Part shown: in pieces, positions 1-64,000 of the stretch
Layout of the letters: every line of letters starts with the position of its first letter
Position numbering within the stretch: the first letter of the stretch is position 1
Origin: Synechococcus sp. C9
Lineage (GTDB): Bacteria > Cyanobacteriota > Cyanobacteriia > Gloeomargaritales > Gloeomargaritaceae
Length of the DNA: 64,000 bases
Direction: 5' to 3'
Assembly (NCBI RefSeq): GCF_022984075.1
Contig: NZ_JALAAD010000001.1
Span: forward strand, 744,001-808,000
Translations under genes and position numbers: made by a program
The notes under the pieces: generated by a model
What the model was told of the DNA's origin: nothing
Database searches by the model: none
What the model saw: only the letters and a program-made list of their open reading frames with translations

Positions 1-147
1 ATCAATGTGGAACGCTATCGGGACACCCCTGCGGCTACGGTGACCTTTCCCCAACCGGGTCGTTACCAATTGGGCTTGGCGTGTCAACCCAAAACCGCCG
101 ATTTGAAACCCTTTTCCTTCACCTATGGGGTAACGGTGGGGCGGTAA
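1..147 (+). CDS. C-terminal end of an unidentified protein (5' part outside window)
   Basis: Frame 1 is open from the first base to a TAA at 145-147 and gives 48 residues ending FSFTYGVTVGR. The piece has alternating hydrophobic and polar residues and a GRYQLGLAC stretch, which looks like the last strands of a beta-sandwich or secreted domain. Too little is present to name a family. It ends just before a dispersed repeat, and dnaA converges on it from the other side. Confidence 0.5.
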   Translation: MNVERYRDTPAATVTFPQPGRYQLGLACQPKTADLKPFSFTYGVTVGR

Positions 148-151
148 TGAT

Positions 152-295
152 AAGGCACCTCATATTTATTTGCACCCATTGAAATTGAAGGTTATTGGGC
201 AAGAATGCCTATACCAATGGTTATGCCACGCAGGCTATCAAGAACCATACACCGCAGGTGCCTTTTTGACAGCGCCCCATCCTTAGAAGTGCCCA
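152..295. repeat. MITE-like dispersed repeat, family A, copy 1
   Basis: The gap between the partial gene and dnaA starts with AAGGCACCTCATATTTATTTG and ends with AGAAGTGCCC, a degenerate terminal inverted repeat. The interior (CACCCATTGAA, GAATGCCTATAC, ACCGCAGGTGCC) recurs near 14.4 kb and 34.3 kb. No reading frame is present. It looks like a non-autonomous transposable element or its remnant. Confidence 0.65.
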
Positions 296-299
296 TCAT

Positions 300-1664
300 T
301 TAACTGCCCAAATCTTGCGCTGAACGGTGAATCCGGTCTTTGATTTGCGCTAATAATTGGGCAAATTTGGGGTCACTATCCCGTCTTTGGGCAATCTTTT
401 CACAGGCATACAGCACCGTGGTATGGTCTTTGCCCCCAAAAAATTGACCGATCTGGGGCAGGCTCAAACTGGTGTACTGCCGCACTAAGTACATGGCTAC
501 TTGCCGGGGAAAACTCACCTGGCGACGGCGGGTGCTGAACATCAAATCTTGAGCAGACACCTCAAAGGCAGCAGCCACCATATCCACTACCAATTCTGGG
601 GTGGTTTTGGTCATCTGCACTGGCGAATTGAGTAAATCCGCCACATTTTCCACCGTGATCGCCGCCCCGGAAATAGCGGTGTACGCCAGGGTGCGAATCA
701 AAGCGCCTTCCAATTCCCGAATGTTGGACGTGTAACGGGTGGCAATGTAGGTGATCACCTCCACCGGCAAATACACATTTTCCTGCTCCGCTTTTTTTTG
801 CAAAATCGCCATGCGGGTCTCCAAATCCGGGGCTTGAATATCGGCAATGAGCCCCATCGAAAACCGGGAACAGAGGCGTTCTTGCAAGCGGGGAATGCAG
901 GCCGGGGGGCGGTCGGAGGCAATCACCACCTGTTTACCCGCCTCGTGCAGGGCATTAAACGTATGGAAAAATTCCTCCTGGGTATATTCTTTCCCTTCAA
1001 TGAATTGAATATCATCCACCAAGAGCAAATCCGCCGCCCGATATTTCTCCCGAAACTGTTGCATATTATCCCGGCGAATCGCCTCAATTAAATCATTAGT
1101 AAATTGCTCCGTGGAAACGTAAAACACCCGTGCCTCCCGATTAATCTCCAGCCGGTAATGCCCAATCGCCTGCATCAGATGGGTTTTGCCCAAGCCCACC
1201 CCACCGCACAAAAACAGGGGGTTAAACTCCCGCCCCGGGGATTCCGCTACCGCTAGCGCCGCCGCATGAGCCATCCGGTTGGTTGCCCCCACCACAAACC
1301 GGCCAAAGGTGTACTTGCTATTGAGGGTCAAACTGGTCGGTTCCACGTCCTTCGACACGTCCCGATAGGGCACCAGCGGGGCAGGGGTGGCGGTCGTCGC
1401 CGGGATCATGTCGTTTTCCAGGCTGTCAATCTCCACCTCCAGCGGTTCCCCCCACACTTCCGCCACCACCCCACTAATCGTGTTCAGGTAGGACTTGACC
1501 AGCCAGTTGCGGGCGAAGAGATTGGGAGCCAGCAGGCGCAAACGCTTCTCTGTCAGGGCATCCGGGCGGATGGTCTTGATCCAGGTTTCAAACGTAGGGC
1601 GGCTCAGACGGAGTTGGAGTTGCTCCAAGACCGTCTGCCACCGTGTTTCCAGGGATTCGGTCAC
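300..1664 (-). CDS. dnaA: Chromosomal replication initiator protein DnaA
   Basis: DnaA binds DnaA boxes at the origin and opens the duplex in an ATP-dependent way. The N-terminal domain begins [15 protein letters not shown]. The AAA+ core has Walker [10 protein letters not shown] and Walker B LLVDDIQF. The C-terminal helix-turn-helix carries the family signature [12 protein letters not shown] choose the GTG at 1664, giving 454 residues, because the open frame continues upstream to 1907 only by running antisense through the start of rpmH, and those extra 81 residues do not resemble DnaA. The gene diverges from rpmH-rnpA, an arrangement often seen near replication origins. I saw no convincing DnaA-box cluster in the short gap. 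Confidence 0.97.
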
Positions 1665-1743
1665 GGCAGGTATCGGCGTTGAGTGAGGTTTGATAGGGAT
1701 CAGGCTACCCCATTTTTCCCCGGCTGAATAGCCCCCCTTCCCC

Positions 1744-1773
1744 TTGACTTGGTTAAGCTTTGTGTGGTATTTT
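1744..1773 (+). promoter_or_regulatory. Candidate sigma70-type promoter of rpmH-rnpA
   Basis: TTGACT at 1744-1749 lies 18 bp before TATTTT at 1768-1773, about 36 bp ahead of the rpmH start codon. The -35 hexamer is good and the -10 is weaker. It is the only convincing pair between the dnaA and rpmH start codons on this strand. Confidence 0.4.
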
Positions 1774-1808
1774 TGAGGGTCTTGTGAACTCTCGTAACGG
1801 TACCCCCT

Positions 1809-1949
1809 ATGACCAAGCGCACCTTGGAAGGCACCAACCGCAAACGCCTGCGCCGTTCTGGTTTTCGGGCACGGATGGCGACTCCCGGCGGACGGCGAGT
1901 CCTGCAAGCCCGGCGGGCTAAGGGACGCAAGCGGTTAGCCCTGGTCTAG
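1809..1949 (+). CDS. rpmH: 50S ribosomal protein L34
   Basis: This short gene encodes a 46-residue, very basic protein starting [19 protein letters not shown] and ending GRKRLALV, the standard L34 pattern including the [14 protein letters not shown] core. L34 is a small component of the large ribosomal subunit that contacts 23S rRNA. It is the first gene of the conserved rpmH-rnpA pair, and rnpA starts one base after its stop codon. The dnaA open frame overlaps it on the other strand, which supports the shorter DnaA start. Confidence 0.97.
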
Positions 1950-1950
1950 G

Positions 1951-2322
1951 GTGGGGTTGCCCCGGTGCTACCGTCTGCGGGGACATCGGGTTTTTGCCGC
2001 ACTTTACCAGCATCACCGGCAGGTACGGGGGCAGTTTTTTCGCCTGCGCTATCGTCCGCATCCAGAGGGTACGGGGTTAGAGGTAGCGGTGGTGGTCAGT
2101 AGCAAGGTGAGCAAAAAAGCAGTACAACGCAACCGACTCAAACGGCAAATCCGGGCGGCGCTCCGGCAGTTGCTCCCGGCTTGTACCCCCGCTTGGCAAA
2201 TGGTGGTCACGGCGCAACCCCAGGCATTGACGGGACAGTATGCGGATTTTCTGCGAGAATTAGAACAGCTTTTGCAACAGGCGGGCATCATTCATGGGCA
2301 TTCGGGAAGAGGTGATTTTTGA
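1951..2322 (+). CDS. rnpA: Ribonuclease P protein component
   Basis: This is the protein subunit of RNase P, which helps the catalytic RNA mature the 5' ends of tRNAs. The 123-residue product starts at a GTG one base after rpmH. It begins GLPRCYRLRGHRVFAALYQ and has the diagnostic RNR motif in KKAVQRNRLKRQIR, followed by a C-terminal helix. Its 3' end overlaps the next gene by 29 bp, so translation of the two may be coupled. The usual rpmH-rnpA order supports the call. Confidence 0.96.
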   Translation: MGLPRCYRLRGHRVFAALYQHHRQVRGQFFRLRYRPHPEGTGLEVAVVVSSKVSKKAVQRNRLKRQIRAALRQLLPACTPAWQMVVTAQPQALTGQYADFLRELEQLLQQAGIIHGHSGRGDF

Positions 2323-2692
2323 GGGCGGCCCCCATCGGGGGGATTTAATTTTGAATTTGCTTTTGGGCGTGACCCTGATCTGGTTGCCCTTGACGATTGG
2401 GGCCATCACCCGTGCCCTCTGGGTGCGCTACCGGATTACCAACCGGCGGGTGACCGTCACCGGGGGCTGGCTGGGGCGGACCCGCTCGGATGTGATCTAC
2501 AGTGAAATGACCCAGGTGGTCACGATTCCCAGGGGTTTTGGCCTGTGGGGGGACATGGTGATCACGCTCAAGGATGGGAATCGCCTGGAATTGCGCTCTT
2601 TGCCCCGGTTTCGGGAATTAGCGAGTTACATTACCGACCGGCTCGACCCCCAGGCCCGCAAAGCCAGTGGCCCCATTGGACAGGCAACATGA
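2294..2692 (+). CDS. PH domain-containing membrane protein (bacterial PH / YdbS type)
   Basis: The 132-residue protein has a hydrophobic segment ([20 protein letters not shown]) followed by a bacterial PH-like module with the typical [17 protein letters not shown] and [17 protein letters not shown] strands. In cyanobacteria a PH-domain gene commonly follows rnpA, usually with yidC after it; here leuS follows instead. The gene overlaps rnpA by 29 bp and leuS by 4 bp (ATGA), so the four genes probably form one transcript. A role at the membrane is inferred; the exact function is not known. Confidence 0.8.
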
Positions 2693-5250
2693 CCAGCCCC
2701 CGTTATCAACCGGCGGAATTAGAACCCCGTTGGCAAAACGTCTGGCGGGAACGAAATCTGTATAAAACCAGTACAAATAGTGAACAACCCAAGTACTATG
2801 CCCTGTCTATGTTTCCGTATCCATCGGGAAATTTACACATGGGTCATGTGCGGAATTATACGATTACGGATGTGATCGCCCGGGTGCGGCGGATGCAGGG
2901 GTATCGGGTACTGCACCCGATGGGTTGGGATGCCTTTGGGTTGCCAGCGGAAAATGCGGCCATTGACCGGGGGATTCACCCTGCCCGCTGGACGGAGCGC
3001 AACATCGCCAATATGCGGCGGCAATTGCAGTCCTTGGGGCTGAGTTACGATTGGGAGCGGGAGTTTGCCAGTTGTCACCCGGAGTACTACCGCTGGACCC
3101 AATGGTTGTTTTTGCAGATGTGGCAGATGGGTTTGGCGTACCAAAAATCCGCCCAGGTGAATTGGGACCCGGTGGATCAGACGGTGTTGGCGAATGAACA
3201 GGTGGACAGCGAGGGGCGTTCCTGGCGGTCGGGGGCGAAGGTGCAGCAAAAATTGCTCAAACAATGGTTTTTACGGATTACCCATTATGCGGAAGAACTC
3301 CTCCGGGATTTGGACACCTTGACCGGCTGGCCCGAACGGGTGAAAACCATGCAAGCCAACTGGATTGGGCGTTCCACCGGGGCGTACCTGGAATTTCCGG
3401 TGGTGGGGCGTGGGGAAAAAATTGGGGTGTTTACCACCCGACCGGATACGGTTTTTGGGGTTTCCTACCTAGTGCTGGCACCGGAACATCCCTTGGTGGG
3501 GACGTTAACCGCTCCTGCCCAGCAGGCACAGGTGCAGGAATTTTGCCAGCAGTTGGCGCACCTATCCGCTGAAGAACGTACTGCCAATGACCAGCCCAAG
3601 CGGGGGGTGCCCTTGGGAACCCAGGCGGTCAACCCATTCACCCAACAGCCGGTGCCGATTTGGATCGCCGATTATGTCCTCTATGAATATGGCACGGGGG
3701 CGGTGATGGGGGTACCCGCCCACGATGAGCGGGATTTTGCCTTTGCCCAGCAGTACCATTTACCCATAACCCAGGTGATTTTACCCCCCGGCGTTGTCGA
3801 GATAACGCCCTTACAACAGGCATACACGGAGCCGGGAATCCTGGTTCATTCTGGGGAATTTGATGGTTTGGATTCCCTAACTGCCAAGGAAAAAATCACC
3901 CAAGCGGCGCAGGAACGGGGTTGGGGGGAAGAGCGGGTGCAGTACCGGTTGCGGGATTGGTTAATTTCCCGTCAGCGGTATTGGGGGGTACCGATTCCCA
4001 TGATTCACTGTGACCACTGCGGGGTTGTGCCCGTGCCGGAGGCGGATTTACCCGTCCTACTGCCGGAAAACGTGACCTTGACGGGCAGGGGTTTATCCCC
4101 CCTAGCGCAATTGACCGAGTGGGTGCAGGTGCCCTGTCCCCAATGTGGTCGTCCGGCTCGCCGGGAAACGGATACGATGGACACGTTTATTGACTCATCC
4201 TGGTATTTTTTGCGGTTTGCCGATGCTCAGAATTCCCAAGCCATTTTTGCATCCGAAAAAGTGAATGATTGGCTCCCGGTGGATCAATATGTGGGGGGCA
4301 TTGAACACGCTATTTTACATTTACTTTACTCCCGTTTTATCACTAAGGTATTGCGGGATCGGGGATTGATCAATTTTGGGGAACCATTTCAACGATTACT
4401 CACCCAGGGAATGGTGCAGGGATTGACCTACAAAACCGTGCAAACGGGCAAATACCTAACTTCAGAACAAGTGATTTATAAAAACGGCGAATGTCGTGAT
4501 AAAGAAACCAACGAACCCGTAGCGATATTCTATGAAAAAATGTCTAAGTCCAAATACAATGGCGTTGATCCCGAACAGGTTTTGGCTAAATACGGTGCCG
4601 ACACCGCCCGGATGTTTATTCTCTTCAAAGCCCCCCCGGAGAAGGATTTAGAATGGGATGATGCGGATGTGGAAGGGCAATTTCGGTTTTTACAGCGGGT
4701 GTGGCGGTTGGTACAAAACTACCGAGAACATCCCCCCAAAAGGGTTGCAGAATCCCCCCCCAATGAACGCAATTTACGGCGGGTCATTCATCAAACGATT
4801 CAGGCGGTTACGGCGGATACGACGGGAGAATACCAGTTCAATACTGCCATCGCCAGTCTGATGAAACTCACCAATGAATTGACCGATTACCAGGGGGATA
4901 ATTCGGGAATTTTTGATGAAGGCATCCGGGTATTACTGACGCTTTTAGCTCCTTTTGCGCCCCATATCACCGAAGAATTGTGGCATCAATTGGGGCATGA
5001 GGATTCGATTCATCGTCAGGCATGGCCGCAGGTGGATCAGCAGGCTTTAGTGGTGGATGAAATTACCCTAGTGATTCAGATCATGGGTAAAACCCGGGGA
5101 ACCATTATTGCACCCAGCCAAGCGGATCAAGCCACCTTAGAGCAATTAGCAAAAAATTCTGATGTCGGTCAACGGTACTTACAGGGACAAACCATCAAAA
5201 AAGTGATTTACGTCCCCGGCAAGCTCCTTAATTTTGTGTTGGCATCCTAA
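2689..5250 (+). CDS. leuS: Leucyl-tRNA synthetase
   Basis: This class I synthetase charges tRNA-Leu. The HIGH-type motif appears as [15 protein letters not shown] near residue 45, the editing (CP1) domain has [20 protein letters not shown] and the HDERDFAFA loop, and KMSKS is intact in [14 protein letters not shown]. The anticodon-binding domain follows and the chain ends with a short C-terminal domain. I choose the ATG at 2689 (853 residues), which overlaps the PH gene stop as ATGA; the open frame extends further upstream only as a shadow of that gene. The TAA stop at 5248-5250 lies at the edge of a dispersed repeat. Confidence 0.98.
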
Positions 5251-5442
5251 GGGGGAACCTGTACTTATTGATTTTTGGGTAGTGCTATCTTTGCCCGTGA
5301 GGTAAAGTTTTTTGGGAATTGCCCCCTAATTTGCCTAGGGAGTTAGACCGCCCACCCTTGGCAACCTATCGTGTCATTTGTAATTATTTTATAATAATAA
5401 AAAATTACTTGGATAGCACTACCAATAAATAGAGGTGCCCTA
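5248..5442. repeat. MITE-like repeat with long terminal inverted repeats (family A variant)
   Basis: The left end AAGGGGGAACCTGTACTTATTG and the inverted right end AGGGCACCTCTATTTATTGG match the family A termini. Both ends continue inward into GTAGTGCTATC, present at about 5278-5288 and inverted at 5412-5422. The centre is AT-rich with no reading frame. The element directly abuts the leuS stop codon. The remaining gap to 5636 shows no gene I can support. Confidence 0.6.
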
Positions 5443-5636
5443 AAGATAATTATCTGCATACAGTCTTTTAAGTAGTGATTGGACACAGCTAAACCCCACT
5501 TGCCGTAGGTCAATTATGCTGATAACTTCCGTGTAAAGCCATGCCTTTAGAATAACCAAGCATTCCTGTATTTCGTTACCGACCGGAATCCCCATGACGT
5601 AGCATGAAGGAGTAACATTCATTTTTATCCCCCATC

Positions 5637-6026
5637 ATGTTCGGGCAGTTCCAACAAAGCGCACTTCGGATTGAACTGCGAGCGACCAGGAACCAAATTC
5701 GTCAGGCATTGGTGGAACCGGTTGCGCTCCGGCAATGGTGGTTTCCCGGTTGGCCGACCGAGGAGCAGGGCGTTTTATTCCCCGGTAAGACGGTGGAACT
5801 CTGGTTAGGGGTACTGCCCATTCATGCCCAAGTGCGGGAGTTGGGTCTGGATTATCTGCGCTGGCAGTTCAGCCGGGGTGTAGATGGGCTACAAACCTGG
5901 TATTGGGGTGAGGGTTGGGTGCAGGTGCAGATGGAGGCAGTTTCCGTTTTACCCTTGGGGGTGGCGCAAATGGTGCAGTTGTGGCAATTACGCAGTTATC
6001 TGCAAAAGTTGCATTCCCCCCGATGA
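5637..6026 (+). CDS. SRPBCC/START-fold-like conserved cyanobacterial protein
   Basis: The 129-residue product begins MFGQFQQSALRIELRATRNQ, followed by RQALVEPVALRQWWFPG, which matches the opening beta-strand and helix of polyketide-cyclase/START-like (SRPBCC) folds. It ends with a long helix (MVQLWQLRSYLQKLH), also typical of that fold. No catalytic residue can be named. The stop overlaps the pgsA start by 4 bp, so the two are translationally coupled and a link to membrane lipid metabolism is possible. The fold assignment is inference. Confidence 0.7.
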   Translation: MFGQFQQSALRIELRATRNQIRQALVEPVALRQWWFPGWPTEEQGVLFPGKTVELWLGVLPIHAQVRELGLDYLRWQFSRGVDGLQTWYWGEGWVQVQMEAVSVLPLGVAQMVQLWQLRSYLQKLHSPR

Positions 6027-6508
6027 CTCTGGCTTCCTGGCTGACCTTGAGCCGGCTGCTGGTCATTCCCGGCATTTTTGTGGCTATTGCACAGTCCGAA
6101 CGCTACTGGGCGGCGGGATGGTTTTTGCTGGGTGCCTTGACCGATTGGCTGGATGGCTACGTTGCCCGTCGGTTCAACCAGGTAACTGACCTGGGCAAAT
6201 GGCTGGACCCCCTGGTGGATAAATTGCTGGTTTTGGCTCCCCTGCTGGCTCTGGTGGAGGTGGGGGAGGTGCCGGGCTGGTTGGTCTTTCTACTGTTGGC
6301 ACGGGAATTGGGGATTACAGCGTGGCGGGCGCAGTTACCCCAGATGGCAGGGGCGAATGTTTGGGGTAAACTCAAAACCGTGACTCAGGTGGGTGCCGTT
6401 GTCGGTTTAATCCTCTGGCCGGGTTGGCAAATGCAGGTTTTCTTGGTCGGAGCAGTGGTTATCAGCTGGATGTCGGGAATCATTTACCTACGGTCTGGGC
6501 AAAAATAA
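6023..6508 (+). CDS. pgsA: CDP-diacylglycerol--glycerol-3-phosphate 3-phosphatidyltransferase
   Basis: This integral membrane enzyme makes phosphatidylglycerophosphate, the precursor of phosphatidylglycerol, an essential thylakoid lipid. The CDP-alcohol phosphotransferase signature is complete: the residues D-x2-DG-x2-AR-x8-G-x3-D-x3-D are seen in DWLDGYVAR and GKWLDPLVDK. Four or so hydrophobic helices follow. I start at the ATG at 6023 (161 residues), which overlaps the previous stop; the longer open frame upstream is a shadow of the previous gene. Confidence 0.92.
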   Translation: MTLASWLTLSRLLVIPGIFVAIAQSERYWAAGWFLLGALTDWLDGYVARRFNQVTDLGKWLDPLVDKLLVLAPLLALVEVGEVPGWLVFLLLARELGITAWRAQLPQMAGANVWGKLKTVTQVGAVVGLILWPGWQMQVFLVGAVVISWMSGIIYLRSGQK

Positions 6509-6619
6509 TGTGGAGCAGTTTGTGATGGTCGTGGCACCCAATTTGAGCCAACATCATTCAACCAAAAATTATGGCGCAACCCTGCCTATTCCCTGTGCCA
6601 AAAAGTTTGGGAAAAAATC

Positions 6620-7204
6620 ATGAATGAAGGGCGACTAATCGTACTCACTGGACCAAGTGGTGTGGGCAAAGGCACCCTACTCAAACATTTGTGCCAACGT
6701 CATCCCGACTTACAAGTTTCGGTTTCTCTGACCACCCGTGCCCCCCGCCCTGGGGAAATTCCTGGTCAGTCCTATATCTTTGTCAACCGGGAGGAATTTC
6801 AAGCCGCCATCCAAGCCAATGAACTCTTAGAATGGGCGGAATACGCAGGCAATTACTACGGCACACCCCGGCGGCCGGTGGAGCAGGCATTACAAGCAGG
6901 CAAGTTGGTAATTTTAGAAATTGAAGTGGTGGGTGCCCGTCAAATTCGCCAAAATTTTCCCCAAGCCCATTTAATATTCATTGCTCCGCCAACTTGGGAA
7001 ACCTTGGAACAGCGATTGCGACAACGGGGACAGGACTCGGAAAGTGCTATGCAAAAACGGTTAGCGAGAGCCAAGGAGGAATTGCAAGCCGCCCCCGAAT
7101 TTGATGTGCAAGTGGTCAATGATGACCTTGAACAAGCCATTCACGCATTAGAAGTACACCTCGGGTTAAGGGATAGGCAAAACATCAACAATTCTGAATT
7201 TTAG
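6620..7204 (+). CDS. gmk: Guanylate kinase
   Basis: This enzyme phosphorylates GMP to GDP with ATP. The 194-residue product begins [20 protein letters not shown] with a classic P-loop (GPSGVGKGT). It has the GMP-binding region [15 protein letters not shown] and the lid-region arginines in [17 protein letters not shown]. The length is normal for the family. The gene stands alone, 111 bp after pgsA, and ends 2 bp before a dispersed repeat. Confidence 0.97.
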
Positions 7205-7205
7205 G

Positions 7206-7300
7206 TTATATAGCAATCCTAATTGATTAATGAATAAAAATTCCCCAGAACCAAGGACGGGGGCGGTGCCCCTGCGACCTATTTTTAGAGATGCCCTTAT
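7206..7300. repeat. Dispersed repeat, family B/A hybrid
   Basis: The stretch starts with TATATAGCAATCCTAATTG, the family B end, then has the core GAACCAAGGACGGGGGCGGTGCCCCTGCGACC, given here in two parts: GAACCAAGGACGGGG and GCGGTGCCCCTGCGACC. It finishes with TTTTTAGAGATGCCCTTA, the family A end. The final TTA forms the stop codon of the ParB-like gene on the minus strand. Confidence 0.65.
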
Positions 7301-7704
7301 GACAAAAGTTGTAATAACTCTGCCCTCTTCAGTTTTGAATAGCCTTTGATACCCTGGGATTTGGCTAATTCCTTGAGTTGTGCCACTGATAGCGAATCTA
7401 AGTCAGTAATCCCTGGATCAATGATAGAGGTTTTTTCGCCTAATTCCATCAAAATTTGATTTTTTTCTGATGATGAAATAATCAAACACCAAGTGAAGTC
7501 AAGTTTTGCGGCTTTAGCTGCTTGCCAAATTAAATCATGGGCAATGACTTGGTATTCATTCTCTTTTACTTCAATAATGATAACAGGGTGCAAGTTTTTT
7601 CCTGTCTTTTGCATGATCTCAGATAAGGCTTTAACCTGGGCTGGTTTACCCTTGGAAGTTCCCTTAATCAGGTGGGTTGGTATCTTTTTGAGATGAGGTT
7701 CCAT
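7297..7704 (-). CDS. ParB-like N-terminal domain plus Rho-N/SAP-like domain protein
   Basis: The 135-residue product has two parts. Residues ~8-90 resemble the ParB/Srx fold: a strand-helix opening, then NLHPVIIIEV and NEYQVIAHDLIWQAAKAAKL, aligning with the ParB segment that normally carries GERR. That CTP-binding arginine motif is missing and reads AHDLI. Residues ~98-135 (LSVAQLKELAKSQGIKGYSK, then a short helix) match the Rho N-terminal/SAP-like nucleic-acid-binding module. There is no central ParB helix-turn-helix. It starts 3 bp after the nuclease-ParA gene, so it is the second gene of the same operon. It probably serves as the DNA-binding partner of that ATPase, but this is inference. 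Confidence 0.7.
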   Translation of the reverse strand: MEPHLKKIPTHLIKGTSKGKPAQVKALSEIMQKTGKNLHPVIIIEVKENEYQVIAHDLIWQAAKAAKLDFTWCLIISSSEKNQILMELGEKTSIIDPGITDLDSLSVAQLKELAKSQGIKGYSKLKRAELLQLLS

Positions 7705-7707
7705 AGT

Positions 7708-9105
7708 TCAAAGAGGGGGGTAAATGATAGGGCGAGGAGTAAATAAAATTTCATCAACCAAGTCTATGTAGTATTTAGCTCCTGAACATTTTGGATCAGA
7801 AACAACAGGAAAGTTCTTAATACTAGCAATTGCAATCGAATCATGGTTGAAAATTTCATTTTTGCAAGGACAAAGATTATAGGCAGTTGTGATATGATTA
7901 ATGTGGTTTTTTATCCGTGTATGACCGCTACCAGTCACTGCTTTAGTAAATAGGATACCTAAGTTCAAGGGCAATCCAAAACGTTTAGATTGTAATTGGG
8001 CAATCGCACGATTTACTCCTTTAGCGTGTACCAAGGATTGTTCCCCATAATCAACGGGAGTCAGAGTGGCATCACAAATGGTTAGTAGCCATTCAATAAT
8101 GATATTTACTTGGGGTGGAAGATCAACCAGGATATAATCATAATATTCACGCAGAATGCCAAATACTCGGAACATGAATTCACGAGGATTGCTAAAATTG
8201 GTGTGACCTTGATTGATAAAATTCTTGAGTTTATTCGGTTCATGAGATAAAAGGGAAATGGAATAGGTTTGAGTGCTACCACTAATCCGAAAAATTTTCT
8301 TCTGAATACTATCTCTAAGAGTTTGTGATATTTCGTGAAGCGGCTTCTGTAAAGAGATTTCGTTAAAAATGTCTTCTAACCAGTTTATATCTTGATGATT
8401 CAGCCCTAAACCTCTGGTTAAGTCCCCCTGAGCGTCTAGGTCAATCAGTAGTACATTTTTGCCCCTTTTTGCTAATTCTGCACCGATGTTGATGTTATTG
8501 GTTGTTTTGGCTACACCACCTTTTTGGTTCCAAATTAAGAAAAACAACCCTTTTTTGGGAGATTCTAATTTCGATTTGAGATCGGTTATAAAAGTATTAA
8601 TACTTTTGTGGGTTGCTTTGAACCTTTGAATTTCACCTAAAGGAAAAATGAGACCATCATGTCTCTGCCAAAACTGATAAAAATCTGGATTGATAACTAA
8701 TCCGTAGGTTGCTAATTTTTCGGGCTGTACTTTATCTATGCTTAGGTATTGAATAATCCCATTATTACTAGCACTACCTTTATAGAGAGGTGCGCCTACG
8801 GCTTCTTTATATAATTGATTTTGATAGCATTGACTGATAAAATTTGTATCAGACAGTTTATGAAGTGAAGAATCCCGTTTTTTAACTTCCACAACTAAAA
8901 TTGGTTGGTCATTATTATATATCAGAAAATCAGGTTTGATGGGGGTTGTGCTATAACCTATATTAGGATTCTTATTGTACTTAAAATGTGGAAGTTTGAG
9001 AAATTTAGGATTGAAAACTTGAACTAAAAATTTCGTCTCAAAATCTGCCTCTGATTCATTGTCAGAGAGTGATTGCCATATGCTGAGGAGGGCGGGTACT
9101 GACAT
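7708..9105 (-). CDS. PD-(D/E)XK (HsdR-N-like) nuclease domain fused to a ParA/Soj ATPase
   Basis: The 465-residue protein joins two domains. Residues ~15-105 look like the N-terminal nuclease domain of type I restriction subunits: helix glutamates E19/E23, D59 in KPDFLIY, E73-x-K75 in VVEVKK, and a QxxxY motif at Q95-Y99. Residues ~187-465 are a ParA ATPase: deviant Walker A KGGVAKTT at 195-202, DLDAQGDLTRGLG, and the switch ILVDLPPQVN. ParA proteins move DNA or protein cargo by ATP-driven dimerisation; the nuclease half is unusual. The gene is visibly more AT-rich than its surroundings and lies between repeats, suggesting acquisition. It could be a plasmid-derived partition gene or a defence ATPase; the sequence does not decide. 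Confidence 0.8.
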   Translation of the reverse strand: MSVPALLSIWQSLSDNESEADFETKFLVQVFNPKFLKLPHFKYNKNPNIGYSTTPIKPDFLIYNNDQPILVVEVKKRDSSLHKLSDTNFISQCYQNQLYKEAVGAPLYKGSASNNGIIQYLSIDKVQPEKLATYGLVINPDFYQFWQRHDGLIFPLGEIQRFKATHKSINTFITDLKSKLESPKKGLFFLIWNQKGGVAKTTNNINIGAELAKRGKNVLLIDLDAQGDLTRGLGLNHQDINWLEDIFNEISLQKPLHEISQTLRDSIQKKIFRISGSTQTYSISLLSHEPNKLKNFINQGHTNFSNPREFMFRVFGILREYYDYILVDLPPQVNIIIEWLLTICDATLTPVDYGEQSLVHAKGVNRAIAQLQSKRFGLPLNLGILFTKAVTGSGHTRIKNHINHITTAYNLCPCKNEIFNHDSIAIASIKNFPVVSDPKCSGAKYYIDLVDEILFTPRPIIYPPL

Positions 9106-9120
9106 TGTTGTTCCGTTAGA

Positions 9121-9171
9121 AGGTTAGGGTCAAACGACCGGGGGTTACACTGCCATCCTAACTCCTAACCC
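9121..9171. promoter_or_regulatory. Cluster of short inverted repeats upstream of the nuclease-ParA gene
   Basis: GGTTAGG at 9122-9128 is mirrored by CCTAACC at 9164-9170, with a further CCTAACT between them and a related GGGGTTA. The cluster lies just upstream of the minus-strand ParA start at 9105. ParA operons often carry operator or centromere repeats at this place, so this is a candidate autoregulatory or parS-like site. It is weak evidence on its own. Confidence 0.35.
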
Positions 9172-9269
9172 CAAGATTGTCGAGGAATCGGGTTTTCCCA
9201 TTTGCCAAAGCCATGAGCGGTGGTTTATGGTAAATTCTGTAACCTTTTACCCCCTGCGGTTTTGCCCCA

Positions 9270-10214
9270 ATGGCACCCCCAACCCTTGCCCTGCAAACTG
9301 AAAACCTGACGAAAACCTACCGTACTGGCTTTTGGTTACGGCAAAAAGTTACTTCCTTAAATCAGGTTTCTTTGACGGTTTATGGGGGGGAAACCTTTGG
9401 CTTACTTGGTCCAAATGGTGCAGGGAAAACAACGTTTATGAAATTGGTTTTGGGGATTATTCGACCAACGGCGGGGGGGGGATTGGTGTTAGGACGACCC
9501 CTGGGGGATCGGTTGATTAAAGCTCGAATTGGTTATTTACCAGAAAATCCCTATCTATATGAATCGCTTACGGGTTGGGAATGTTTAGAATTGATGTCCA
9601 CCCTACATCAAGTGCCCCGTTCGGTGCAAAAACAACGATTGCCCCAACTCCTAGATTTAGTGGGATTGGCACAACAAGCCGCCCGTAAAAAAACCTTGCG
9701 CCGCTACTCGAAAGGGATGTTACAGCGGATCGGTTTGGCGCAATCTTTGGTCAATGACCCGGATCTAGTCCTATTGGATGAACCGATGTCAGGGCTAGAC
9801 CCCCTGGGACGTTATCAAGTACGGGAGATTATTTTGCAGTTGAAATCCCAAGGGAAAACCATATTTTTTAACAGTCATATTCTCTCGGATGTGGAACATT
9901 TGTGCGACCGGGTGGCGGTACTGGCACGGGGGGAATTGCTGGCGGTGGGCACCTTAGATGAGTTGTTGGGAAGCGGGCAAACCTATCAGGTGCAGGGACG
10001 GGGCGGTACGGCGGATACCCTTGCCCAATGGATTGATCATTTGGAGTATCAAGGCGGATTTTGGCAGGGGCAATTACGCATTAGTTTGCCAGAATTTGTG
10101 CAGAATTTAACCAACAGTGGAGCAGAATTACTCCATCTCAATTTAGAGCGGCAATCCCTAGAGGAATTTTTTGTGCAACAACTGCGACAACGGGGTTATA
10201 CCCAAAGTATTTAA
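9270..10214 (+). CDS. ABC transporter ATP-binding protein
   Basis: The 314-residue protein has one nucleotide-binding domain: Walker A GPNGAGKTT near residue 50, an ABC signature written YSKGMLQRIGLAQ, Walker B LVLLDEPMSGLDP and the switch histidine in FFNSHILSD. The ~80-residue C-terminal extension (after AVGTLDELLG) is typical of drug/bacitracin- or gliding-type (CcmA-like) export ATPases. No permease gene is adjacent, so the transported substrate and partner are unknown. It stands alone, with the AT-rich ParA module on one side and repeat and IS remnants on the other. Confidence 0.88.
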   Translation: MAPPTLALQTENLTKTYRTGFWLRQKVTSLNQVSLTVYGGETFGLLGPNGAGKTTFMKLVLGIIRPTAGGGLVLGRPLGDRLIKARIGYLPENPYLYESLTGWECLELMSTLHQVPRSVQKQRLPQLLDLVGLAQQAARKKTLRRYSKGMLQRIGLAQSLVNDPDLVLLDEPMSGLDPLGRYQVREIILQLKSQGKTIFFNSHILSDVEHLCDRVAVLARGELLAVGTLDELLGSGQTYQVQGRGGTADTLAQWIDHLEYQGGFWQGQLRISLPEFVQNLTNSGAELLHLNLERQSLEEFFVQQLRQRGYTQSI

Positions 10215-10219
10215 TTAAT

Positions 10220-10270
10220 AAGGGCACCCCTATTTATCGGTACCCATTCAAGGTTATCTGGCTCGAAGTT
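10220..10270. repeat. Truncated family A repeat end
   Basis: AAGGGCACCCCTATTTATCG followed by GTACCCATTCAAGGTTATCTGG matches the left end and first interior part of family A, then the match stops. The break coincides with the transposase remnant that follows, suggesting the element was cut by an insertion or deletion. Confidence 0.5.
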
Positions 10271-10304
10271 TAAGGCGCTCCTGTCCTTGAGGTGATAAGT
10301 TTCT

Positions 10305-10698
10305 CTAATCAGAGAATCCAGCCAAAGTTCTCGCCCGGAAGTTGTCAAAACTTAAAAAACCATAGGCTTGCCTCTTTATTAATTTAATTCGATTATTAAT
10401 TCCTTCCATAACACCACTCGTAGTTTTATTAATAAAATAATTGCAAATTTCTAAGAGATGAGTACGGATTGTTTGGACAAATTTTCCATAAATAGACTGG
10501 GCTTTTAGGAGCCATTGTTTGAACTTTTCTTTACCCTCTTGAACCGTTGTACTTAACTCATAGATATTCCTGAACTCTTCTTTCAATGGTGTCAATAATT
10601 TGGGGTAAATCGGAATAGTTCATTCCTGGAGACCAATTTTTGGGATCAAAGAAGTAGGCATCATGCAAAATGGTAGCAACCTGTTGCGTTGAATTCAT
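10305..10698 (-). pseudogene. Remnant of an ISL3-family transposase
   Basis: The frame 10305-10595 (96 residues, TTG start) ends with TTSGVMEGINNRIKLIKRQA and YGFLSFDNFRARTLAGF, the conserved C-terminal region of ISL3-type transposases carrying the last catalytic acidic residue (the E of MEGINN). The rest of the transposase, normally about 400 residues, is absent. A second, overlapping small frame at 10558-10698 encodes MNSTQQVATILHDAYFFDP and ends EYL; it is shifted by one base from the transposase frame and may be flanking sequence or a separate small gene. No intact inverted repeats were recognised, so the element is dead. Confidence 0.7.
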
Positions 10699-10794
10699 TA
10701 TTTCCAACAAATATCTGTTTAGATTATACCTTGAGCAACAGCGATGATTATTAGGTTACAATTCAGCCCAGAACCCATTCAACGAAACTAAGGT

Positions 10795-11571
10795 ATGGAT
10801 GTCATTCCAGCGATTGATTTGCTCGATGGGCAGTGTGTCCGCCTGGTTCAAGGGGATTATGCCCGGTCGGAGATTTTCAGCAGTGACCCGGTGCAAATGG
10901 CGCAGGCGTGGGTCAATCATGGGGCAACCCGTTTGCATTTGGTGGATTTGAATGGGGCGAAAACTGGCACGCCCTATCATCTGGAGGTGATTCGCCGGAT
11001 TATCCAAACGGTGGGGATTCCGGTGCAGGTGGGGGGCGGCATTCGGGAGTTACAGACGGTGGCGCAGTTGGTGGACCTGGGGGCGGACCGGGTGATTGTG
11101 GGGACGGTGGCGGTGAAACAACCAGAACTGTGTCAGCAGTGGTGCGCCGCATTTCCCGATAAAATCTGGGTGAGTGTGGACGCCCGGGGGGGGCAAGTGG
11201 CGGTGGCGGGCTGGCAGGAACCGACGGGAGTGCGGATGGATGACCTGGTGCAGGACTGGGTGGACTGGGGGGTGGCGGGGTTGATTTACACGGATATTGA
11301 GCGGGATGGCACCCTGACCGGGCCGGATATGGACGGGCTGAGGGGCTTGTTGGCGCAGGTGTCGGTGCCGGTGTTGGCGTCTGGGGGGGTCGGCTCGATG
11401 ACCGATGTACTGTCTTTGTTAGCCTTGGAACCCCTGGGGCTGGCGGGGGTGATCATTGGCAAGGCGCTGTACACCGGGGATATTGACCTACGACACGCAT
11501 TGCAGGCGGTGGGGCCGGGACGGTGGCAGGATGTCCCCCCGGCGGATGGACTGGGTACGATCTATGCCTGA
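10795..11571 (+). CDS. hisA: 1-(5-phosphoribosyl)-5-[(5-phosphoribosylamino)methylideneamino]imidazole-4-carboxamide isomerase
   Basis: HisA catalyses the Amadori rearrangement in histidine biosynthesis (ProFAR to PRFAR) in the cytosol. The 258-residue (beta/alpha)8 barrel begins [20 protein letters not shown] with the catalytic aspartate at D8. It has the phosphate-binding [10 protein letters not shown] and the second half-barrel aspartate in [15 protein letters not shown], then [11 protein letters not shown]. The length is normal. The stop overlaps the trpD start by 8 bp, coupling a histidine gene with a tryptophan gene. Confidence 0.97.
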
Positions 11572-12577
11572 GGGAACTGCCCTGCTCCAGCAATTACTTA
11601 ACCGGGAACCCCTCACGGATGACCAGGCGACCGCCTTGATGGGGGCGTGGTTGCGGGAGGAATGGCCGCCCGCATTGGCTGGGGGAATTTTGGTGGCCCT
11701 GCAGGCCAAGGGGGTGACGGCGGGGGAATTGGCGGCAATGGCTCAGGTGGTGCAGGCGCAGGCGGTGGGTGCGGATTTAACAGAGATACCTCCCTGTTTG
11801 GATACCTGTGGCACGGGGGGGGATGGGGCGGGCACGTTCAATATTTCAACGGCGGTGGCGTTGGTGGCGGCGGCGGCGGGGGTGCCGGTGGCCAAACATG
11901 GGAATCGTTCTGCCTCCAGTCGGGTGGGGTCGGCGGATGTGCTGGAAGCCCTGGGGTTGCGCCTCCAGCCGGGGGTGGAACGGGCGGTGGCCATGCTCCG
12001 GGAGGTGGGGATTACGTTTCTGTTTGCGCCGGGGTGGCATCCGGCCCTGAAGGCGGTGGCGGGTCTGCGGCAAACATTGAAAATTCGCACCGTGTTTAAC
12101 CTGATTGGCCCGCTGGTGAATCCCTTGCACCCCCAGTACCAGGTGTTGGGGGTCTATCGGGCGGAACTTCTGCCGGTGATGGCCGAGGCACTAGGGCGGT
12201 TGGGACGCAGGCGGGCGGTGGTGCTGCATGGGCGGGAGGGGCTGGATGAGGCTGGTTTGGGGGATAGCACGGATATGATTTGGGTCGGAAACGGAAGGCA
12301 GACCCTTGACCCGCAGACTTGGGGCTTGACCCCTGCGCCGGTGACCGCCCTGGTGGGGGGGGATGTGGGAGAAAACGCCGCCATTTTACAAAATGTCCTG
12401 CAAGGCCGGGGTACCCCTGCCCAACGGGATGTGGTGGCCCTCAACAGTGGCATTGCCCTCTGGACGGCAGAGCGGGTGGACAGTATCGGCGCCGGGATCG
12501 CCCTCGCCCAGGACATTCTCGCCAGTGGGGCCGCCTGGGATAAATTGCAAAAATTGGTACAGGTGAGCCAAGCCTGA
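11564..12577 (+). CDS. trpD: Anthranilate phosphoribosyltransferase
   Basis: TrpD transfers phosphoribose from PRPP to anthranilate in tryptophan biosynthesis. The signature is [18 protein letters not shown], with the PRPP-binding [20 protein letters not shown] and the anthranilate-site [14 protein letters not shown] start at the ATG at 11564 (337 residues, [12 protein letters not shown]), which overlaps hisA by 8 bp; earlier in-frame starts lie inside hisA. The DNA is very G-rich on the plus strand here, which produces long glycine-rich shadow frames that are not genes. Confidence 0.96.
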
Positions 12578-12601
12578 GCGGGACAGGGAAATTAACAAAA
12601 C

Positions 12602-12631
12602 TTTACTTTGCTTCTCATTCTGTCGTATAGT
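12602..12631 (+). promoter_or_regulatory. Candidate sigma70-type promoter of crtR
   Basis: TTTACT at 12602-12607 lies 18 bp before TATAGT at 12626-12631. The crtR start codon follows after about 49 bp, with GGAGGAG at 12664-12670 and GGAG at 12672-12675 as ribosome binding sites. The gap after trpD has no other feature. Confidence 0.45.
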
Positions 12632-12679
12632 GAACAATGGGGTAGTAATAACCCTGTTGTTTTGGAGGAGTGGAGATTC

Positions 12680-13651
12680 ATGGTTGCGACCCCGGTGTTG
12701 CGCCTACCGCCGAAGGAATTTCTCGTTGCGCCCCCAACCCTGGTAAATCCGACGGTCGGGATATTTGCCCTGTCGGTGGGGTTGTTGGTGACGAGTGCGT
12801 TGGGATATTGGTGTTGGGGGTGGTGGGCACCGGTCTGTTTTACGTTTAACGTGTTGGCACTGCACTTGGCGGGCACGGTGATCCACGATGCGTCCCACCA
12901 GGCGGCCCACCGCAATCCTTGGGTCAATGCGGCCTTGGGTCATGTGAGTGCGCTGATTTTGGGGTTTACGTTTCCGGTATTTACCCGGGTGCATATTCAG
13001 CACCATGCCCATGTGAATGACCCGGAAAATGACCCGGATCATTTTGTCTCCACCGGGGGCCCCTTGTGGTTGATTGCCGCCCGGTTTTTTTATCATGAAA
13101 TTTATTTTTTTCAACGCCGTTTGTGGCAAAACAATGATTTGTGGGCATGGGGCATCAGCCGTTTGATTGTGGCTGGGGTGATTGGGCTGGCCTGCGCCTA
13201 CGGTTTTTTGGGGTATATCATGAATTTTTGGTTTTCCCCGGCGTTAGTCGTCGGTTTAGCCCTCGGTTTGTTTTTTGATTATTTGCCCCACCGTCCATTT
13301 CGGGAGCAAGGCCGTTGGACCAATGCCCGGGTCTATCCCAGCCGGATTTGGAACTGGTTGATTTTGGGGCAAAACTATCACCTCATTCACCACCTATGGC
13401 CTTCGATTCCCTGGTATCATTACCAGCGGGTTTATTACCTAATGCAACCGACGTTGACGGCGCATGGTTCGCCCCAAACCCTGGGTTTACTGGAACCCAA
13501 GAGTTTTTTAGGATTCATTTACGACCTATTTATTGGCATCCGCTGGCACCGAAAAAACGCCCTGACACCGCCAGAGAAATCTGCTGAAACACCTGTTCAA
13601 CCGGCAATTCCGCCGCAATCCGCACCATACGTTCCGGGTACTGACCGTTGA
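12680..13651 (+). CDS. crtR: Beta-carotene hydroxylase (desaturase-type, CrtR)
   Basis: CrtR hydroxylates the rings of beta-carotene to make zeaxanthin and related xanthophylls in cyanobacterial membranes. The product (323 residues) has the membrane di-iron histidine clusters of the fatty-acid desaturase superfamily: HDASHQAAH, HIQHHAH and HLIHH. Four or so hydrophobic segments lie between them. I choose the ATG at 12680 because it follows a strong GGAGGAG; the frame is open earlier without a better start. The last ~40 residues, rich in proline, are encoded antisense to the 3' end of tmk, so the two convergent genes overlap by 122 bp. Confidence 0.93.
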   Translation: MVATPVLRLPPKEFLVAPPTLVNPTVGIFALSVGLLVTSALGYWCWGWWAPVCFTFNVLALHLAGTVIHDASHQAAHRNPWVNAALGHVSALILGFTFPVFTRVHIQHHAHVNDPENDPDHFVSTGGPLWLIAARFFYHEIYFFQRRLWQNNDLWAWGISRLIVAGVIGLACAYGFLGYIMNFWFSPALVVGLALGLFFDYLPHRPFREQGRWTNARVYPSRIWNWLILGQNYHLIHHLWPSIPWYHYQRVYYLMQPTLTAHGSPQTLGLLEPKSFLGFIYDLFIGIRWHRKNALTPPEKSAETPVQPAIPPQSAPYVPGTDR

Positions 13652-14159
13652 GATGCTGATACCCTTGGCGCACCCGCTCGTGAAACGCCAGGGATTCCCG
13701 TTCCATTTGGTCTAAGGCTCCCCGTCCCTTCGCCCGGGCTAACCCCACCGCCACCGGCACATCCAGCCATAGGGTCAAATCCGGGGTTAATCCTTCCGTA
13801 GCCACCTGATTCATTTGCTCAATCAGGGTCACCTCTACGCCCCGTCCCCAGCCCTGGTAGGCGATGGTGGAATCCGTGTAGCGGTCACAGAGGACAATTT
13901 TATTACTTTGCAAAGCGGGTTTAAGAACGTCCGTCACATGGCTGGCTCGGTCAGCGGCGTAGAGCAAAAGTTCCGTGCGGTGGGGGAGCTGGTGGTGTAA
14001 CAGGAGTTGGCGCAGGGATTGTCCCAGCGGTGTCCCCCCCGGCTCATGGGTGATCAAAACACCGTAGCCTTTTTGGGTCAACCAATCGGCGAGTAAGCGG
14101 GTTTGGGTGGTTTTGCCCGCACCTTCAATGCCTTCCAGGGAAATAAACCAACCGGTCAT
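13530..14159 (-). CDS. tmk: Thymidylate kinase
   Basis: Tmk phosphorylates dTMP to dTDP. The P-loop is LEGIEGAGKTTQT near the N-terminus. The DRY-type motif appears in VLCDRYTDSTIAYQGWG and the lid in LARAKGRGALDQME. I choose the ATG at 14159 (MTGWFISLEG, 209 residues), which fits the family; the open frame extends a few codons upstream. Its 3' end overlaps the convergent crtR gene by 122 bp, so the two transcripts are complementary over that stretch. Confidence 0.95.
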   Translation of the reverse strand: MTGWFISLEGIEGAGKTTQTRLLADWLTQKGYGVLITHEPGGTPLGQSLRQLLLHHQLPHRTELLLYAADRASHVTDVLKPALQSNKIVLCDRYTDSTIAYQGWGRGVEVTLIEQMNQVATEGLTPDLTLWLDVPVAVGLARAKGRGALDQMERESLAFHERVRQGYQHLNGQYPERMVRIAAELPVEQVFQQISLAVSGRFFGASGCQ

Positions 14160-14206
14160 GCACACCATCAGGACAGAGTCCATCATGCTAATATATCCGA
14201 ATGGGT

Positions 14207-14278
<72 letters not shown>

Positions 14279-14307
14279 TTATCCTCCCGGTACAACCCCA
14301 AATTATT

Positions 14308-14490
14308 AAAGGGAACCTCTATTTATTGGAACCAATCATCAATCCCATCGTGGGAATGCCCATCTTACCCAGAACCAAGGGCACTGCGACCGCTAACTTT
14401 TATATTATTTACACCCATTGAAGTTTATTTCGCTGGAATGCCTATACTCATGGCTACGCCTCTGCGACTCATTTTCAGAAGTACCCGTTA
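14308..14490. repeat. MITE-like dispersed repeat, family A, with partial duplication
   Basis: It begins AAAGGGAACCTCTATTTATTG and ends TCAGAAGTACCCGTTA, a clear terminal inverted repeat. Interior pieces CACCCATTGAAG, GCTGGAATGCCTATACTCATGG and CGCCTCTGCGACTC recur in other copies. A degenerate GAACCAAGGGCACTGCGACC near 14372 shows that the family B core has mixed into it. No gene is present. Confidence 0.65.
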
Positions 14491-14501
14491 GTTAAATTCA
14501 A

Positions 14502-14855
14502 CTAATTAAACCGTTGCTTCAAGCGGGTTGCTTTACCCACCCGTTGCCGCAGGTAGTACAGTTTTGCCCGTCGTACCACGGAGCGGCGCAGGATTTGAAT
14601 GTTGGCAATGCGGGGAGAATGGAGCAAAAACACCCGTTCGACCCCCACCCCTTGAAAGGTTTTGCGTACCGTAATACTCAAATTCACCCCCGTGCCCCGG
14701 CGGGCGATCACCACCCCTTCGTAGGGCTGTACCCGCTCCTTGCCCCCTTCCTGGATCACCACCCCAACTTTGACAATATCGCCGATTTCCACCTGGGGTA
14801 GGTCGGTCTTGAGGTACTCAGCTTCCAAAGACCGAATGATGGCTTGGGCGTTCAT
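14502..14855 (-). CDS. rplS: 50S ribosomal protein L19
   Basis: L19 sits at the interface of the two ribosomal subunits. The product (117 residues from the ATG at 14855) starts [16 protein letters not shown] and contains the family core [20 protein letters not shown], then [15 protein letters not shown] and [15 protein letters not shown]. It ends in the usual basic tail ([17 protein letters not shown]). It stands alone, downstream of a separate methyltransferase gene on the same strand. Confidence 0.97.
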
Positions 14856-14892
14856 GGTTACCACTCAATTTGTGACGATCCCCAATTATAGT

Positions 14893-15678
14893 TTAAGGTT
14901 TTGAATTTGTCCAGTTTTGCCGCACCGCCTCGTACAGACATACCGCCGCCGCCACCGCCACATTCAGGGATTCCACCCCAACCGCCTGGGGAATCTGCAC
15001 CACCCGATCCGCCTGCGCCAACCATGACTCTGGCAACCCTTGCCCCTCATTTCCCAGTAACAGCAGGCTGGGGTGTGTCCAATCCACCTGCCAGTAGAGA
15101 CAAGCCCCTTGAGCGTGGGTGGCAATGATTTGGACTTGATTTTGTCGGTATTGTTTCATTACATCCAAGGGGTCAGGGCAAACCCAAGGGGGGCAACGGA
15201 ACCACTGACCCGCCGCCGAGCGCAACAGTTTGGGATGGTAGGGGTCCACGCTGTCGTCGGTCAAGAGCAGGTGTTTGACCCCCACGGCGGCTCCGGTGCG
15301 AATCAACGTGCCCACATTGCCCGGGTCTTGCAGGCGATACCCCAAAAGATTGAACCGCCCCGGGGCTGGTACTGCACCGCCCTGAGGGATAGGAGCAACC
15401 CCCACCACCCCATCGGGATGCACCGTGGTCGCCAAAACCGCCATCACCGGGTCACTCACGGGTTGGGCAACGGCAGGGGCAAATTGGCTGGCGAGATGGG
15501 GATAGCGTCCTGCCCAGGTTTCCGTATAGCAAATGTGCTGAAGTTTAACCCCCTGCTCCCAGGCGGACTGGAGCAAATGCGTCCCTTCCAGGAGAAACTG
15601 CCCCGCTTCCCGGCGACCCTTCGGGGTGTGTAACTGCCGGATATGGCGAACCAGGGGATGGCGACGGCTGGTAATCAC
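14893..15678 (-). CDS. SpoU/TrmH-family rRNA or tRNA 2'-O-methyltransferase
   Basis: The enzyme transfers a methyl group from S-adenosylmethionine to a ribose 2'-OH of structured RNA. It has an N-terminal substrate-binding part (SRRHPLVRHIRQLHTPKGRR, FLLEGTHLL) and the SpoU knot: motif 1 NLLGYRLQDPGNVGTLIRTG, motif 2 LLLLGNEGQGLPE and motif 3 IPQAVGVESLNVAVAAAVCL. I start at the GTG at 15678 (261 residues), 8 bp after the stop of the upstream iron-sulfur gene; the frame is open a little further but overlaps that gene. The RNA target (RlmB- or TsnR-like) cannot be read from the sequence. Confidence 0.9.
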   Translation of the reverse strand: MITSRRHPLVRHIRQLHTPKGRREAGQFLLEGTHLLQSAWEQGVKLQHICYTETWAGRYPHLASQFAPAVAQPVSDPVMAVLATTVHPDGVVGVAPIPQGGAVPAPGRFNLLGYRLQDPGNVGTLIRTGAAVGVKHLLLTDDSVDPYHPKLLRSAAGQWFRCPPWVCPDPLDVMKQYRQNQVQIIATHAQGACLYWQVDWTHPSLLLLGNEGQGLPESWLAQADRVVQIPQAVGVESLNVAVAAAVCLYEAVRQNWTNSKP

Positions 15679-15685
15679 CCAAAAA

Positions 15686-16417
15686 CTACCACCAGGACTG
15701 CCAATACTGGCGGCGCAACCGAGCAATCACCGTCAGGGGAATATTTTGAGGACAGACAGCGGCACATTCCCCGTGATTTGAGCAATGCCCCAAGCCCTCC
15801 GCATCCATCTGCGCCGTCATGGCTCGTACCCGCTGTCCCGCTTCCGGCTGTCCCTGGGGCAGTAAACTCAAGTGGGTAATCTTGGCACCCACAAACAGCG
15901 CCGCCGAGCCATTCGGACAGGCCGCCACACACGCCCCACAACCGATACAGGTCGCCGCATCAAACGCCTGGGTCGCCGTCTTGGGGGGAATGGCAATCGT
16001 GTTGGCTTCCGGCGCACTCCCCACATTGACGCTAATGTAGCCGCCCTGCGCCATGATCCGGTCCAAGGCACTGCGGTCCACCACCAAATCCCGCACCAGG
16101 GGAAACCCCGGCAAGGGTTCCAGGGTTAAAGTTTGCCCATTCTGAAACCGCCGCAGATAGACCTGACAGGTCGTCACCCCCGCCTGCCCGTGGGGGATGC
16201 CATTCACCAACAAGCCACAACTGCCACAAATCCCCTCCCGGCAATCGCTATCAAACGCCACCGGCTCTGCCCCGGCTTGCATCAGCTTTTCGTTCAATTC
16301 ATCCAGCAGTTCCAGCAATGACCAGCCCGGAGATACGCCAGCCATCGGATAGGTCACGAACTGCCCCGGTCGTTCCGCCTGGGGTTGCCGCCAAATTTTT
16401 AATGTGAAATTAAGCAT
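15686..16417 (-). CDS. sdhB: Succinate dehydrogenase/fumarate reductase iron-sulfur subunit
   Basis: This subunit passes electrons between the flavoprotein and the quinone pool in the thylakoid or cytoplasmic membrane. The 243-residue protein has an N-terminal [2Fe-2S] domain with CREGICGSCG and a later Cys in GVTTCQVYLR, and C-terminal clusters in CIGCGACVAACPNG and CSNHGECAAVCPQNIP. The overall length and cysteine order match SdhB/FrdB. The flavoprotein subunit is not in the window, as is common in cyanobacteria where sdh genes are scattered. The methyltransferase gene follows after 8 bp. Confidence 0.92.
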   Translation of the reverse strand: MLNFTLKIWRQPQAERPGQFVTYPMAGVSPGWSLLELLDELNEKLMQAGAEPVAFDSDCREGICGSCGLLVNGIPHGQAGVTTCQVYLRRFQNGQTLTLEPLPGFPLVRDLVVDRSALDRIMAQGGYISVNVGSAPEANTIAIPPKTATQAFDAATCIGCGACVAACPNGSAALFVGAKITHLSLLPQGQPEAGQRVRAMTAQMDAEGLGHCSNHGECAAVCPQNIPLTVIARLRRQYWQSWW

Positions 16418-16559
16418 GGTTCCCCGTCAAAATCCGTTTAATTGATGCCAAAATTTTCATACCAAAACAGGATGCAAACGTAAATGGTATTCTAACTAAA
16501 AACTATAACAATTTTAGATGATCTATGGAACCAAGTGATATGACTACACCACGCAGGCG

Positions 16560-16870
16560 GTGAAAACCAGGACGGGGCGGTGCCCTGCGACCCATTTTTG
16601 AAATGCCCTAAAAACGATAGCAGTCCTATTTGCTTAGCGAACCAAAATGTTCCAGAACCAAAAACGGGGCGGTGCCCTGCGACCCATTTTGAGAAATGCC
16701 CTAAAAACGATAGCAGTCCTATTTGCTTAGCTAACCGAAATGTTCCAGAACCAAAAACGGGGCGGTGCCCTGCGACCCTCTGTTTTTTAAGCGTAAAGTT
16801 TCCCTCAAAATTCCAGTGTGATTGCCATATAATGGCTATGCAACAATTTAATTTCCCCCGATGGTACTAG
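16560..16870. repeat. Tandem array of a 92-93-bp family B unit
   Basis: The core ACGGGGCGGTGCCCTGCGACC occurs about 16572, 16664 and 16757, i.e. with a period of 92-93 bp. Each repeat also contains AAATGCCCTAAAAACGATAG, then CAGTCCTATTTGCTTAGC and TTCCAGAACC. After the third core comes TTTTTTAAGCGTAAAGTTTCC, which recurs near 51.53 kb. The array keeps a frame open by chance but encodes no credible protein. The remainder of the gap (16418-16559 and 16871-17047) shows no gene. Confidence 0.75.
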
Positions 16871-17315
16871 CGGTGAAACCCTTGGGTAGTACCCGCTTAA
16901 CAAACAACAATTTCGCAGAGCCATGCCCTGTGACTGTTGCTGCTCCTTCGATAAACCTTTTCCCTGGCAATTCCGGTGAAATTCCCATCGGGAGCGACCA
17001 TTTCTGATAGGCTAAGCTCAAGACAGTCAGCGTTGGGGGGAACAGGGATGTTCAGGGTAAACCAGGAATCACGGCAGTATGAGACTTATATTTTAGAAGA
17101 CTCGGATAGCCAAAACCGGGTGGAAATTGTCCCAGAACGGGGCGGCATCGTCACCCAATGGCAGGTGCAGGGGCGGGAACTTTTGTACCTAGATCACGAG
17201 CGGTTCACCCACCCTGAGTTGACCGTGCGGGGGGGAATTCCCATCTTGTTTCCCATCTGTGGCAACCTGCCCGGGGATACCTACACCCACAATGGACAGC
17301 AATATACCCTCAAAC

Positions 17316-18402
17316 CAGTAGTGTTGAATGTTAACGAAAGGGTGGAAAAGGGAGACTAAAAATGGTATTTTAGATTGGTAGAAACCACGAGTAACAGTAT
17401 TTTTATGAGACGACAAATTCAGGGACTTATCAAGCCCTTGCTGAACCTTCTTCCCAAAAACGACTATCCAGTCTTGGATACTCGCTTGTTTGTACTCATA
17501 TGGATGCACTTCATTTTAGATGCAAGAGTCGCCACCATGCGGGGCTTATTCTTCCTCTTGAATCATCTCAATTTTAAAGTTGACATATCAACGTTTTCTA
17601 AGGCGTGTAAACATCGTAGCACCGAGCCGTTTCAAGTGATCCTAAGAGAACTGCAAAAACGGCTTAAACATCATCAAGGTGAATTTAAGCACTTATTCCC
17701 ATTAGATTCTACCATTATCACCCTGACCAGCAAATTATTCTGGCACTACAAGCAGGTAAAATTGACGCTTGGCCTGGATATAAATGAGGGCAATATCGGT
17801 GACGAATCAATTATATTTGGAAAGACTAATGACCATAAAATTGGGCATCTTGTGATTGGGACGATACCTGAGAATGCCGTTGGTATCATGGATAGGGGTT
17901 TTGCTTCCTGGAAATTAATGGACGAAATGTGTAAACGAAATACATTGTTTATTGTGCGGATTAGAAATAATATGAAGTTGCAACCTGACAATCCGGATAT
18001 TCGGGTAATTCAATTTTTTAATGAAGAGGAAAACACAGAATATAGGCTAGCGACTAACGTGACTTCGATGACGGATGAAGAGATTTGTTCAGCCTATCGT
18101 TTGCGCTGGCGAATTGAGTTGCTTTGGAAGGCACTAAAGATGCACTTGAAATTGGATAGAATCATTACCAAGAATGAGAATGGTGTGCGGCTACAGATTT
18201 ATGCCGTATTGATTGGTTATCTAATTTTAAGATTGCTGGAGATAGGTCACAATAAGACCTATGAATTGATTGACAAGTTGCGATATTTACAAATAGAAAT
18301 AGGCCGACACTGTAGCTTCATGGAACTCGTAGGGGTAGAGCCGCTCGTAGGATAACCCTGACCCCTTATGTTAAGTTTTATTACGGACATTCAACACTAC
18401 TG
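17316..18402 (+). mobile_element. IS4-family insertion sequence, copy 1 (1087 bp)
   Basis: The ends are a perfect 16-bp inverted repeat, CAGTAGTGTTGAATGT at 17316 and its complement ending at 18402. It is flanked by a 9-bp direct duplication CCCTCAAAC (17307-17315 and 18403-18411). It carries one transposase gene and is markedly more AT-rich than the host gene. Another copy of the same length with the same encoded transposase lies at 28744-29830. The perfect ends and duplication point to recent transposition. Confidence 0.95.
17375..18355 (+). CDS. IS4-family transposase, copy 1
   Basis: The 326-residue protein (TTG start at 17375, or ATG at 17405) has the DDE core: first Asp in FPLDSTIITL, second in GIMDRGFASW, and the Glu in the IS4 signature Y-x2-R-x3-E-x6-K seen in YRLRWRIELLWKALK. 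It cuts and joins the ends of its own element. The coding sequence is intact, so the element may be active. The translated product is identical to that of copy 2. Confidence 0.93.
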   Translation: MVETTSNSIFMRRQIQGLIKPLLNLLPKNDYPVLDTRLFVLIWMHFILDARVATMRGLFFLLNHLNFKVDISTFSKACKHRSTEPFQVILRELQKRLKHHQGEFKHLFPLDSTIITLTSKLFWHYKQVKLTLGLDINEGNIGDESIIFGKTNDHKIGHLVIGTIPENAVGIMDRGFASWKLMDEMCKRNTLFIVRIRNNMKLQPDNPDIRVIQFFNEEENTEYRLATNVTSMTDEEICSAYRLRWRIELLWKALKMHLKLDRIITKNENGVRLQIYAVLIGYLILRLLEIGHNKTYELIDKLRYLQIEIGRHCSFMELVGVEPLVG

Positions 18403-19006
18403 CCCTCAAACAACATGGGTTTGCCCGCAATTTACCCTGGCAAGTGGTGGAACAGACAACCGATAGCCGTGCCGCCCTAACCGTGGAATTGACTGATAAT
18501 GAAACCACCCACGCCCAGTATCCCTTTGCGTTTCAGGTGCGGTTCACCTATGAATTGGCGGGGCATACCCTGACCATCCACGCCCAAGTCACCAACCGTA
18601 GTGCCGAACCCCTGCCCTTTGCCTTGGGTTTTCACCCCTACTTTGCCATCCCCGCCACCGCCAAAAACCAGCTAAACATTGACCTCCCTGCCACCACCCT
18701 CTGGGATCACCAAACCCGCACCAGCCAGCCGTTTACGGGTTTTGATTTTACCCAACCGGAGATTGACATTGCCTTTCGCCCCCTCACCGGCCAGGTGGCA
18801 ACCGTTACCCAGGAGCATGGCACCTTGACCTTGGAGTACGACCCCCCGTTTACCACCCTGGTGTTTTGGACGGTGGCGGGCAAGGATTTTTACTGCCTGG
18901 AACCCTGGACTGCCCCCCGGTACGCCCTCACCGCTGGGGATGACCTGACCCGCCTCGCCCCCGGTGATACCTGGACGGCTGGGGTACGGTTCACTGCGGC
19001 AATCGG

Positions 19007-21487
19007 TTAACTCGCCTCTTCCTCCTCATCCCCTAAATTCGGGGGCACAGCGGCTACCGCGGCAATCGCATCGTCCGCATCCAACCGTTGCAGGCGCACC
19101 CCCGTCGCCATGCGGGACTGCTGGGAAATATCCCGTGCCGCTTGTCGGATGATCACCCCCCGCTGTGTGACCAGCAGAATCTCCTCATCCGCACCAATCA
19201 GCCCCAGCCCCGCCACCGCATCCCCCTGTTTGCGGAATTTGGTGGACGTAATCCCCATCCCACTCCGGTTTTGGATACGGAACTCCGACGCAGGTACCCG
19301 TTTCCCATAGCCATTCATGGTCACCACCAACACATCCCGCTCATCCTCCGGGGAAATCATGTCCATCCCCACCAGCACATCCCCAGGTCGCAGTTCCATC
19401 GCCCGCACCCCCCGGGTCGCCCGCCCCAAGGGACGCAGTTGCTTGTGATCCACCGCAAACCGAATCGCCATCCCCCCCCGGGAACCAATCAAAATACTAT
19501 CCGTCGCTTTTGCCAACCGCACCCAACCCAGGTGGTCCCCCTCCTCCAAACTAATCGCAATTAAGCCATTGGCGCGAATATTACTAAAGGCAGAAAGGGC
19601 AGTCTTTTTGATAAATCCCCCCCGGGTCAACATCACAATAAATTCATCCTCACGAAAGGCACTGACGGGTAAAATTGAAGTGATTTTTTCTTCTAACGTG
19701 ATGGGTAATAATTGCACCAAAGGAATGCCCCTCGCAGTGCGAGATGCCACCGGGATTTGATAGGCACGCAGGGCATAAACCACCCCCCGGTCGCTGAAAA
19801 ATAAAATATGGTCATGGGTCTGGGCGGAACAAAATAAAGCCACCACATCATCCGGTTTCATCGTGGTTCCTGCCTTGCCCCGGGTCGCCCGACTTTGACG
19901 GCTAAAGGTATCCACCGCCATCCGTTTAATATACCCCTGTGCCGTGACCAAAATGATGCAGGGTTCATTAGCAATCAAATCAATATCGTGTAAATTTCCT
20001 GAGGAACTGGCAATAATTGCCGTGCGGCGGGGGGTCGCAAACGTAGCTTTCAGTTCCTGCAATTCCTGCACAATCAGTTCTAACCGCCGTTCCCGCCGTG
20101 CCAAAATATCCGACAGGTCAGCGATTTTAGCAGTCAATTCGGCGTGTTCTTGGTGGACTTTTTCACTTTCTAAAGCGGTCAAACGGCGAATTTGCATATC
20201 CAAAATGGCATTGGCTTGGTTCACCGTCAATTCATAAACCGTGATCAGGTTTTGCCGTGCCACGTCCGTATTTTCCGCCTGGCGAATCAGGGCAATGATA
20301 CTGTCAATATTTCCCAAAGCCACCAACAACCCCTGGACAATTTCATCCCGCTCCCGTGCCTTGCGGAGATAATACTGGGTGCGTCTCTGGATGGTTTCTT
20401 CCCGAAATTCCAAAAACACTTCTAAACAGCGTCGCAGGGTCAATAACTCCGGTTCCCGATTGACCAGAGCTAACATATTCGCCCCAAAATTTACTTGCAA
20501 AGGGGTTTGTTTGTAGAGGTTATTCAACACCACTTGGGGCAGGGCATCCCGCTTTAATTCAATCACCACCCGCATCCCGTCCCGGTCACTTTCATCCCGG
20601 ACATCGCTGATCCCCTCAATGATCTTGTCATTGACCAATTCGGCAATCCGTTCAATCAGAGCCGCTTTATTCACCTGAAAAGGCAATTGGGTAACGATAA
20701 TCGCTTCTTTTTCCGTCCGCCCCGGCGCACTCACGGTTTCAATCTGGGCAATTCCCCGCAGGGTAATCGAACCCCGCCCGGTTTCATACATTTCCCGAAT
20801 GCCATCATTGCCCAAAATCTGCCCGCCGGTGGGAAAATCGGGACCGGGAATATGGCGTTGTAATTCCGCATTGCTGATCTGCGGGTTTTGGATCAGGGCA
20901 ATCAGACCATCCACCAACTCCCCTAGGTTGTGGGGGGGAATGTTGGTCGCCATGCCCACCGCAATCCCCGCCGAGCCATTCAGCAATAACTGGGGCAAGC
21001 GTGCCGGTAAAACCGTGGGTTCCTGCTCAGAGCCATCGAAGTTGGGGATAAAATCCACCGTTTCGGCATCAATGTCCATCAGCAGGGCTTCCCGGCTCAA
21101 CGCCCGCAGACGGCATTCCGTGTAACGCATCGCCGCCGGGGGGTCATCGTCCACCGAACCAAAATTGCCATGCCCGTCAATCAGGGTCTCCCGCATGGAA
21201 AAGTCCTGCGCCATGCGTACCAGGGCATCGTACACGGACTGATCCCCGTGGGGATGGTATTTCCCCAGGACTTCCCCCACCACCCGGGCGCATTTTTTGT
21301 AGGGGGCGTTGGGCTGTAACCCCAGGTCGTGCATGGCGTAGAGAATCCGCCGGTGAACTGGTTTCAGTCCATCCCGGGCATCTGGCAACGCCCGCCCCAC
21401 AATTACGCTCATGGCGTATTCCAAATAGGAACGGGACATTTCATTGCCCAAATCCGTGGGAATAATCCGCTCTTGTAGGGTACTCAT
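19007..21487 (-). CDS. gyrA: DNA gyrase subunit A (type IIA topoisomerase A subunit)
   Basis: The breakage-reunion subunit introduces negative supercoils together with GyrB. The 826-residue protein starts [20 protein letters not shown], has the quinolone-determining region [20 protein letters not shown] and the catalytic tyrosine in [10 protein letters not shown]. The C-terminal beta-pinwheel follows and ends in an acidic tail (DEEEEAS). The GyrA box, QRRGGKG in model enzymes, reads [10 protein letters not shown] here, so it is degenerate; a ParC-like role cannot be fully excluded because some cyanobacteria have two A-subunit genes. It converges on the split epimerase gene with a 4-bp overlap. 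Confidence 0.92.
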
Positions 21488-21637
21488 GGGGGTTTGCCTA
21501 GTATTTGGATTGACGGTGTTGACTGTTCTGTACCAATTTTAACCTGAATGCGTTTGTAATAACGAAATCTCCAGTTCATTAGCTATGCAAATCCCTCGAT
21601 AATCATGGGGAGAAAAATTATTTTGTTGAAATAAAGA

Positions 21638-21748
21638 TATATATAGCAATCCTAAATGAGAATAAAATAGGGGTCGCAGGGGCACCGCCCCCGTACTTGG
21701 TTCTAGGGAATTTCTGTTCACTAAATCAAATTAGGACTGCTATATATA
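21638..21748. repeat. MITE-like element, family B, complete copy (111 bp)
   Basis: The ends TATATATAGCAATCCTAAAT (21638-21657) and AAATTAGGACTGCTATATATA (21728-21748) form an imperfect terminal inverted repeat. The interior carries the core in reverse: GGTCGCAGGGGCACCGCCCC followed by GTACTTGGTTCTAGGGAA. There is no gene. It lies in the 376-bp gap between divergent gyrA and queG, whose remaining sequence is AT-rich and otherwise featureless. Confidence 0.75.
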
Positions 21749-21863
21749 CCCTCTTCTGGCTTCAATAAAAGATCAACACGACCTAGATTAACCGCATAGA
21801 TTAACGATTAAAATTAAAATACATACGCCTTGGCGATGATCCCAGAACACCGATAGGACGTTT

Positions 21864-22781
21864 GTGTTGTCTGCCCAGGATGTGAAAGCCTATGCCCGCC
21901 GTTTGGGGTTCCATCGGGTGGGGATTGCCAGCGTTGCCCCTGCCCCGACTTCCCATTTGAGGGCGTGGTTGGCGGCGGGGTATCACGCAGATATGAACTG
22001 GTTGAACGATGAGCGACGCAACGAGGTTGAGCGGGTTTTGCCGGGGGTGCGCTCGGTGATTGCGGTGGCTTTGAACTACTACTCGCCGGGGGAACAACCC
22101 AGGGTCGGGAAAATCGCCCGCTACGCCTGGGGACGGGATTACCACCGGGTCGTGGGGCGGCGGTTAAAAGCCTTGGCTAATTGGTTGCACCAACAAGCCC
22201 CCGATTGCCAAACCCGCACCTATGTGGACACCGGGCCGGTAGAAGACAAACTCTGGGCGGAATGGGCGGGGCTGGGTTGGGTGGGAAAAAATAGCAATCT
22301 GATTACCCGGCAGTACGGCTCCTGGGTGGTGCTGGGGGAAATTTTAACGACCCTGGAATTAACCCCCGATGCCCCCCACACGGAACATTGCGGCACCTGC
22401 ACCCGCTGTTTGTCTGCCTGTCCGACCGGGGCAATTGTGCGCCCTTTTGTGGTGGATAGCCGCCGTTGTATCGCTTATCACACGATTGAAAACCGGCAGG
22501 AGACGTTACCAGCGGAGATTGCCGCCAATTTGCAGGGCTGGTTGGCTGGGTGTGACATTTGCCAGGAGGTGTGCCCCTGGAACCAACGGTTTGCCCAACC
22601 CACCGATATTGCTGAATTTGCGCCCCGTTTGCCCCCTTTGTCCTTGCGGGCGTGGGCGGAAGTGGATGGGGAAACCTGGGATCGGAGTTTGCGGGGGTCG
22701 GCTCTGCGGCGGATTAAACCGTTCATGTGGCGGCGCAACGCCCAAGCCCTACTGGCGCATGGTTCCCATGATTCCCAATGA
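21864..22781 (+). CDS. queG: Epoxyqueuosine reductase
   Basis: QueG reduces epoxyqueuosine to queuosine in the wobble base of certain tRNAs, using cobalamin and two [4Fe-4S] clusters. The 305-residue protein starts at a GTG. It has the N-terminal cobalamin-binding part ([18 protein letters not shown], the catalytic-site region [20 protein letters not shown]) and cluster motifs [16 protein letters not shown] and [11 protein letters not shown]. It lacks the HEAT-like C-terminal extension of the E. coli enzyme, as is usual for shorter homologues. Confidence 0.93.
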
Positions 22782-22817
22782 TAGGGAGATTGAACCGCAC
22801 CCCCATCCCAGCGGACA

Positions 22818-24212
22818 TTACCGTCCACCGATCACCACGTTTTTGATCCGCACATGGGGACCGCCGACGCTGACCGGTAGGGGAGATTGACCCGCCTTGC
22901 CACAGCCGCCGTTGCGGTAAACCGTGTCCTTGCCCACCGCCTCAATATCCTTCAAGGTCTGAAATACATTGCCGCTCAGGGTCACATCGCTGACCGGTTC
23001 AGCCAATTGCCCGTTGCGGATCATGTAGCCCTCGGCGGCGGCAAAGGTAAAAAGTTCCCCGTTGGTCTGACCACCCAGCATCCGCACGCAGTACACCCCC
23101 AGGTCAATGTCCTGCATCATATCCGCCACATCCTGCGTCCCTGGCTCAATTCCCGTATTGGTCATCCGCACGATGGGAGCGTAGGTCGCCGACAATGCCC
23201 GGGCGTTACCCGTCGGTTGCTCCGCCATTTTGCCCGCCGTTTCCCGGGAATGGAGCCGTTGGGTCAGTACCCCATCTTTGATTAAATACTTCCGTTGTCC
23301 TGGCACCCCCTCATCGTCATAGACCAGGGAACCGGGCAACCCCGGCAGGGTGGCATCATCCACCACATTCAACTCAGGAATCGCAACCTGCCGCCCCAAC
23401 TGCAACAACTCCTGCATCCGGGGATTTTCATAGACAAAATCCGCCTCGGACAAATGCCCAAACGCCTCATGGATAAAGACTCCCGCCAGGTAGGGGTCAA
23501 GAATCACCGTGTACTGCCCGCCCTTGACCGGTTGCGCTTCCAATTGCCGTACCGCCCGCTGCGCCGCCCCCAACACTTGGTCTTCGATACCCACCAGTAC
23601 ATTGTAATCCGAACGGGAATGCACCGATTCATAGCCTTGACGCACGACCATCTCCGCTCCCCGGGCTACCACCCCGAACATTCCCGACACATCCAACCGC
23701 TCCTGCGCCAAAAGGGTGCCGGTGGAAGTCGCCAAATAGGTAATGCCAAACCGTTCCCGGTAGCCCACACTGGTGGTTTGGATGCGGGAATCGTATTGCA
23801 AAAGCAGGTTATTGTAATGATTGAGTAATTCCCGTTTTTCGCTCAGGGGTACCGTGCGGGGGTCTGTGGCGATGGAAGCAGTCACATAGTCCACCACCGG
23901 CGTTACGTCAGCTAGTTGGGTGACTTCCTGACCGATTAAACGCGCCTGAGCCACCGCATCCTGCACCCGTTCGGACAATTCACTCAAGCCGTTGAAGGTC
24001 ACAAAACTCCAGCCCCCCCGGTAGCAGGCACGAATGCCCCCCGCCAGGGACAACCCCCGATCCACCGCATCGAAGCGGGTGCCCCGAAAGCCCAACCGCA
24101 GGGATTCGCTTTGCTCCAGGCGAATTTCCAGGTAGTCCACCCCCTGGGCATGGCGATGAATCACGTCCTGCAATTGGTCTTGAATCCGGGTCGGGGTGAT
24201 GGTGGCGGTCAT
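22818..24212 (-). CDS. tldD: TldD/PmbA-family metalloprotease
   Basis: TldD-type proteins form a cytosolic heterodimeric protease with TldE/PmbA and trim modified peptides or unstructured proteins. The 464-residue product (ATG at 24212, MTATITPTRIQDQL) has the zinc-binding HExxxH motif as HEAFGH within VFIHEAFGHLSEADF. The late domain has MTNTGIEPGTQDVADMMQ and GGQTNGELFTF with the third ligand region. The partner gene is not in this window. It diverges from the Rrf2 regulator with 53 bp between. Confidence 0.9.
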   Translation of the reverse strand: MTATITPTRIQDQLQDVIHRHAQGVDYLEIRLEQSESLRLGFRGTRFDAVDRGLSLAGGIRACYRGGWSFVTFNGLSELSERVQDAVAQARLIGQEVTQLADVTPVVDYVTASIATDPRTVPLSEKRELLNHYNNLLLQYDSRIQTTSVGYRERFGITYLATSTGTLLAQERLDVSGMFGVVARGAEMVVRQGYESVHSRSDYNVLVGIEDQVLGAAQRAVRQLEAQPVKGGQYTVILDPYLAGVFIHEAFGHLSEADFVYENPRMQELLQLGRQVAIPELNVVDDATLPGLPGSLVYDDEGVPGQRKYLIKDGVLTQRLHSRETAGKMAEQPTGNARALSATYAPIVRMTNTGIEPGTQDVADMMQDIDLGVYCVRMLGGQTNGELFTFAAAEGYMIRNGQLAEPVSDVTLSGNVFQTLKDIEAVGKDTVYRNGGCGKAGQSPLPVSVGGPHVRIKNVVIGGR

Positions 24213-24265
24213 AATAATAATGTGTAGATTGGGCAATCTTTCCTAGTTTAGCGTGTCCATTCCCT

Positions 24266-24703
24266 ATGTTTCGTCTTTCCACCCGTAGCCAATACAGCCT
24301 CAAAGCCATGCTGGATTTAAGTCTAGCTGGGGGGAATCGGGCGGTTTCCGGGCGTACCATTGCCCAGCGGCAGGGGATTCCGGCGCCTTTTTTGGAAAAA
24401 ATCCTGCTGGACTTGCGTCGGGCGGGTTTGGTTGTCTCCCACCGGGGGGCACAGGGGGGGTATCGCTTGGCACGACCGCCGGAGTTGATCCGGGTGTCAG
24501 AGATTTTTTTAGCGGTGGGGGAATCCCTCACCTACCCGGAACCCCAGCCCCAACAGGCGACGGATTGGGTGACCCGTACCCTTTGGCGACGGCTAAGCGG
24601 GTTGTGTGAACAAGCCTTACAAAGTCTGACGTTGGCGGATTTGTATTACGATGTGCGGAGCCGGATGGCGACCGATGCGGAGGCATTTCATTTTATTGTT
24701 TAG
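24266..24703 (+). CDS. Rrf2-family transcriptional regulator
   Basis: The 145-residue protein begins MFRLSTRSQYSLKAMLDLSL with a winged helix whose recognition region is ISR-like (RQGIPAPFLEKILLDLRRAG, then GAQGGYRLARP). These are hallmarks of Rrf2/IscR/CymR regulators. The iron-sulfur cysteine cluster of IscR is missing: only one cysteine (GLCEQAL) is present. It therefore probably does not sense an Fe-S cluster; a CymR-like partner-dependent role is possible. Target genes are unknown; tldD is divergent. Confidence 0.9.
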   Translation: MFRLSTRSQYSLKAMLDLSLAGGNRAVSGRTIAQRQGIPAPFLEKILLDLRRAGLVVSHRGAQGGYRLARPPELIRVSEIFLAVGESLTYPEPQPQQATDWVTRTLWRRLSGLCEQALQSLTLADLYYDVRSRMATDAEAFHFIV

Positions 24704-24759
24704 ATTGTTTAGTTAGCACCCTAAGATAATGAAATGCAATGAGTTTGGGGGGATTAAGC

Positions 24760-24948
24760 ATGACCAAAATTGAAGAACTAGAGCGGGCAGTCATCTCTTT
24801 AACCGCTGAGGAATATCGCAAGTTTCGTCAATGGTTCCTGGAGCATGACTGGGCAGAGTGGGATCAGCAGATTGAGAACGATGCTAGAACCGGGAAACTC
24901 GACTTCCTAAACCAGGAAGCATTAGAGGCGAAACAGCAGGGGAAATAA
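24760..24948 (+). CDS. Orphan antitoxin-like protein
   Basis: The 62-residue product MTKIEELERAVISLTAEEYR, then FRQWFLEHDWAEWDQQIEND and ending EALEAKQQGK, matches a short family common in cyanobacteria that usually precedes a RelE/ParE toxin gene. Here no toxin follows; the next sequence is a degenerate repeat, and the protein ends a few residues earlier than I expect for the family. It may be a leftover of a decayed toxin-antitoxin pair. The ATG at 24760 is preferred over one 21 bp upstream. Confidence 0.65.
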   Translation: MTKIEELERAVISLTAEEYRKFRQWFLEHDWAEWDQQIENDARTGKLDFLNQEALEAKQQGK

Positions 24949-24969
24949 CCCATACGCACTGACCCTATC

Positions 24970-25065
24970 AAGGTTAAGCGAACAAAAATTTGGCAGAACT
25001 CCATACGGGGGAAATGCCCCTGCAACTCCATATTCTCAATTAGCAGAAATACCCTCGACTGGAAC
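24970..25065. repeat. Degenerate copy of the GC-core repeat
   Basis: The stretch has AAGCGAACAAAAATTTGGCA, then GAACTCCATACGGGGGAAAT, GCCCCTGCAACTCC and CAATTAGCAGAAATACCCT. This is the order of elements in the other family B/A copies, with the GGGGCGGTGCCC core decayed. It follows the orphan antitoxin and may mark where the toxin gene was lost. Confidence 0.4.
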
Positions 25066-25107
25066 CAGTGAATAATTCTGTTCCTAATTCAATAGGAATC
25101 CCTGCAC

Positions 25108-25239
25108 TTAATAAGCGTATTTCAACGCCAAATATACTAACGCCGCCACACCCCCCAGGATCAACAAAGCTCCCGTCAGCACCATCACCGGATTATCGGC
25201 TTCATCAAACCGCATCGAACCCCGGTTCATATCATTCAT
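25108..25239 (-). CDS. Small single-span membrane protein, unidentified
   Basis: A 43-residue frame, MNDMNRGSMRFDEADNPVMV followed by the hydrophobic span LTGALLILGGVAALVYLAL and KYAY, starts at an ATG preceded by AGAGG. The layout (short polar head, one membrane helix, short tail) resembles small subunits of cyanobacterial thylakoid complexes such as NDH-1 or photosystems, but I do not recognise the specific protein. The clean ribosome binding site and coding-like composition argue that it is real. Confidence 0.6.
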   Translation of the reverse strand: MNDMNRGSMRFDEADNPVMVLTGALLILGGVAALVYLALKYAY

Positions 25240-25303
25240 ACGCACCTCTGCCAACATCCCTATTAGTCATATAAATAGCGAAAAATTTTCTGTTTAGCCC
25301 CAA

Positions 25304-26299
25304 TCATTTGGATTTTTTTAAGAGTTGTGTTACCTTGCGACCCCACTTTTGTAGCCGCTGATACCCGATCCCCCAACCAGTCAGCGGGCGAATGTCCCCC
25401 TTGTGTGCCGATTGATAATCAAAAAATTCATCCAATGCCCGCCAAATGATTTGTAATTTTTGTCGTACCTGGAGGGGACGATATGCCTGCAAAAAGTCTA
25501 AATTCACAGGCGGTGTCGGCGTATTGAGAACCCGCAGAATTTTATTCACATCATAGCCCGAATCATAACAGCCAATTTGCTCACAATTAAACCCTGGGTC
25601 AAGATAGTCCGCCAGACCGCCATTGACACTCGAAAAAACCCGACAGCCGCACGCCATCGCTTCCAAAGGTTGTAGCCCAAACCCCTCACTCACCCCCTGT
25701 ACCGCCCAATAGTGCGCCGAATCGTACAGATAAACCCGACTGCGATTGAATAAATCCGCCAGACTGGGCACGAAATAATCCACCACCTCCACCCGCACAT
25801 CTTTTTCCAATTTGGGAGCCAAAACTTTGAGTAAATAAGGGGAAGATTTCCGTGCCATGATCAACACATCAATATCCCGATCTTCTCCCCGGTTAACAAA
25901 TTCATCACTAATCACATTTGGTAAATAATAAATCGGTGCATGGGGAGCCTTTTGCCCCCAATAACCCATGCTATTGCGGCTGACAGTTACAATCGGCACC
26001 CCCGGGGGAATGGCAAACCCGTAACCCGTGCTGTGGGCGTGATAAACCACCGGATAATTTCGCAATTGGGCAAGCAATTTGGGCACATGAAACCCCCAAC
26101 TCACCACAAAAATTCCTTCAGTCTGGGGACGGCGGATCACATCCGCTAAAAATAAATGCTCCGGTTCCCGTTGCCGATAGGTGACTAAAGTGGCAGAACC
26201 CAGGGATTGAGCCAATTCCAGCACTTTTAATTCTGCCCAAAGCCCCCCACAGTGGTAGGATTTCGTCGTGCCCGGTACCAAAAAATACAGTTGCCGCAT
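25304..26299 (-). CDS. Glycosyltransferase family 4-like protein
   Basis: The 331-residue product (ATG at 26299, MRQLYFLVPGTTKSYHCGG) has a Rossmann-type N-terminal half and the family signature EGFGLQPLEAMACGCRVFSS near residue 215, which binds the nucleotide sugar. It probably builds a surface polysaccharide or glycolipid. The donor and acceptor are unknown. The open frame extends upstream over the divergent O-methyltransferase start, so I prefer the internal ATG. There are no other glycan genes nearby. Confidence 0.85.
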   Translation of the reverse strand: MRQLYFLVPGTTKSYHCGGLWAELKVLELAQSLGSATLVTYRQREPEHLFLADVIRRPQTEGIFVVSWGFHVPKLLAQLRNYPVVYHAHSTGYGFAIPPGVPIVTVSRNSMGYWGQKAPHAPIYYLPNVISDEFVNRGEDRDIDVLIMARKSSPYLLKVLAPKLEKDVRVEVVDYFVPSLADLFNRSRVYLYDSAHYWAVQGVSEGFGLQPLEAMACGCRVFSSVNGGLADYLDPGFNCEQIGCYDSGYDVNKILRVLNTPTPPVNLDFLQAYRPLQVRQKLQIIWRALDEFFDYQSAHKGDIRPLTGWGIGYQRLQKWGRKVTQLLKKSK

Positions 26300-26370
26300 C
26301 CCCTCCCCCGCCGCTGTTTTCCCAGTGTACGCAAAACTGTCATCATAGGAATAATTCTCTTGCCCTGCCC

Positions 26371-27039
26371 ATGTCCCCCCAAACCCTGAACCTGACCCCC
26401 GACCTGTACCATTACCTGCAACGCCATTCCCTGCGGGAACCCGACCTATTGCGCCAGTTGCGCTACGAAACCCAGACCATGCCGGGGGCACAGATGCAAA
26501 TTTCCCCGGAACAGGGTCAGTTTATGGCGTTTTTGGTGCAGTTGATGGGGGCACACCGTACCCTGGAAATCGGCGTGTTTACCGGCTATAGCAGTTTGGC
26601 GGTGGCACTGGCTCTGCCTCCTACCGGGCAGATGGTGGCTTGTGACATTAACCCAGATACTACTCAAGTCGCTCGCCGCTACTGGGAAAAAGCCGGGGTT
26701 GCCCACAAAATTGACCTGCGGTTGGCTCCGGCAAAAGATACCCTGAATACCCTAATTGCCCAGGGGGAAGCCAATCACTACGATTTCGCTTTTATTGATG
26801 CGGACAAGGAAAATTACTGGATTTATTACGAACAATGTCTGCAATTGGTACGCCCCGGTGGTTTAATTATGGTAGATAACGTCTTGTGGGGAGGAGCAGT
26901 GATAGATGCAACGGTTCAAGATCGGTCAACCCAAGCTATACGAGAGTTTAACCAGAAACTTTATCAGGACGAACGCATTACATTGGTCATGCTCCCTTTG
27001 GCGGATGGGGTGACCTTGGCGTGGAAACGACCTGATTAG
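26371..27039 (+). CDS. Class I SAM-dependent O-methyltransferase (CCoAOMT-like)
   Basis: The 222-residue protein follows the caffeoyl-CoA/catechol O-methyltransferase pattern: LTPDLYHYLQRHSLREPDLL at the start, the SAM site TLEIGVFTGYSSLAVALALP, the acidic residue in VACDINPD, FAFIDADKENYWIYYE with the metal-binding aspartates, and VRPGGLIMVDNVLWGGAV. Members methylate hydroxyl groups of small aromatic molecules using a divalent metal. The natural substrate in cyanobacteria is not known. It starts 71 bp from the divergent glycosyltransferase. Confidence 0.9.
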   Translation: MSPQTLNLTPDLYHYLQRHSLREPDLLRQLRYETQTMPGAQMQISPEQGQFMAFLVQLMGAHRTLEIGVFTGYSSLAVALALPPTGQMVACDINPDTTQVARRYWEKAGVAHKIDLRLAPAKDTLNTLIAQGEANHYDFAFIDADKENYWIYYEQCLQLVRPGGLIMVDNVLWGGAVIDATVQDRSTQAIREFNQKLYQDERITLVMLPLADGVTLAWKRPD

Positions 27040-27084
27040 TGATGTAATAAATTGGTATTAAATTAGTATGTACATCTGGGAGTC

Positions 27085-28374
27085 TTGTCTGTGAAGGTGA
27101 TGGTGGTGGGTGGGGGTGGACGGGAACACGCCCTGGCTTGGAAGTTGGCGCAATCCCCGCAAGTAACGAAGGTGTTTTGTGTGCCGGGCAATGGCGGTAC
27201 TGCCACCCTACCCAAGGCGGTGAATATGCCCATGTTGCCGGTGGATGTGGAGGGGATTACCCGGTTTGCTCTGGTGCAGGGGGTGGGGCTGGTGGTGATT
27301 GGACCGGAAACTCCTTTGGCGTTGGGCATGGCAGATCAGATGCGGGCGCAGGGGTTGCGGGTGTTGGGACCGGGGCAGGCGGGGGCGCAGTTGGAAGCCA
27401 GCAAGGTGTGGGCAAAAGCCTTCATGCAGGCGGAGGGGATTCCCACGGCTCCGGCGCAAGTTTTTCGGGAGTTGGCTCCGGCTCAAAGTTATATTGAGCA
27501 ACAGCCCCTGCCAGTGGTGGTGAAGGTGGATGGACTGGCGGCGGGGAAGGGGGTGACGGTGGCGCAAACCCACGCCGAGGCGATTCAGGCGGTGCAGGCG
27601 GCTTTGACGGGGCAATTTGGGCAAGCGGGACAGCAGGTGTTGGTGGAAACATTTTTGACCGGGGAAGAGCTTTCCCTGCTGGCTTTGACGGATGGGGAAA
27701 CCCTCTACCCGCTTTTGCCCGCCCAGGACTATAAACGCTTGGGGGCGGGGGATACGGGACCAAACACGGGGGGGATGGGTGCCTGTGCGCCGGTGCCCTG
27801 GGTGACGGAGGAATTGTTACAGCGGGTGGAGCGGGAAATTTTTACGCCGCTTTTGGCTGGGTTGAAACGGCGGGGGATTGACTATCGGGGGGTGATTTAT
27901 GCCGGATTGATGGTGACGCCCCAGGGTGACCCGTTGGTAGTGGAGTTTAATTGCCGCTTTGGTGACCCGGAAACCCAGGTGATTTTGCCCCTGTTGGATT
28001 CCTGCTTGTTGGAGTTGGCGTTAGCCTGTGCGGAGGGACGGTTGGGGGAAGTGCCGCCGCCGGTGTGGCGACCTGGATATGCGGCAACGGTGGTGATGGC
28101 TTCCGGGGGTTATCCGGGGGAATGGGTCAAGGGTTATCCGGTGCGGGGGCTGGATTTGGCGGAGGCGACGGGGGCATTGGTGTTTCACGGGGGTACCCGC
28201 CGGGAGCGCAACCAAACCTTTACCGATGGGGGACGGGTGTTGAACATCACCGGCTATGGTGCCACGTTGGACGAGGCGCTGGAGCAAAGTTATTTGGGGG
28301 TGAAGCAGGTAGATTTCACCGATTGCTACTATCGGGAAGATATTGGTTGGCGACTGAAAAACCGTCAGGAATAG
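27085..28374 (+). CDS. purD: Phosphoribosylamine--glycine ligase
   Basis: PurD joins phosphoribosylamine and glycine in the second step of purine synthesis. The ATP-grasp enzyme opens with VKVMVVGGGGREHALAWKLA and has VVKVDGLAAGKGVTVAQTHA, GEELSLLALTDG, the DYKRLGAGDTGPNTGGMGA loop and the metal-binding VVEFNCRFGDPETQ. The start is TTG at 27085 (429 residues) or GTG two codons later. Length and motif order are normal. Confidence 0.96.
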   Translation: MSVKVMVVGGGGREHALAWKLAQSPQVTKVFCVPGNGGTATLPKAVNMPMLPVDVEGITRFALVQGVGLVVIGPETPLALGMADQMRAQGLRVLGPGQAGAQLEASKVWAKAFMQAEGIPTAPAQVFRELAPAQSYIEQQPLPVVVKVDGLAAGKGVTVAQTHAEAIQAVQAALTGQFGQAGQQVLVETFLTGEELSLLALTDGETLYPLLPAQDYKRLGAGDTGPNTGGMGACAPVPWVTEELLQRVEREIFTPLLAGLKRRGIDYRGVIYAGLMVTPQGDPLVVEFNCRFGDPETQVILPLLDSCLLELALACAEGRLGEVPPPVWRPGYAATVVMASGGYPGEWVKGYPVRGLDLAEATGALVFHGGTRRERNQTFTDGGRVLNITGYGATLDEALEQSYLGVKQVDFTDCYYREDIGWRLKNRQE

Positions 28375-28424
28375 GATACCTTGGGGAAAGTTTTATCTTT
28401 TATCTCATTGTTGAATATCGCTAT

Positions 28425-28545
28425 GAGAAAAAAGGGTTGCAGGGCACCGCCCCGTCCTGGTTCTAGGGAATCTCACTTCTCGCTTCTCACTCCTTACTCC
28501 TCACTGCTCGTCGCAGGGCACCGCCCCGCCTTGGTTTTTCGTAAC
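28425..28545. repeat. Composite repeat: two GC cores around a heptanucleotide array
   Basis: Two copies of TGCAGGGCACCGCCCC / CGCAGGGCACCGCCCC in the same orientation, each followed by a TGGTT motif, flank a pyrimidine-only stretch. Read on the minus strand it is GTGAGGA GTAAGGA GTGAGAA GCGAGAA GTGAGAT, a degenerate 7-nt tandem repeat. The same composite occurs in opposite orientation at 44.04-44.17 kb. It occupies the gap between purD and the universal stress protein remnant. Confidence 0.7.
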
Positions 28546-28743
28546 CTTATGATTCACAACCGATGGGGTGATGATTTTAGGGAATGACGAGGACAGGACA
28601 GGGTGCCAAATTAATCACCCGAATGCTGACACTTTCCGCCATCCCCTCTTCGGTTAACCCCGTGCCCCGACAACCGACAATCAGCAAATCCACATTCAAT
28701 TCATCCGCCACATCGCAAATGGTAAAAGCGGGTTGCCCCACCC

Positions 28744-29830
28744 CAGTAGTGTTGAATGTTAACGAAAGGGTGGAAAAGGGAGACTAAAAATGGTATTTTA
28801 GATTGGTAGAAACCACGAGTAACAGTATTTTTATGAGACGACAAATTCAGGGACTTATCAAGCCCTTGCTGAACCTTCTTCCCAAAAACGACTATCCAGT
28901 CTTGGATACTCGCTTGTTTGTACTCATATGGATGCACTTCATTTTAGATGCAAGAGTCGCCACCATGCGGGGCTTATTCTTCCTCTTGAATCATCTCAAT
29001 TTTAAAGTTGACATATCAACGTTTTCTAAGGCGTGTAAACATCGTAGCACCGAGCCGTTTCAAGTGATCCTAAGAGAACTGCAAAAACGGCTTAAACATC
29101 ATCAAGGTGAATTTAAGCACTTATTCCCATTAGATTCTACCATTATCACCCTGACCAGCAAATTATTCTGGCACTACAAGCAGGTAAAATTGACGCTTGG
29201 CCTGGATATAAATGAGGGCAATATCGGTGACGAATCAATTATATTTGGAAAGACTAATGACCATAAAATTGGGCATCTTGTGATTGGGACGATACCTGAG
29301 AATGCCGTTGGTATCATGGATAGGGGTTTTGCTTCCTGGAAATTAATGGACGAAATGTGTAAACGAAATACATTGTTTATTGTGCGGATTAGAAATAATA
29401 TGAAGTTGCAACCTGACAATCCGGATATTCGGGTAATTCAATTTTTTAATGAAGAGGAAAACACAGAATATAGGCTAGCGACTAACGTGACTTCGATGAC
29501 GGATGAAGAGATTTGTTCAGCCTATCGTTTGCGCTGGCGAATTGAGTTGCTTTGGAAGGCACTAAAGATGCACTTGAAATTGGATAGAATCATTACCAAG
29601 AATGAGAATGGTGTGCGGCTACAGATTTATGCCGTATTGATTGGTTATCTAATTTTAAGATTGCTGGAGATAGGTCACAATAAGACCTATGAATTGATTG
29701 ACAAGTTGCGATATTTACAAATAGAAATAGGCCGACACTGTAGCTTCATGGAACTCGTAGGGGTAGAGCCGCTCGTAGGATAACCCTGACCCCTTATGTT
29801 AAGTTTTATTACGGACATTCAACACTACTG
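28744..29830 (+). mobile_element. IS4-family insertion sequence, copy 2 (1087 bp)
   Basis: It has the same 16-bp perfect ends (CAGTAGTGTTGAATGT and complement), the same length and the same encoded transposase as the copy at 17316-18402. The target duplication here is GCCCCACCC (28735-28743 and 29831-29839), different from that of copy 1, so both arose by transposition rather than segmental duplication. Confidence 0.95.
28803..29783 (+). CDS. IS4-family transposase, copy 2
   Basis: The product of 326 residues is identical to that of copy 1, with Asp in FPLDSTIITL, Asp in GIMDRGFASW and the YREK signature in YRLRWRIELLWKALK. It is intact. It is oriented opposite to the stress-protein gene it interrupts, whereas copy 1 has the same orientation as its host gene. 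Confidence 0.93.
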   Translation: MVETTSNSIFMRRQIQGLIKPLLNLLPKNDYPVLDTRLFVLIWMHFILDARVATMRGLFFLLNHLNFKVDISTFSKACKHRSTEPFQVILRELQKRLKHHQGEFKHLFPLDSTIITLTSKLFWHYKQVKLTLGLDINEGNIGDESIIFGKTNDHKIGHLVIGTIPENAVGIMDRGFASWKLMDEMCKRNTLFIVRIRNNMKLQPDNPDIRVIQFFNEEENTEYRLATNVTSMTDEEICSAYRLRWRIELLWKALKMHLKLDRIITKNENGVRLQIYAVLIGYLILRLLEIGHNKTYELIDKLRYLQIEIGRHCSFMELVGVEPLVG

Positions 29831-30127
29831 GCCCCACCCGTACCAAATGGGTGACATTCATCCCTTGTGTCTCTAGGGTGGTTTGGACTGCATTCAGCCA
29901 GGTTGCCGCCGGGCCGGCCTCCGGTTCGGTAGGAACCACCACCAACAGGGTCAAACTCGCCCCGCAAAATTTCACCAGCGCCAGGGCAACTTCTTGGGGG
30001 TCTTGGTTTTGGTCAAGAGCCAACAGGACTTTGTGAAACATAGGGGTATGGGTGGCCTTTCGCCAGTACAATGGAGTACGGATATGGATACATCAATAAT
30101 TATTCCAGATTTTGGTGGAGGTACCCT

Positions 30128-31360
30128 GTGGCAAAAAAATCGGTGGCCAGTCTGACGGCCCAGGACCTGGAAGGCAAACGGGTGCTGGTGCGGGTGGATT
30201 TTAATGTGCCTTTGGACAAGGAACAGCAGATTACCGATGATACCCGGGTGCGGGCGGCTCTGCCAACGATCAATTATTTGCGGGAACGGGGGGCACGGGT
30301 GGTGCTGTGTAGCCATCTGGGGCGACCCTTCAAAAAGGATAAAACCACTGGCGAGGTGAAATTAGTTAAAGAGGGGAATAGCCTGGCGCCCGTGGCGGCT
30401 CGGTTGGGAGAGTTATTGGGGACGCCGGTGCAGTTTGTCCCGGATTGCATTGGGGAGGTGGCCACCCAAATGGTGCAGGGTTTGCAGAATGGGCAGGTGG
30501 CCCTGCTGGAAAATGTGCGTTTTTATGCAGAAGAGGAAGCCAACGACCCGGAATTTGCCAAAAAATTAGCGAGTTTGGCCGATCTCTACGTGAATGATGC
30601 CTTTGGGACGGCGCACCGGGCCCACGCCTCCACCGAAGGAGTGACCCGTTATCTCAAGCCCGCAGTGGCAGGGTTTTTGATTGAGAAAGAATTGCAGTAT
30701 CTCCAGGGGGCGATTGACCAGCCCCGCAGGCCTTTGGCGGCGATTATCGGTGGTTCCAAGGTGTCCAGTAAAATTGGCGTGATCGAGGCGCTTTTGGACA
30801 AGGTGGACAAGCTGATCCTGGGCGGAGGGATGATTTTCACCTTTTACCAGGCTCAGGGGTTGAGCGTCGGCAAATCCCTGGTGGAAACGGACAAGCTGGA
30901 TTTGGCCCAGAGCCTCCTGGCCAAGGCGAGGGAGCGGGGGGTGGAATTGGTACTGCCGACGGATGTGGTGGTGGCGGACAAATTTGCCCCGGATGCCCAA
31001 GCCCAGACCGTGCCGGTGACGGCGATTCCCGAGGAATGGATGGGGTTGGATATTGGCCCTGCCGCCATTGCCCAGATTCAGCAAGCCCTCCAGGGGTGTC
31101 AGACGGTGATCTGGAATGGGCCGATGGGGGTGTTTGAATTTGACCAGTTTGCCGTGGGGACCCGGGCGGTGGCGACAACCTTGGCGGACTTGACCGACCA
31201 GGGCTGTACCACGATCATTGGCGGGGGGGACTCGGTGGCCGCCGTGGAGCAGGCGGGGTTGGGGGAACGGATGAGCCATATTTCCACCGGGGGGGGTGCC
31301 AGTTTGGAACTCCTGGAGGGGAAAATCTTGCCTGGGATTGCCGCCCTGGAAAACGCATAG
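30128..31360 (+). CDS. pgk: Phosphoglycerate kinase
   Basis: Pgk interconverts 1,3-bisphosphoglycerate and 3-phosphoglycerate in glycolysis and the Calvin cycle. The 410-residue product (GTG at 30128) has the family signature [18 protein letters not shown], the substrate-binding [26 protein letters not shown], the [11 protein letters not shown] segment and the ATP-site [10 protein letters not shown] and [13 protein letters not shown]. The frame is open 19 codons upstream, but the GTG matches the usual N-terminus ([18 protein letters not shown]). Confidence 0.97.
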
Positions 31361-31426
31361 GCTAAAATCGGAAGGCAAGACTGGTATGATGCCCCCCGCG
31401 CACCCCCCTGAGCCAAGGCAGGATGG

Positions 31427-34258
31427 ATGGACAACATCGAATGTTCCAATCCCAATTGCTATAGCCTGAATCCTGAGACCAACCGGTTTTGTCAGGTCTG
31501 TGGTGCGCCCTTGGAGTTTGTGTTTCTGTGGGTGACCGGCGACCCGTTGGTGGGGGTGGAATTGGAACGTCCCTACCAGGAACGGTATCGCCTGCGGGGG
31601 CCAAATTTACTGCTAGATTTGCAACCGGGTCGTCAGCCGGTGAGTTTGGATACGATTCCGGTGGAGGCGCAACCCTACCTGCGGTTGTTTCCGTTCCGGC
31701 TCCATTTGCCCCAAGTGCAGGCGGTGATCCCGGTGGGGGGACAACCCCGGTTGGTCTTGAGCCAAGTCCCCCTGCTCCCGGAGGAGTACGGCACCCGCAT
31801 CCCCCCCCTCAAACCCGTGCAATCTTTTGGGAAAGCCTGGGCGGAAGCGACGGGGTTTCGCCAGTTGAGTTGGCTGTGGCAAATTGCCCGTCTGTGGCCG
31901 ATCCTGAGCTACCAACAGGTGGCGGGGAGTTTACTCCGACCCCAGCTTTTACGGGTGGAAGGGCCGGTGTTCCGCCTGCGGGAATTGGTGCAGGATGGGG
32001 AACAGACGACCCTGGCTCAGTTGGGGGAGTTTTTATCCCGTCTGGTGCCCACCACCCAACCGGCGGTGCGGGGCTTGGTCAAGCAGGTGTGCGAGGGGAT
32101 GATCCAACAGCAAATCACCAGCGGGGAAGAACTGGCGCAACAGTTGGACCGGGGGTTGGATGAGTTTCGTCATACCTGGAATGGGCAGGTGAGTGTGGTG
32201 GCCTTGACCGACCCCGGCCCGACCCGTCGCCGCAATGAGGATGCGTGCTATCCGGCTCCCCACCAGGGTTCCCGCCTGAGCGGTACCGATGGACTGCCCT
32301 TTGCGATTGTCTGTGATGGCATCGGCGGCCATGAGGGGGGGGATATGGCCTCCAACCTGGCGATTGAAACCATCAGCCAGCAACTCAATCCCCGGGTGTT
32401 GGCCAAGGTGGATACCAAGGTGGTGACCGAGGAATTGGCCATGATTGTCTGCAATGCCAACGACCGGATTACCCAGGTGAATAACCAACAGCAACGCCAG
32501 GAGCGGCAACGCATGGGCACCACCCTGACCATGACCCTCCTGCGGGATTACGAAGTGTTTTTGGCTAATGTGGGGGACAGTCGCATTTACTGGGTCACCC
32601 GTTATGGCTGTTATCAAGTCACCACGGATGATGATGTGGCCTCCCGGGAGGTGCGGTTGGGGTATAGCCTCTACCCCCAGGCCTTGAAACAACCGGCGGC
32701 GGGAGCTTTGGTGCAGGCGTTGGGGATCAATTCCTCGGGTCTGCTTCACCCCACCATCCAGCGGTTTCCTTTGGATGAGGACAGTGTCTTTTTGCTCTGT
32801 TCCGATGGGTTAAGCGACAACAATTTGGTGGATCAGTATTGGCAGTTGGAACTGTTGCCCGTCCTCACGGGGGAGGTGGATTTACCCACGGCCACCCAAC
32901 GGTTGATTGACCTGGCGAACCAAAAAAATGGCCACGATAACGTGACGGTGGTGCTGATTCATTACCAGGTGGCTCCTGCCAAAACTGCCCCGGTGAATGG
33001 CCGTCCCCTGTCTGTACCAGAGCCATCCCCTACCCAAGGCCAGCGGGGAGCGATTCCCCCACCCCCGGAACCAATCACCAAAGGCCGCCGGGGAGCCGTT
33101 CCCAGTCCCGCTGAACCAATCACCCAAGGTCGGCGGGGAGCGATTCCCCCACCCTCAATTCCCCCTTTGCGGAGCCAAACCGCCCTGCCGCCATCTAGCG
33201 CCCGCCCCAAACCCCTGCCCTTGGCCCTGCTCCTGGTGGGATTGGTGGTTGGCTTATTGACCCTGGCCGCCGGGGGTTGGTTGTGGTGGCAGGAAAACCG
33301 CCAGCGGGATAACCCCCTTTTCTTGGTCAGTAGTCCTACACCCCCGGATTTTCAACCCACCCTGACGCTTCCCAAATTTAATGGTTATGTGAATACCCTC
33401 GCCATCAATGCCCAGGGCAATCAATTGGCGATTGGGAGCGAAGATGGCAGTATCAGTCTCTGGCAACTGCCGGGGGGGCAATCCCAGGGATTTTTGCGCC
33501 GGAGTGGGGTCTCCGTCATGGGGGTCACGTTTATCCGCAATGGGCAACAATTGGCGAGCTTTGACCGGAGCAGTCTGGAACTGTGGGGGGTCAACGATGG
33601 TCGGCGCATTGGGGAACTGGTCGGGCCGAGGGGGGTGGTGACGGCCATGGCGACCAATGGTACCGGGCAATTTCTGGCCGTGGGGGATGCCAACGGGGAG
33701 GTCTATCTATGGGATTTGAACCTAGCCGGTGCCCCGAGTTTTCGCCAGCAACTCCCGGAATTGGGCAAAATTGATGCCCTTGCCCTCAGCCCCGATGGGA
33801 CGCTTTTAGCCGCCGCCAGCCAGGGTCAACAGGTGGTGGAACTCTGGGATGTGCCCAACCGCACCCGCAAATTCACCCTTACCCGCCCGGATTTGCGTCA
33901 CGGCATCTGGTCCCTCAGCTTTCGCCCCGATGGGCAGGTATTAGCCAGCGGCGGTGGGGATGGCAAGGTGTCCCTGTGGAACCCCGGCAGTGGGGCGTGG
34001 TTGAAAACCCTCCAGGCACCGGGGATTGTTTACAGCCTGGTCTTTAGCCCCGACAATGCCCTGCTGTTTAGCGGCACCGGCACGACTTCCCCTGATAGCC
34101 GGGTGATCACCGTCTGGAACCCCGCCAAGGGCACGGCACTGCAAGTCCTCAAGAACCATCAGGAGGCGGTCAAAGCCCTCGCCATCACCCCCAACGGTCG
34201 TCTGCTGGTTTCCGGGGGGTTGGACAACCAGGCGATCCTTTGGCAAAGCCCTCAGTAA
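31427..34258 (+). CDS. Zinc-ribbon PP2C phosphatase with transmembrane segment and WD40 domain
   Basis: The 943-residue protein has five parts in order. An N-terminal zinc ribbon has C6, C11, C22 and C25. A cyanobacterial-specific region follows. The PP2C Ser/Thr phosphatase (~255-510) has metal ligands in RRNEDACYPAP, IVCDGIGGHEGGD, ANVGDSRIYWV, LLCSDGLSDN and GHDNVTVVLI. A proline-rich linker contains three 15-residue repeats (RRGAIPPPPEPITKG type). One membrane span (ALLLVGLVVGLLTLAAGGWL) precedes a C-terminal WD40 propeller of about six to seven blades (SPDGTLLAAASQGQQVVELW, LASGGGDGKVSLW). With a single span the propeller would be outside the cytoplasm. PP2C enzymes reverse Ser/Thr kinases; this fusion suggests a phosphatase tuned by an external ligand, which is inference. 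Confidence 0.85.
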   Translation: MDNIECSNPNCYSLNPETNRFCQVCGAPLEFVFLWVTGDPLVGVELERPYQERYRLRGPNLLLDLQPGRQPVSLDTIPVEAQPYLRLFPFRLHLPQVQAVIPVGGQPRLVLSQVPLLPEEYGTRIPPLKPVQSFGKAWAEATGFRQLSWLWQIARLWPILSYQQVAGSLLRPQLLRVEGPVFRLRELVQDGEQTTLAQLGEFLSRLVPTTQPAVRGLVKQVCEGMIQQQITSGEELAQQLDRGLDEFRHTWNGQVSVVALTDPGPTRRRNEDACYPAPHQGSRLSGTDGLPFAIVCDGIGGHEGGDMASNLAIETISQQLNPRVLAKVDTKVVTEELAMIVCNANDRITQVNNQQQRQERQRMGTTLTMTLLRDYEVFLANVGDSRIYWVTRYGCYQVTTDDDVASREVRLGYSLYPQALKQPAAGALVQALGINSSGLLHPTIQRFPLDEDSVFLLCSDGLSDNNLVDQYWQLELLPVLTGEVDLPTATQRLIDLANQKNGHDNVTVVLIHYQVAPAKTAPVNGRPLSVPEPSPTQGQRGAIPPPPEPITKGRRGAVPSPAEPITQGRRGAIPPPSIPPLRSQTALPPSSARPKPLPLALLLVGLVVGLLTLAAGGWLWWQENRQRDNPLFLVSSPTPPDFQPTLTLPKFNGYVNTLAINAQGNQLAIGSEDGSISLWQLPGGQSQGFLRRSGVSVMGVTFIRNGQQLASFDRSSLELWGVNDGRRIGELVGPRGVVTAMATNGTGQFLAVGDANGEVYLWDLNLAGAPSFRQQLPELGKIDALALSPDGTLLAAASQGQQVVELWDVPNRTRKFTLTRPDLRHGIWSLSFRPDGQVLASGGGDGKVSLWNPGSGAWLKTLQAPGIVYSLVFSPDNALLFSGTGTTSPDSRVITVWNPAKGTALQVLKNHQEAVKALAITPNGRLLVSGGLDNQAILWQSPQ

Positions 34259-34263
34259 ACTTC

Positions 34264-34365
34264 AAGGGCACTTCTCAAATTAGCACCTGCGGTGTATGGT
34301 TCTCCATAGTATGGGTATTCCAGCGAGATAACCCTTTTGTAATGCAAATAAATAGAGGTGCCTTT
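34264..34365. repeat. MITE-like dispersed repeat, family A (102 bp)
   Basis: It runs from AAGGGCACTTCTCAAATTAG to AATAAATAGAGGTGCCTTT, whose ends are inverted repeats. The interior (CACCTGCGGTGTATGGTTCT, GGGTATTCCAGCGAGATAAC) matches other copies in reverse. It lies between the convergent PP2C and murD genes and contains no reading frame. Confidence 0.7.
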
Positions 34366-34441
34366 AACTTATGAACAGAGGGTACACAAGCGAATCAATC
34401 ACTGCACTCTAACCGTTACCGAATACTACTGGTGGGTGTAA

Positions 34442-35791
34442 TTACCTGGTTACTTGGTTATGAAATAACTGGCGAAAGTGATCCCCCCGGGCTTCAAAAT
34501 TGGGGTACTGGTCAAAACTGGCGCAGGCAGGGGAGAGCAAAATCACTTTGGCACCCGTTTCTTGCGCTAATTGTTGCGCCGCCGGTATGGCTTCAGCTAA
34601 ATTTTCTACCCTCAAAAAAGGGGTATAGTTAACACTCATTAATCGTTGGGCAAAACTCTCTGCCGCCGCCCCGAATAATACTACCCCAACCGCTCGCTTT
34701 TGAATGGTCTGCAACCAGTGCCAATCGTCGCCAATTTTCGCTTGCCCCCCTGCCAGTAAAATAGTCGGCTCAGTCATACTGGCTAAACCTACTTGAGCGG
34801 CATCATAATTGGTGGCTTTGCTGTCATTAATATAAGTGATTCCCTGATGCATCCCCAGTACTTCTAAACGGTGGGGCACCCCAGGAAATTGACGCATCGC
34901 CTGGGTGATGATTTCGGGAGGAATTTTCAAGACATGAGCAACGGCAATGGCTAGGAGTAAATTTTGGCGATTATGATTCCCCGGCATCGGGAAATTTTCT
35001 AAGCTAAAAATAGCCCTATCTTCAACCATCACTTGCCCATCTTGCACATAAATACCAGGTTTTTCAGAGGGGGGTAACGCATCATATCCTTGGGTGCTTG
35101 TCCAAATTATATCCGCCCACCGTTGAGCAAAATTTGCCCGTAGATAGGGGTCATCCCCATTCAGAATTTTGATCTGGGATTGAGATAATAAATGGGCTTT
35201 AATTCGACAATAATTTTCCAGGGTATAATGACGATCCAAATGGTCGGGTGTAAACGTTGTCCATACCCCAATGTGTGGGGCAATTTGCGGAGATGATTCA
35301 ATCTGAAAACTGCTGATTTCCGCCACAATCCAGTCCACCTCTTGCCCCACCAAATCACAGGCAGGTGTGCCGATATTGCCACAGGCCGGTGCCCGATAAC
35401 CCGCCTCCTGCAAAATGGCGGCAACGAGGCTGGTCGTTGTGGTTTTACCATTGGTGCCGGTGATCCCCACCCACGGATAAGTACAAAGACTGCGCCAGGC
35501 TAGTCCCATTTCTCCGACCACATCAATCCCCTGTGCCCGCAGTTGTTGCAAAATCGGCACATCCCAAGGCACCCCCGGACTGACCACCACCAACTCCGGC
35601 GGGGGTTCCGGCGGGGCAAAGGGTTGTCCAAGATGGATGGTCATCCCCAGGGCTTCCAAATTGGCTTTTTGCTGGGTTAATGACAGAGAAATGGAACTAT
35701 CTTGTACTGCAACCTGCCACCCCTGCCGGTGGAGCAAATGAGCCGCCGCCAACCCCGATTTCCCTAACCCCAAAACCAATGCCTGACCCAT
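34442..35791 (-). CDS. murD: UDP-N-acetylmuramoylalanine--D-glutamate ligase
   Basis: MurD adds D-glutamate to UDP-MurNAc-L-Ala during peptidoglycan synthesis. The 449-residue protein has an N-terminal Rossmann domain (ALVLGLGKSGLAAAHLLHRQ), the ATP-binding GITGTNGKTTTTSLVAAIL, the ligase-family FTPDHLDRH and NDSKATNYDA, and the C-terminal ILLSPACASFDQYPNFEARG. The start codon overlaps the glyS stop by one base (TGATG), so the two are coupled. Confidence 0.96.
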   Translation of the reverse strand: MGQALVLGLGKSGLAAAHLLHRQGWQVAVQDSSISLSLTQQKANLEALGMTIHLGQPFAPPEPPPELVVVSPGVPWDVPILQQLRAQGIDVVGEMGLAWRSLCTYPWVGITGTNGKTTTTSLVAAILQEAGYRAPACGNIGTPACDLVGQEVDWIVAEISSFQIESSPQIAPHIGVWTTFTPDHLDRHYTLENYCRIKAHLLSQSQIKILNGDDPYLRANFAQRWADIIWTSTQGYDALPPSEKPGIYVQDGQVMVEDRAIFSLENFPMPGNHNRQNLLLAIAVAHVLKIPPEIITQAMRQFPGVPHRLEVLGMHQGITYINDSKATNYDAAQVGLASMTEPTILLAGGQAKIGDDWHWLQTIQKRAVGVVLFGAAAESFAQRLMSVNYTPFLRVENLAEAIPAAQQLAQETGAKVILLSPACASFDQYPNFEARGDHFRQLFHNQVTR

Positions 35792-37917
35792 CAGCTTTTC
35801 ACAATTTGCGAGAAATCCGCCAGCACTAGGGCACTGTTGCGAATTAAGCCCAGTAAATTCAGGCGATTTTGGCGAATGGCAGGGTTTTCATCCATGACTA
35901 AAACGCTTTCGGAACCATCAAAAAATCGTTCTAAAATTGGCGCAATTTCCTGGAGTTTTTCAATTAAACCGTCATAGTCGCCCGTGCATTTAGTGGCTTG
36001 AGTTTGGGTGAGTAATTGATTCACCGCTTGATAGAGTTCCCGCTCAATGGGTGCCTGTAACCATTGGGGTTCAATGAGCTTTTCGGCACTTAATTCTGAG
36101 GTGGATAGGGTGCCTTGATAGGCCAAACGAGTAGCACGATTCACCGTGGCATAGATGGTTTGCAAAATCCCATTCGCTCGTAAATTCATTAACTTTTCAG
36201 CCCGGTCAAATAAATCTTGGACATTGGTCAAAATTCGTTCCGTAACTTCTGGATTTTCTGAACCCAAGAGTGCATTAATTAAATCATAGTCTAGCCCTTT
36301 TTCCTGCAAAATTGTATGTAACCTTTGGGTGACTAAGCTATACCAATGACGTTGCAGTTCTACATCATTGAATTGGGGAAAATCCTCCCTTAAAATAGCT
36401 ACCATTTCTTGAAATAACTGTTGTAAATTCAGGGGATAGGTGGGATAAATCGCCGCCGTGATCATTAGGATATTGCGTACCGCCCGCCGGAGGGCAAAGG
36501 GGTCTGAGGAACCCGTAGGAATTAACCCCACCGCCAAAATTCCCACCACCGTATCCAACCGATCCACAAGCGCAACCCATTGTCCGTTCAAGGTCGTTGG
36601 TACATCCTGATAATGCTCACGAATCCCTTGTGCCACCACCGGTGATTCTCCGGTTTTTAGGGCATAATCCCCCCCCATGATGCCCTGCAATTCGCTGAAT
36701 TCCCCCACCATTTGCGTGACCAAATCGGCTTTGCACAAATGGGCTGTGCGGAGAATCTGTTGAATTTCCTCGCTTGGATAATCGGTAACCGCTAAAATTT
36801 TGGTCAACAGTTTTTCAATGCGGTGGACTTTCGCCAGCACCGAACCCAATTGTTCCTGAAAGGTCACATTTGCTAATTGGGGGACATAGGCAGCTAAGGG
36901 TTGGCGTAAATCTGTTTCATAGAAAAATTGGGCATCCGCCAAACGAGCCTTGAGTACCCGTTCATTCCCCCGCCGAATCGTCGCTTCATACTGGGCATGA
37001 CCATTACTAATGGTGACAAAATTGGGTAACAATTCCCCTTGGGCATTTAATACGGGAAAATACCGCTGGTGTTGGGTCATCACGGTGGTAATGACGGGGG
37101 CAGGCAGATGCAAATAGAGCGGGTCAAAGGTTCCCAAAATCCCACTTGGCCATTCCACCAATTGGGTGACTTCTGTTAATAAATTGGTGGGACTTGCCGC
37201 CTGACTGTGGGGGGGCACGACCCGCTGGAGTTCCTGCTGAATTTTGGCTTGCCGGATGGGCACATCGGGTTCCACCCCCGCCTGCCGCAGACAATCTAAG
37301 TACATCCCTGCTTGGGGAATGGTGACTGGCTCAGGATGCAACACCCGATGGCCGTAGCTGATTCGGTCGCCATGCAACTGTTCGGAACCGTTCGTCAAGG
37401 TCACGGGCACCACCTGTTCCCCCCAAAGTGCTAGCAACCAACGGATGGGGCGGCTAAATTTCACGGGGCCATCCCCCCAACGCATGAACCGACGACCCGT
37501 CAACCCCTGCCACCATTGGGGAATCAGTTCCGCCAAGACCTGGGGGGCAGGACGACCACCAATGGTTTGGACGAGGTACACAAATTCACCCTTGGGGGTC
37601 TCGCGCCGTTCCACCTGGCTAAGTTCCGCCTGACGGGAACGCAAAAATCCCAACAGCGCTGGGGTCGGTTCGCCGTCTCGATAGGCCGCTTGCACGGCAG
37701 GGCCTTTCACTTCGACCCGTTGTTCGGGCTGATGGTCGGGTACGCCGGTCAACTGTACCGCCAACCGCCGGGGGGTGCCGTAGTAAGCAATCCCTTGGGG
37801 CACCAAATCCACCGCCGCCAAGGTGCTGGGGATGGTTTCCTGCCACTGCGCTAAGGCTCCGGTAATAAAATCGGCGGGCAGTTCTTCCGTGCCCAATTCC
37901 CAAATAAAATCCGTCAT
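35791..37917 (-). CDS. glyS: Glycyl-tRNA synthetase beta subunit
   Basis: The beta subunit binds tRNA-Gly in the alpha2beta2 bacterial-type enzyme. The 708-residue product begins MTDFIWELGTEELPADFITG and has the family segments GPAVQAAYRDGEPTPAL, MRWGDGPVKFSRPIRWLLAL, FPVLNAQGELLPNFVTISNG, and the C-terminal anticodon-binding HD-like part with GSSDPFALRRAVRNIL. The alpha subunit gene is not in this window. It is followed by murD with a one-base overlap. Confidence 0.96.
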   Translation of the reverse strand: MTDFIWELGTEELPADFITGALAQWQETIPSTLAAVDLVPQGIAYYGTPRRLAVQLTGVPDHQPEQRVEVKGPAVQAAYRDGEPTPALLGFLRSRQAELSQVERRETPKGEFVYLVQTIGGRPAPQVLAELIPQWWQGLTGRRFMRWGDGPVKFSRPIRWLLALWGEQVVPVTLTNGSEQLHGDRISYGHRVLHPEPVTIPQAGMYLDCLRQAGVEPDVPIRQAKIQQELQRVVPPHSQAASPTNLLTEVTQLVEWPSGILGTFDPLYLHLPAPVITTVMTQHQRYFPVLNAQGELLPNFVTISNGHAQYEATIRRGNERVLKARLADAQFFYETDLRQPLAAYVPQLANVTFQEQLGSVLAKVHRIEKLLTKILAVTDYPSEEIQQILRTAHLCKADLVTQMVGEFSELQGIMGGDYALKTGESPVVAQGIREHYQDVPTTLNGQWVALVDRLDTVVGILAVGLIPTGSSDPFALRRAVRNILMITAAIYPTYPLNLQQLFQEMVAILREDFPQFNDVELQRHWYSLVTQRLHTILQEKGLDYDLINALLGSENPEVTERILTNVQDLFDRAEKLMNLRANGILQTIYATVNRATRLAYQGTLSTSELSAEKLIEPQWLQAPIERELYQAVNQLLTQTQATKCTGDYDGLIEKLQEIAPILERFFDGSESVLVMDENPAIRQNRLNLLGLIRNSALVLADFSQIVKS

Positions 37918-37961
37918 GGTGTGCCCTGAACCCGCCTCCTAGTGTACCCCAGGATGGGTTC

Positions 37962-38519
37962 CTAATCCCCCAACAGCCGCTCTATCCAAGTGACGACCCC
38001 GGAGAGTTTCCGCACCGCTTTTTGCTTGATCTGCTGAAAGCGTTGGTGCCGTTGCCACGCCTGCCAATCCCGTTCGTAGGCTTCCCCCTGCCGCTGGAGG
38101 GTTTGCCACAGGTGCCACAGAACCAATAACCCGAGGGGAGTCCCCACGAATAGGGGTACATAATAGGGCCAAGCCAGCCCCCGGCTCGTCCAAATCACCA
38201 CCCGTCCATCCCAAACCCAATCCAAAAGCAGAAACGGGATGGTCACCAAAACCGTAATGACGCTGGAACGAACCCAATGTGCCCGCCAGACCTGCCACCG
38301 CCACTGGTGAAATGCCTGCCGCTGGTGCTGTAAATCCTGTGCCTGGCGCCATGCCTGCTCCGCCTCGGCCAGATCCGTTGGCGAAATCCCCAACTCCTGA
38401 GCAATTTCCTGCAACTGCGCCTGGGTCAAGGTATCGGTTGATTCCCCCTGTTGCATCTGCCGGGCAATCGCCCATTGTAAAATCCCTTGGACTTCCTCAG
38501 GACGATAGGTGGGTTGCAT
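37962..38519 (-). CDS. 2TM domain-containing conserved cyanobacterial protein
   Basis: The 185-residue protein has an N-terminal helical region (YRPEEVQGILQWAIARQMQQ, LTQAQLQEIAQELGISPTDL) that looks like a short domain often seen before a 2TM domain. Two membrane spans follow (VITVLVTIPFLLLDWVWD and YYVPLFVGTPLGLLVLWHLW), with a basic, coiled-coil-like tail. The orientation and function are unknown. It lies 44 bp upstream of glyS and 8 bp downstream of a secreted protein gene, so the three may be one transcript. Confidence 0.75.
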   Translation of the reverse strand: MQPTYRPEEVQGILQWAIARQMQQGESTDTLTQAQLQEIAQELGISPTDLAEAEQAWRQAQDLQHQRQAFHQWRWQVWRAHWVRSSVITVLVTIPFLLLDWVWDGRVVIWTSRGLAWPYYVPLFVGTPLGLLVLWHLWQTLQRQGEAYERDWQAWQRHQRFQQIKQKAVRKLSGVVTWIERLLGD

Positions 38520-38526
38520 GGAAGGG

Positions 38527-38841
38527 TTAAGGAACGGGTTTGACCTCTACTGTGGTGGCCGGGGTGTTCAGCATCTGCCGCTGTTTCGCCCGAAACGCCT
38601 CCGCCGCCCGGGAAATTCCCCCTTGGCTATCTTCCAGAAACTCGGAAGCACTGCGGGTGTTGGCCTTAAACGCGGCATTGTTGATAAATTCCAGCATATT
38701 AATCGCCGCCGAGGTGGGTTCCGCCGCTGGTCCCTGGTATTCATCCTGCCGCCGGGGGGTGAGTAAATTACTGGCCTGCGCCAGCACTGGAGTAGCCATC
38801 GCCAAGGTCAACCCCAAGGTTAACGCAATTTTTAATAACAT
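38527..38841 (-). CDS. Small secreted protein, unidentified
   Basis: The product (104 residues from the ATG at 38841) has a signal peptide MLLKIALTLGLTLAMATPVL with a cleavage site after AQA. The mature part contains INMLEFINNAAFKANTRSAS and a glutamine-rich helix. I choose this ATG because it lies 6 bp after GGAGGT; two earlier ATG/GTG codons are too close to or within the ribosome binding site. No family is recognised. Confidence 0.7.
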   Translation of the reverse strand: MLLKIALTLGLTLAMATPVLAQASNLLTPRRQDEYQGPAAEPTSAAINMLEFINNAAFKANTRSASEFLEDSQGGISRAAEAFRAKQRQMLNTPATTVEVKPVP

Positions 38842-38936
38842 CCCCATACCTCCCACCAAAAAATCAAATTACAAAGTTTATACGGAGTCGCTGTAGCTAC
38901 GGTTGCATAATTTTATTTTATAACATGGGTTGCCTC

Positions 38937-38972
38937 AAAAAACCAAACCCCCAGGATCACTCCCAGGGGTTT
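38937..38972 (-). terminator. Rho-independent terminator of psbDC
   Basis: On the minus strand AAACCCCTGGGA (38972-38961) pairs over 12 bp, including two G-U pairs, with TCCTGGGGGTTT (38956-38945) across a 4-base loop. GG and six T follow at 38942-38937. It lies 23 bp after the psbC stop. Confidence 0.85.
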
Positions 38973-38995
38973 AGCATCGGTTTGGGAGTAAATCC

Positions 38996-40381
38996 CTAGT
39001 CCAAATTGGGCATGGACAACACCGGCTCAGCCTTGCGGTCAATGCCTTTTTCAAAGCCCGCCACCGCCGCCCGGGCCCGCCCCGCATGCCACAGGTGCCC
39101 GATCAACAGGAAGAAGCCCAGGATGAAGTGGGAAGCGGCCAACCACGCCCGGGGAGACACATAGTTCACCGAGTTGATTTCCGTCGCCACCCCGCCTACC
39201 GAGTTGATCGAACCCAAGGGCGCATGGGTCATGTACTCCGCCGCCCGGCGTTCTTGCCAGGGTTGGATGTCATTTTTCAACTTGTTCAAATCCAAGCCAT
39301 TTGGCCCCCGCAACGGCTCCAACCAGGGCCCCCGGAAATCCCAGAAGCGCATGGTTTCCCCACCGAAGATGATTTCCCCGGAAGGCGAACGCATTAGGTA
39401 TTTCCCCAGACCCGTCGGCCCTTGGGCAGAACCGATGTTGGCCCCCAGCTTTTGGTCCCGGATCAGGAAGGTCATCGCCTGCGCCTGGGAGGCTTCCGGC
39501 CCGGTCGGCCCGTAAAATTCGCTGGGATACACCGTGTTGTTGTACCACACCGTAAAGGAAGCGATAAAGCCCATCAGGGACAACGCCCCCAAACTGTAGG
39601 ACAAATAGGCTTCCCCAGACCAAATCAGGGCGCGCCGTGCCCAGCCAAACGGGGTGGTGAGAATGTGCCAAATGCCCCCGAAGATGCAGATAAACCCGAC
39701 CCAGATATGGCCGCCAATCACATCCTCCATGTTGTCCACCCCGGCGATGGAACCGGCACCGCCAAAGGGCGAATTCAGCACATAACCAAAGATCACCCTG
39801 GGGTCAATGGTGGGGTTGGTAATCACCCGCACATCGCCGCCCCCCGGGGCCCAAGTGTCGTACACCCCACCCAGGAACATGGCCTTCACCACCAACAGGA
39901 GCGCCCCCAACCCCAACAGGATCAGGTGAATCCCCAAGATGGTGGTCATTTTGTTCTTATCCCGCCAGTCGTAGCCGAAAAACGGGAAGGACTGCTCCAG
40001 GGTATCCGGGCCAATCAGGGCGTGGAACAAACCGCCAAAGCCCAACACCGCCGACGAAATCAGGTGCAGTACCCCGGTCACAAAATAGGGGTTAATATCC
40101 ACCACCTCCCCGCCCGGGCCAACCCCGTACCCCAGGGTCGCCAAGTGGGGCAGGAGAATCAACCCCTGTTCATACATGGGCTGGTTGGGGTTAAAATGCG
40201 CCACCTCGAACAGGGTCATCGCCCCCGTCCAAAACACGATCAGCCCCGCATGGGCCACGTGCGCCCCCAACAGCTTACCGGACAACTCAATCAGGCGGGC
40301 ATTGCCAGACCACCAAGCATAACCGGTGGAATCCTGATCCCGACCGCCAACCACTAAACCAGGGTTATAGAGCGTTTCCAC
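38996..40381 (-). CDS. psbC: Photosystem II CP43 chlorophyll-binding protein
   Basis: CP43 is an inner antenna of photosystem II and supplies a ligand to the manganese cluster. The 461-residue chain from the GTG at 40381 begins [20 protein letters not shown]. It has many chlorophyll-binding histidines in six membrane spans and the large lumenal loop with [20 protein letters not shown], which holds the cluster-ligand Glu and Arg. The GTG is chosen because it gives the classic 17-bp overlap with psbD; the frame is open nine codons further. Confidence 0.97.
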
Positions 40382-41420
40382 GGGGCAAAACCTCCTCGGG
40401 GAAGACAAAGTTTTCGTGGGGTTGATCCATCGTCGCCATCCAAGCCCGGATGCCTTCGTTCAGCAGAATGTTCTTGGTATAGAAGGTTTCAAACTCCGGG
40501 TCCTCCGCCGCCCGCAGTTCCTGGGACACAAAGTCATAGGCCCGCAGGTTCAACGCCAGACCCACCACACCGATGGAGGACATCCACAGCCCCGTCACCG
40601 GCACAAACAACATAAAGAAGTGCAACCAGCGCTTGTTGCTAAAAGCAATCCCAAAAATCTGGGACCAGAACCGGTTGGCGGTCACCATCGAGTAGGTTTC
40701 CTCGGATTGGGTCGGCTCAAACGCCCGGAAGGTGTTGGCCGCATCCCCATCCTGGTACAGGGTGTTTTCCACGGTCGCCCCGTGAATGGCGCACAGCAAT
40801 GCCCCACCCAGGATGCCCGCCACGCCCATCATGTGGAAGGGGTTGAGCGTCCAGTTGTGGAACCCTTGGAAAAACAGAATAAAGCGGAAAATCGCCGCCA
40901 CCCCAAAACTCGGGGCGAAAAACCAACTAGACTGCCCCAAGGGGTACAGCAAAAATACCGACACGAACACCGCAATCGGGCCGGTGAACGCAATCGCATT
41001 GTACGGGCGCACCCCCACCAGCCGGGCAATCTCCAACTGGCGCAGGCAGAAGCCAATCAAGCCAAACGCCCCGTGCAGAGCCACAAACGTCCACAGACCG
41101 CCAATTTGGCACCAGCGCGTGAAATCCCAGTTGGCTTCCGGTCCCCACAAAAACAGCAGGGAATGGCCAAAGGCATCCGCCGGGGTGGACACCGCCACCG
41201 TCAAAAAGTTCGCCCCTTCCAGGTAGGAAGAAGCCAGACCGTGGGTGTACCAAGAAGTGACAAAGGTCGTGCCGGTCAGCCAACCCCCCAAGGCCAAATA
41301 GGCGCAGGGGAACAGCAACAGCCCCGACCAGCCCACGAACACGAAACGATCCCGTTTCAGCCAGTCATCGAGGGCATCAAATATGCCCCGCTCCTGGGTG
41401 CGTCCAATTGCAATGGTCAT
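40365..41420 (-). CDS. psbD: Photosystem II D2 reaction-centre protein
   Basis: D2 forms the reaction-centre heterodimer with D1 and binds the QA plastoquinone. The 351-residue product begins [20 protein letters not shown] and has five membrane spans. The chlorophyll/iron-ligand regions appear as [40 protein letters not shown] and [20 protein letters not shown]. The ATG at 41420 follows GGAG at 8 bp. It precedes and overlaps psbC; together they are one transcript ending at a strong terminator. Confidence 0.98.
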
Positions 41421-41478
41421 CGTTGTTCTCCAAACAGAGATTAAAAATGTAGGACAAAACCGTTCCGAAAAGCATCCC

Positions 41479-41560
41479 ACAGTTACAACTGTACCTCTGC
41501 AACAGAGTCAGCGCACCTATAAGGAAAATTCACGTTTCTTTACGGTTTGTCTTAATTATA
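41479..41560 (-). promoter_or_regulatory. psbD upstream region: TATAAT box and palindrome
   Basis: On the minus strand a TATAAT lies at 41560-41555, about 135 bp before the psbD start. Downstream of it, at 41492-41479, is the perfect palindrome ACAGTT-GT-AACTGT. Both fall in the leader, so the palindrome could be an operator or an RNA hairpin. No -35 box is clear. Confidence 0.4.
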
Positions 41561-41639
41561 GGGGTAACCACCGGGAATGTGGGGTTTACCGCCCCAAAAT
41601 CCTTAACATTTCCCCAGCCTCCGGCCCTAACACGCCATG

Positions 41640-41670
41640 AAAAAGGAGGCATCCCCGCAGGGACACCCCC
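41640..41670 (-). terminator. Rho-independent terminator of amt
   Basis: On the minus strand GGGGGTGTCCC (41670-41660) pairs over 11 bp, counting G-U pairs, with GGGATGCCTCC (41655-41645) across a TGCG loop. Five T follow at 41644-41640. It lies about 20 bp after the amt stop. Confidence 0.8.
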
Positions 41671-41688
41671 CTTAAGCGCATTCAGCGT

Positions 41689-43251
41689 TTACAGTTCCTC
41701 TTTCACGAAGCCAGCGTAGGCTTCCATGGCGTGTTCCCCAATATCCAACCCCTTGAGTTCTTCTTCCGGGGGCACGCGCAGACCAAACACCGCTTTGAGG
41801 ACCAGCCAGACGACGGCACTGGCCACCACCACCCAGCCGCCGACGATGATCACCCCCAGGAATTGCGCCCAGAGTTGCCCAATCCCCCCACCGAGGAACA
41901 GACCCGCCTCCGGACCCGCACTGTAAATCCCGCCACTATCTTTCGGTCCATCGGCAAACAGACCCACCGCCAGGGTGCCCCAAATCCCACAGACCAGGTG
42001 GACGGAGACCGCCCCCACCGGGTCGTCAATTTTGATCTTGTCAAAGAAGGACACCGAAAACACCACGATAACCCCAGCAATCAGACCAATGATAATGGCA
42101 GAAACCTGGCTGACAAACGCACAACCCGCCGTGATCCCCACCAGCCCCGCCAGAATCCCATTGATAATCATGGATAAATCTGGCTTGCCAAACAAACTCC
42201 AAGCGGTCACCGTAGCGGCAATCGCCCCCGCCGAAGCGGCCAAGTTGGTGGTCAGGGCAATATGCCCAATCGCCCCCGGGTCCGCGGCCATGGTGGAACC
42301 AGGGTTAAACCCAAACCACCCCAACCACAGGATCAAACACCCCAGGGTGGCAAACCCCAAATTGTGCCCCGGAATCGCATTGATGCCGCTCTCGGTGTAC
42401 TTACCAATCCGGGGCCCCAGGAACGCCGCCCCCATCAGCGCCGCCCAGCCCCCCACGGAATGCACCACCGTCGAACCGGCAAAATCCCAAAATCCCAAAC
42501 CGGCGAGGAATCCACCGCCCCAGACCCAGTGACCGCCAATCGAGTACACAAAACCCACCAACAGGAAACTGAAAAACAAAAAGTCAATAAACTTAATCCG
42601 CTCCGCCACCGCCCCAGAGACAATCGTCGCCGCCGTCCCCGCAAACGCCACCTGGAACAAAAACTTCACCGACAGGGGCACCCCCGTCCAATTCAGGGAC
42701 TCGAATACCCCTTTGTAGGCATCCTCGGTCGCTGGACTGTTATCCGCCCCCGCCAGGAAGAACCCTTCCATCCCCATGAAGGAATTGCCATTCCCAAACA
42801 TGAGCGCGAAGCCAAAAATCCAAAACGAAATGGTACTAATGGCAAACACAATCAGGTTTTTCGACAGGATATTCACCGCATTTTTTTGCCGACAAAACCC
42901 CGCCTCCACCATCGCAAACCCGGCATTCATAAAAATCACCAGGAAGGCGGCAACCAGCACCCAGACCGTATCCACCGCCACCTTCACCCCAGCGGCTTGC
43001 TCCGTCACCGTCGTAATACTTTCCTTGATGACCGTGACATCAATTTCGGGGCTGGGCATCGGCGTTGGGCTAGGGGTCGGGGTTTGTGCCGCCGCCATCG
43101 TGCCCCAAGCAACCATCCCCAAAATCATCAACGGCACGTACAAATACCCCAACAGTGCCAGCCAAGCGTGGGGAATCTTAAATTCAGTAAAACGCAACTT
43201 CCGTGGGCTGAGACGGAAGCGACGACGGGGTTTCATACGCACAATAGGCAT
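41689..43251 (-). CDS. amt: Ammonium transporter
   Basis: Amt proteins take up ammonium as trimers in the plasma membrane. The product is 520 residues from the ATG at 43251, chosen because GGAGGAG lies 9 bp upstream. An arginine-rich cytoplasmic head ([16 protein letters not shown]) and a hydrophobic segment ending [12 protein letters not shown] precede the Amt core, so the head plus signal is longer than usual. The core has the Amt signature region [20 protein letters not shown] with one pore histidine and the second in [19 protein letters not shown]. About eleven spans follow. A GTA-N8-AAC site upstream suggests nitrogen control. Confidence 0.94.
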
Positions 43252-43415
43252 GGGTGACACTCCTCCAAAAAAAACAATTCCGGTTTTTCCAGCGATGCCA
43301 ATTTCGCCAAATCTTGAGCGAAGTATCCCAAGAATTGACCAAATGCCACACCGGAACACCGGCTTGCGTCATCACGTCATCTCTCTATTAGGGGATAGAA
43401 CCCCAAGCGCAATTT

Positions 43416-43429
43416 GTATCATAGGTAAC
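43416..43429. promoter_or_regulatory. NtcA-like site upstream of amt
   Basis: GTATCATAGGTAAC fits GTA-N8-AAC, one base from the NtcA consensus GTA-N8-TAC. It lies about 165 bp upstream of the amt start, between smpB and amt. NtcA commonly activates amt in cyanobacteria, but the -10 spacing is not convincing, so this is a candidate only. Confidence 0.35.
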
Positions 43430-43454
43430 TATTTTCCCAATCTGCACAAAAAAC

Positions 43455-43904
43455 CTAGTCCCTCTGCTTCACCGCCCGTTCCATCTCCCGTTTTTCTTGG
43501 CGTTCCTTGAGGGTTTGGCGTTTATCGTGGAGCTTTTTCCCCCGCCCTAGTCCCAGCAAGACCTTTACCCAGTCCCCCTTGAAGTACATTTTCAGGGGCA
43601 CCAGGGACAGACCTTTTTGCTCCACTTTCCCGATGAGTTTCCGTAATTCCGCCCGATGCATGAGCAATTTGCGGGTACGCCGGGGGTCGTGATTAAAATA
43701 ATTGCTGGCGGTTTCGTGGGGGGAGATATGCACATTCAGCAAGTACAGTTCCCCATTTTTGAACCGGGCAAACCCATCCCGTAAATTGACTTTCCCCGCC
43801 CGCACCGATTTCACTTCTGTCCCCTTCAGTTCAATGCCACACTCGAAGGTTTCCAGAATCTCATACAGATGGCGGGCTTCCCGATTTTCGCTGACGGATT
43901 TCAC
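43455..43904 (-). CDS. smpB: SsrA-binding protein
   Basis: SmpB binds tmRNA and guides it to stalled ribosomes. The 149-residue product has [40 protein letters not shown], and the conserved [19 protein letters not shown], and ends with the basic helix after [20 protein letters not shown] that enters the decoding centre. Length and motifs are normal. No tmRNA gene was recognised nearby. Confidence 0.96.
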
Positions 43905-44036
43905 AAGGTTACTAACATCATAATATGGGAACTTTTATTATAGCATGGGCAAATTTTAACGATTGATGGGAGATTGAAACTAGGGACGACCTGTAGCAAT
44001 TCGATTCGATTAATAAACAATTAAAATTAAGAAACA

Positions 44037-44172
44037 AAAATTTTCCAGAACCAAATACGGGGGCGGTGCCCTGCGACGAACAGTGAGGAGTAAGGAATGA
44101 GAAGCGAGAAGTGAGATTCCCTAGAACCAAGGCGGGGGGTGCCCCTGCGACCTATTTTTAGAAGTGCCCTCA
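44037..44172. repeat. Composite repeat, opposite orientation to that at 28.4 kb
   Basis: It reads TTTTCCAGAACCAAATACGG, GGGCGGTGCCCTGCGACG, then the heptanucleotide stretch GTGAGGA GTAAGGA ATGAGAA GCGAGAA GTGAGAT, then TCCCTAGAACCAAGGCGGGG, GGTGCCCCTGCGACC, and a family A end TTTTTAGAAGTGCCCTC. The match to 28425-28545 in the other direction includes the heptad stretch almost base for base. Confidence 0.75.
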
Positions 44173-44271
44173 ATTCAGTTGGGATTTCGATAGACCAATC
44201 ATGAGCAATTTTCTTTGAAAAAAACGTGATTCACGGGATATTTAATTAATATTAAATCACAGCATGGCTAG

Positions 44272-44364
44272 GGACTGGGATTACTCGCTAGATTACTAAA
44301 AATTGATCATTCTGAAATATCCAAATCATGGAGAGACGAAGCTGAAACCCATATTCTAAATTAA
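44272..44364 (+). other. Possible gene remnant in the gap before the FHA gene
   Basis: After a stop at 44269-44271, 30 codons are open and read GLGLLARLLKIDHSEISKSW then RDEAETHILN before TAA. The amphipathic, charged sequence looks like the end of a real protein, but there is no start codon and no family is recognised. The rest of 44173-44381 shows nothing else. Confidence 0.25.
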
Positions 44365-44381
44365 AATAATAAAAGCATTCC

Positions 44382-44816
44382 CTAGAACATTTGGGTTTCT
44401 TCAGTGTTCACCATTTCGGATTTGATACTGCGAAAATCAATGGTTTCTGTGTGTTTTTTGAACTCCGCTTCCGTCATGATCGTAATCGAGTACTGGGCTT
44501 CCACATCCCCAAAACTGATAATATCCCCGTGTTTGAGTTCGCCGGTGGACCATTCCTTACCGTTCACCCGGGTGCCATTAGCACTGCGATTGCCCTTGCT
44601 GTCCCCATCCATCAACCGGTAGCGATAGCCCTTGGTTTCCGGGTTGGGCAAACGGAGCAAAATCGCATGACGGCGGGAAACGGTTTTAGAATTCAGTACA
44701 ATGGCATTACTAGGGTCTCGCCCCAAGGAGTAGGTGGCGGCTTCGAGGGCAATGGCACGGGAACCCTCATCATCCTGGATGACCAACAGGTGCCGTTCTT
44801 GGGGTGTATCGCTCAT
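44382..44816 (-). CDS. FHA domain protein
   Basis: FHA domains bind phosphothreonine peptides. The 144-residue protein is almost entirely one FHA domain: TYSLGRDPSNAIVLNSKTVS then RRHAILL (the conserved GR, SRRH), GDSKGNRSANGTRVNGKEW with the NGTRVNG loop, and LKHGDIISFGDVEAQYSI. It has a short acidic/polar tail. It may read out Ser/Thr kinase activity; kinase and PP2C genes lie elsewhere in the window, but no direct link is visible. It starts 80 bp from the gatB stop on the same strand side. Confidence 0.9.
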   Translation of the reverse strand: MSDTPQERHLLVIQDDEGSRAIALEAATYSLGRDPSNAIVLNSKTVSRRHAILLRLPNPETKGYRYRLMDGDSKGNRSANGTRVNGKEWSTGELKHGDIISFGDVEAQYSITIMTEAEFKKHTETIDFRSIKSEMVNTEETQMF

Positions 44817-44896
44817 AGGAATACCTGTGGCGGAGTGGGAATGGGTAAAAAAATCCTACATTATTATTGATGATACGGCACCGGGGGACAGTTGGA

Positions 44897-46375
44897 TTAG
44901 GGTGCCAATTTTTGTTTTAGCAATTCGTTGGTGCGCTGGGGGTCGGCACGTCCGCCGGTCTTTTGCATCACTTTGCCCACAAAAAAGCCAAACAATTTGG
45001 TTTTTCCGCCCCGGTACTGGCTGAGTTCCTGGGGGTGGTCAGCAAAAACTTCGTCAATCCATTGCCCGATCAATTCCGGGTCGGAGACTTGGGTTAAGCC
45101 CCTGGACTCGACCAAGGCTTGGGGAGAACCGCCGTTGGTTAATAATTCGGGGAGCAATTCCTTGGCAATTTTGCCGCTGATGGTGCCCGCTTGGATCAAG
45201 CCAATCAATTCAGCCAAGTCACTGGGACGGCAGGCTAAGCTACGGATGTCCTGTTTTTGGGTTTTTAACCAGGCGGTGATGTCCCCTGTAATCCAGTTGC
45301 TCGCCAGTTTAGGGTCGGCACCGCAGGCAACCGTTGCTTCAAAATACTCAGCCATTGCCCGTTCATCGGTCAGCACCCGGCTATCGTAGGGGGATAAGCC
45401 CAATACCTCCTGGTAACGGTGGCGTTTACTGTGGGGTAATTCCGGTAGTTGTGACCGCCAATGCTCAATTTGATCCGGCGTGAGTTGGATTGGGGGTAAA
45501 TCCGGCTCCGGGAAATAGCGGTAATCGCTCGCCCCTTCCTTCGTCCGCATACTCACCGTGCGCTGGCTGGCTTCGTCCCACAGGCGGGTTTCCTGCACCA
45601 ACCGTTCCCCATTTTCCAGGGCGGTAATGTGTCGTTTGGCTTCGTAGTCAATCGCCCGCTGGATGGCATTAAATGAATTCATATTTTTAATTTCTACCTT
45701 CGTCCCAAAGCGGGTTTCCCCCACCGGACGCACGGAGATATTGACATCACAACGTAGGGAACCTTCCTGCATATTGCCATCACAGACCCCCAGGTAGCGG
45801 ACAATCCGGCGCAGTTCCTGGGCGTATTCGGCGGCTTCCGCACCGGAGCGCAAATCGGGACCGCTGACAATTTCACAGAGGGGCACCCCTGCCCGGTTGA
45901 AATCCACGAGGGAATAGTCCGACCCGGACAGCCGTTCCGCCCCGGCGTGTACCAATTTCCCCGCATCCTCCTCCATGTGCAGGCGTTGGATGGTGACCCG
46001 CTTGCGATAAAATTTGCCCTGTTCATCCGCCAATTCAATTTCCACCCAACCATCGGTGGCAATGGGCAAATCGTATTGGGAAATTTGGTAATTTTTGGGT
46101 AAATCAGGGTAAAAATACTGTTTCCGGTCAAATTTACTATAGGGGGCAATGGTGCAATTCAACGCCAAACCCGTTTGTACCGCAAACGCTAAAACCTGCT
46201 CATTTAACACCGGCAAAACCCCTGGATGCCCCAGACAGATGGGACACACTTGGGTATTGGGGGGGGCACCAAAGGCGGTACTACAGCCGCAGAAAATTTT
46301 GGTAGCGGTGCCCAATTGGCAGTGAATTTCCAAGCCAATGATGGTTTCGTAGCGGGTGGTGATGCTGGCGGTCAT
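44897..46375 (-). CDS. gatB: Aspartyl/glutamyl-tRNA amidotransferase subunit B
   Basis: GatB is part of GatCAB, which converts Glu-tRNA-Gln (and Asp-tRNA-Asn) to the amidated form. The 492-residue product begins with RYETIIGLEIHCQL, has the zinc-site cysteines in FCGCSTAFG and CPICLGHPG, and the signature DFNRAGVPLCEIVS. It also has SLRCDVNISVRP, KNMNSFNAIQRAIDYE and the GatB/YqeY tail domain (GTISGKIAKELLPELL). Normal length. Confidence 0.97.
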   Translation of the reverse strand: MTASITTRYETIIGLEIHCQLGTATKIFCGCSTAFGAPPNTQVCPICLGHPGVLPVLNEQVLAFAVQTGLALNCTIAPYSKFDRKQYFYPDLPKNYQISQYDLPIATDGWVEIELADEQGKFYRKRVTIQRLHMEEDAGKLVHAGAERLSGSDYSLVDFNRAGVPLCEIVSGPDLRSGAEAAEYAQELRRIVRYLGVCDGNMQEGSLRCDVNISVRPVGETRFGTKVEIKNMNSFNAIQRAIDYEAKRHITALENGERLVQETRLWDEASQRTVSMRTKEGASDYRYFPEPDLPPIQLTPDQIEHWRSQLPELPHSKRHRYQEVLGLSPYDSRVLTDERAMAEYFEATVACGADPKLASNWITGDITAWLKTQKQDIRSLACRPSDLAELIGLIQAGTISGKIAKELLPELLTNGGSPQALVESRGLTQVSDPELIGQWIDEVFADHPQELSQYRGGKTKLFGFFVGKVMQKTGGRADPQRTNELLKQKLAP

Positions 46376-46432
46376 CGGAGTTGCAGGTGCAGACCCCTAC
46401 TATTTTATAATTCCGGGGGCAAAGCGGACAGG

Positions 46433-46609
46433 GTGATCGCCTGGGGGCTGTGGCGTTGGGGGGAGGCGGTTTTGGGAACGTTTCTGGGGTTAGTGGTGGC
46501 GGGCAGTGCAGGTTTATTAGTATTTGCGGGGGTAATTATGATGTGTCCCATTCCCGAAACCGTTTTATTGACGGATAAACTTTTTTCCCGCTGGTCGGGG
46601 CGGCGTTGA
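46433..46609 (+). CDS. Small membrane protein, unidentified
   Basis: A 58-residue frame from a GTG at 46433 has one hydrophobic span (AVLGTFLGLVVAGSAGLLVF, then AGVIMM) and a basic tail ending FSRWSGRR. A TATAAT at 46406-46411 lies 21 bp upstream and a rho-independent terminator follows at 46653-46678, so it has its own transcription signals. The open frame extends further upstream only as antisense to gatB. The function is unknown. Confidence 0.5.
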   Translation: MIAWGLWRWGEAVLGTFLGLVVAGSAGLLVFAGVIMMCPIPETVLLTDKLFSRWSGRR

Positions 46610-46652
46610 AAATTTCTAACCCATACGCTAAAATCACTTCAATCTGATGGCT

Positions 46653-46678
46653 CCAGGGACTTTTCTCTGGTTTTTTTT
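46653..46678 (+). terminator. Rho-independent terminator
   Basis: CCAGGGA (46653-46659) pairs with TCTCTGG (46664-46670) across a CTTT loop and is followed by eight T (46671-46678). It separates the small membrane protein gene from the permease gene. Confidence 0.7.
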
Positions 46679-46702
46679 ACGCCATCTTTTTTAGGAGTTC
46701 CT

Positions 46703-48106
46703 ATGGCAACCTGGCAAGAGTTCGTGGCTTCCGGCATTTTTTTGGGTGTCATTATCCTGTTGATGACGGAATGGGTACATCTGGTGATTGCCGCCTTTAC
46801 GGGAGCGATGTTCTTGGTTTTTTTGAATGTTTTAACCCTAGGAGAAGCGATTAGTTATATTGGCAAAAGTTATGGCACGTTGGCTTTGTTTTTTGGGGTG
46901 ATGGTGTTGGTACGCTCGTTTGAACCCACGAAAGTTTTTGATTATTTAGCGGCACAAATTGTCCTGCTGGGTAAGGGAAAAGGGCGTAATTTACTGCTGG
47001 GAGTGGTGGGGATTACAACTCCCATTTGTGCGGTATTACCCAATGCGACGACGGTGATGTTATTAGCACCTTTATTGCCGCCCCTAGCGCAGGATATTGG
47101 GGTGGATTTTGTACCTTTATTGATTCTGATGGTATTTATCGCCAATTCTGCGGGTTTATTAACCCTTGTGGGTGATCCGGCGACCTACATTGTGGGGGAT
47201 GCGATTAACCTCAGTTTTACGGATTATCTCCTGCGTTTGAGTCTGGGGGGTGCGGTGGCAATTGGGACGGTGGTGGTGATGTTACCTTTTTTATTCCCCA
47301 CCATTTGGCGTAAACAATTGGATAGTTTGGATGCATTACCCCATCCCAAAATCAACCATCCCCGCATTTTATTGGTGGGCATTCTAATTGTAATTTTTGT
47401 GTTGACGATGTTTGTGGTGGGAGAGTCCTTACCCCAGAGAATTTCCCCGGCGGCGGTGGCACTGATGGGGGCGGCGTTGGCCTTATTCCTCAGCCATCAT
47501 AGTGGTATTGATAACATAAATAACATTCTCCGGGATGTGGATTGGGGGACGTTGATTTTTTTTATGAGTATTTTCGTGTTGATTGGTGGCTTGGAAAAGA
47601 CCGGGGTAATTTCGGGTTTGTCCGGGATATTGAGCGTTATTTTAGGCAAAAATATTTTGCTTGGTTGCATCGTTTTGATCTTTTTTGTGGGATTGATTTC
47701 CAGTGTGGTGCCCAACATTCCTTTGGTAGTAGCAATGGTGCCTTTGATCAAGCAATATGTGGTGAATGTGGGTTTGGTTTCGGCTGATGTATTGCAACCC
47801 GGTTTTGAAGGACAATTGCCCGATGCGGTTTTGCCTTTATTTTATGCGATGATGTACGGGGCGACCCTGGGGGGAAATGGCACTTTGGTGGGGGCTTCAT
47901 CTAATATTGTGGCGGCGGGGATTGCTGAACAACATGGGGGCAGAATTTCTTTTCGTACTTTTTTACGCTACGGTTTTCCCGTCATGATGGCGCAGTTGAT
48001 AGTAATTACAGTGTATGTGGTGGTGCGGTTTTTCCTGTTTTATGAATTAGACAGCAACCAGGGTGCTAAAATCCGTTGCATGGCTTGTTTTTGTTCCGCA
48101 TCGTAG
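46703..48106 (+). CDS. Ion transporter superfamily permease (ArsB/NhaD-like, SLC13-type)
   Basis: The 467-residue protein has about 11 to 12 membrane spans, with family-typical helical hairpins: PICAVLPNATTVMLLAPLLP and, in the second repeat, GLISSVVPNIPLVVAMVPLI and GGNGTLVGASSNIVAAGIAE. These are the conserved clamshell loops of the arsenite/Na+-H+ antiporter group. The ion is not evident from sequence; sodium or arsenite export are both possible. Start at an ATG preceded by TTAGGAG. Its last 22 codons overlap the convergent gene by 67 bp. Confidence 0.85.
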   Translation: MATWQEFVASGIFLGVIILLMTEWVHLVIAAFTGAMFLVFLNVLTLGEAISYIGKSYGTLALFFGVMVLVRSFEPTKVFDYLAAQIVLLGKGKGRNLLLGVVGITTPICAVLPNATTVMLLAPLLPPLAQDIGVDFVPLLILMVFIANSAGLLTLVGDPATYIVGDAINLSFTDYLLRLSLGGAVAIGTVVVMLPFLFPTIWRKQLDSLDALPHPKINHPRILLVGILIVIFVLTMFVVGESLPQRISPAAVALMGAALALFLSHHSGIDNINNILRDVDWGTLIFFMSIFVLIGGLEKTGVISGLSGILSVILGKNILLGCIVLIFFVGLISSVVPNIPLVVAMVPLIKQYVVNVGLVSADVLQPGFEGQLPDAVLPLFYAMMYGATLGGNGTLVGASSNIVAAGIAEQHGGRISFRTFLRYGFPVMMAQLIVITVYVVVRFFLFYELDSNQGAKIRCMACFCSAS

Positions 48107-48585
48107 CCCCACCGGTCGAGAAACTCGCTATAGTGCCCCGGTTCCCCCCCGGCATTGCGAAATAATTCCTGGGCTTTGGTGGCAATTTGGGGCAAATTTA
48201 ACCGCTGAATTAACCTCTGGGTGCGCCGTTGTACCCGGTCAGAACCCTGCGCCAGAACTTCATCCTGATTGCGCCGGTGGGTGATGCCCATAGCCGTGGA
48301 CATGACCAGATTTTTTACCAATAATTCACTGACAATTTCCGGGGAACTTCCCAACGCCTGGATCAGGAATTCATCCGGTTGGTCTGCTATATCATTTTCT
48401 AGGGTTAAATAGGTCACAAAAAAGCCCCGTGCCCCATTTTCACTCTGCACCAATGCCTGTACCCCCTGGGCAAATTGTTGGGCGTTAATTTCTTGGTTCA
48501 GGCGGGCGGAAATTAAATTTTGGGTTTGCTCAATCGCCTGTTCAAAAGTGAGGGACTCAGGCAGGGTCACCGGAATTTGCACCAT
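48040..48585 (-). CDS. Conserved cyanobacterial protein of unknown function
   Basis: The 181-residue product (ATG at 48585, MVQIPVTLPESLTFEQAIEQ) is soluble and mostly helical, with TFEQAIEQTQNLISARLNQE, MSTAMGITHRRNQDEVLAQG and a C-terminal helix pair. No catalytic motif or known domain is recognised. It starts 2 bp after the crtB stop, so it is the third gene of a crtP-crtB operon. A link with carotenoid synthesis is inferred only from position. Its 3' end overlaps the convergent permease gene. Confidence 0.75.
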   Translation of the reverse strand: MVQIPVTLPESLTFEQAIEQTQNLISARLNQEINAQQFAQGVQALVQSENGARGFFVTYLTLENDIADQPDEFLIQALGSSPEIVSELLVKNLVMSTAMGITHRRNQDEVLAQGSDRVQRRTQRLIQRLNLPQIATKAQELFRNAGGEPGHYSEFLDRWGYDAEQKQAMQRILAPWLLSNS

Positions 48586-48587
48586 GA

Positions 48588-49487
48588 TTATACTCCCCAA
48601 AAGGAACGCCATAAAGCCCAGGGTAATTTCACCAATTTACCGGGCAAAGACACATATGCCCGCCGGTTAAATACATCATAGTCATTCTGTTCAATTTGAT
48701 CCAAAATCTGCCGGTAATTCATCAGCGCTGTCCACACCGGCCACCGGGCATCCGCAGACAGTTGATTGACCCCCGGTTCCGCTTCGGTGAAATAGGCTCT
48801 CGCCCGTTGAATTTGAAACCGCATCAACCGCCGCCACGCCGAATTGATCACCCCATTTTGCAACTCCTTCACCGTGTAACTATAGGCGGTCAAATCCGCA
48901 ATGGGTAAATAAATCCGCCCCCGTTGCAAATCTTCGCCCACGTCCCGCAGAATGTTGGTCAGTTGGTTGGCAATCCCCAGGGCCACCGCCGCCCGCCGTA
49001 CCGCCACCGAATCTTGCCGTGCCCCCATAATCGCCAGGGACATTAGCCCCACCGTGCCCGCCACCCGGTAGCAGTAGGTTTCCAGTTCCGCAAAGGTTTC
49101 GTAACGGCATTGGCACAAATCCATCCTCTGCCCGGCAATCATGTCCCGAAAGGGCTGGATTTCCAAGGGGAAGTTCCGGGTAGCCGCATACAGAGCCAGG
49201 TCATAAATATCCTGGGGATGCCCCGCAAAGGTTTTTTCCAATTGGGTTTCCCAGTCCTGCAAGGTTCCTAATGATGTACTGTCGCATTGGGGCCCATCCA
49301 CCAGTTCATCCGTGCGCCGACACCAGGCATAGACCGCCCAGACCGCCCGCCGTTTCGCCGGAGCCATCAGCAGGGTACCCAGGTAAAAGGTTTTCGCATA
49401 TTCCGCTGTCACCCGCTCGCATTCCGCATAGGCTTGCGCCACCGCCTCGGGCTGAAGTTCCACGGGAAGGGAAAACGTCACCGCCAT
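48588..49487 (-). CDS. crtB: Phytoene synthase
   Basis: CrtB condenses two geranylgeranyl diphosphates to phytoene, the first committed carotenoid step. The 299-residue product has the two aspartate-rich motifs that bind diphosphate via Mg: DELVD in AWCRRTDELVDGP and DVGED in NILRDVGEDLQRGRIYLP. It also has the conserved AKTFYLGTLLM opening and GTVGLMSLAIMG. It starts 3 bp after the crtP stop. Confidence 0.97.
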   Translation of the reverse strand: MAVTFSLPVELQPEAVAQAYAECERVTAEYAKTFYLGTLLMAPAKRRAVWAVYAWCRRTDELVDGPQCDSTSLGTLQDWETQLEKTFAGHPQDIYDLALYAATRNFPLEIQPFRDMIAGQRMDLCQCRYETFAELETYCYRVAGTVGLMSLAIMGARQDSVAVRRAAVALGIANQLTNILRDVGEDLQRGRIYLPIADLTAYSYTVKELQNGVINSAWRRLMRFQIQRARAYFTEAEPGVNQLSADARWPVWTALMNYRQILDQIEQNDYDVFNRRAYVSLPGKLVKLPWALWRSFWGV

Positions 49488-49490
49488 GAT

Positions 49491-50906
<1,416 letters not shown>

Positions 50907-50984
50907 CTAAGCCTTTACTGCCCCCTAGTATAAACAAAGAACTCAACGTGTAACAATTCCGTAATGTTACGTCCTGGGGAACCC

Positions 50985-51296
50985 CTAGGCACTTTGGGGG
51001 TGGGATGGTGCCGACACAGACCGGAGTAGCCTCGGTTTCGCAGTGAGGATGGATGGCTCAAAAATCTCAGCGATTACGGCATCGAACCAAGGCACCGCCT
51101 CCGGCATACAAACGCTACAGTATTCCCGATTGCTCTGGACAATCCTGAGAATCGTTGACCCAATGGGCAAATTGGACTGCACACAGGCTTGGATCAAATG
51201 GTGCAACTCGGCTTCCAACGCCCCCCGGTTGCGCCACCGCACGGCATCAATAATCGGTGAAGAATACCGAGCGCATTGATCAGACGTAATGTTCAT
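50985..51296 (-). CDS. Conserved small protein of unknown function
   Basis: The 103-residue product MNITSDQCARYSSPIIDAVR is followed by RNRGALEAELHHLIQACVQS and the region ILRIVQSNREYCSVCMPEAV with a CSVC pair. It looks conserved and soluble and could bind metal through C-x2-C, but no family is recognised. It stands alone, 87 bp upstream of crtP on the same strand. Confidence 0.65.
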   Translation of the reverse strand: MNITSDQCARYSSPIIDAVRWRNRGALEAELHHLIQACVQSNLPIGSTILRIVQSNREYCSVCMPEAVPWFDAVIAEIFEPSILTAKPRLLRSVSAPSHPQSA

Positions 51297-51469
51297 CCCC
51301 TTTGACCCTCCGAATCCCTCTGAAAGTTCCTTAAGGATTTTTTTATGATCCCTGCACTTTTGATCCTGGCAAACTTCCTAAGGAACCTGAAGAAAATCTC
51401 AGAGTTTGCCAACATTTTTTAATTTTTTCTTAATCTAACTTTAACGTAGCAATCCCATCTAATTTATGT

Positions 51470-51595
51470 GAATAACAAAAAAATTATGCATATGCAGAAC
51501 TAGGGCGGGGCAGTTTCCTAGGCCCTTTGACTTTTTAAGCATAAAATTTCTACTCATAATCCAGGTGCGATCACCCTATCAGCCCCAACAAGGTC
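51470..51595. repeat. Degenerate copy of the family B array flank
   Basis: GCAGAACTAGGGCGGGGCAG then TTTTTAAGCATAAAATTTCT and AATCCAGGTGCGATCACC parallel the end of the tandem array at 16.76-16.86 kb (core, TTTTTTAAGCGTAAAGTTTCC, TTCCAGTGTGATTGCC). The match is diverged. It lies in the 423-bp gap between the small unknown gene and thrC; the AT-rich part 51297-51469 shows no gene. Confidence 0.45.
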
Positions 51596-51629
51596 AATCC
51601 CCCTGGTGCCATGCGGGTCAGGTTTAATC

Positions 51630-51646
51630 CCGACTAAATAAGTCGG
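51630..51646. promoter_or_regulatory. Hairpin or operator upstream of thrC
   Basis: CCGACT at 51630-51635 and AGTCGG at 51641-51646 form a 6-bp inverted repeat around AAATA, 73 bp before the thrC start. It is not followed by a T-run, so it is not a terminator. It may be a regulator site or leader hairpin. Confidence 0.3.
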
Positions 51647-51718
51647 ATATGATTTGACGGGTCTGCGGGGCTTTGTTACGATGGGCACAATCTCTCAGTT
51701 TCCCCAGGAAGGAAGGCG

Positions 51719-53008
51719 ATGGTGGCTACCCCGACTCAGACCGCAACGTTCTCCCATTTGCAGTGCAAGGAATGTGGGGCGCAGTACCCCTTGCGGGCGA
51801 TGCACGTCTGTGAGTTGTGCTTTGGACCGTTGGAGGTGAAGTACGATTTGGGGGCGATTCGCAGGCAAGTGACCCGGGAGAGCATTGAGCGGGGCCCCCA
51901 TTCCATCTGGCGGTATCGGGCGTTTTTACCCGTAGAAAGCGAGCAACCCATTGATTTGGGCACGGGCATGACTCCCCTCATTCGGGCGGAACGGCTGGGT
52001 CGCCGGTTGGGGCTACGCAATCTCTGGATCAAAAATGATGCGGTGAATATGCCCACCCTGAGCTTCAAAGACCGGGTGGTGTCGGTGGCGTTGACCCGGG
52101 CGAAGGAGTTGGGCTTTACGACGGTGGGGTGTGCCAGCACGGGGAATTTAGCCAATTCCACGGCGGCGATTGCAGCCCATGCGGGGTTGGAATGTTGCGT
52201 GTTTATCCCGGCGGATTTGGAGGCGGGGAAAATCCTGGGGACGTTGATCTATCGCCCGACGGTGATGGCGGTGAAAGGGAACTATGACCAGGTGAACCGC
52301 CTGTGTTCCGAGGTCGCCAACAGCCAGGGCTGGGGGTTTGTGAATATCAACCTGCGTCCCTACTATTCCGAGGGTTCCAAGACCCTGGGGTTTGAGGTGG
52401 CGGAGCAGTTGGGCTGGCAATTGCCGGATTGCATCGTGGCACCTTTGGCGAGCGGTTCCCTGTTTACAAAAATTTACAAAGGGTTTCAGGAGTTGGTGCA
52501 GGTGGGGTTGGTGGCGGACAAGCCGGTGCAGTGTCACGGTGCCCAAGCCCAGGGGTGTGCGCCCATTGCCCAGGCGTTTGCGGCAGGGCGGGATTTTATT
52601 GCCCCGGTGAAGCCCCATACCATTGCCAAGTCCATTGCCATTGGCAACCCCGCCGATGGGGTCTATGCCCTGGATTTAGCCCGCCAAACCGGGGGGCAAA
52701 TTGCCGCCGTGAGTGACCCGGAAATTATCGCTGGCATTCAGCTTTTGGCGGAAACGGAAGGGATTTTCACGGAAACGGCGGGGGGAACCACCGTAGCGGT
52801 ATTACAAAAACTCGCCGAGGCGGGTCACATTGACCCGGATGCCCTGACGGTGGTGTATATCACGGGCAATGGTTTGAAAACCCAGGAGGCGGTGCAGGGG
52901 GCGATTGGGGAACCCTTGACGATTGAGCCCCAGTTGAGCAGTTTTGCCCGGGCGTGGGAGCGTTCCCAGACCCTAGAGCGGTTGGAGTGGCAGGAAGTGC
53001 TGGTGTAG
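51719..53008 (+). CDS. thrC: Threonine synthase
   Basis: ThrC converts phosphohomoserine to threonine with pyridoxal phosphate. The 429-residue product has an N-terminal zinc-ribbon-like CKECGAQYP...CELCFG, the active-site lysine in PTLSFKDRVVSVAL, the phosphate-binding CASTGNLANSTAA and the VYITGNGLKT loop near the C-terminus. The ATG at 51719 follows AGGAAGGAAGG. The 3' end is 2 bp from the convergent BLUF gene. Confidence 0.96.
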   Translation: MVATPTQTATFSHLQCKECGAQYPLRAMHVCELCFGPLEVKYDLGAIRRQVTRESIERGPHSIWRYRAFLPVESEQPIDLGTGMTPLIRAERLGRRLGLRNLWIKNDAVNMPTLSFKDRVVSVALTRAKELGFTTVGCASTGNLANSTAAIAAHAGLECCVFIPADLEAGKILGTLIYRPTVMAVKGNYDQVNRLCSEVANSQGWGFVNINLRPYYSEGSKTLGFEVAEQLGWQLPDCIVAPLASGSLFTKIYKGFQELVQVGLVADKPVQCHGAQAQGCAPIAQAFAAGRDFIAPVKPHTIAKSIAIGNPADGVYALDLARQTGGQIAAVSDPEIIAGIQLLAETEGIFTETAGGTTVAVLQKLAEAGHIDPDALTVVYITGNGLKTQEAVQGAIGEPLTIEPQLSSFARAWERSQTLERLEWQEVLV

Positions 53009-53010
53009 GG

Positions 53011-53448
53011 TCAAACCTTCAGCCCACTACGGGCGGGGTCGATCTCGATCATAAATTGCAGGCATTGCGCCGGGGTCATGGTTTCCGGGGCAAAATGAAT
53101 TTCCCCAGAATATTTCAGGTAAAGGCGGCGCATTTTTTCCGGGCTGTCCTCGTCAATTTGCACCAATTTCATGGACCATTGGATAAATTCCCGCTGGAGG
53201 ACGGGGTCAAAGGCGACCAATTCGGCACTGTGGTGGCGGGGGTCTTGTAGGATGCGGTGGTAGGTATGGCTAATGGCTTGACGACTGCCCTCTAAAATTT
53301 GCAAAAAAATGCCATTGCCAAAGCAGAGCAACCCGGTTAACCCCACATGGCTGTTGTTGACCTCGGACTTTGCCATGATGTCCCGCAAATCGCTGTAGCC
53401 CAACCCCGGCACCGCCCGACTAATATAAATCATCCGATACAAGCCCAT
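53011..53448 (-). CDS. pixD: BLUF-domain blue-light photoreceptor (PixD-like)
   Basis: BLUF proteins bind FAD and switch on blue light; PixD controls phototaxis in Synechocystis by binding the response regulator PixE. From the ATG at 53448 (145 residues, MGLYRMIYISRAVPGLGYSD) the flavin-site residues are all in place: Y8, N31/N32, Q50, W91 and M93. The C-terminal helices and length also match PixD rather than larger BLUF enzymes. No pixE-like gene is in the window. The overall resemblance to Slr1694 is strong, so I use the symbol with some reserve. Confidence 0.9.
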   Translation of the reverse strand: MGLYRMIYISRAVPGLGYSDLRDIMAKSEVNNSHVGLTGLLCFGNGIFLQILEGSRQAISHTYHRILQDPRHHSAELVAFDPVLQREFIQWSMKLVQIDEDSPEKMRRLYLKYSGEIHFAPETMTPAQCLQFMIEIDPARSGLKV

Positions 53449-53497
53449 AACCCACTCCGATGACAACCCCTCTTTAGGATAAGCAATTTGGGGGCGT

Positions 53498-54864
53498 TCA
53501 GCGCAGGGCTTGGCGCAACCATTGGGTCAGGGTAAGGATGCCCACCGTGACCAACCCCAGGATCACCGACCCCAAGCCCAGGCGGAACCACGCCCCAGGC
53601 ACCAACCACGCCAACAGGATAAAATTCATCACCCACAGCCCCGCCAACCAGGGAATTTGCAACCAGGTGCGCCCCCAAAACCACACCCACCCCCCCAGGA
53701 GCAAACCAAACAGGATACTGATCCCCACCGGTGCGCCCAGTTTGACCACCGCCGCCATCACCCACAACCCCATCACCGCCGCAATCAAAAAAATTTGTCC
53801 CAGAACCACTTCCAGGGCAGGGCGAGCTTGGGGCACGGGCAGGGGACGGACCACCGGCACAATCGGGGCCGGCTGGAGGGGTGCCGAAGGGGGGCGCAGG
53901 GGTTTGGAATTGGGGGGCAATTGCACCCGCCGGGGGAGTTGTTGCAACTGCTCCAGCACCTCCGCCGCACTGGTAAACCGCTCCTGTACCACCAAGCGCA
54001 CCATCCGATCCAAAATCTGGGTGAGGTGGGGACTCAGGTGCACCTTGTCCCGCCATTGCCACGTCCCCATGTAGGCATCGTACAAATCCTCCGGCGGCAA
54101 CCCGGTCAACAGCCGCAAACAGGTCACCCCCAGTCCGTACAAATCCGTGGAGGGGTACACTTCCCCGCCGTGATATTGCTCCGGGGCGGCATAGCCCGTC
54201 GTCCCCACCGTTGTCCATTTAGATGTGGCAAACAAATCCCGCACCGCCCCAAAATCCAACAGATAAATTTTGCCCTGGCGATGGCGCATGATATTCGCCG
54301 GTTTAATATCCCGATGGATGATATTGCGCCCGTGGACAAATTGCAAAATCGGCAGGAGGGCTTTGAGTAACTCGATAATTTTGGTTTCATCGAAGGGACC
54401 CAAGCGTTGCAATTCATGTTCCAAATCCTCCCCGTCAATATATTCCTGCACCAAGTAAAAATGCTCTTGGGTTTCGTGGGGATAGCTGATTTTGGGCACC
54501 GTTAAGGGGAAATAGGCATACAAATCCGGGATAGCAGGGTGGTCATTCCCCACTTTTGTAACACCGTCGCTTCCCGGGCAAACAACCGCCGTGCCATCGC
54601 TATTTCTTCCGCATTCATCCCATCCGGGCGAAAGTGTTTGACCACGCAATGTTCCATGTTGGGCAGGTAGCGGTCAATGGCGAGAAACGTCGCCCCAAAC
54701 CCCCCCCGTCCCAAGGGTTTAACCGGTACATAAGCCCCCGCCAAAATCAAGGGCATCTGGCAGGCACGGCAGTGGATTTGCTCAATACTGCGGAGTTGCT
54801 CCTCATCAATGTCCACCCGATTCAGCGGGGCAGGACAACCAGGGCGGGTACAATATAAATCCAT
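53498..54864 (-). pseudogene. Ser/Thr protein kinase with one frameshift
   Basis: The 5' frame (54864 to about 54550) starts MDLYCTRPGCPAPLNRVDID with a zinc-ribbon head, then the glycine loop LGRGGFGATFLAIDR and VVKHF. It runs out of frame at FAREATVLQK. The 3' frame resumes at VGNDHPAIPDLYAYFP and carries HRDIKPANIM, DFGAVRD, APEQ and a C-terminal block of about five membrane spans. One missing base in the run CAAAAGTGGGGAAT near 54548-54558 explains the break; with it the protein would be 455 residues. It could be a sequencing error, a real mutation or recoding. All other motifs are intact. Confidence 0.85.
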
Positions 54865-55018
54865 GCCAGAGGAGCCAAACGCTCAACTAAAATAACATTC
54901 GGAATGCTCAGGATAGAACCCGATTACCTGTATTTTAATCGGATTTCTCTTCCCCTACCTGGAACCGCCGCCAACCCGGGCACGTCAAGGATTTCCTGAC
55001 CATTACTGCCTACTGCCC

Positions 55019-55435
55019 ATGAAACGCCGCCCCCTTCCCACCCTGTCCCTGATCGGATGCCTTTGGTTAGGATTGAGCCTCATGCCGACCGCCCAGGCGA
55101 TTCCCCGCACCTATGCGCCGGTGGACATTACCCCCTTTCGCAACGAGAGCGACCCCAACCCCCTACTGCTGGCGATTCGCACCTTTGGGCAACGGGAAGG
55201 AGCCTTTCCCGAAGGGCTGCGCTCGGAAAGTGTGACCGTTAACTACATCACCCCCGGGCGGGCGGTGGTGGAACTGACCGTCAATGGGCTGGCGGATGAC
55301 TCGGTGGCGGCACGACGGTTTCGCCTGGAAATGCGTTTGCGGCAAGACCGGTGGGTGTTAGTAGCCGCTGGTCGTCAACACCAATGCCGTCGGGGTACCC
55401 ATCCCCGCCTATGGACAGGACAGGTGTGCCCCTAA
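55019..55435 (+). CDS. Secreted protein of unknown function
   Basis: The 138-residue product has a signal peptide (LPTLSLIGCLWLGLSLMPTA, cut after AQA) and a mature domain with LLLAIRTFGQREGAFPEGLR, VTVNYITPGRAVVELTVNGL and RFRLEMRLRQDRWVLVAAGR, then a Cys pair near the end (CRRGTHPRLWTGQVC). The strand-rich pattern looks like a small periplasmic NTF2-like or lipocalin-like domain, but that is a guess. Its stop overlaps convergent fabG by 4 bp. Confidence 0.75.
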   Translation: MKRRPLPTLSLIGCLWLGLSLMPTAQAIPRTYAPVDITPFRNESDPNPLLLAIRTFGQREGAFPEGLRSESVTVNYITPGRAVVELTVNGLADDSVAARRFRLEMRLRQDRWVLVAAGRQHQCRRGTHPRLWTGQVCP

Positions 55436-56169
55436 CCCATCACCAAGCCCCCATCAATGTGAAATACCTGACCAGTGATATAAGCCGCCGCCGGATGCCG
55501 TCCCAAAAAGCCGACCAAACCCGCCACTTCCGCCGCCTCCCCATAGCGTCCCAAGGGAATCAATTTGAGTAATTCCTCTTGTTTGAGTTGAGCGGTCATC
55601 TCGGTGGCAATAAATCCAGGCGCAACCGCATTCACCGTAATTCCCCGGGAGGCATATTCCTTGGCAACGGTGCGGGTCAGACCAATCACCCCCGCTTTCG
55701 CCGCACTGTAATTGGCTTGCCCCGGATTGCCCATGACTCCGGCGATGGAGGTGATATTAATAATCCGTCCTGATTTTTGCTTCATCATGATTTTCAGGGC
55801 GGCACGGGTGCAGTAAAATACCCCATCTAAATTCAAATTCATGACCTCCCGCCAATCCTCATCCTTCATGCGAATCATCAGCCCATCCCGGGTAATACCG
55901 GCATTATTCACCAGCACATCCACCCGCCCCCACTGCGCCATCACCTGCTGAAAGAGGGTTTCCACTTGCGCCGCTTGGGAGACATCCGCCTGTAGGAGCA
56001 GGGCTGACCCACCCAATGCCTGAATTTCCTCAGCAACCTTCTGGGCGGCCTCGGCGGAACGGCTGTAATTCACCCCAATCCGGGCGTTGGTGGCGGCAAA
56101 TTCCAGGGCAATGGCTCGCCCAATACCCCGGGAGGCACCGGTAATGATCACTACGGGAGATGCGGTCAT
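55432..56169 (-). CDS. fabG: 3-oxoacyl-[acyl-carrier-protein] reductase
   Basis: FabG reduces 3-ketoacyl-ACP with NADPH in fatty acid elongation. The 245-residue short-chain dehydrogenase has the cofactor loop ITGASRGIGRAIALEFA, the NNAGI motif in VLVNNAGITRDGLMIRMKDE (the RDxLxxRM that is typical of FabG), and the catalytic S-Y-x3-K in NITSIAGVMGNPGQANYSAA followed by KAG. It ends YITGQVFHIDGGLVMG. Confidence 0.95.
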   Translation of the reverse strand: MTASPVVIITGASRGIGRAIALEFAATNARIGVNYSRSAEAAQKVAEEIQALGGSALLLQADVSQAAQVETLFQQVMAQWGRVDVLVNNAGITRDGLMIRMKDEDWREVMNLNLDGVFYCTRAALKIMMKQKSGRIINITSIAGVMGNPGQANYSAAKAGVIGLTRTVAKEYASRGITVNAVAPGFIATEMTAQLKQEELLKLIPLGRYGEAAEVAGLVGFLGRHPAAAYITGQVFHIDGGLVMG

Positions 56170-56448
56170 AGGTACTTAAGTTGCAATTTAGCCTATTGAT
56201 TATCCCACAGGACTTCGCCGCTATGGAAATCAGCGGGAATCATCAGGTTACGAAAAGAACCAGGACGGGGTGATAATCTACGACCCCTATGCTAATGACC
56301 TAGGGCAAGTGGGGTTCAAACGGTATCCCATAACTACCTATAACGGCTGAACTCACCCGCCGTCACTAACTTTGGATAATACGTACGAGTAATTTAGTAT
56401 AAGGTCGGGTGCAGTGATTTGTTATCTCGTTTGGCAATTACATTTCGT
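56170..56448. other. Intergenic region with degenerate repeat core
   Basis: GTTACGAAAAGAACCAGGAC followed by GGGGTGATAATCTACGACC at about 56251-56289 is a decayed GC core. I see no gene, tRNA or clear promoter in the rest. The left boundary of the restriction island probably lies here. Confidence 0.35.
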
Positions 56449-59400
56449 TTATTTTCCAATCATCTGCAATGCCTCGATCCAAATTTTGAGTTCTTGCTCA
56501 ACCAAGTTTTTATCCGTCAACTCCTGTTCCTGGTGGGCGATGTAGGTATTCCGAAAATCATTGATGCGAGTGACGGTTTCTAGCAGTTTGCGTCCGCCCT
56601 GAAAACGTAACTGAGTTTGCAAGGCTTCAAACACACCACCGATTTTCGTCGTGTCATTCAGCGCGTAGTCTAAACACGATCGTAGCAAGCCAATCAGTGA
56701 TAGCCCGTTATTAAACACCAGCGTCCGTTTCAGGTTTTGGGCCAGTTTGCGGTAGTAGTCCTCTGATTTATAGTCCACATTGCCTAGATAGGGAGCAAAC
56801 CAGGCTTTTTGCTCTTCTACTGTGATAGGCATTTGGGGTTGCAGTCGCCGCACTAAGAAGCCTTTTGCCACTTCATCAATCGAACCCAACAGGGCAGTAA
56901 AGACAGGGGCATAATTCATACCTGCTTTGTTCTCGAAGAACCGATAGAGCATGATGGCTTGATCGGCAGCACGGCGATAGCGAGAAGGCAGCGCATTGAG
57001 AATGGCTGGGTCAATCAGGCTATCCACCGTAGCACCTTCTTCGTCCGATTGCCCCAAGTTTACAAATAGCGGTAAATCTTGGAATTCCTCGGATTGGAGC
57101 AGGTTTTGCAGGGCGGGGGCACAGGCAGAGGCGAGTTCGGCAATGGTATCGCCTGTCATGCGCTCAAACACGCCTTGGGGAATGTAGAGATAGTGCCATT
57201 GGGCTATTTCTGTAGAAGCTGACTTGCACCAAGCGATTGCGGCTTTAGCCTTCAAGGGAACATCCCGATCTTCCCGCCCTTTGGTTTCCACCAGGTAGTA
57301 GTGACCATCAATCGTGCGGATGAAGAAATCGGGGGTGTAGAAGGCAAGTCTGTCTCCATTGGCCAGATAATCAATCCGCAAGCACTGGGGGCCAGCATTT
57401 TTGGCAAAGGCAACGACATCGGGGGCGCGATCGCAAAACTTGGCTACGGCCACTTCTAGTTCCCGGTTGCAGGGGACGAGGTTAAACAGGGTCTTGGCCG
57501 CTTCCAGGGCGGGGCGGCGTTCGCTGAGGGTAACTTGAAAGGGTTTCCAGGCGTTGAGCGATTTGGGTGGTTCAACCATCAGCCGTTCTTCGGTGGTAAT
57601 GGTACGGCTACGAATCAGGGGCACAAACACCGCCCGCAGGTGTTCGCCCACATCGGAATCAGCTAACCGAGCCACGAGAGCCGGATCAAATAGAGTGGTT
57701 TTTTGCTCAAATAAAACTTCTTCCAGAAAAGTCTGGATCAAGGGAGCGAGGATGGGATGCAGTCCCCGCAGTTTGCAAATCGTTTCCAGTTGCTTGACGT
57801 AGTAGGAAACTGCGCCAATCCCCGATGCCAATAGCGGTAGATTGAGTTGCAGTTTCTCCACCACTTCACCTGTAAACAGGTGTCGTCCTTCGTACTGAAT
57901 TTCGTTGTTGCCCTGTTTGCCTAGCGGCAACGGTTTATAGGGCTTAAACGCTGTTTTTACATCCTGAATCGTCAAGCCTTCCAGCTTGGGCACAATCCGA
58001 AAGCCCGCAGACAGGGTGGGAAGCTGGATATTCAGTGCATTCACATCCTTGTGGGCTTCATCAGGGAAGATAGAAATCGTGGTGGCAGGGACGCGATCTA
58101 GTTCCACAATTTCCAGTGGCAAGCCTTCCTGAGCCAGTTCGTGCTGATAAAGGCTGGCAAAGGCGGGATGTTCTACCACCGTCACCAGTTCGTTGGCTTG
58201 ACCGGGGGGAGTCATGCGACGCAAGCCCCGCCCCAGAGTTTGTTCTGGCAAAATGTTGGCTTTAGAACTGTAGGGACGCAGGGGCACGATCGTCGTCACG
58301 TTGCGCACGTCCCAGCCTTCCCGCAGCATCAGCACCGAGACAATGCAGAAATAGGGACTGGCGTTGCTATCCAGTTCCCGGCTGAGTTTTCGCAATGCCT
58401 TCAGGTCATCGTCGCTGATGGCTTTTTCGTCTTCGACAAATTCATACCGCGCCTCTTTGCCCCGTCCGACTTTTTTGAGCTTGCCCTTGAGGTTGGTGTG
58501 CAGGTTGATCGTTTTGCCGTTGAGTTGCTCAAACAGGGGGTCGGTGTTGAGGCGTTGGGTAATCTGGTCGGCAGCTTCGGTGTCATCGCACATGATGAAC
58601 AGGAGGGGCTTTTTGCTGCTGGCTTGCCATTCCTCCAGACTTTTTTTCCAGCGCTCGTAGCCCAGGAGCAAATGTTGTTCCCAGCGATAGGCGGCGTTAT
58701 CAGTTGCTTGCTCCACCAGTTTGTGGCTGGCTTGCCCAATGATCGGAGTTTTGACAATTCCGGCATCCACCGCTTCCCCCAGGGGCGTATCGCAGACAAT
58801 GTGTTTGAACAGTTGCCCTTTGTTGTCTTTGGGAGTGGCGGAAAAATCCAGTTGTGCCACCAGTTTGCAACCGCTGCGAGACAGGATGGTTTCGTGCAGG
58901 GTGCGGATCGCTTCGTTCCAGGCAGAGCCGGGGTCCCAAACGTGGTGGGCTTCGTCGTTGAGGATCATGACGCGGCGGTGGGCGGTGATGCGATCGCGCA
59001 GGGCGGCTCCCGTATCCAGTGCTTTGGTTTTTGATACTACAGGCCCCATCCAATCGTAGGTATCCTGCTCAGCTTTCTTTTTGCGTTTGGCGGTATCGTA
59101 GAGGCGATGGATATTGGTGAGGTAGAGCGTGCCACCCGTAGCGGCTCCGCTAGCTTCGTCTTGCAGTATTACCGACAAGTTCCAGTCGCCGCGCCATTCG
59201 GGAGGAATCAGGGGGTCTTCGTCAAACACGCGCCCGTTGCCAAAGTCGTCTTTGAGGCGTTCGTACACCGTCAGGTTGGGGGCAATCACCACAAAATGCC
59301 GCGCCATTTCTGAATCGGATTCCCGCAGGGCGTGGAAATAGCTCCAGACGATGCACAGGCTCATGACTTTGGTTTTGCCTGCCCCCGTTGCCAGTTTGAA

Positions 59401-59862
59401 GGCATAGCGGCTCCAGGCATCTTCGTCTTCGGTGATGCCCAATGCCTGCACTTCGGCATTTGCGCCGCCAAATTCAGCAATGAGTTGCGACAAACACTCG
59501 ATGCGCCGCACTTCTTTGAGGTAAATCAGGGTTTCTACCGCTTCCCGCTGGCAGAAGTAGTAACGAAATTCAAACTCTTCCCCATCGGGCGTGGTTTGGC
59601 GATGGGCGCGGTTAAACCAGTGGTTGAGGAGTTGAATCGTGGTGTCGCTGGCTCCGATGTAGAAGGCTTCTCGCCATTCCCGCACCGCTGCCCGCAGGTT
59701 ATTCACCACCTCGATCGGCGAAGCTCTGCGTCCTTGCCTGACCACAGCGGGGTCGCCGGATTTCTCTGCCCGCACGCGGTGGGCGTTGGGTTCTTGCCAG
59801 GGGGCAAACAGGGGTTCAAGGATGGTGGGGTTGAGAGTGGAGGAAGTCATGGATTGGGGCAT
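56449..59862 (-). CDS. Type III-like restriction subunit: SF2 helicase, PD-(D/E)XK nuclease, HEPN-like tail
   Basis: The 1137-residue protein has a Res-type helicase core: Walker A ATGAGKT at 158-164, DEAH at 303-306, FSATP at 340-344 and motif VI LGRGLRR at 543-549. A nuclease domain follows with PD at 844-845 and E859-T-K861 (YTPDFFIRTIDGHYYLVETK). The last ~250 residues are helical and end with DFRNTYIAHQ, where R1104-N1105 and H1110 match the HEPN RX4-6H motif. It presumably cuts foreign DNA that lacks the mark made by the methyltransferase five genes upstream. It may belong to the BPTD_3080-like group. It is the last gene of the minus-strand operon. Confidence 0.85.
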   Translation of the reverse strand: MPQSMTSSTLNPTILEPLFAPWQEPNAHRVRAEKSGDPAVVRQGRRASPIEVVNNLRAAVREWREAFYIGASDTTIQLLNHWFNRAHRQTTPDGEEFEFRYYFCQREAVETLIYLKEVRRIECLSQLIAEFGGANAEVQALGITEDEDAWSRYAFKLATGAGKTKVMSLCIVWSYFHALRESDSEMARHFVVIAPNLTVYERLKDDFGNGRVFDEDPLIPPEWRGDWNLSVILQDEASGAATGGTLYLTNIHRLYDTAKRKKKAEQDTYDWMGPVVSKTKALDTGAALRDRITAHRRVMILNDEAHHVWDPGSAWNEAIRTLHETILSRSGCKLVAQLDFSATPKDNKGQLFKHIVCDTPLGEAVDAGIVKTPIIGQASHKLVEQATDNAAYRWEQHLLLGYERWKKSLEEWQASSKKPLLFIMCDDTEAADQITQRLNTDPLFEQLNGKTINLHTNLKGKLKKVGRGKEARYEFVEDEKAISDDDLKALRKLSRELDSNASPYFCIVSVLMLREGWDVRNVTTIVPLRPYSSKANILPEQTLGRGLRRMTPPGQANELVTVVEHPAFASLYQHELAQEGLPLEIVELDRVPATTISIFPDEAHKDVNALNIQLPTLSAGFRIVPKLEGLTIQDVKTAFKPYKPLPLGKQGNNEIQYEGRHLFTGEVVEKLQLNLPLLASGIGAVSYYVKQLETICKLRGLHPILAPLIQTFLEEVLFEQKTTLFDPALVARLADSDVGEHLRAVFVPLIRSRTITTEERLMVEPPKSLNAWKPFQVTLSERRPALEAAKTLFNLVPCNRELEVAVAKFCDRAPDVVAFAKNAGPQCLRIDYLANGDRLAFYTPDFFIRTIDGHYYLVETKGREDRDVPLKAKAAIAWCKSASTEIAQWHYLYIPQGVFERMTGDTIAELASACAPALQNLLQSEEFQDLPLFVNLGQSDEEGATVDSLIDPAILNALPSRYRRAADQAIMLYRFFENKAGMNYAPVFTALLGSIDEVAKGFLVRRLQPQMPITVEEQKAWFAPYLGNVDYKSEDYYRKLAQNLKRTLVFNNGLSLIGLLRSCLDYALNDTTKIGGVFEALQTQLRFQGGRKLLETVTRINDFRNTYIAHQEQELTDKNLVEQELKIWIEALQMIGK

Positions 59863-59914
59863 ACCGAGGCTTTACATGGGTAGCGATCGCGGCATCAAAG
59901 AAGTTAGCTCAACA

Positions 59915-60556
59915 TTAGCCGATCCATTCTTGGCACTGTTGGCGCAAGTTGCGGAGTGCAACACCTGTGCCTTGCTCAGCGGCGGCAGCGAACACTTGAG
60001 CGATGAGTTCAGGCAGATTTACCCCTGGGAAATAGCGACTGCGGGGTTGCAGTTCATAGGTTTCCCCTTGCAGGGCATACATCTTTAGATTGCTATTTTT
60101 GAATAACCAGACTTCAGAAACACCGTAGGGGGCATAATCTTCCGCAGCGGTATAGGTGGTCACATCAATTTCAATCACCAGATCCGGGGGCGGATCGCTC
60201 TGCCAATCGATGCGGTCTTTGCCGACGGCTGCCTGCCAGTTGTCGATGTAGAAACAGTAGTCAGGTTCAATGCCCCCTACTTCAGGAATATCCATGGTGA
60301 TGGGGGTAAAGGCTTCGTAGTTGCGATTTTCGCTATCGAGGAGGATTTCCACAATTCTGGCTAGAAGATGGGCTTCGCGCCCGTGGCGGGGTAGGGGACT
60401 CATCAGCAAAATTTCTCCGTCGCGATACTTAATGCGGGGGAGGGAGCCATCGCCGCGACTATCGCGTAGGGTGCAGTAGTCTTGCCAGGTTCCGGGCATT
60501 CGCATGACGCTACCGGGGGGAAGATGGATTTTTTCACGAGAGATGACCGCATACAT
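59915..60556 (-). CDS. Uma2-family PD-(D/E)XK endonuclease-like protein (2)
   Basis: The 213-residue protein has the Uma2 (DUF820) fold signature: EPDYCFYIDN, then PPDLVIEIDVTTYTAAEDYA with the catalytic D-x-E-V-like pattern, and YGVSEVWLFKNSNLKMYALQ. Uma2 proteins are very abundant in cyanobacteria and their role is largely unknown; nuclease activity is predicted from fold. It lies 52 bp upstream of the restriction subunit and 8 bp downstream of another Uma2 gene. It differs from that copy in sequence, so the two are not a recent duplication. Confidence 0.85.
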   Translation of the reverse strand: MYAVISREKIHLPPGSVMRMPGTWQDYCTLRDSRGDGSLPRIKYRDGEILLMSPLPRHGREAHLLARIVEILLDSENRNYEAFTPITMDIPEVGGIEPDYCFYIDNWQAAVGKDRIDWQSDPPPDLVIEIDVTTYTAAEDYAPYGVSEVWLFKNSNLKMYALQGETYELQPRSRYFPGVNLPELIAQVFAAAAEQGTGVALRNLRQQCQEWIG

Positions 60557-60564
60557 AAGCCAAC

Positions 60565-61146
60565 CTAGAATGAGAGCTTTTGAAACAGTTCGGCAACGGG
60601 TAGCGTGAATCCGGGAATCACCTCTTCGCCATCGAGGGAATCAACAGACTTTAGCAGACGATCCGGTTCTTGGGCAGACCGATAAACCAAGATATAGTGT
60701 TCGCTGGGGTGAATAATCCAGACCAGACGGGTGCCATTCTCAAAGTATTCCACCAGCTTGTCGTGAATCTCTTCTACGGTGTTGCCAGGAGACAGCACTT
60801 CAATCGCCAAATCCGGCGCACCATCCAGAAATCCCGTAGGCAGTTCGGTCATGCCTTGCAGGCGTTCTTTGGCAAAGAAGGAGATATCGGGCGATCGCCG
60901 ATTTCCACTCTTCATTTTGAAGGCAGTGCTGGAATCAAAGATGGCTCCAAGCTTGTGGGTACGGATATAAGCTCCAAGCAGGATTATGATTGTGCTACAA
61001 ACATAGCCATGCAGTGCCCCTGAACTTCCCATATCAACTAATTCTCCATTCACAATTTCATAGTGATGACCGTCCTTGGGCAGTGCCATAAACTCTTCAT
61101 CTGTCCAAACCTTTTTTTCTGTTTTCAACTCAGTTGCGATGGACAT
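60565..61146 (-). CDS. Uma2-family PD-(D/E)XK endonuclease-like protein (1)
   Basis: The 193-residue protein follows the standard Uma2 pattern: VWTDEEFMALPKDGHHYEIV then NGELVDMG, the conserved acid in RSPDISFFAKERLQ, PDLAIEVLSPGNTVEEIHDK and GTRLVWIIHPSEHYILVYRS, ending in the GEEVIPGFTLPVAELF tail. It is unusually typical of the family. It starts 33 bp after the DUF2283 gene. Its function within the island is unknown; it may be a passenger. Confidence 0.88.
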   Translation of the reverse strand: MSIATELKTEKKVWTDEEFMALPKDGHHYEIVNGELVDMGSSGALHGYVCSTIIILLGAYIRTHKLGAIFDSSTAFKMKSGNRRSPDISFFAKERLQGMTELPTGFLDGAPDLAIEVLSPGNTVEEIHDKLVEYFENGTRLVWIIHPSEHYILVYRSAQEPDRLLKSVDSLDGEEVIPGFTLPVAELFQKLSF

Positions 61147-61179
61147 GAATGACCTCCTTATTCAATTGATGCTGATCTT

Positions 61180-61404
61180 CTAAGCCGCACTTCCTTTTCC
61201 TGATAACAGCTCCGCAATCAATGGTTTTGACTTAGCAAGTTGACTCACTGCCATAATGGAGAAGCCGAGAAGGTTGCCCTCCAAATCTACCCGTTCCATA
61301 ACGGCATCGTTTTCTGTTTCCCGCATATAACCGGGAGCATCCGAGAAAATAACCTCTAGAAAGTCAGCTTCCGGATCAAACCAAACTTTTACTCGCTCTG
61401 CCAT
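61180..61404 (-). CDS. DUF2283 protein (antitoxin-like)
   Basis: The 74-residue product has the DUF2283 core VKVWFDPEADFLEVIFSDAP and the ERVDLEGNLLGFSIMAVSQL strand-helix. DUF2283 genes are usually found next to small RelE-like or DUF4258-type toxin genes and are taken as antitoxins. Here the partner gene lies immediately upstream and overlaps it by 16 bp, which fits a toxin-antitoxin pair with tight coupling. The assignment as antitoxin is inference. Confidence 0.75.
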   Translation of the reverse strand: MAERVKVWFDPEADFLEVIFSDAPGYMRETENDAVMERVDLEGNLLGFSIMAVSQLAKSKPLIAELLSGKGSAA

Positions 61405-61700
61405 AGGGTTTCTCCTTTTTTGGGTTTATCAGTGAAATAGGCGGTGACAATAAAAGCATCATCGGGGAGATATTTCACCACCACACAAAGCCATTTATCT
61501 CCAATCGCCGTTTGGGTATAGAACCGATAAAGCAGTGCCACGCTTTCATCACTGCGAGATTGACGTACCAGTTTTGGCTGCTTCAGAGTGTCAACGATTT
61601 GAGCCTCCATGCCGACCATTTCAGGGTGACCGAGAATATGTGCTAACCGTTCTTCGGTCAAACGTACTTCTCGGTTCTGATAGTCGAGCAGGATGGGCAC
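61389..61700 (-). CDS. RelE/PBECR-like small nuclease-fold protein (putative toxin)
   Basis: The 103-residue product has VRLTEERLAHILGHPEMVGM, a spaced QIVDTLKQPKLVRQSRSDES, then ALLYRFYTQTAIGDKWLCVV and DDAFIVTAYFTDKPKKGE. The HxxxHPE-like opening and the final strand pair resemble the PBECR/RelE-like nuclease folds found in prophage and cyanobacterial proteins. The catalytic residues cannot be named with confidence. It overlaps the DUF2283 gene and begins 4 bp after the methyltransferase stop. Confidence 0.6.
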   Translation of the reverse strand: MPILLDYQNREVRLTEERLAHILGHPEMVGMEAQIVDTLKQPKLVRQSRSDESVALLYRFYTQTAIGDKWLCVVVKYLPDDAFIVTAYFTDKPKKGETLWQSE

Positions 61701-61704
61701 CAGG

Positions 61705-63756
61705 CTACACCTCCACCTCTACGGTAATCGAGGTGTCGCAGCCGAAGGTGTCTACTACCTTGACGCAAGCAGTGTATTTGCCAGGTTGATGATAAGTATA
61801 ACCGGCATCGCTGATGGTTTTGAGGGAGCGGTCTTTGCGGGTACGGTAGTCTTGCCAGTCGTGGGTGAAGGGCTTGCCCGGTTGCCAGTTGAAATCCACT
61901 GCCCAGAAATCAATAAAATCAAAGCCGCTTTTAATAGCTCGTTCCTTGATCGCTTCCAGTTCTTTGGTGGGCACTTCGGCAAGAGATGGGATGAACTGAG
62001 TGAGTTTGATGTCCACCGTTTTGCCTTTTTCACTGGTGCGATAAACGGGTTCAGCCACTAGAACTGCCACTTCCAAAAATGGCGGCGGCGACTTGCGATT
62101 CTTCTCCATAATTTCGCGGGGAATCTGCACCAGCTTCAGCTTTACGCCCAACTCTTGCACTAGGGCATTCACGGTCAAGTGCAAGTCCATCTCAAATTCC
62201 CAGGCGAGACAATAGCACTCCCGCCCGCCCGCAGAGGCAACCGCTTGGGCAACCTGTTTGGCTTCCTCACGGGTAAAGATGGAGTCAATACCATCCACAT
62301 GGCAAAATGCCCCGGCTTTGCGCCCATGCAACAGGGGTGAGGGGGGATGGGTGAGGATTTCGGCTTTGAAGAACTCCAGAATCACCCGCCGATGTTCTTC
62401 ATCGGCTCCCTGCAAGCGGTCTTTTTGCCACCACTGCCGCTCGTAGCGACCGAGGTTATAGACATCAAAGGCGCGATAGGGTTTGCCCTCACTGTGCAGT
62501 TTGCGCTGTAGCTCAATCAGCCGCTTGCGCGACGTGTGGATGGCAAACCGCCCCAAGTCGCACATGATCCACCTGCGCCCCAACCGCTCCGCCACCGCCC
62601 CGGTGGTGCCACTGCCACAAAAGAAATCAGCGACGAGATCGCCCTCGTTGGAAGCTAAAGCAATAATTCGTTCAAGTAATGCCTCTGGCTTCTGAGTGTC
62701 ATAACCTGTTTTCTCAAAAGATTGAGGTTGTACGGTATTTATGTCCAACCATAAATCTTGAAGTGGAATCCCTTGCATCTCATCCAAATATCTCTTTTGG
62801 CGAGGCACTGTTCCAGGCTTTGTTTGAACAATTCGACCTTGTTCATAAAGATCTTTCATTCTCTCTTGGCTAAATCGCCAGAATCGGGTGATGCCAAGAA
62901 ATTCATAATATGGGTTGCCTTTTGTAGCACCTCCAGGAGCGGTAATATCTCCTAATTGATAACGTCTATTAGTCTCTGGTTCTACAAACTTATAAAAAGA
63001 CTCAGCATATTCCTTTGAGTAGGGAGTATATTGCATATTCCAAGTGAAACTCTCAGACTTGGAATACAGAAAAATAACATCATGAATACGCCCAAGATGT
63101 TGCGAACCTTGACCAATATCACTATGGGCTGTTTGTCGTTTCCAAATAATTTGATTTAGGAATTGAGTATTACCAAAAACATCATCAAGTAATGCTTTGA
63201 CTTGATGAGACACAAACCAACCAATATGAACAAAAATCAAACCTTTATCGTTCAGTAATTCTCTAGCAAGGACGAGTCGTTCATAAATCATTTGCAGAAA
63301 AGAATCAGTACCTTTCCCCCAAATGTCACGGTAAGCAACCATTTCTAACGTTGATTGCTCCTTCGCTAAAGTTTCATTCTCTTCGCCAATAGGAACATCT
63401 AAGGTAAAATCCGCGCCGACATCAAACGGTGGGTCGATATAAATCAGGTCAATCTTGCCCTTAAACTCTTGCAACAGGGAAGCCATCACCAGCTTGTTGT
63501 CGCCCCAGATCAGCCGATTGCGAAAATCATCCACGCGGGGATTCTGCTGTTCAAATAATTCCAACTGCCCCGTTGCCGCTGCTGCCCGTCGGGGTTCATC
63601 AATGCTTTCAATCTTCTGCATGGGCATGGCACACCCGGCAATATCCACCTCGCGGCGGTTGCCATACTCGTCATACTTGCCCTCCCAGATCAGTTCCGTC
63701 CGCATTTGGGAGAGGGGGTGGGGGTTGTGGGGACCGTAGGTGGGTTGCTGGGTCAT
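61705..63756 (-). CDS. Site-specific N6-adenine DNA methyltransferase (type III Mod-like) with C-terminal extension
   Basis: The protein (683 residues from the ATG at 63756) has the catalytic DPPF at about residue 108 in [14 protein letters not shown] and the SAM motif FFCGSGTTG at about 378, the beta-class order of type III and related methyltransferases. A target-recognition region lies between. The C-terminal ~200 residues are an extra module, finishing in [20 protein letters not shown] then [11 protein letters not shown], which looks like a PKD-type beta-sandwich. It is the first gene of the island operon and should protect host DNA from the restriction subunit. Confidence 0.88.
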
Positions 63757-63810
63757 GAACAAAAGGTTTGTAGTTATGACTTGGGTCGTTGCTGATAAGT
63801 GAACGAACGA

Positions 63811-64000
63811 TTAGCTGGCTAGGCTCAATTCATAGTGTAGAGCCAGAACTTCATCGGGTTGAAGCACAGCCATTGCGTACTCACGTCCTTGCAAATCGGC
63901 AAATTCCACTAAATAACGGGGAATGTCACCGGGATATACCTCAACAATGGTGCCTACCTGACCGATCGGTAGCTGTTGAATGGATTGGTATTCGGGTTCA
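63811..64000 (-). CDS. DUF4926-like protein, 5' end outside window
   Basis: Sixty-two residues are open to a TAA at 63811-63813: EPEYQSIQQLPIGQVGTIVE, VYPGDIPRYLVEFADLQGRE and AVLQPDEVLALHYELSLAS. The VGTIVEVYP and EFxDxxG pattern is that of DUF4926, a small family often found with toxin-antitoxin or Uma2-like genes in cyanobacteria. The start lies beyond 64000. It is 54 bp upstream of the methyltransferase and may belong to the same operon. Confidence 0.75.
   Translation of the reverse strand, partial: EPEYQSIQQLPIGQVGTIVEVYPGDIPRYLVEFADLQGREYAMAVLQPDEVLALHYELSLAS

Follow-up and report, generated by a model that had tools for sequence, protein, structure and literature searches.

A receptor-like PP2C phosphatase of Gloeomargaritaceae with a predicted pseudokinase domain and a predicted extracytoplasmic WD40 propeller

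To our knowledge, the phosphatases that oppose the many Ser/Thr kinases of cyanobacteria, and the control of these phosphatases, are mostly unknown. One gene in a window of 64,000 nucleotides (the whole stretch of DNA analysed here) from Synechococcus sp. C9, a Gloeomargaritaceae cyanobacterium with a genome of 2.96 Mb, raises the question of whether a protein phosphatase has been joined across a membrane to an outer receptor domain. The open reading frame (31427-34258, + strand) is intact and complete, with an ATG start, 943 aa and a stop codon at its end, and six further Gloeomargaritaceae genomes keep it intact too, with 50-90% identity. According to sequence inspection, Pfam, Kyte-Doolittle analysis and AlphaFold, it encodes a 4-Cys prefix, a putative pseudokinase, a PP2C phosphatase, a proline-rich linker, one transmembrane helix and a WD40 propeller, an architecture that is kept in relatives. 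The original prediction of a PP2C domain, a proline-rich linker, one span and WD40 blades in a single chain is therefore upheld. With a probability of roughly 0.6, the gene product is a single-pass, receptor-like protein phosphatase with an exchangeable outer domain, whose usual small two-Cys outer tail was replaced once by a seven-bladed propeller in Gloeomargaritaceae and which works by the mechanism proposed below.

The protein begins with a zinc-ribbon-like 4-Cys prefix (residues 6-29 with C6, C11, C22 and C25; 31442-31513, +). A zinc ribbon had been predicted here, and the four cysteines indeed show conservation of 90% or more across 62 relatives, but the score against the NCBIfam model NF045510 straddles the cut-off of 24 (24.5 bits for residues 1-515 alone, 23.5 bits for the full protein), and the model matches 28 of the 62 relatives. 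The prefix may be a zinc or thiol-redox module of the kind common to cyanobacterial 4-Cys kinases; the thioredoxin targets of Synechocystis include the Cys-rich extension of SpkB (PMC10651672). The PP2C domain (residues 257-515; 32195-32971, +) yields a Pfam PP2C_2 match of 5e-14 over residues 271-470, and its closest solved structures are those of tPphA (2j82/5iti; E about 2e-25). When aligned to tPphA, the metal motifs RNED, DGIGGH (DGxGG), GDSR, SDGL (SDG) and DN are all present, including the metal-binding Asp motifs of Group I, tPphA-like PP2C/PPM phosphatases, and their key residues are invariant in the 62 relatives. Judging by these motifs, the domain is apparently active. It is followed by a proline-rich, positively charged linker with GRRGA(V/I)P repeats (residues 518-596; 32978-33214, +), i.e. 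~80 residues that are disordered in the model.

Residues 28-256 (31508-32194, +), lying between prefix and phosphatase, were overlooked in the original prediction, yet the region at about residues 30-250 is a domain and no mere spacer, and we conclude from structural more than from sequence evidence that it is probably a pseudokinase. Folded alone by AF2 with a 62-sequence alignment, it gives a model of high confidence (pLDDT 92.7, pTM 0.89) with a bilobal kinase fold. The best Foldseek match in the PDB is the Rv3910 pseudokinase of Mycobacterium tuberculosis (3otv; E 7.7e-4, probability 1.00), the best 50 matches listed are all kinase-fold structures, and a second aligner, VIA, returns Z of 10.6-11.0 over about 165-188 residues, with 1000/1000 re-aligned chains at Z of at least 5 and 977/1000 at Z of at least 8. 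The catalytic positions are lost: the Asp of HRD is Leu or Val in 62/62 sequences (hhalign register), and in motif alignments by eye, in which the register is less certain than for HRD, the beta3 Lys position is Asp in 61/62 and the DFG position reads (L/R)EL. Comparison with Hanks kinases by hhalign is weak, with P 0.024 at the alphaE/catalytic loop, in register, and P 0.049 at the C-terminal helices (reversed control 0.11), so that it is the predicted fold that carries the assignment. The domain could also be an unrelated alpha/beta adaptor, kinase-like in outline only, as Pfam and PDB sequence searches as well as family and profile searches with residues 28-256 gave no match and the hhalign similarity is not significant once the 4-Cys prefix is left out. 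We consider this improbable in view of the confident model, of Foldseek and VIA lists made up of kinase folds and headed by a known bacterial pseudokinase, of two locally aligned segments in the correct order and register, and of a position directly after the 4-Cys prefix that matches that of the kinase domains in 4-Cys kinases.

A similar weighing applies to the orientation of the protein in the membrane. Topology prediction finds the one span that had been anticipated (about residues 597-620; 33215-33286, +), with a Kyte-Doolittle score of 2.58 at 597-615, an AlphaFold helix at 600-628 and a position that is conserved in 46 relatives; in one ortholog (L009), the span is weaker (1.29). Lys and Arg residues flanking the span average 3.76 on the N-terminal side versus 1.65 on the C-terminal side in these 46 relatives, the N-terminal side having more in 40 and fewer in 3. 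The protein has no N-terminal signal, and cysteines number 0-1 in propeller-bearing tails versus 10-14 in the cytoplasmic part. Most family tails that lack a propeller have precisely two Cys, a number that fits a disulfide in an exported domain. Two 4-Cys kinase-WD40 proteins of the same genome (L066 and L067; genome C1:2047721 and C1:1280264) show no convincing span, the lone window above the span threshold in L066 falling inside a propeller blade, and the propellers of both contain several Cys. Charge bias, the scarcity of Cys outside and these Cys-bearing, span-free proteins together support a predicted topology with PP2C inside and the propeller outside, as originally proposed, which corresponds to a receptor-type layout of cytoplasmic PP2C, single transmembrane helix and extracytoplasmic C-terminal domain. 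Were the hydrophobic segment membrane-associated or re-entrant instead, the WD40 domain would be cytoplasmic and work like the two kinase-WD40 proteins, whose own seemingly cytoplasmic location speaks for such an arrangement, as does the ortholog with a weak span. This arrangement nevertheless appears very unlikely, since almost every one of the 46 relatives has one strong span in the corresponding position, the charge bias is 40 to 3, Cys are nearly absent after the span compared with the kinase-WD40 propellers, and the tails of other members mostly have two Cys.

The propeller itself (residues 643-940; 33353-34246, +), predicted to be extracytoplasmic, matches Pfam WD40 at 1.6e-36, with five repeats reported over residues 650-940. 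Structure modelling agrees with the predicted span and blades: AlphaFold places a helix at the span position and builds a complete seven-blade fold (AF2 pLDDT about 90) that, according to Foldseek, resembles 5yzv and 7big, with a TM-score of 0.92 to the latter, a seven-bladed designed propeller. The full-length AlphaFold model was made with a 7-sequence alignment and has a pLDDT of 62, and relative domain placement is not to be read from it. Identity to the sister genus is 35% in the propeller versus 63% in the cytoplasmic part, suggesting that the propeller evolves faster. Sensor domains often diverge fast. While the 35% identity could suggest separate propeller gains in the two genera, the propeller tree unites the phosphatase propellers in one clade (99/98), apart from the genome's other WD40 proteins. 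Derivation from a kinase-WD40 protein such as L066 or L067 or from a ribbon-TM-WD40 protein of the same genomes is unsupported, the clades being separate. The latter protein (L168:1501-2655; genome C1:270643-271797) has 385 aa with a zinc-ribbon-like start, one transmembrane helix, a WD40 propeller and no catalytic domain; it occurs in those seven Gloeomargaritaceae genomes that also have the phosphatase and may be a co-receptor or another propeller in the periplasm.

The predicted architecture is real, but it is no case of a phosphatase freshly attached to a membrane receptor: the 4-Cys/PP2C/span core belongs to a cyanobacteria-wide family, and it is the outer tail that has been exchanged. 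Of the 388 cyanobacterial genomes sampled, 287 contain the core, comprising 4-Cys prefix, pseudokinase, PP2C, linker and span (E 1e-80 or better); the putative pseudokinase is a common property of this phosphatase family, which most cyanobacteria have. Outside Gloeomargaritaceae, open frames of the family mostly measure 590-890 aa, and in the inspected loci the span is mostly followed by roughly 130-240 residues with two Cys or by very little, some members having only 15-40 residues. The two-Cys tail appears weakly SH3b-like; among the non-WD40 relatives scanned, L025 alone gave an SH3_3 match after the transmembrane helix (E 0.0018, below the cut-off). None of the inspected loci outside Gloeomargaritaceae, the longest and nearest included, encodes WD40 after the span. 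The WD40-bearing form occurs in 7/8 Gloeomargaritaceae genomes from two genera, the eighth being an 83% complete draft, and is limited to Gloeomargaritaceae among 96 PP2C ORF instances, some of which represent a gene already counted, as well as in the 388-genome class survey, which was made by open-frame length. Its suspected rarity is thus supported among the surveyed cyanobacterial genomes, and no published description was found. A seeming second PP2C-WD40 protein in Stenomitos (L112, query span 3-941) turned out to be two genes, the first encoding an NB-ARC-like WD40 protein and the second an ordinary member of the family.

In the core tree, the Gloeomargaritaceae proteins form one clade (100/100) inside a group dominated by two-Cys-tailed proteins, within which the tree gives no firm branching order. 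This one core clade and the one propeller clade support a single replacement or fusion event that probably preceded the split of the two sampled genera. Given a pre-existing core family and a propeller found only in Gloeomargaritaceae, the architecture is best described as a single exchange of the ectodomain of a receptor-like phosphatase, restricted to this lineage. In several divergent members, namely L223, L225 and L226 (f14), L224 and L231 (f12) and L227, L232 and L233 (f23), a simple pattern detected no 4-Cys prefix, and these members may mark an older state of the family.

In the gene neighbourhood, no conserved functional neighbour was found. The phosphoglycerate kinase gene pgk (30071-31360, +), immediately upstream and given as context only, is the one constant neighbour, but it is so only within Gloeomargaritaceae (7/7 loci) and was rejected as a conserved operon partner, being absent from all checked flanks of other relatives. 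Another nearby gene, glyS (window 35791-37917, -), also adjoins the family gene in Stenomitos (L112), and GlyS is phosphorylated by SpkB. The adjacency is not kept even within the genus, however (e.g. 1.09 Mb vs 2.53 Mb in G002), and the link to glyS was therefore rejected. Elsewhere in the window, a transposase-like ORF (28803-29783, +) lies between the purD-like and pgk genes, and an ORF at 53951-54478 (-), whose kinase-domain match begins only at position 67 of PF00069, may be a truncated kinase or have a wrong start.

Several known systems share parts of this plan. The closest is the cyanobacterial 4-Cys PP2C family, with PRK14559/NF011149 ('serine/threonine phosphatase') as the nearest NCBIfam model, which shares the ribbon, the pseudokinase-like region, the PP2C domain, the linker and the span; identity to its closest members is 43-53% over the first 515 residues, and the PRK14559 score is 268 bits, under the curated cut-off of 374. 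Other members of this family end in a two-Cys tail or nothing, whereas the propeller is found in Gloeomargaritaceae only. PstP of M. tuberculosis combines a cytoplasmic PP2C, one transmembrane helix and an extracytoplasmic C-terminal domain. Such receptor phosphatases have the same layout as the Gloeomargaritaceae protein, a likeness of plan rather than of demonstrated descent, and PstP is not known to carry a 4-Cys ribbon, a pseudokinase or a WD40 propeller. L066 and L067 likewise carry an N-terminal 4-Cys prefix and a C-terminal seven-bladed propeller, and the bacterial WD40 kinase PkwA also has its propeller C-terminal to the kinase; yet these bacterial WD40 kinases have an active kinase in place of pseudokinase and PP2C, and L066 and L067 have no transmembrane helix. 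WD40-kinase fusions are well known (PMC5587647, PMC1262709). The main text of a systematic survey of WD40 proteins in prokaryotes leaves phosphatases unmentioned (PMC5587647). The Rv3910/MviN pseudokinase (3otv, 3ouk) is also an intracellular kinase fold within a membrane protein and, once phosphorylated by PknB, a docking site bound by FhaA (PMC3601408), but it is joined to a peptidoglycan-synthesis membrane protein instead of a phosphatase. Finally, Pseudomonas kinase and PP2C fusions hold both domains in one chain (PMC1262709), with PP2C first, a kinase not described as degenerate and no span-propeller part. Chains that join PP2C to an outer domain through a span are known in principle, from PstP, and chains combining WD40 with a kinase or a kinase with PP2C are known as well; in the literature searched, no description turned up of the pseudokinase-PP2C-TM-WD40 combination or of any bacterial PP2C-WD40 protein.

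How might such a protein work? In the likeliest mechanism, the propeller would sit in the periplasm (or thylakoid lumen) and bind a partner protein, an envelope component or another copy of itself, thereby clustering or positioning the protein, and the flexible linker and span would relay this outer binding to the cytoplasmic PP2C, which would then cluster or be located differently. Such outside-in control is plausible as a hypothesis. The dead kinase domain would not phosphorylate anything but could tether the phosphatase to kinases of the Hanks type or to substrates of these kinases; alternatively, it could provide a phosphorylation-controlled regulatory surface, with the 4-Cys ribbon acting as the zinc or thiol-redox module. 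As ribbon and pseudokinase resemble the front half of 4-Cys kinases, this analogy suggests docking to, or redox co-regulation with, 4-Cys Hanks kinases as their likeliest role. A more far-reaching and decidedly tentative proposal is that pseudokinase-phosphatase receptors bring PP2C to 4-Cys Hanks kinases under redox and envelope control throughout cyanobacteria, and that the periplasmic propeller has rewired the envelope input in Gloeomargaritaceae.

Alternatively, the propeller may be a scaffold and not a sensor, constitutively anchoring the phosphatase to an envelope or thylakoid protein complex while its activity stays independent of any ligand. Propellers of the WD40 type are classical platforms for the docking of proteins, an 80-residue disordered linker would be a poor relay of conformational change, and members with a span and just 15-40 residues beyond it imply that the ectodomain is dispensable for core function. 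Nevertheless, a pure anchor seems rather unlikely, though far from negligible, because the exchange of two-Cys tails, propeller or nothing on one core and the fast divergence of the propeller are both patterns commoner in input modules.

About three in four of the sampled cyanobacterial genomes encode a member of this phosphatase family, which combines predicted membrane attachment with a kinase-type Cys prefix and an unannotated putative pseudokinase. Its Gloeomargaritaceae form indicates that the outer input domain is exchangeable, and the partner of the folded propeller could be isolated directly. If true, the pseudokinase-phosphatase receptor would constitute a one-protein counterpart to receptor kinases.

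Follow-up and report, generated by a model that had tools for sequence, protein, structure and literature searches.

The window, by which we mean the whole 64,000-nucleotide stretch of DNA analysed here, encodes a type III-like pair of DNA methyltransferase (Mod) and restriction subunit (Res) in which Res carries a putative HEPN RNase at its C-terminus, probably acting in dormancy or abortive defence. We assign this reading a probability of about 0.6. The evidence that carries it comprises the architecture of the Res chain, an invariant set of arginine, asparagine and histidine residues, the predicted helical topology of the C-terminal domain, a single HEPN-bearing clade of Res proteins and the partnership of Res with Mod.

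The Mod-Res locus

Res is encoded at positions 56449-59862 of the minus strand and comprises 1137 amino acids arranged as SF2 helicase, PD-(D/E)XK endonuclease and C-terminal HEPN-like domain, as delineated by Pfam and PADLOC matches and by conserved residues. Residues 122-345 match the Pfam family ResIII (E 3e-13), and the protein is also matched by the PADLOC model REase_III (E 5e-24). The Walker A residue K163 and the box D303-E304-A-H306 are present in 55/55 homologues, and the same holds for D845, E859 and K861 of the PD-(D/E)XK nuclease motif (D845 to K861; 57280-57330, minus strand). As none of the 55 homologues departs from these Walker A, DEAH and nuclease residues, both helicase and DNase look intact. 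An initial annotation of this DNA had described a helicase and a DNA nuclease in one chain with an HEPN-like tail, and for the helicase and the nuclease this description is borne out by the catalytic residues. The best NCBIfam match of Res is NF046055 (BPTD_3080 family, E 3e-82), a likeness that covers the helicase half. Membership in this family was ruled out by score, since the cut-off is 800 bits and Res reaches 277, and the cyanobacterial relatives of the family lie outside the clade of Res proteins with and without HEPN in the tree described below.

The partner of Res, a type III-like DNA methyltransferase, is found at 61705-63762 on the minus strand (Pfam N6_N4_Mtase, E 8e-44; PADLOC MTase_III, E 3e-226). 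Its DPPF motif precedes FCGSGT, the sequence order of a beta-order amino-methyltransferase, and of the homologous loci that had sufficient flanking sequence, most carry a relative of Mod upstream of Res. With Mod and an adjacent Res that combines an SF2 helicase with a PD-(D/E)XK nuclease, the window locus has the components that define a type III restriction-modification (R-M) system. At the extreme C-terminus of Mod (residues 647-685), a weak PKD-like match was observed. The interval between Mod and Res holds three ORFs, two of the Uma2 family and one that is DUF4258/PBECR2-like (59915-61146 and 61389-61700, minus strand). Because the DUF4258 ORF has relatives in about six of the homologous loci, the Mod-Res gap may be an insertion site or carry a third component.

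The RN-x4-H motif and the distribution of the domain

Downstream of the nuclease, Res continues into an extension of residues ~905-1137 (56452-57150, minus strand), delimited by alignments and an AlphaFold2 model and missing from HEPN-less homologues. Close to its end lies the RN-x4-H motif DFRNTYIAHQ (residues 1102-1111; 56530-56559, minus strand), with R1104, N1105 and H1110 at the positions given in the initial annotation. The same annotation had pointed to a polar residue following the arginine, as in HEPN nucleases, and had proposed conservation of R and H as a check. Both points held: the polar residue is N1105, kept in 54/55 homologues, while R1104 and H1110 are found in 55/55 full-length homologues, a count biased by the fact that many of these loci were retrieved with a peptide pattern including the motif. 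F1103 and A1109 are likewise present in 55/55, and C914, D996, P1012, G1058 and W1128 are equally invariant C-terminal positions outside the motif.

Taken from the lone Res sequence, the motif is weak evidence and not beyond chance, since Rx4-6H occurs three times in it (R289, R849 and R1104). Conservation of R1104 and H1110 carries weight solely on account of the variability in the rest of the C-terminal region, with a median identity of homologues to the window Res of ~45% compared with 74% for the helicase. R and H are also kept in 16/16 intact loci matched solely by another, motif-free peptide pattern, and another three loci, in which no motif could be read, carry frameshifts. Searching 373 cyanobacterial genomes with a C-terminal profile gave six with a match in an intact Res, all of which keep R and H and are the same proteins from which the profile was built. 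A whole-protein search of 388 genomes from a second phylum yielded two intact long homologues, both with the motif. A chance motif as the full account is ruled out by the invariance of R and H together with this motif-independent recovery. A second Rx5H is found in the helicase core (LRDRITAH, R289-H295; 58978-58998, minus strand), where it is kept in 54/55 homologues and is probably structural; its conservation is a warning that the motif alone is insufficient for an HEPN call.

The Mod-Res chassis is also found in homologues at 31-37% identity, which stop right after the nuclease and lack the C-terminal domain. Similarity comparisons of the flanks of four such HEPN-less loci placed Mod upstream in at least three, and in the fourth (L173) a 763-aa ORF upstream of Res starts like the Mod of another HEPN-less locus, L171. 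Judged by these sequence comparisons, the C-terminal domain is an added module on a Mod-Res chassis. In a tree of 41 proteins, those with HEPN form a single clade, and the proteins with and without the domain each need one change (support 91/98 and 99/93). A single evolutionary gain (or loss) best accounts for the presence of the HEPN domain on Res. Going by record titles, HEPN-bearing genomes cover roughly 15 phyla, including the archaeal Methanothrix, and most Res homologues come from metagenome-assembled genomes. In locus L171, a HepT-like HEPN is encoded by a gene of its own that lies between Mod and the HEPN-less Res (6437-6841 of that locus, minus strand; PF01934, E 3e-18), slightly overlapping Res and with no obvious MNT antitoxin among the ORFs listed; this gene suggests that HEPN has been tied to the Mod-Res chassis more than once. 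Broken Res copies with frameshifts or truncations occur in seven loci from several genomes, among them a second, degraded copy in one genome whose C-terminal part is split. A search for carriage of the C-terminal domain by phages and plasmids found none.

Conservation and distribution both bear on an alternative in which the HEPN fold serves assembly or regulation, via Res-Res or Res-Mod contacts or nucleic-acid binding, with R and H having a binding or structural role. For some HEPN domains, binding without catalysis is the accepted view (PMC3710099), and the five residues outside the motif are as invariant as the motif itself, which points to conserved structural constraints too. However, supposedly non-catalytic HEPN domains mostly lack Rx4-6H, whereas R, N and H are essentially invariant here across ~15 phyla, and the existence of HEPN-less homologues on the same Mod-Res chassis argues that the domain is unnecessary for basic assembly. 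We therefore regard a purely non-catalytic role as unlikely and favor a putative RNase.

Predicted structure and profile comparisons

Modeling of the C-terminal region with AlphaFold2, based on a 53-sequence alignment, resulted in an all-helical structure (pLDDT 88.3, pTM 0.77). Model helices and hhalign comparisons with controls place an HEPN-like four-helix core at residues ~1031-1136 (56455-56772, minus strand), with helices at 1031-1050, 1056-1069, 1090-1109 and 1118-1136 and a short additional helix at 1076-1084. The last ~80 residues of Res had initially been described as helical, in agreement with residues 1055-1137 of this confident model. The domain itself had been located at 56449-56700, which holds true for the motif site while the predicted domain extends further.

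In the model, helix 1090-1109 carries R1104 close to its end, the loop that follows begins with H1110, and the domain finishes with helix 1118-1136. The published HEPN layout has R at a helix end followed by a polar residue, H in a loop and a last helix (PMC3710099). An insert between helices 2 and 3, a further HEPN trait, is represented by the short helix 1076-1084 preceding the motif helix. As modeled, the helix topology of the C-terminal domain matches the published HEPN description (PMC3710099). The acidic residue of helix 2, present in many but not all HEPN families, is variable in this family (D1065; D/E/H/Q), and the invariant D996 lies outside the HEPN-like core.

Using hhalign, the C-terminal segment was compared with alignments of five HEPN families that had been assembled from genome sequences. 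The null consisted of 106 windows taken in forward and reversed form from the remainder of Res, and a phycobilisome alignment served as an unrelated helical control. The segment scored 27.3 against AbiU2, 23.2 against Apea, 22.3 against DUF4145 and 20.0 against RiboL-PSP, each above all 106 null windows, with hhalign probabilities that are low in absolute terms and much of the score coming from the motif itself. The fifth profile, MAE_28990, scored 15.6 and failed to beat the control windows, and the phycobilisome control scored 12. Known HEPN families scored 12-25 against each other in the same set-up, the sister pair RiboL-PSP/MAE_28990 aside, so that the segment performs about as well as pairs of established families. 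For AbiU2, Apea and RiboL-PSP, the R, N and H residues of Res were aligned to the family's own motif. Further, sub-threshold Pfam matches were seen to AbiU2 (13/53 members) and Apea (6/53), as well as to Abi_2 and HEPN-like_int, and the PADLOC model Cas13-ApeA was matched by 3/53 members.

These results can be weighed against the possibility that the region is an unrelated all-helical domain whose conserved R...H pair resembles the HEPN motif by accident. A Foldseek search of PDB and BFVD with the C-terminal model, run without a known HEPN as positive control, gave nothing significant for any fold, and the top matches were unrelated helical proteins, none of them HEPN. None of the Pfam or NCBIfam HEPN models reached its cut-off on Res or the 53 members, NCBIfam and PHROGs scans of the 53 members returned no HEPN model, and PDB sequence searches with the single Res protein and with the A3 profile returned no HEPN. 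The Rx5H of the helicase core, surely no HEPN site, is similarly conserved. Yet the position of the motif within the helices and the asparagine after the arginine fit HEPN, and four HEPN profiles score above all nulls with the motif residues in register in three of them. An accidental resemblance is accordingly quite improbable. As Foldseek gave no structural match, the fold assignment rests on topology and profiles. Thus, the HEPN assignment of the initial annotation stands as far as the R/N/H residues, topology and four of five profiles above controls are concerned, while the structural match it had proposed to look for with Foldseek was not obtained. We consider it probable that the C-terminal domain of Res belongs to the HEPN superfamily.

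Proposed function and comparison with known systems

We infer the RNase activity of the domain, its trigger and its RNA target as follows. The HEPN domain would be a metal-independent RNase, silent in the resting Mod-Res complex and switched on when the enzyme engages invading DNA that lacks the modification, or once restriction has been blocked or overwhelmed. Once activated, it would cleave RNA and lead to dormancy or abortive infection, alongside DNA cutting. By analogy with PrrC and with HEPN/R-M precedents, abortive RNA cleavage by this domain may reasonably be proposed.

Cleavage by type III R-M systems is ATP-dependent and requires two inverted sites. A characterized type III complex is Mod2Res1, with one Res per Mod dimer, and cutting follows when two such complexes encounter each other on the DNA (PMC4005696). 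In HEPN RNases, Csm6 being one example, the active site is shared between the two subunits of a dimer (PMC4748810). With one Res per complex, a dimeric HEPN site and two complexes meeting, the RNase might therefore assemble only in the collision complex. We put forward only tentatively, and with considerable doubt, that assembly takes place exclusively when two Res meet on unmodified DNA, one event then triggering both cutting and dormancy. If true, this would amount to the pairing of R-M with PrrC condensed into a single polypeptide. Another trigger, equally open, would be release on anti-restriction, as in case of PrrC (PMC12707154).

An active HEPN RNase that is not an abortive toxin, hitting phage transcripts near the restricted DNA or general mRNA at a low level, seems hardly probable: attack on viral RNA is a published HEPN mode (RNase LS, LsoA; PMC3710099), but for R-M-linked HEPN domains it has been argued that self RNA is the target (PMC3710099). 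If the domain is instead the abortive RNase that we favor, DNA restriction and an abortive RNA toxin would be combined in one chain across ~15 phyla including archaea. Provided that the domain is an active RNase, the two functions of Res could be uncoupled by changing just two residues. The Mod-Res chassis occurs naturally with and without HEPN, and the system would then be well suited to the study of restriction-dormancy coupling.

Fusions of HEPN domains to nuclease or helicase subunits of R-M systems have already been described (Anantharaman 2013; PMC3710099). HsdR-DUF4145 and the other HEPN-R-M fusions (PMC3710099) resemble the window Res in placing HEPN on a helicase-nuclease subunit and in their proposed two-pronged defence. 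In the HsdR fusions, the HEPN domain is DUF4145 and, in a type I HsdR from a genome of the window's own genus (DUF4145 HEPN, HSDR_N and ResIII), N-terminal, whereas in the window the HEPN represents a different family that has no name and sits at the C-terminal end of a type III-like Res, which is accompanied by a Mod. Among Pfam, NCBIfam and PADLOC, no model names this domain. PrrC with the type IC system EcoPrrI similarly ties an HEPN RNase to restriction as a further defensive layer (PMC3710099; PMC12707154), but PrrC, an ABC-ATPase/HEPN protein, stands apart from the subunits of the type I system it accompanies while the window HEPN lies inside the restriction subunit. The type III systems EcoP15I and EcoPI share with the window locus the combination of Mod and Res and the SF2 helicase and PD-(D/E)XK nuclease within Res. 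EcoP15I Res is a marginal sequence match to the window Res (E 0.8), and the C-terminal HEPN-like extension of the window protein is extra. In the literature consulted, no account was found that explicitly places HEPN on a type III or type III-like Res. HEPN fusion to restriction subunits is thus known, and its predicted C-terminal placement on a type III-like Res appears to be the new part.
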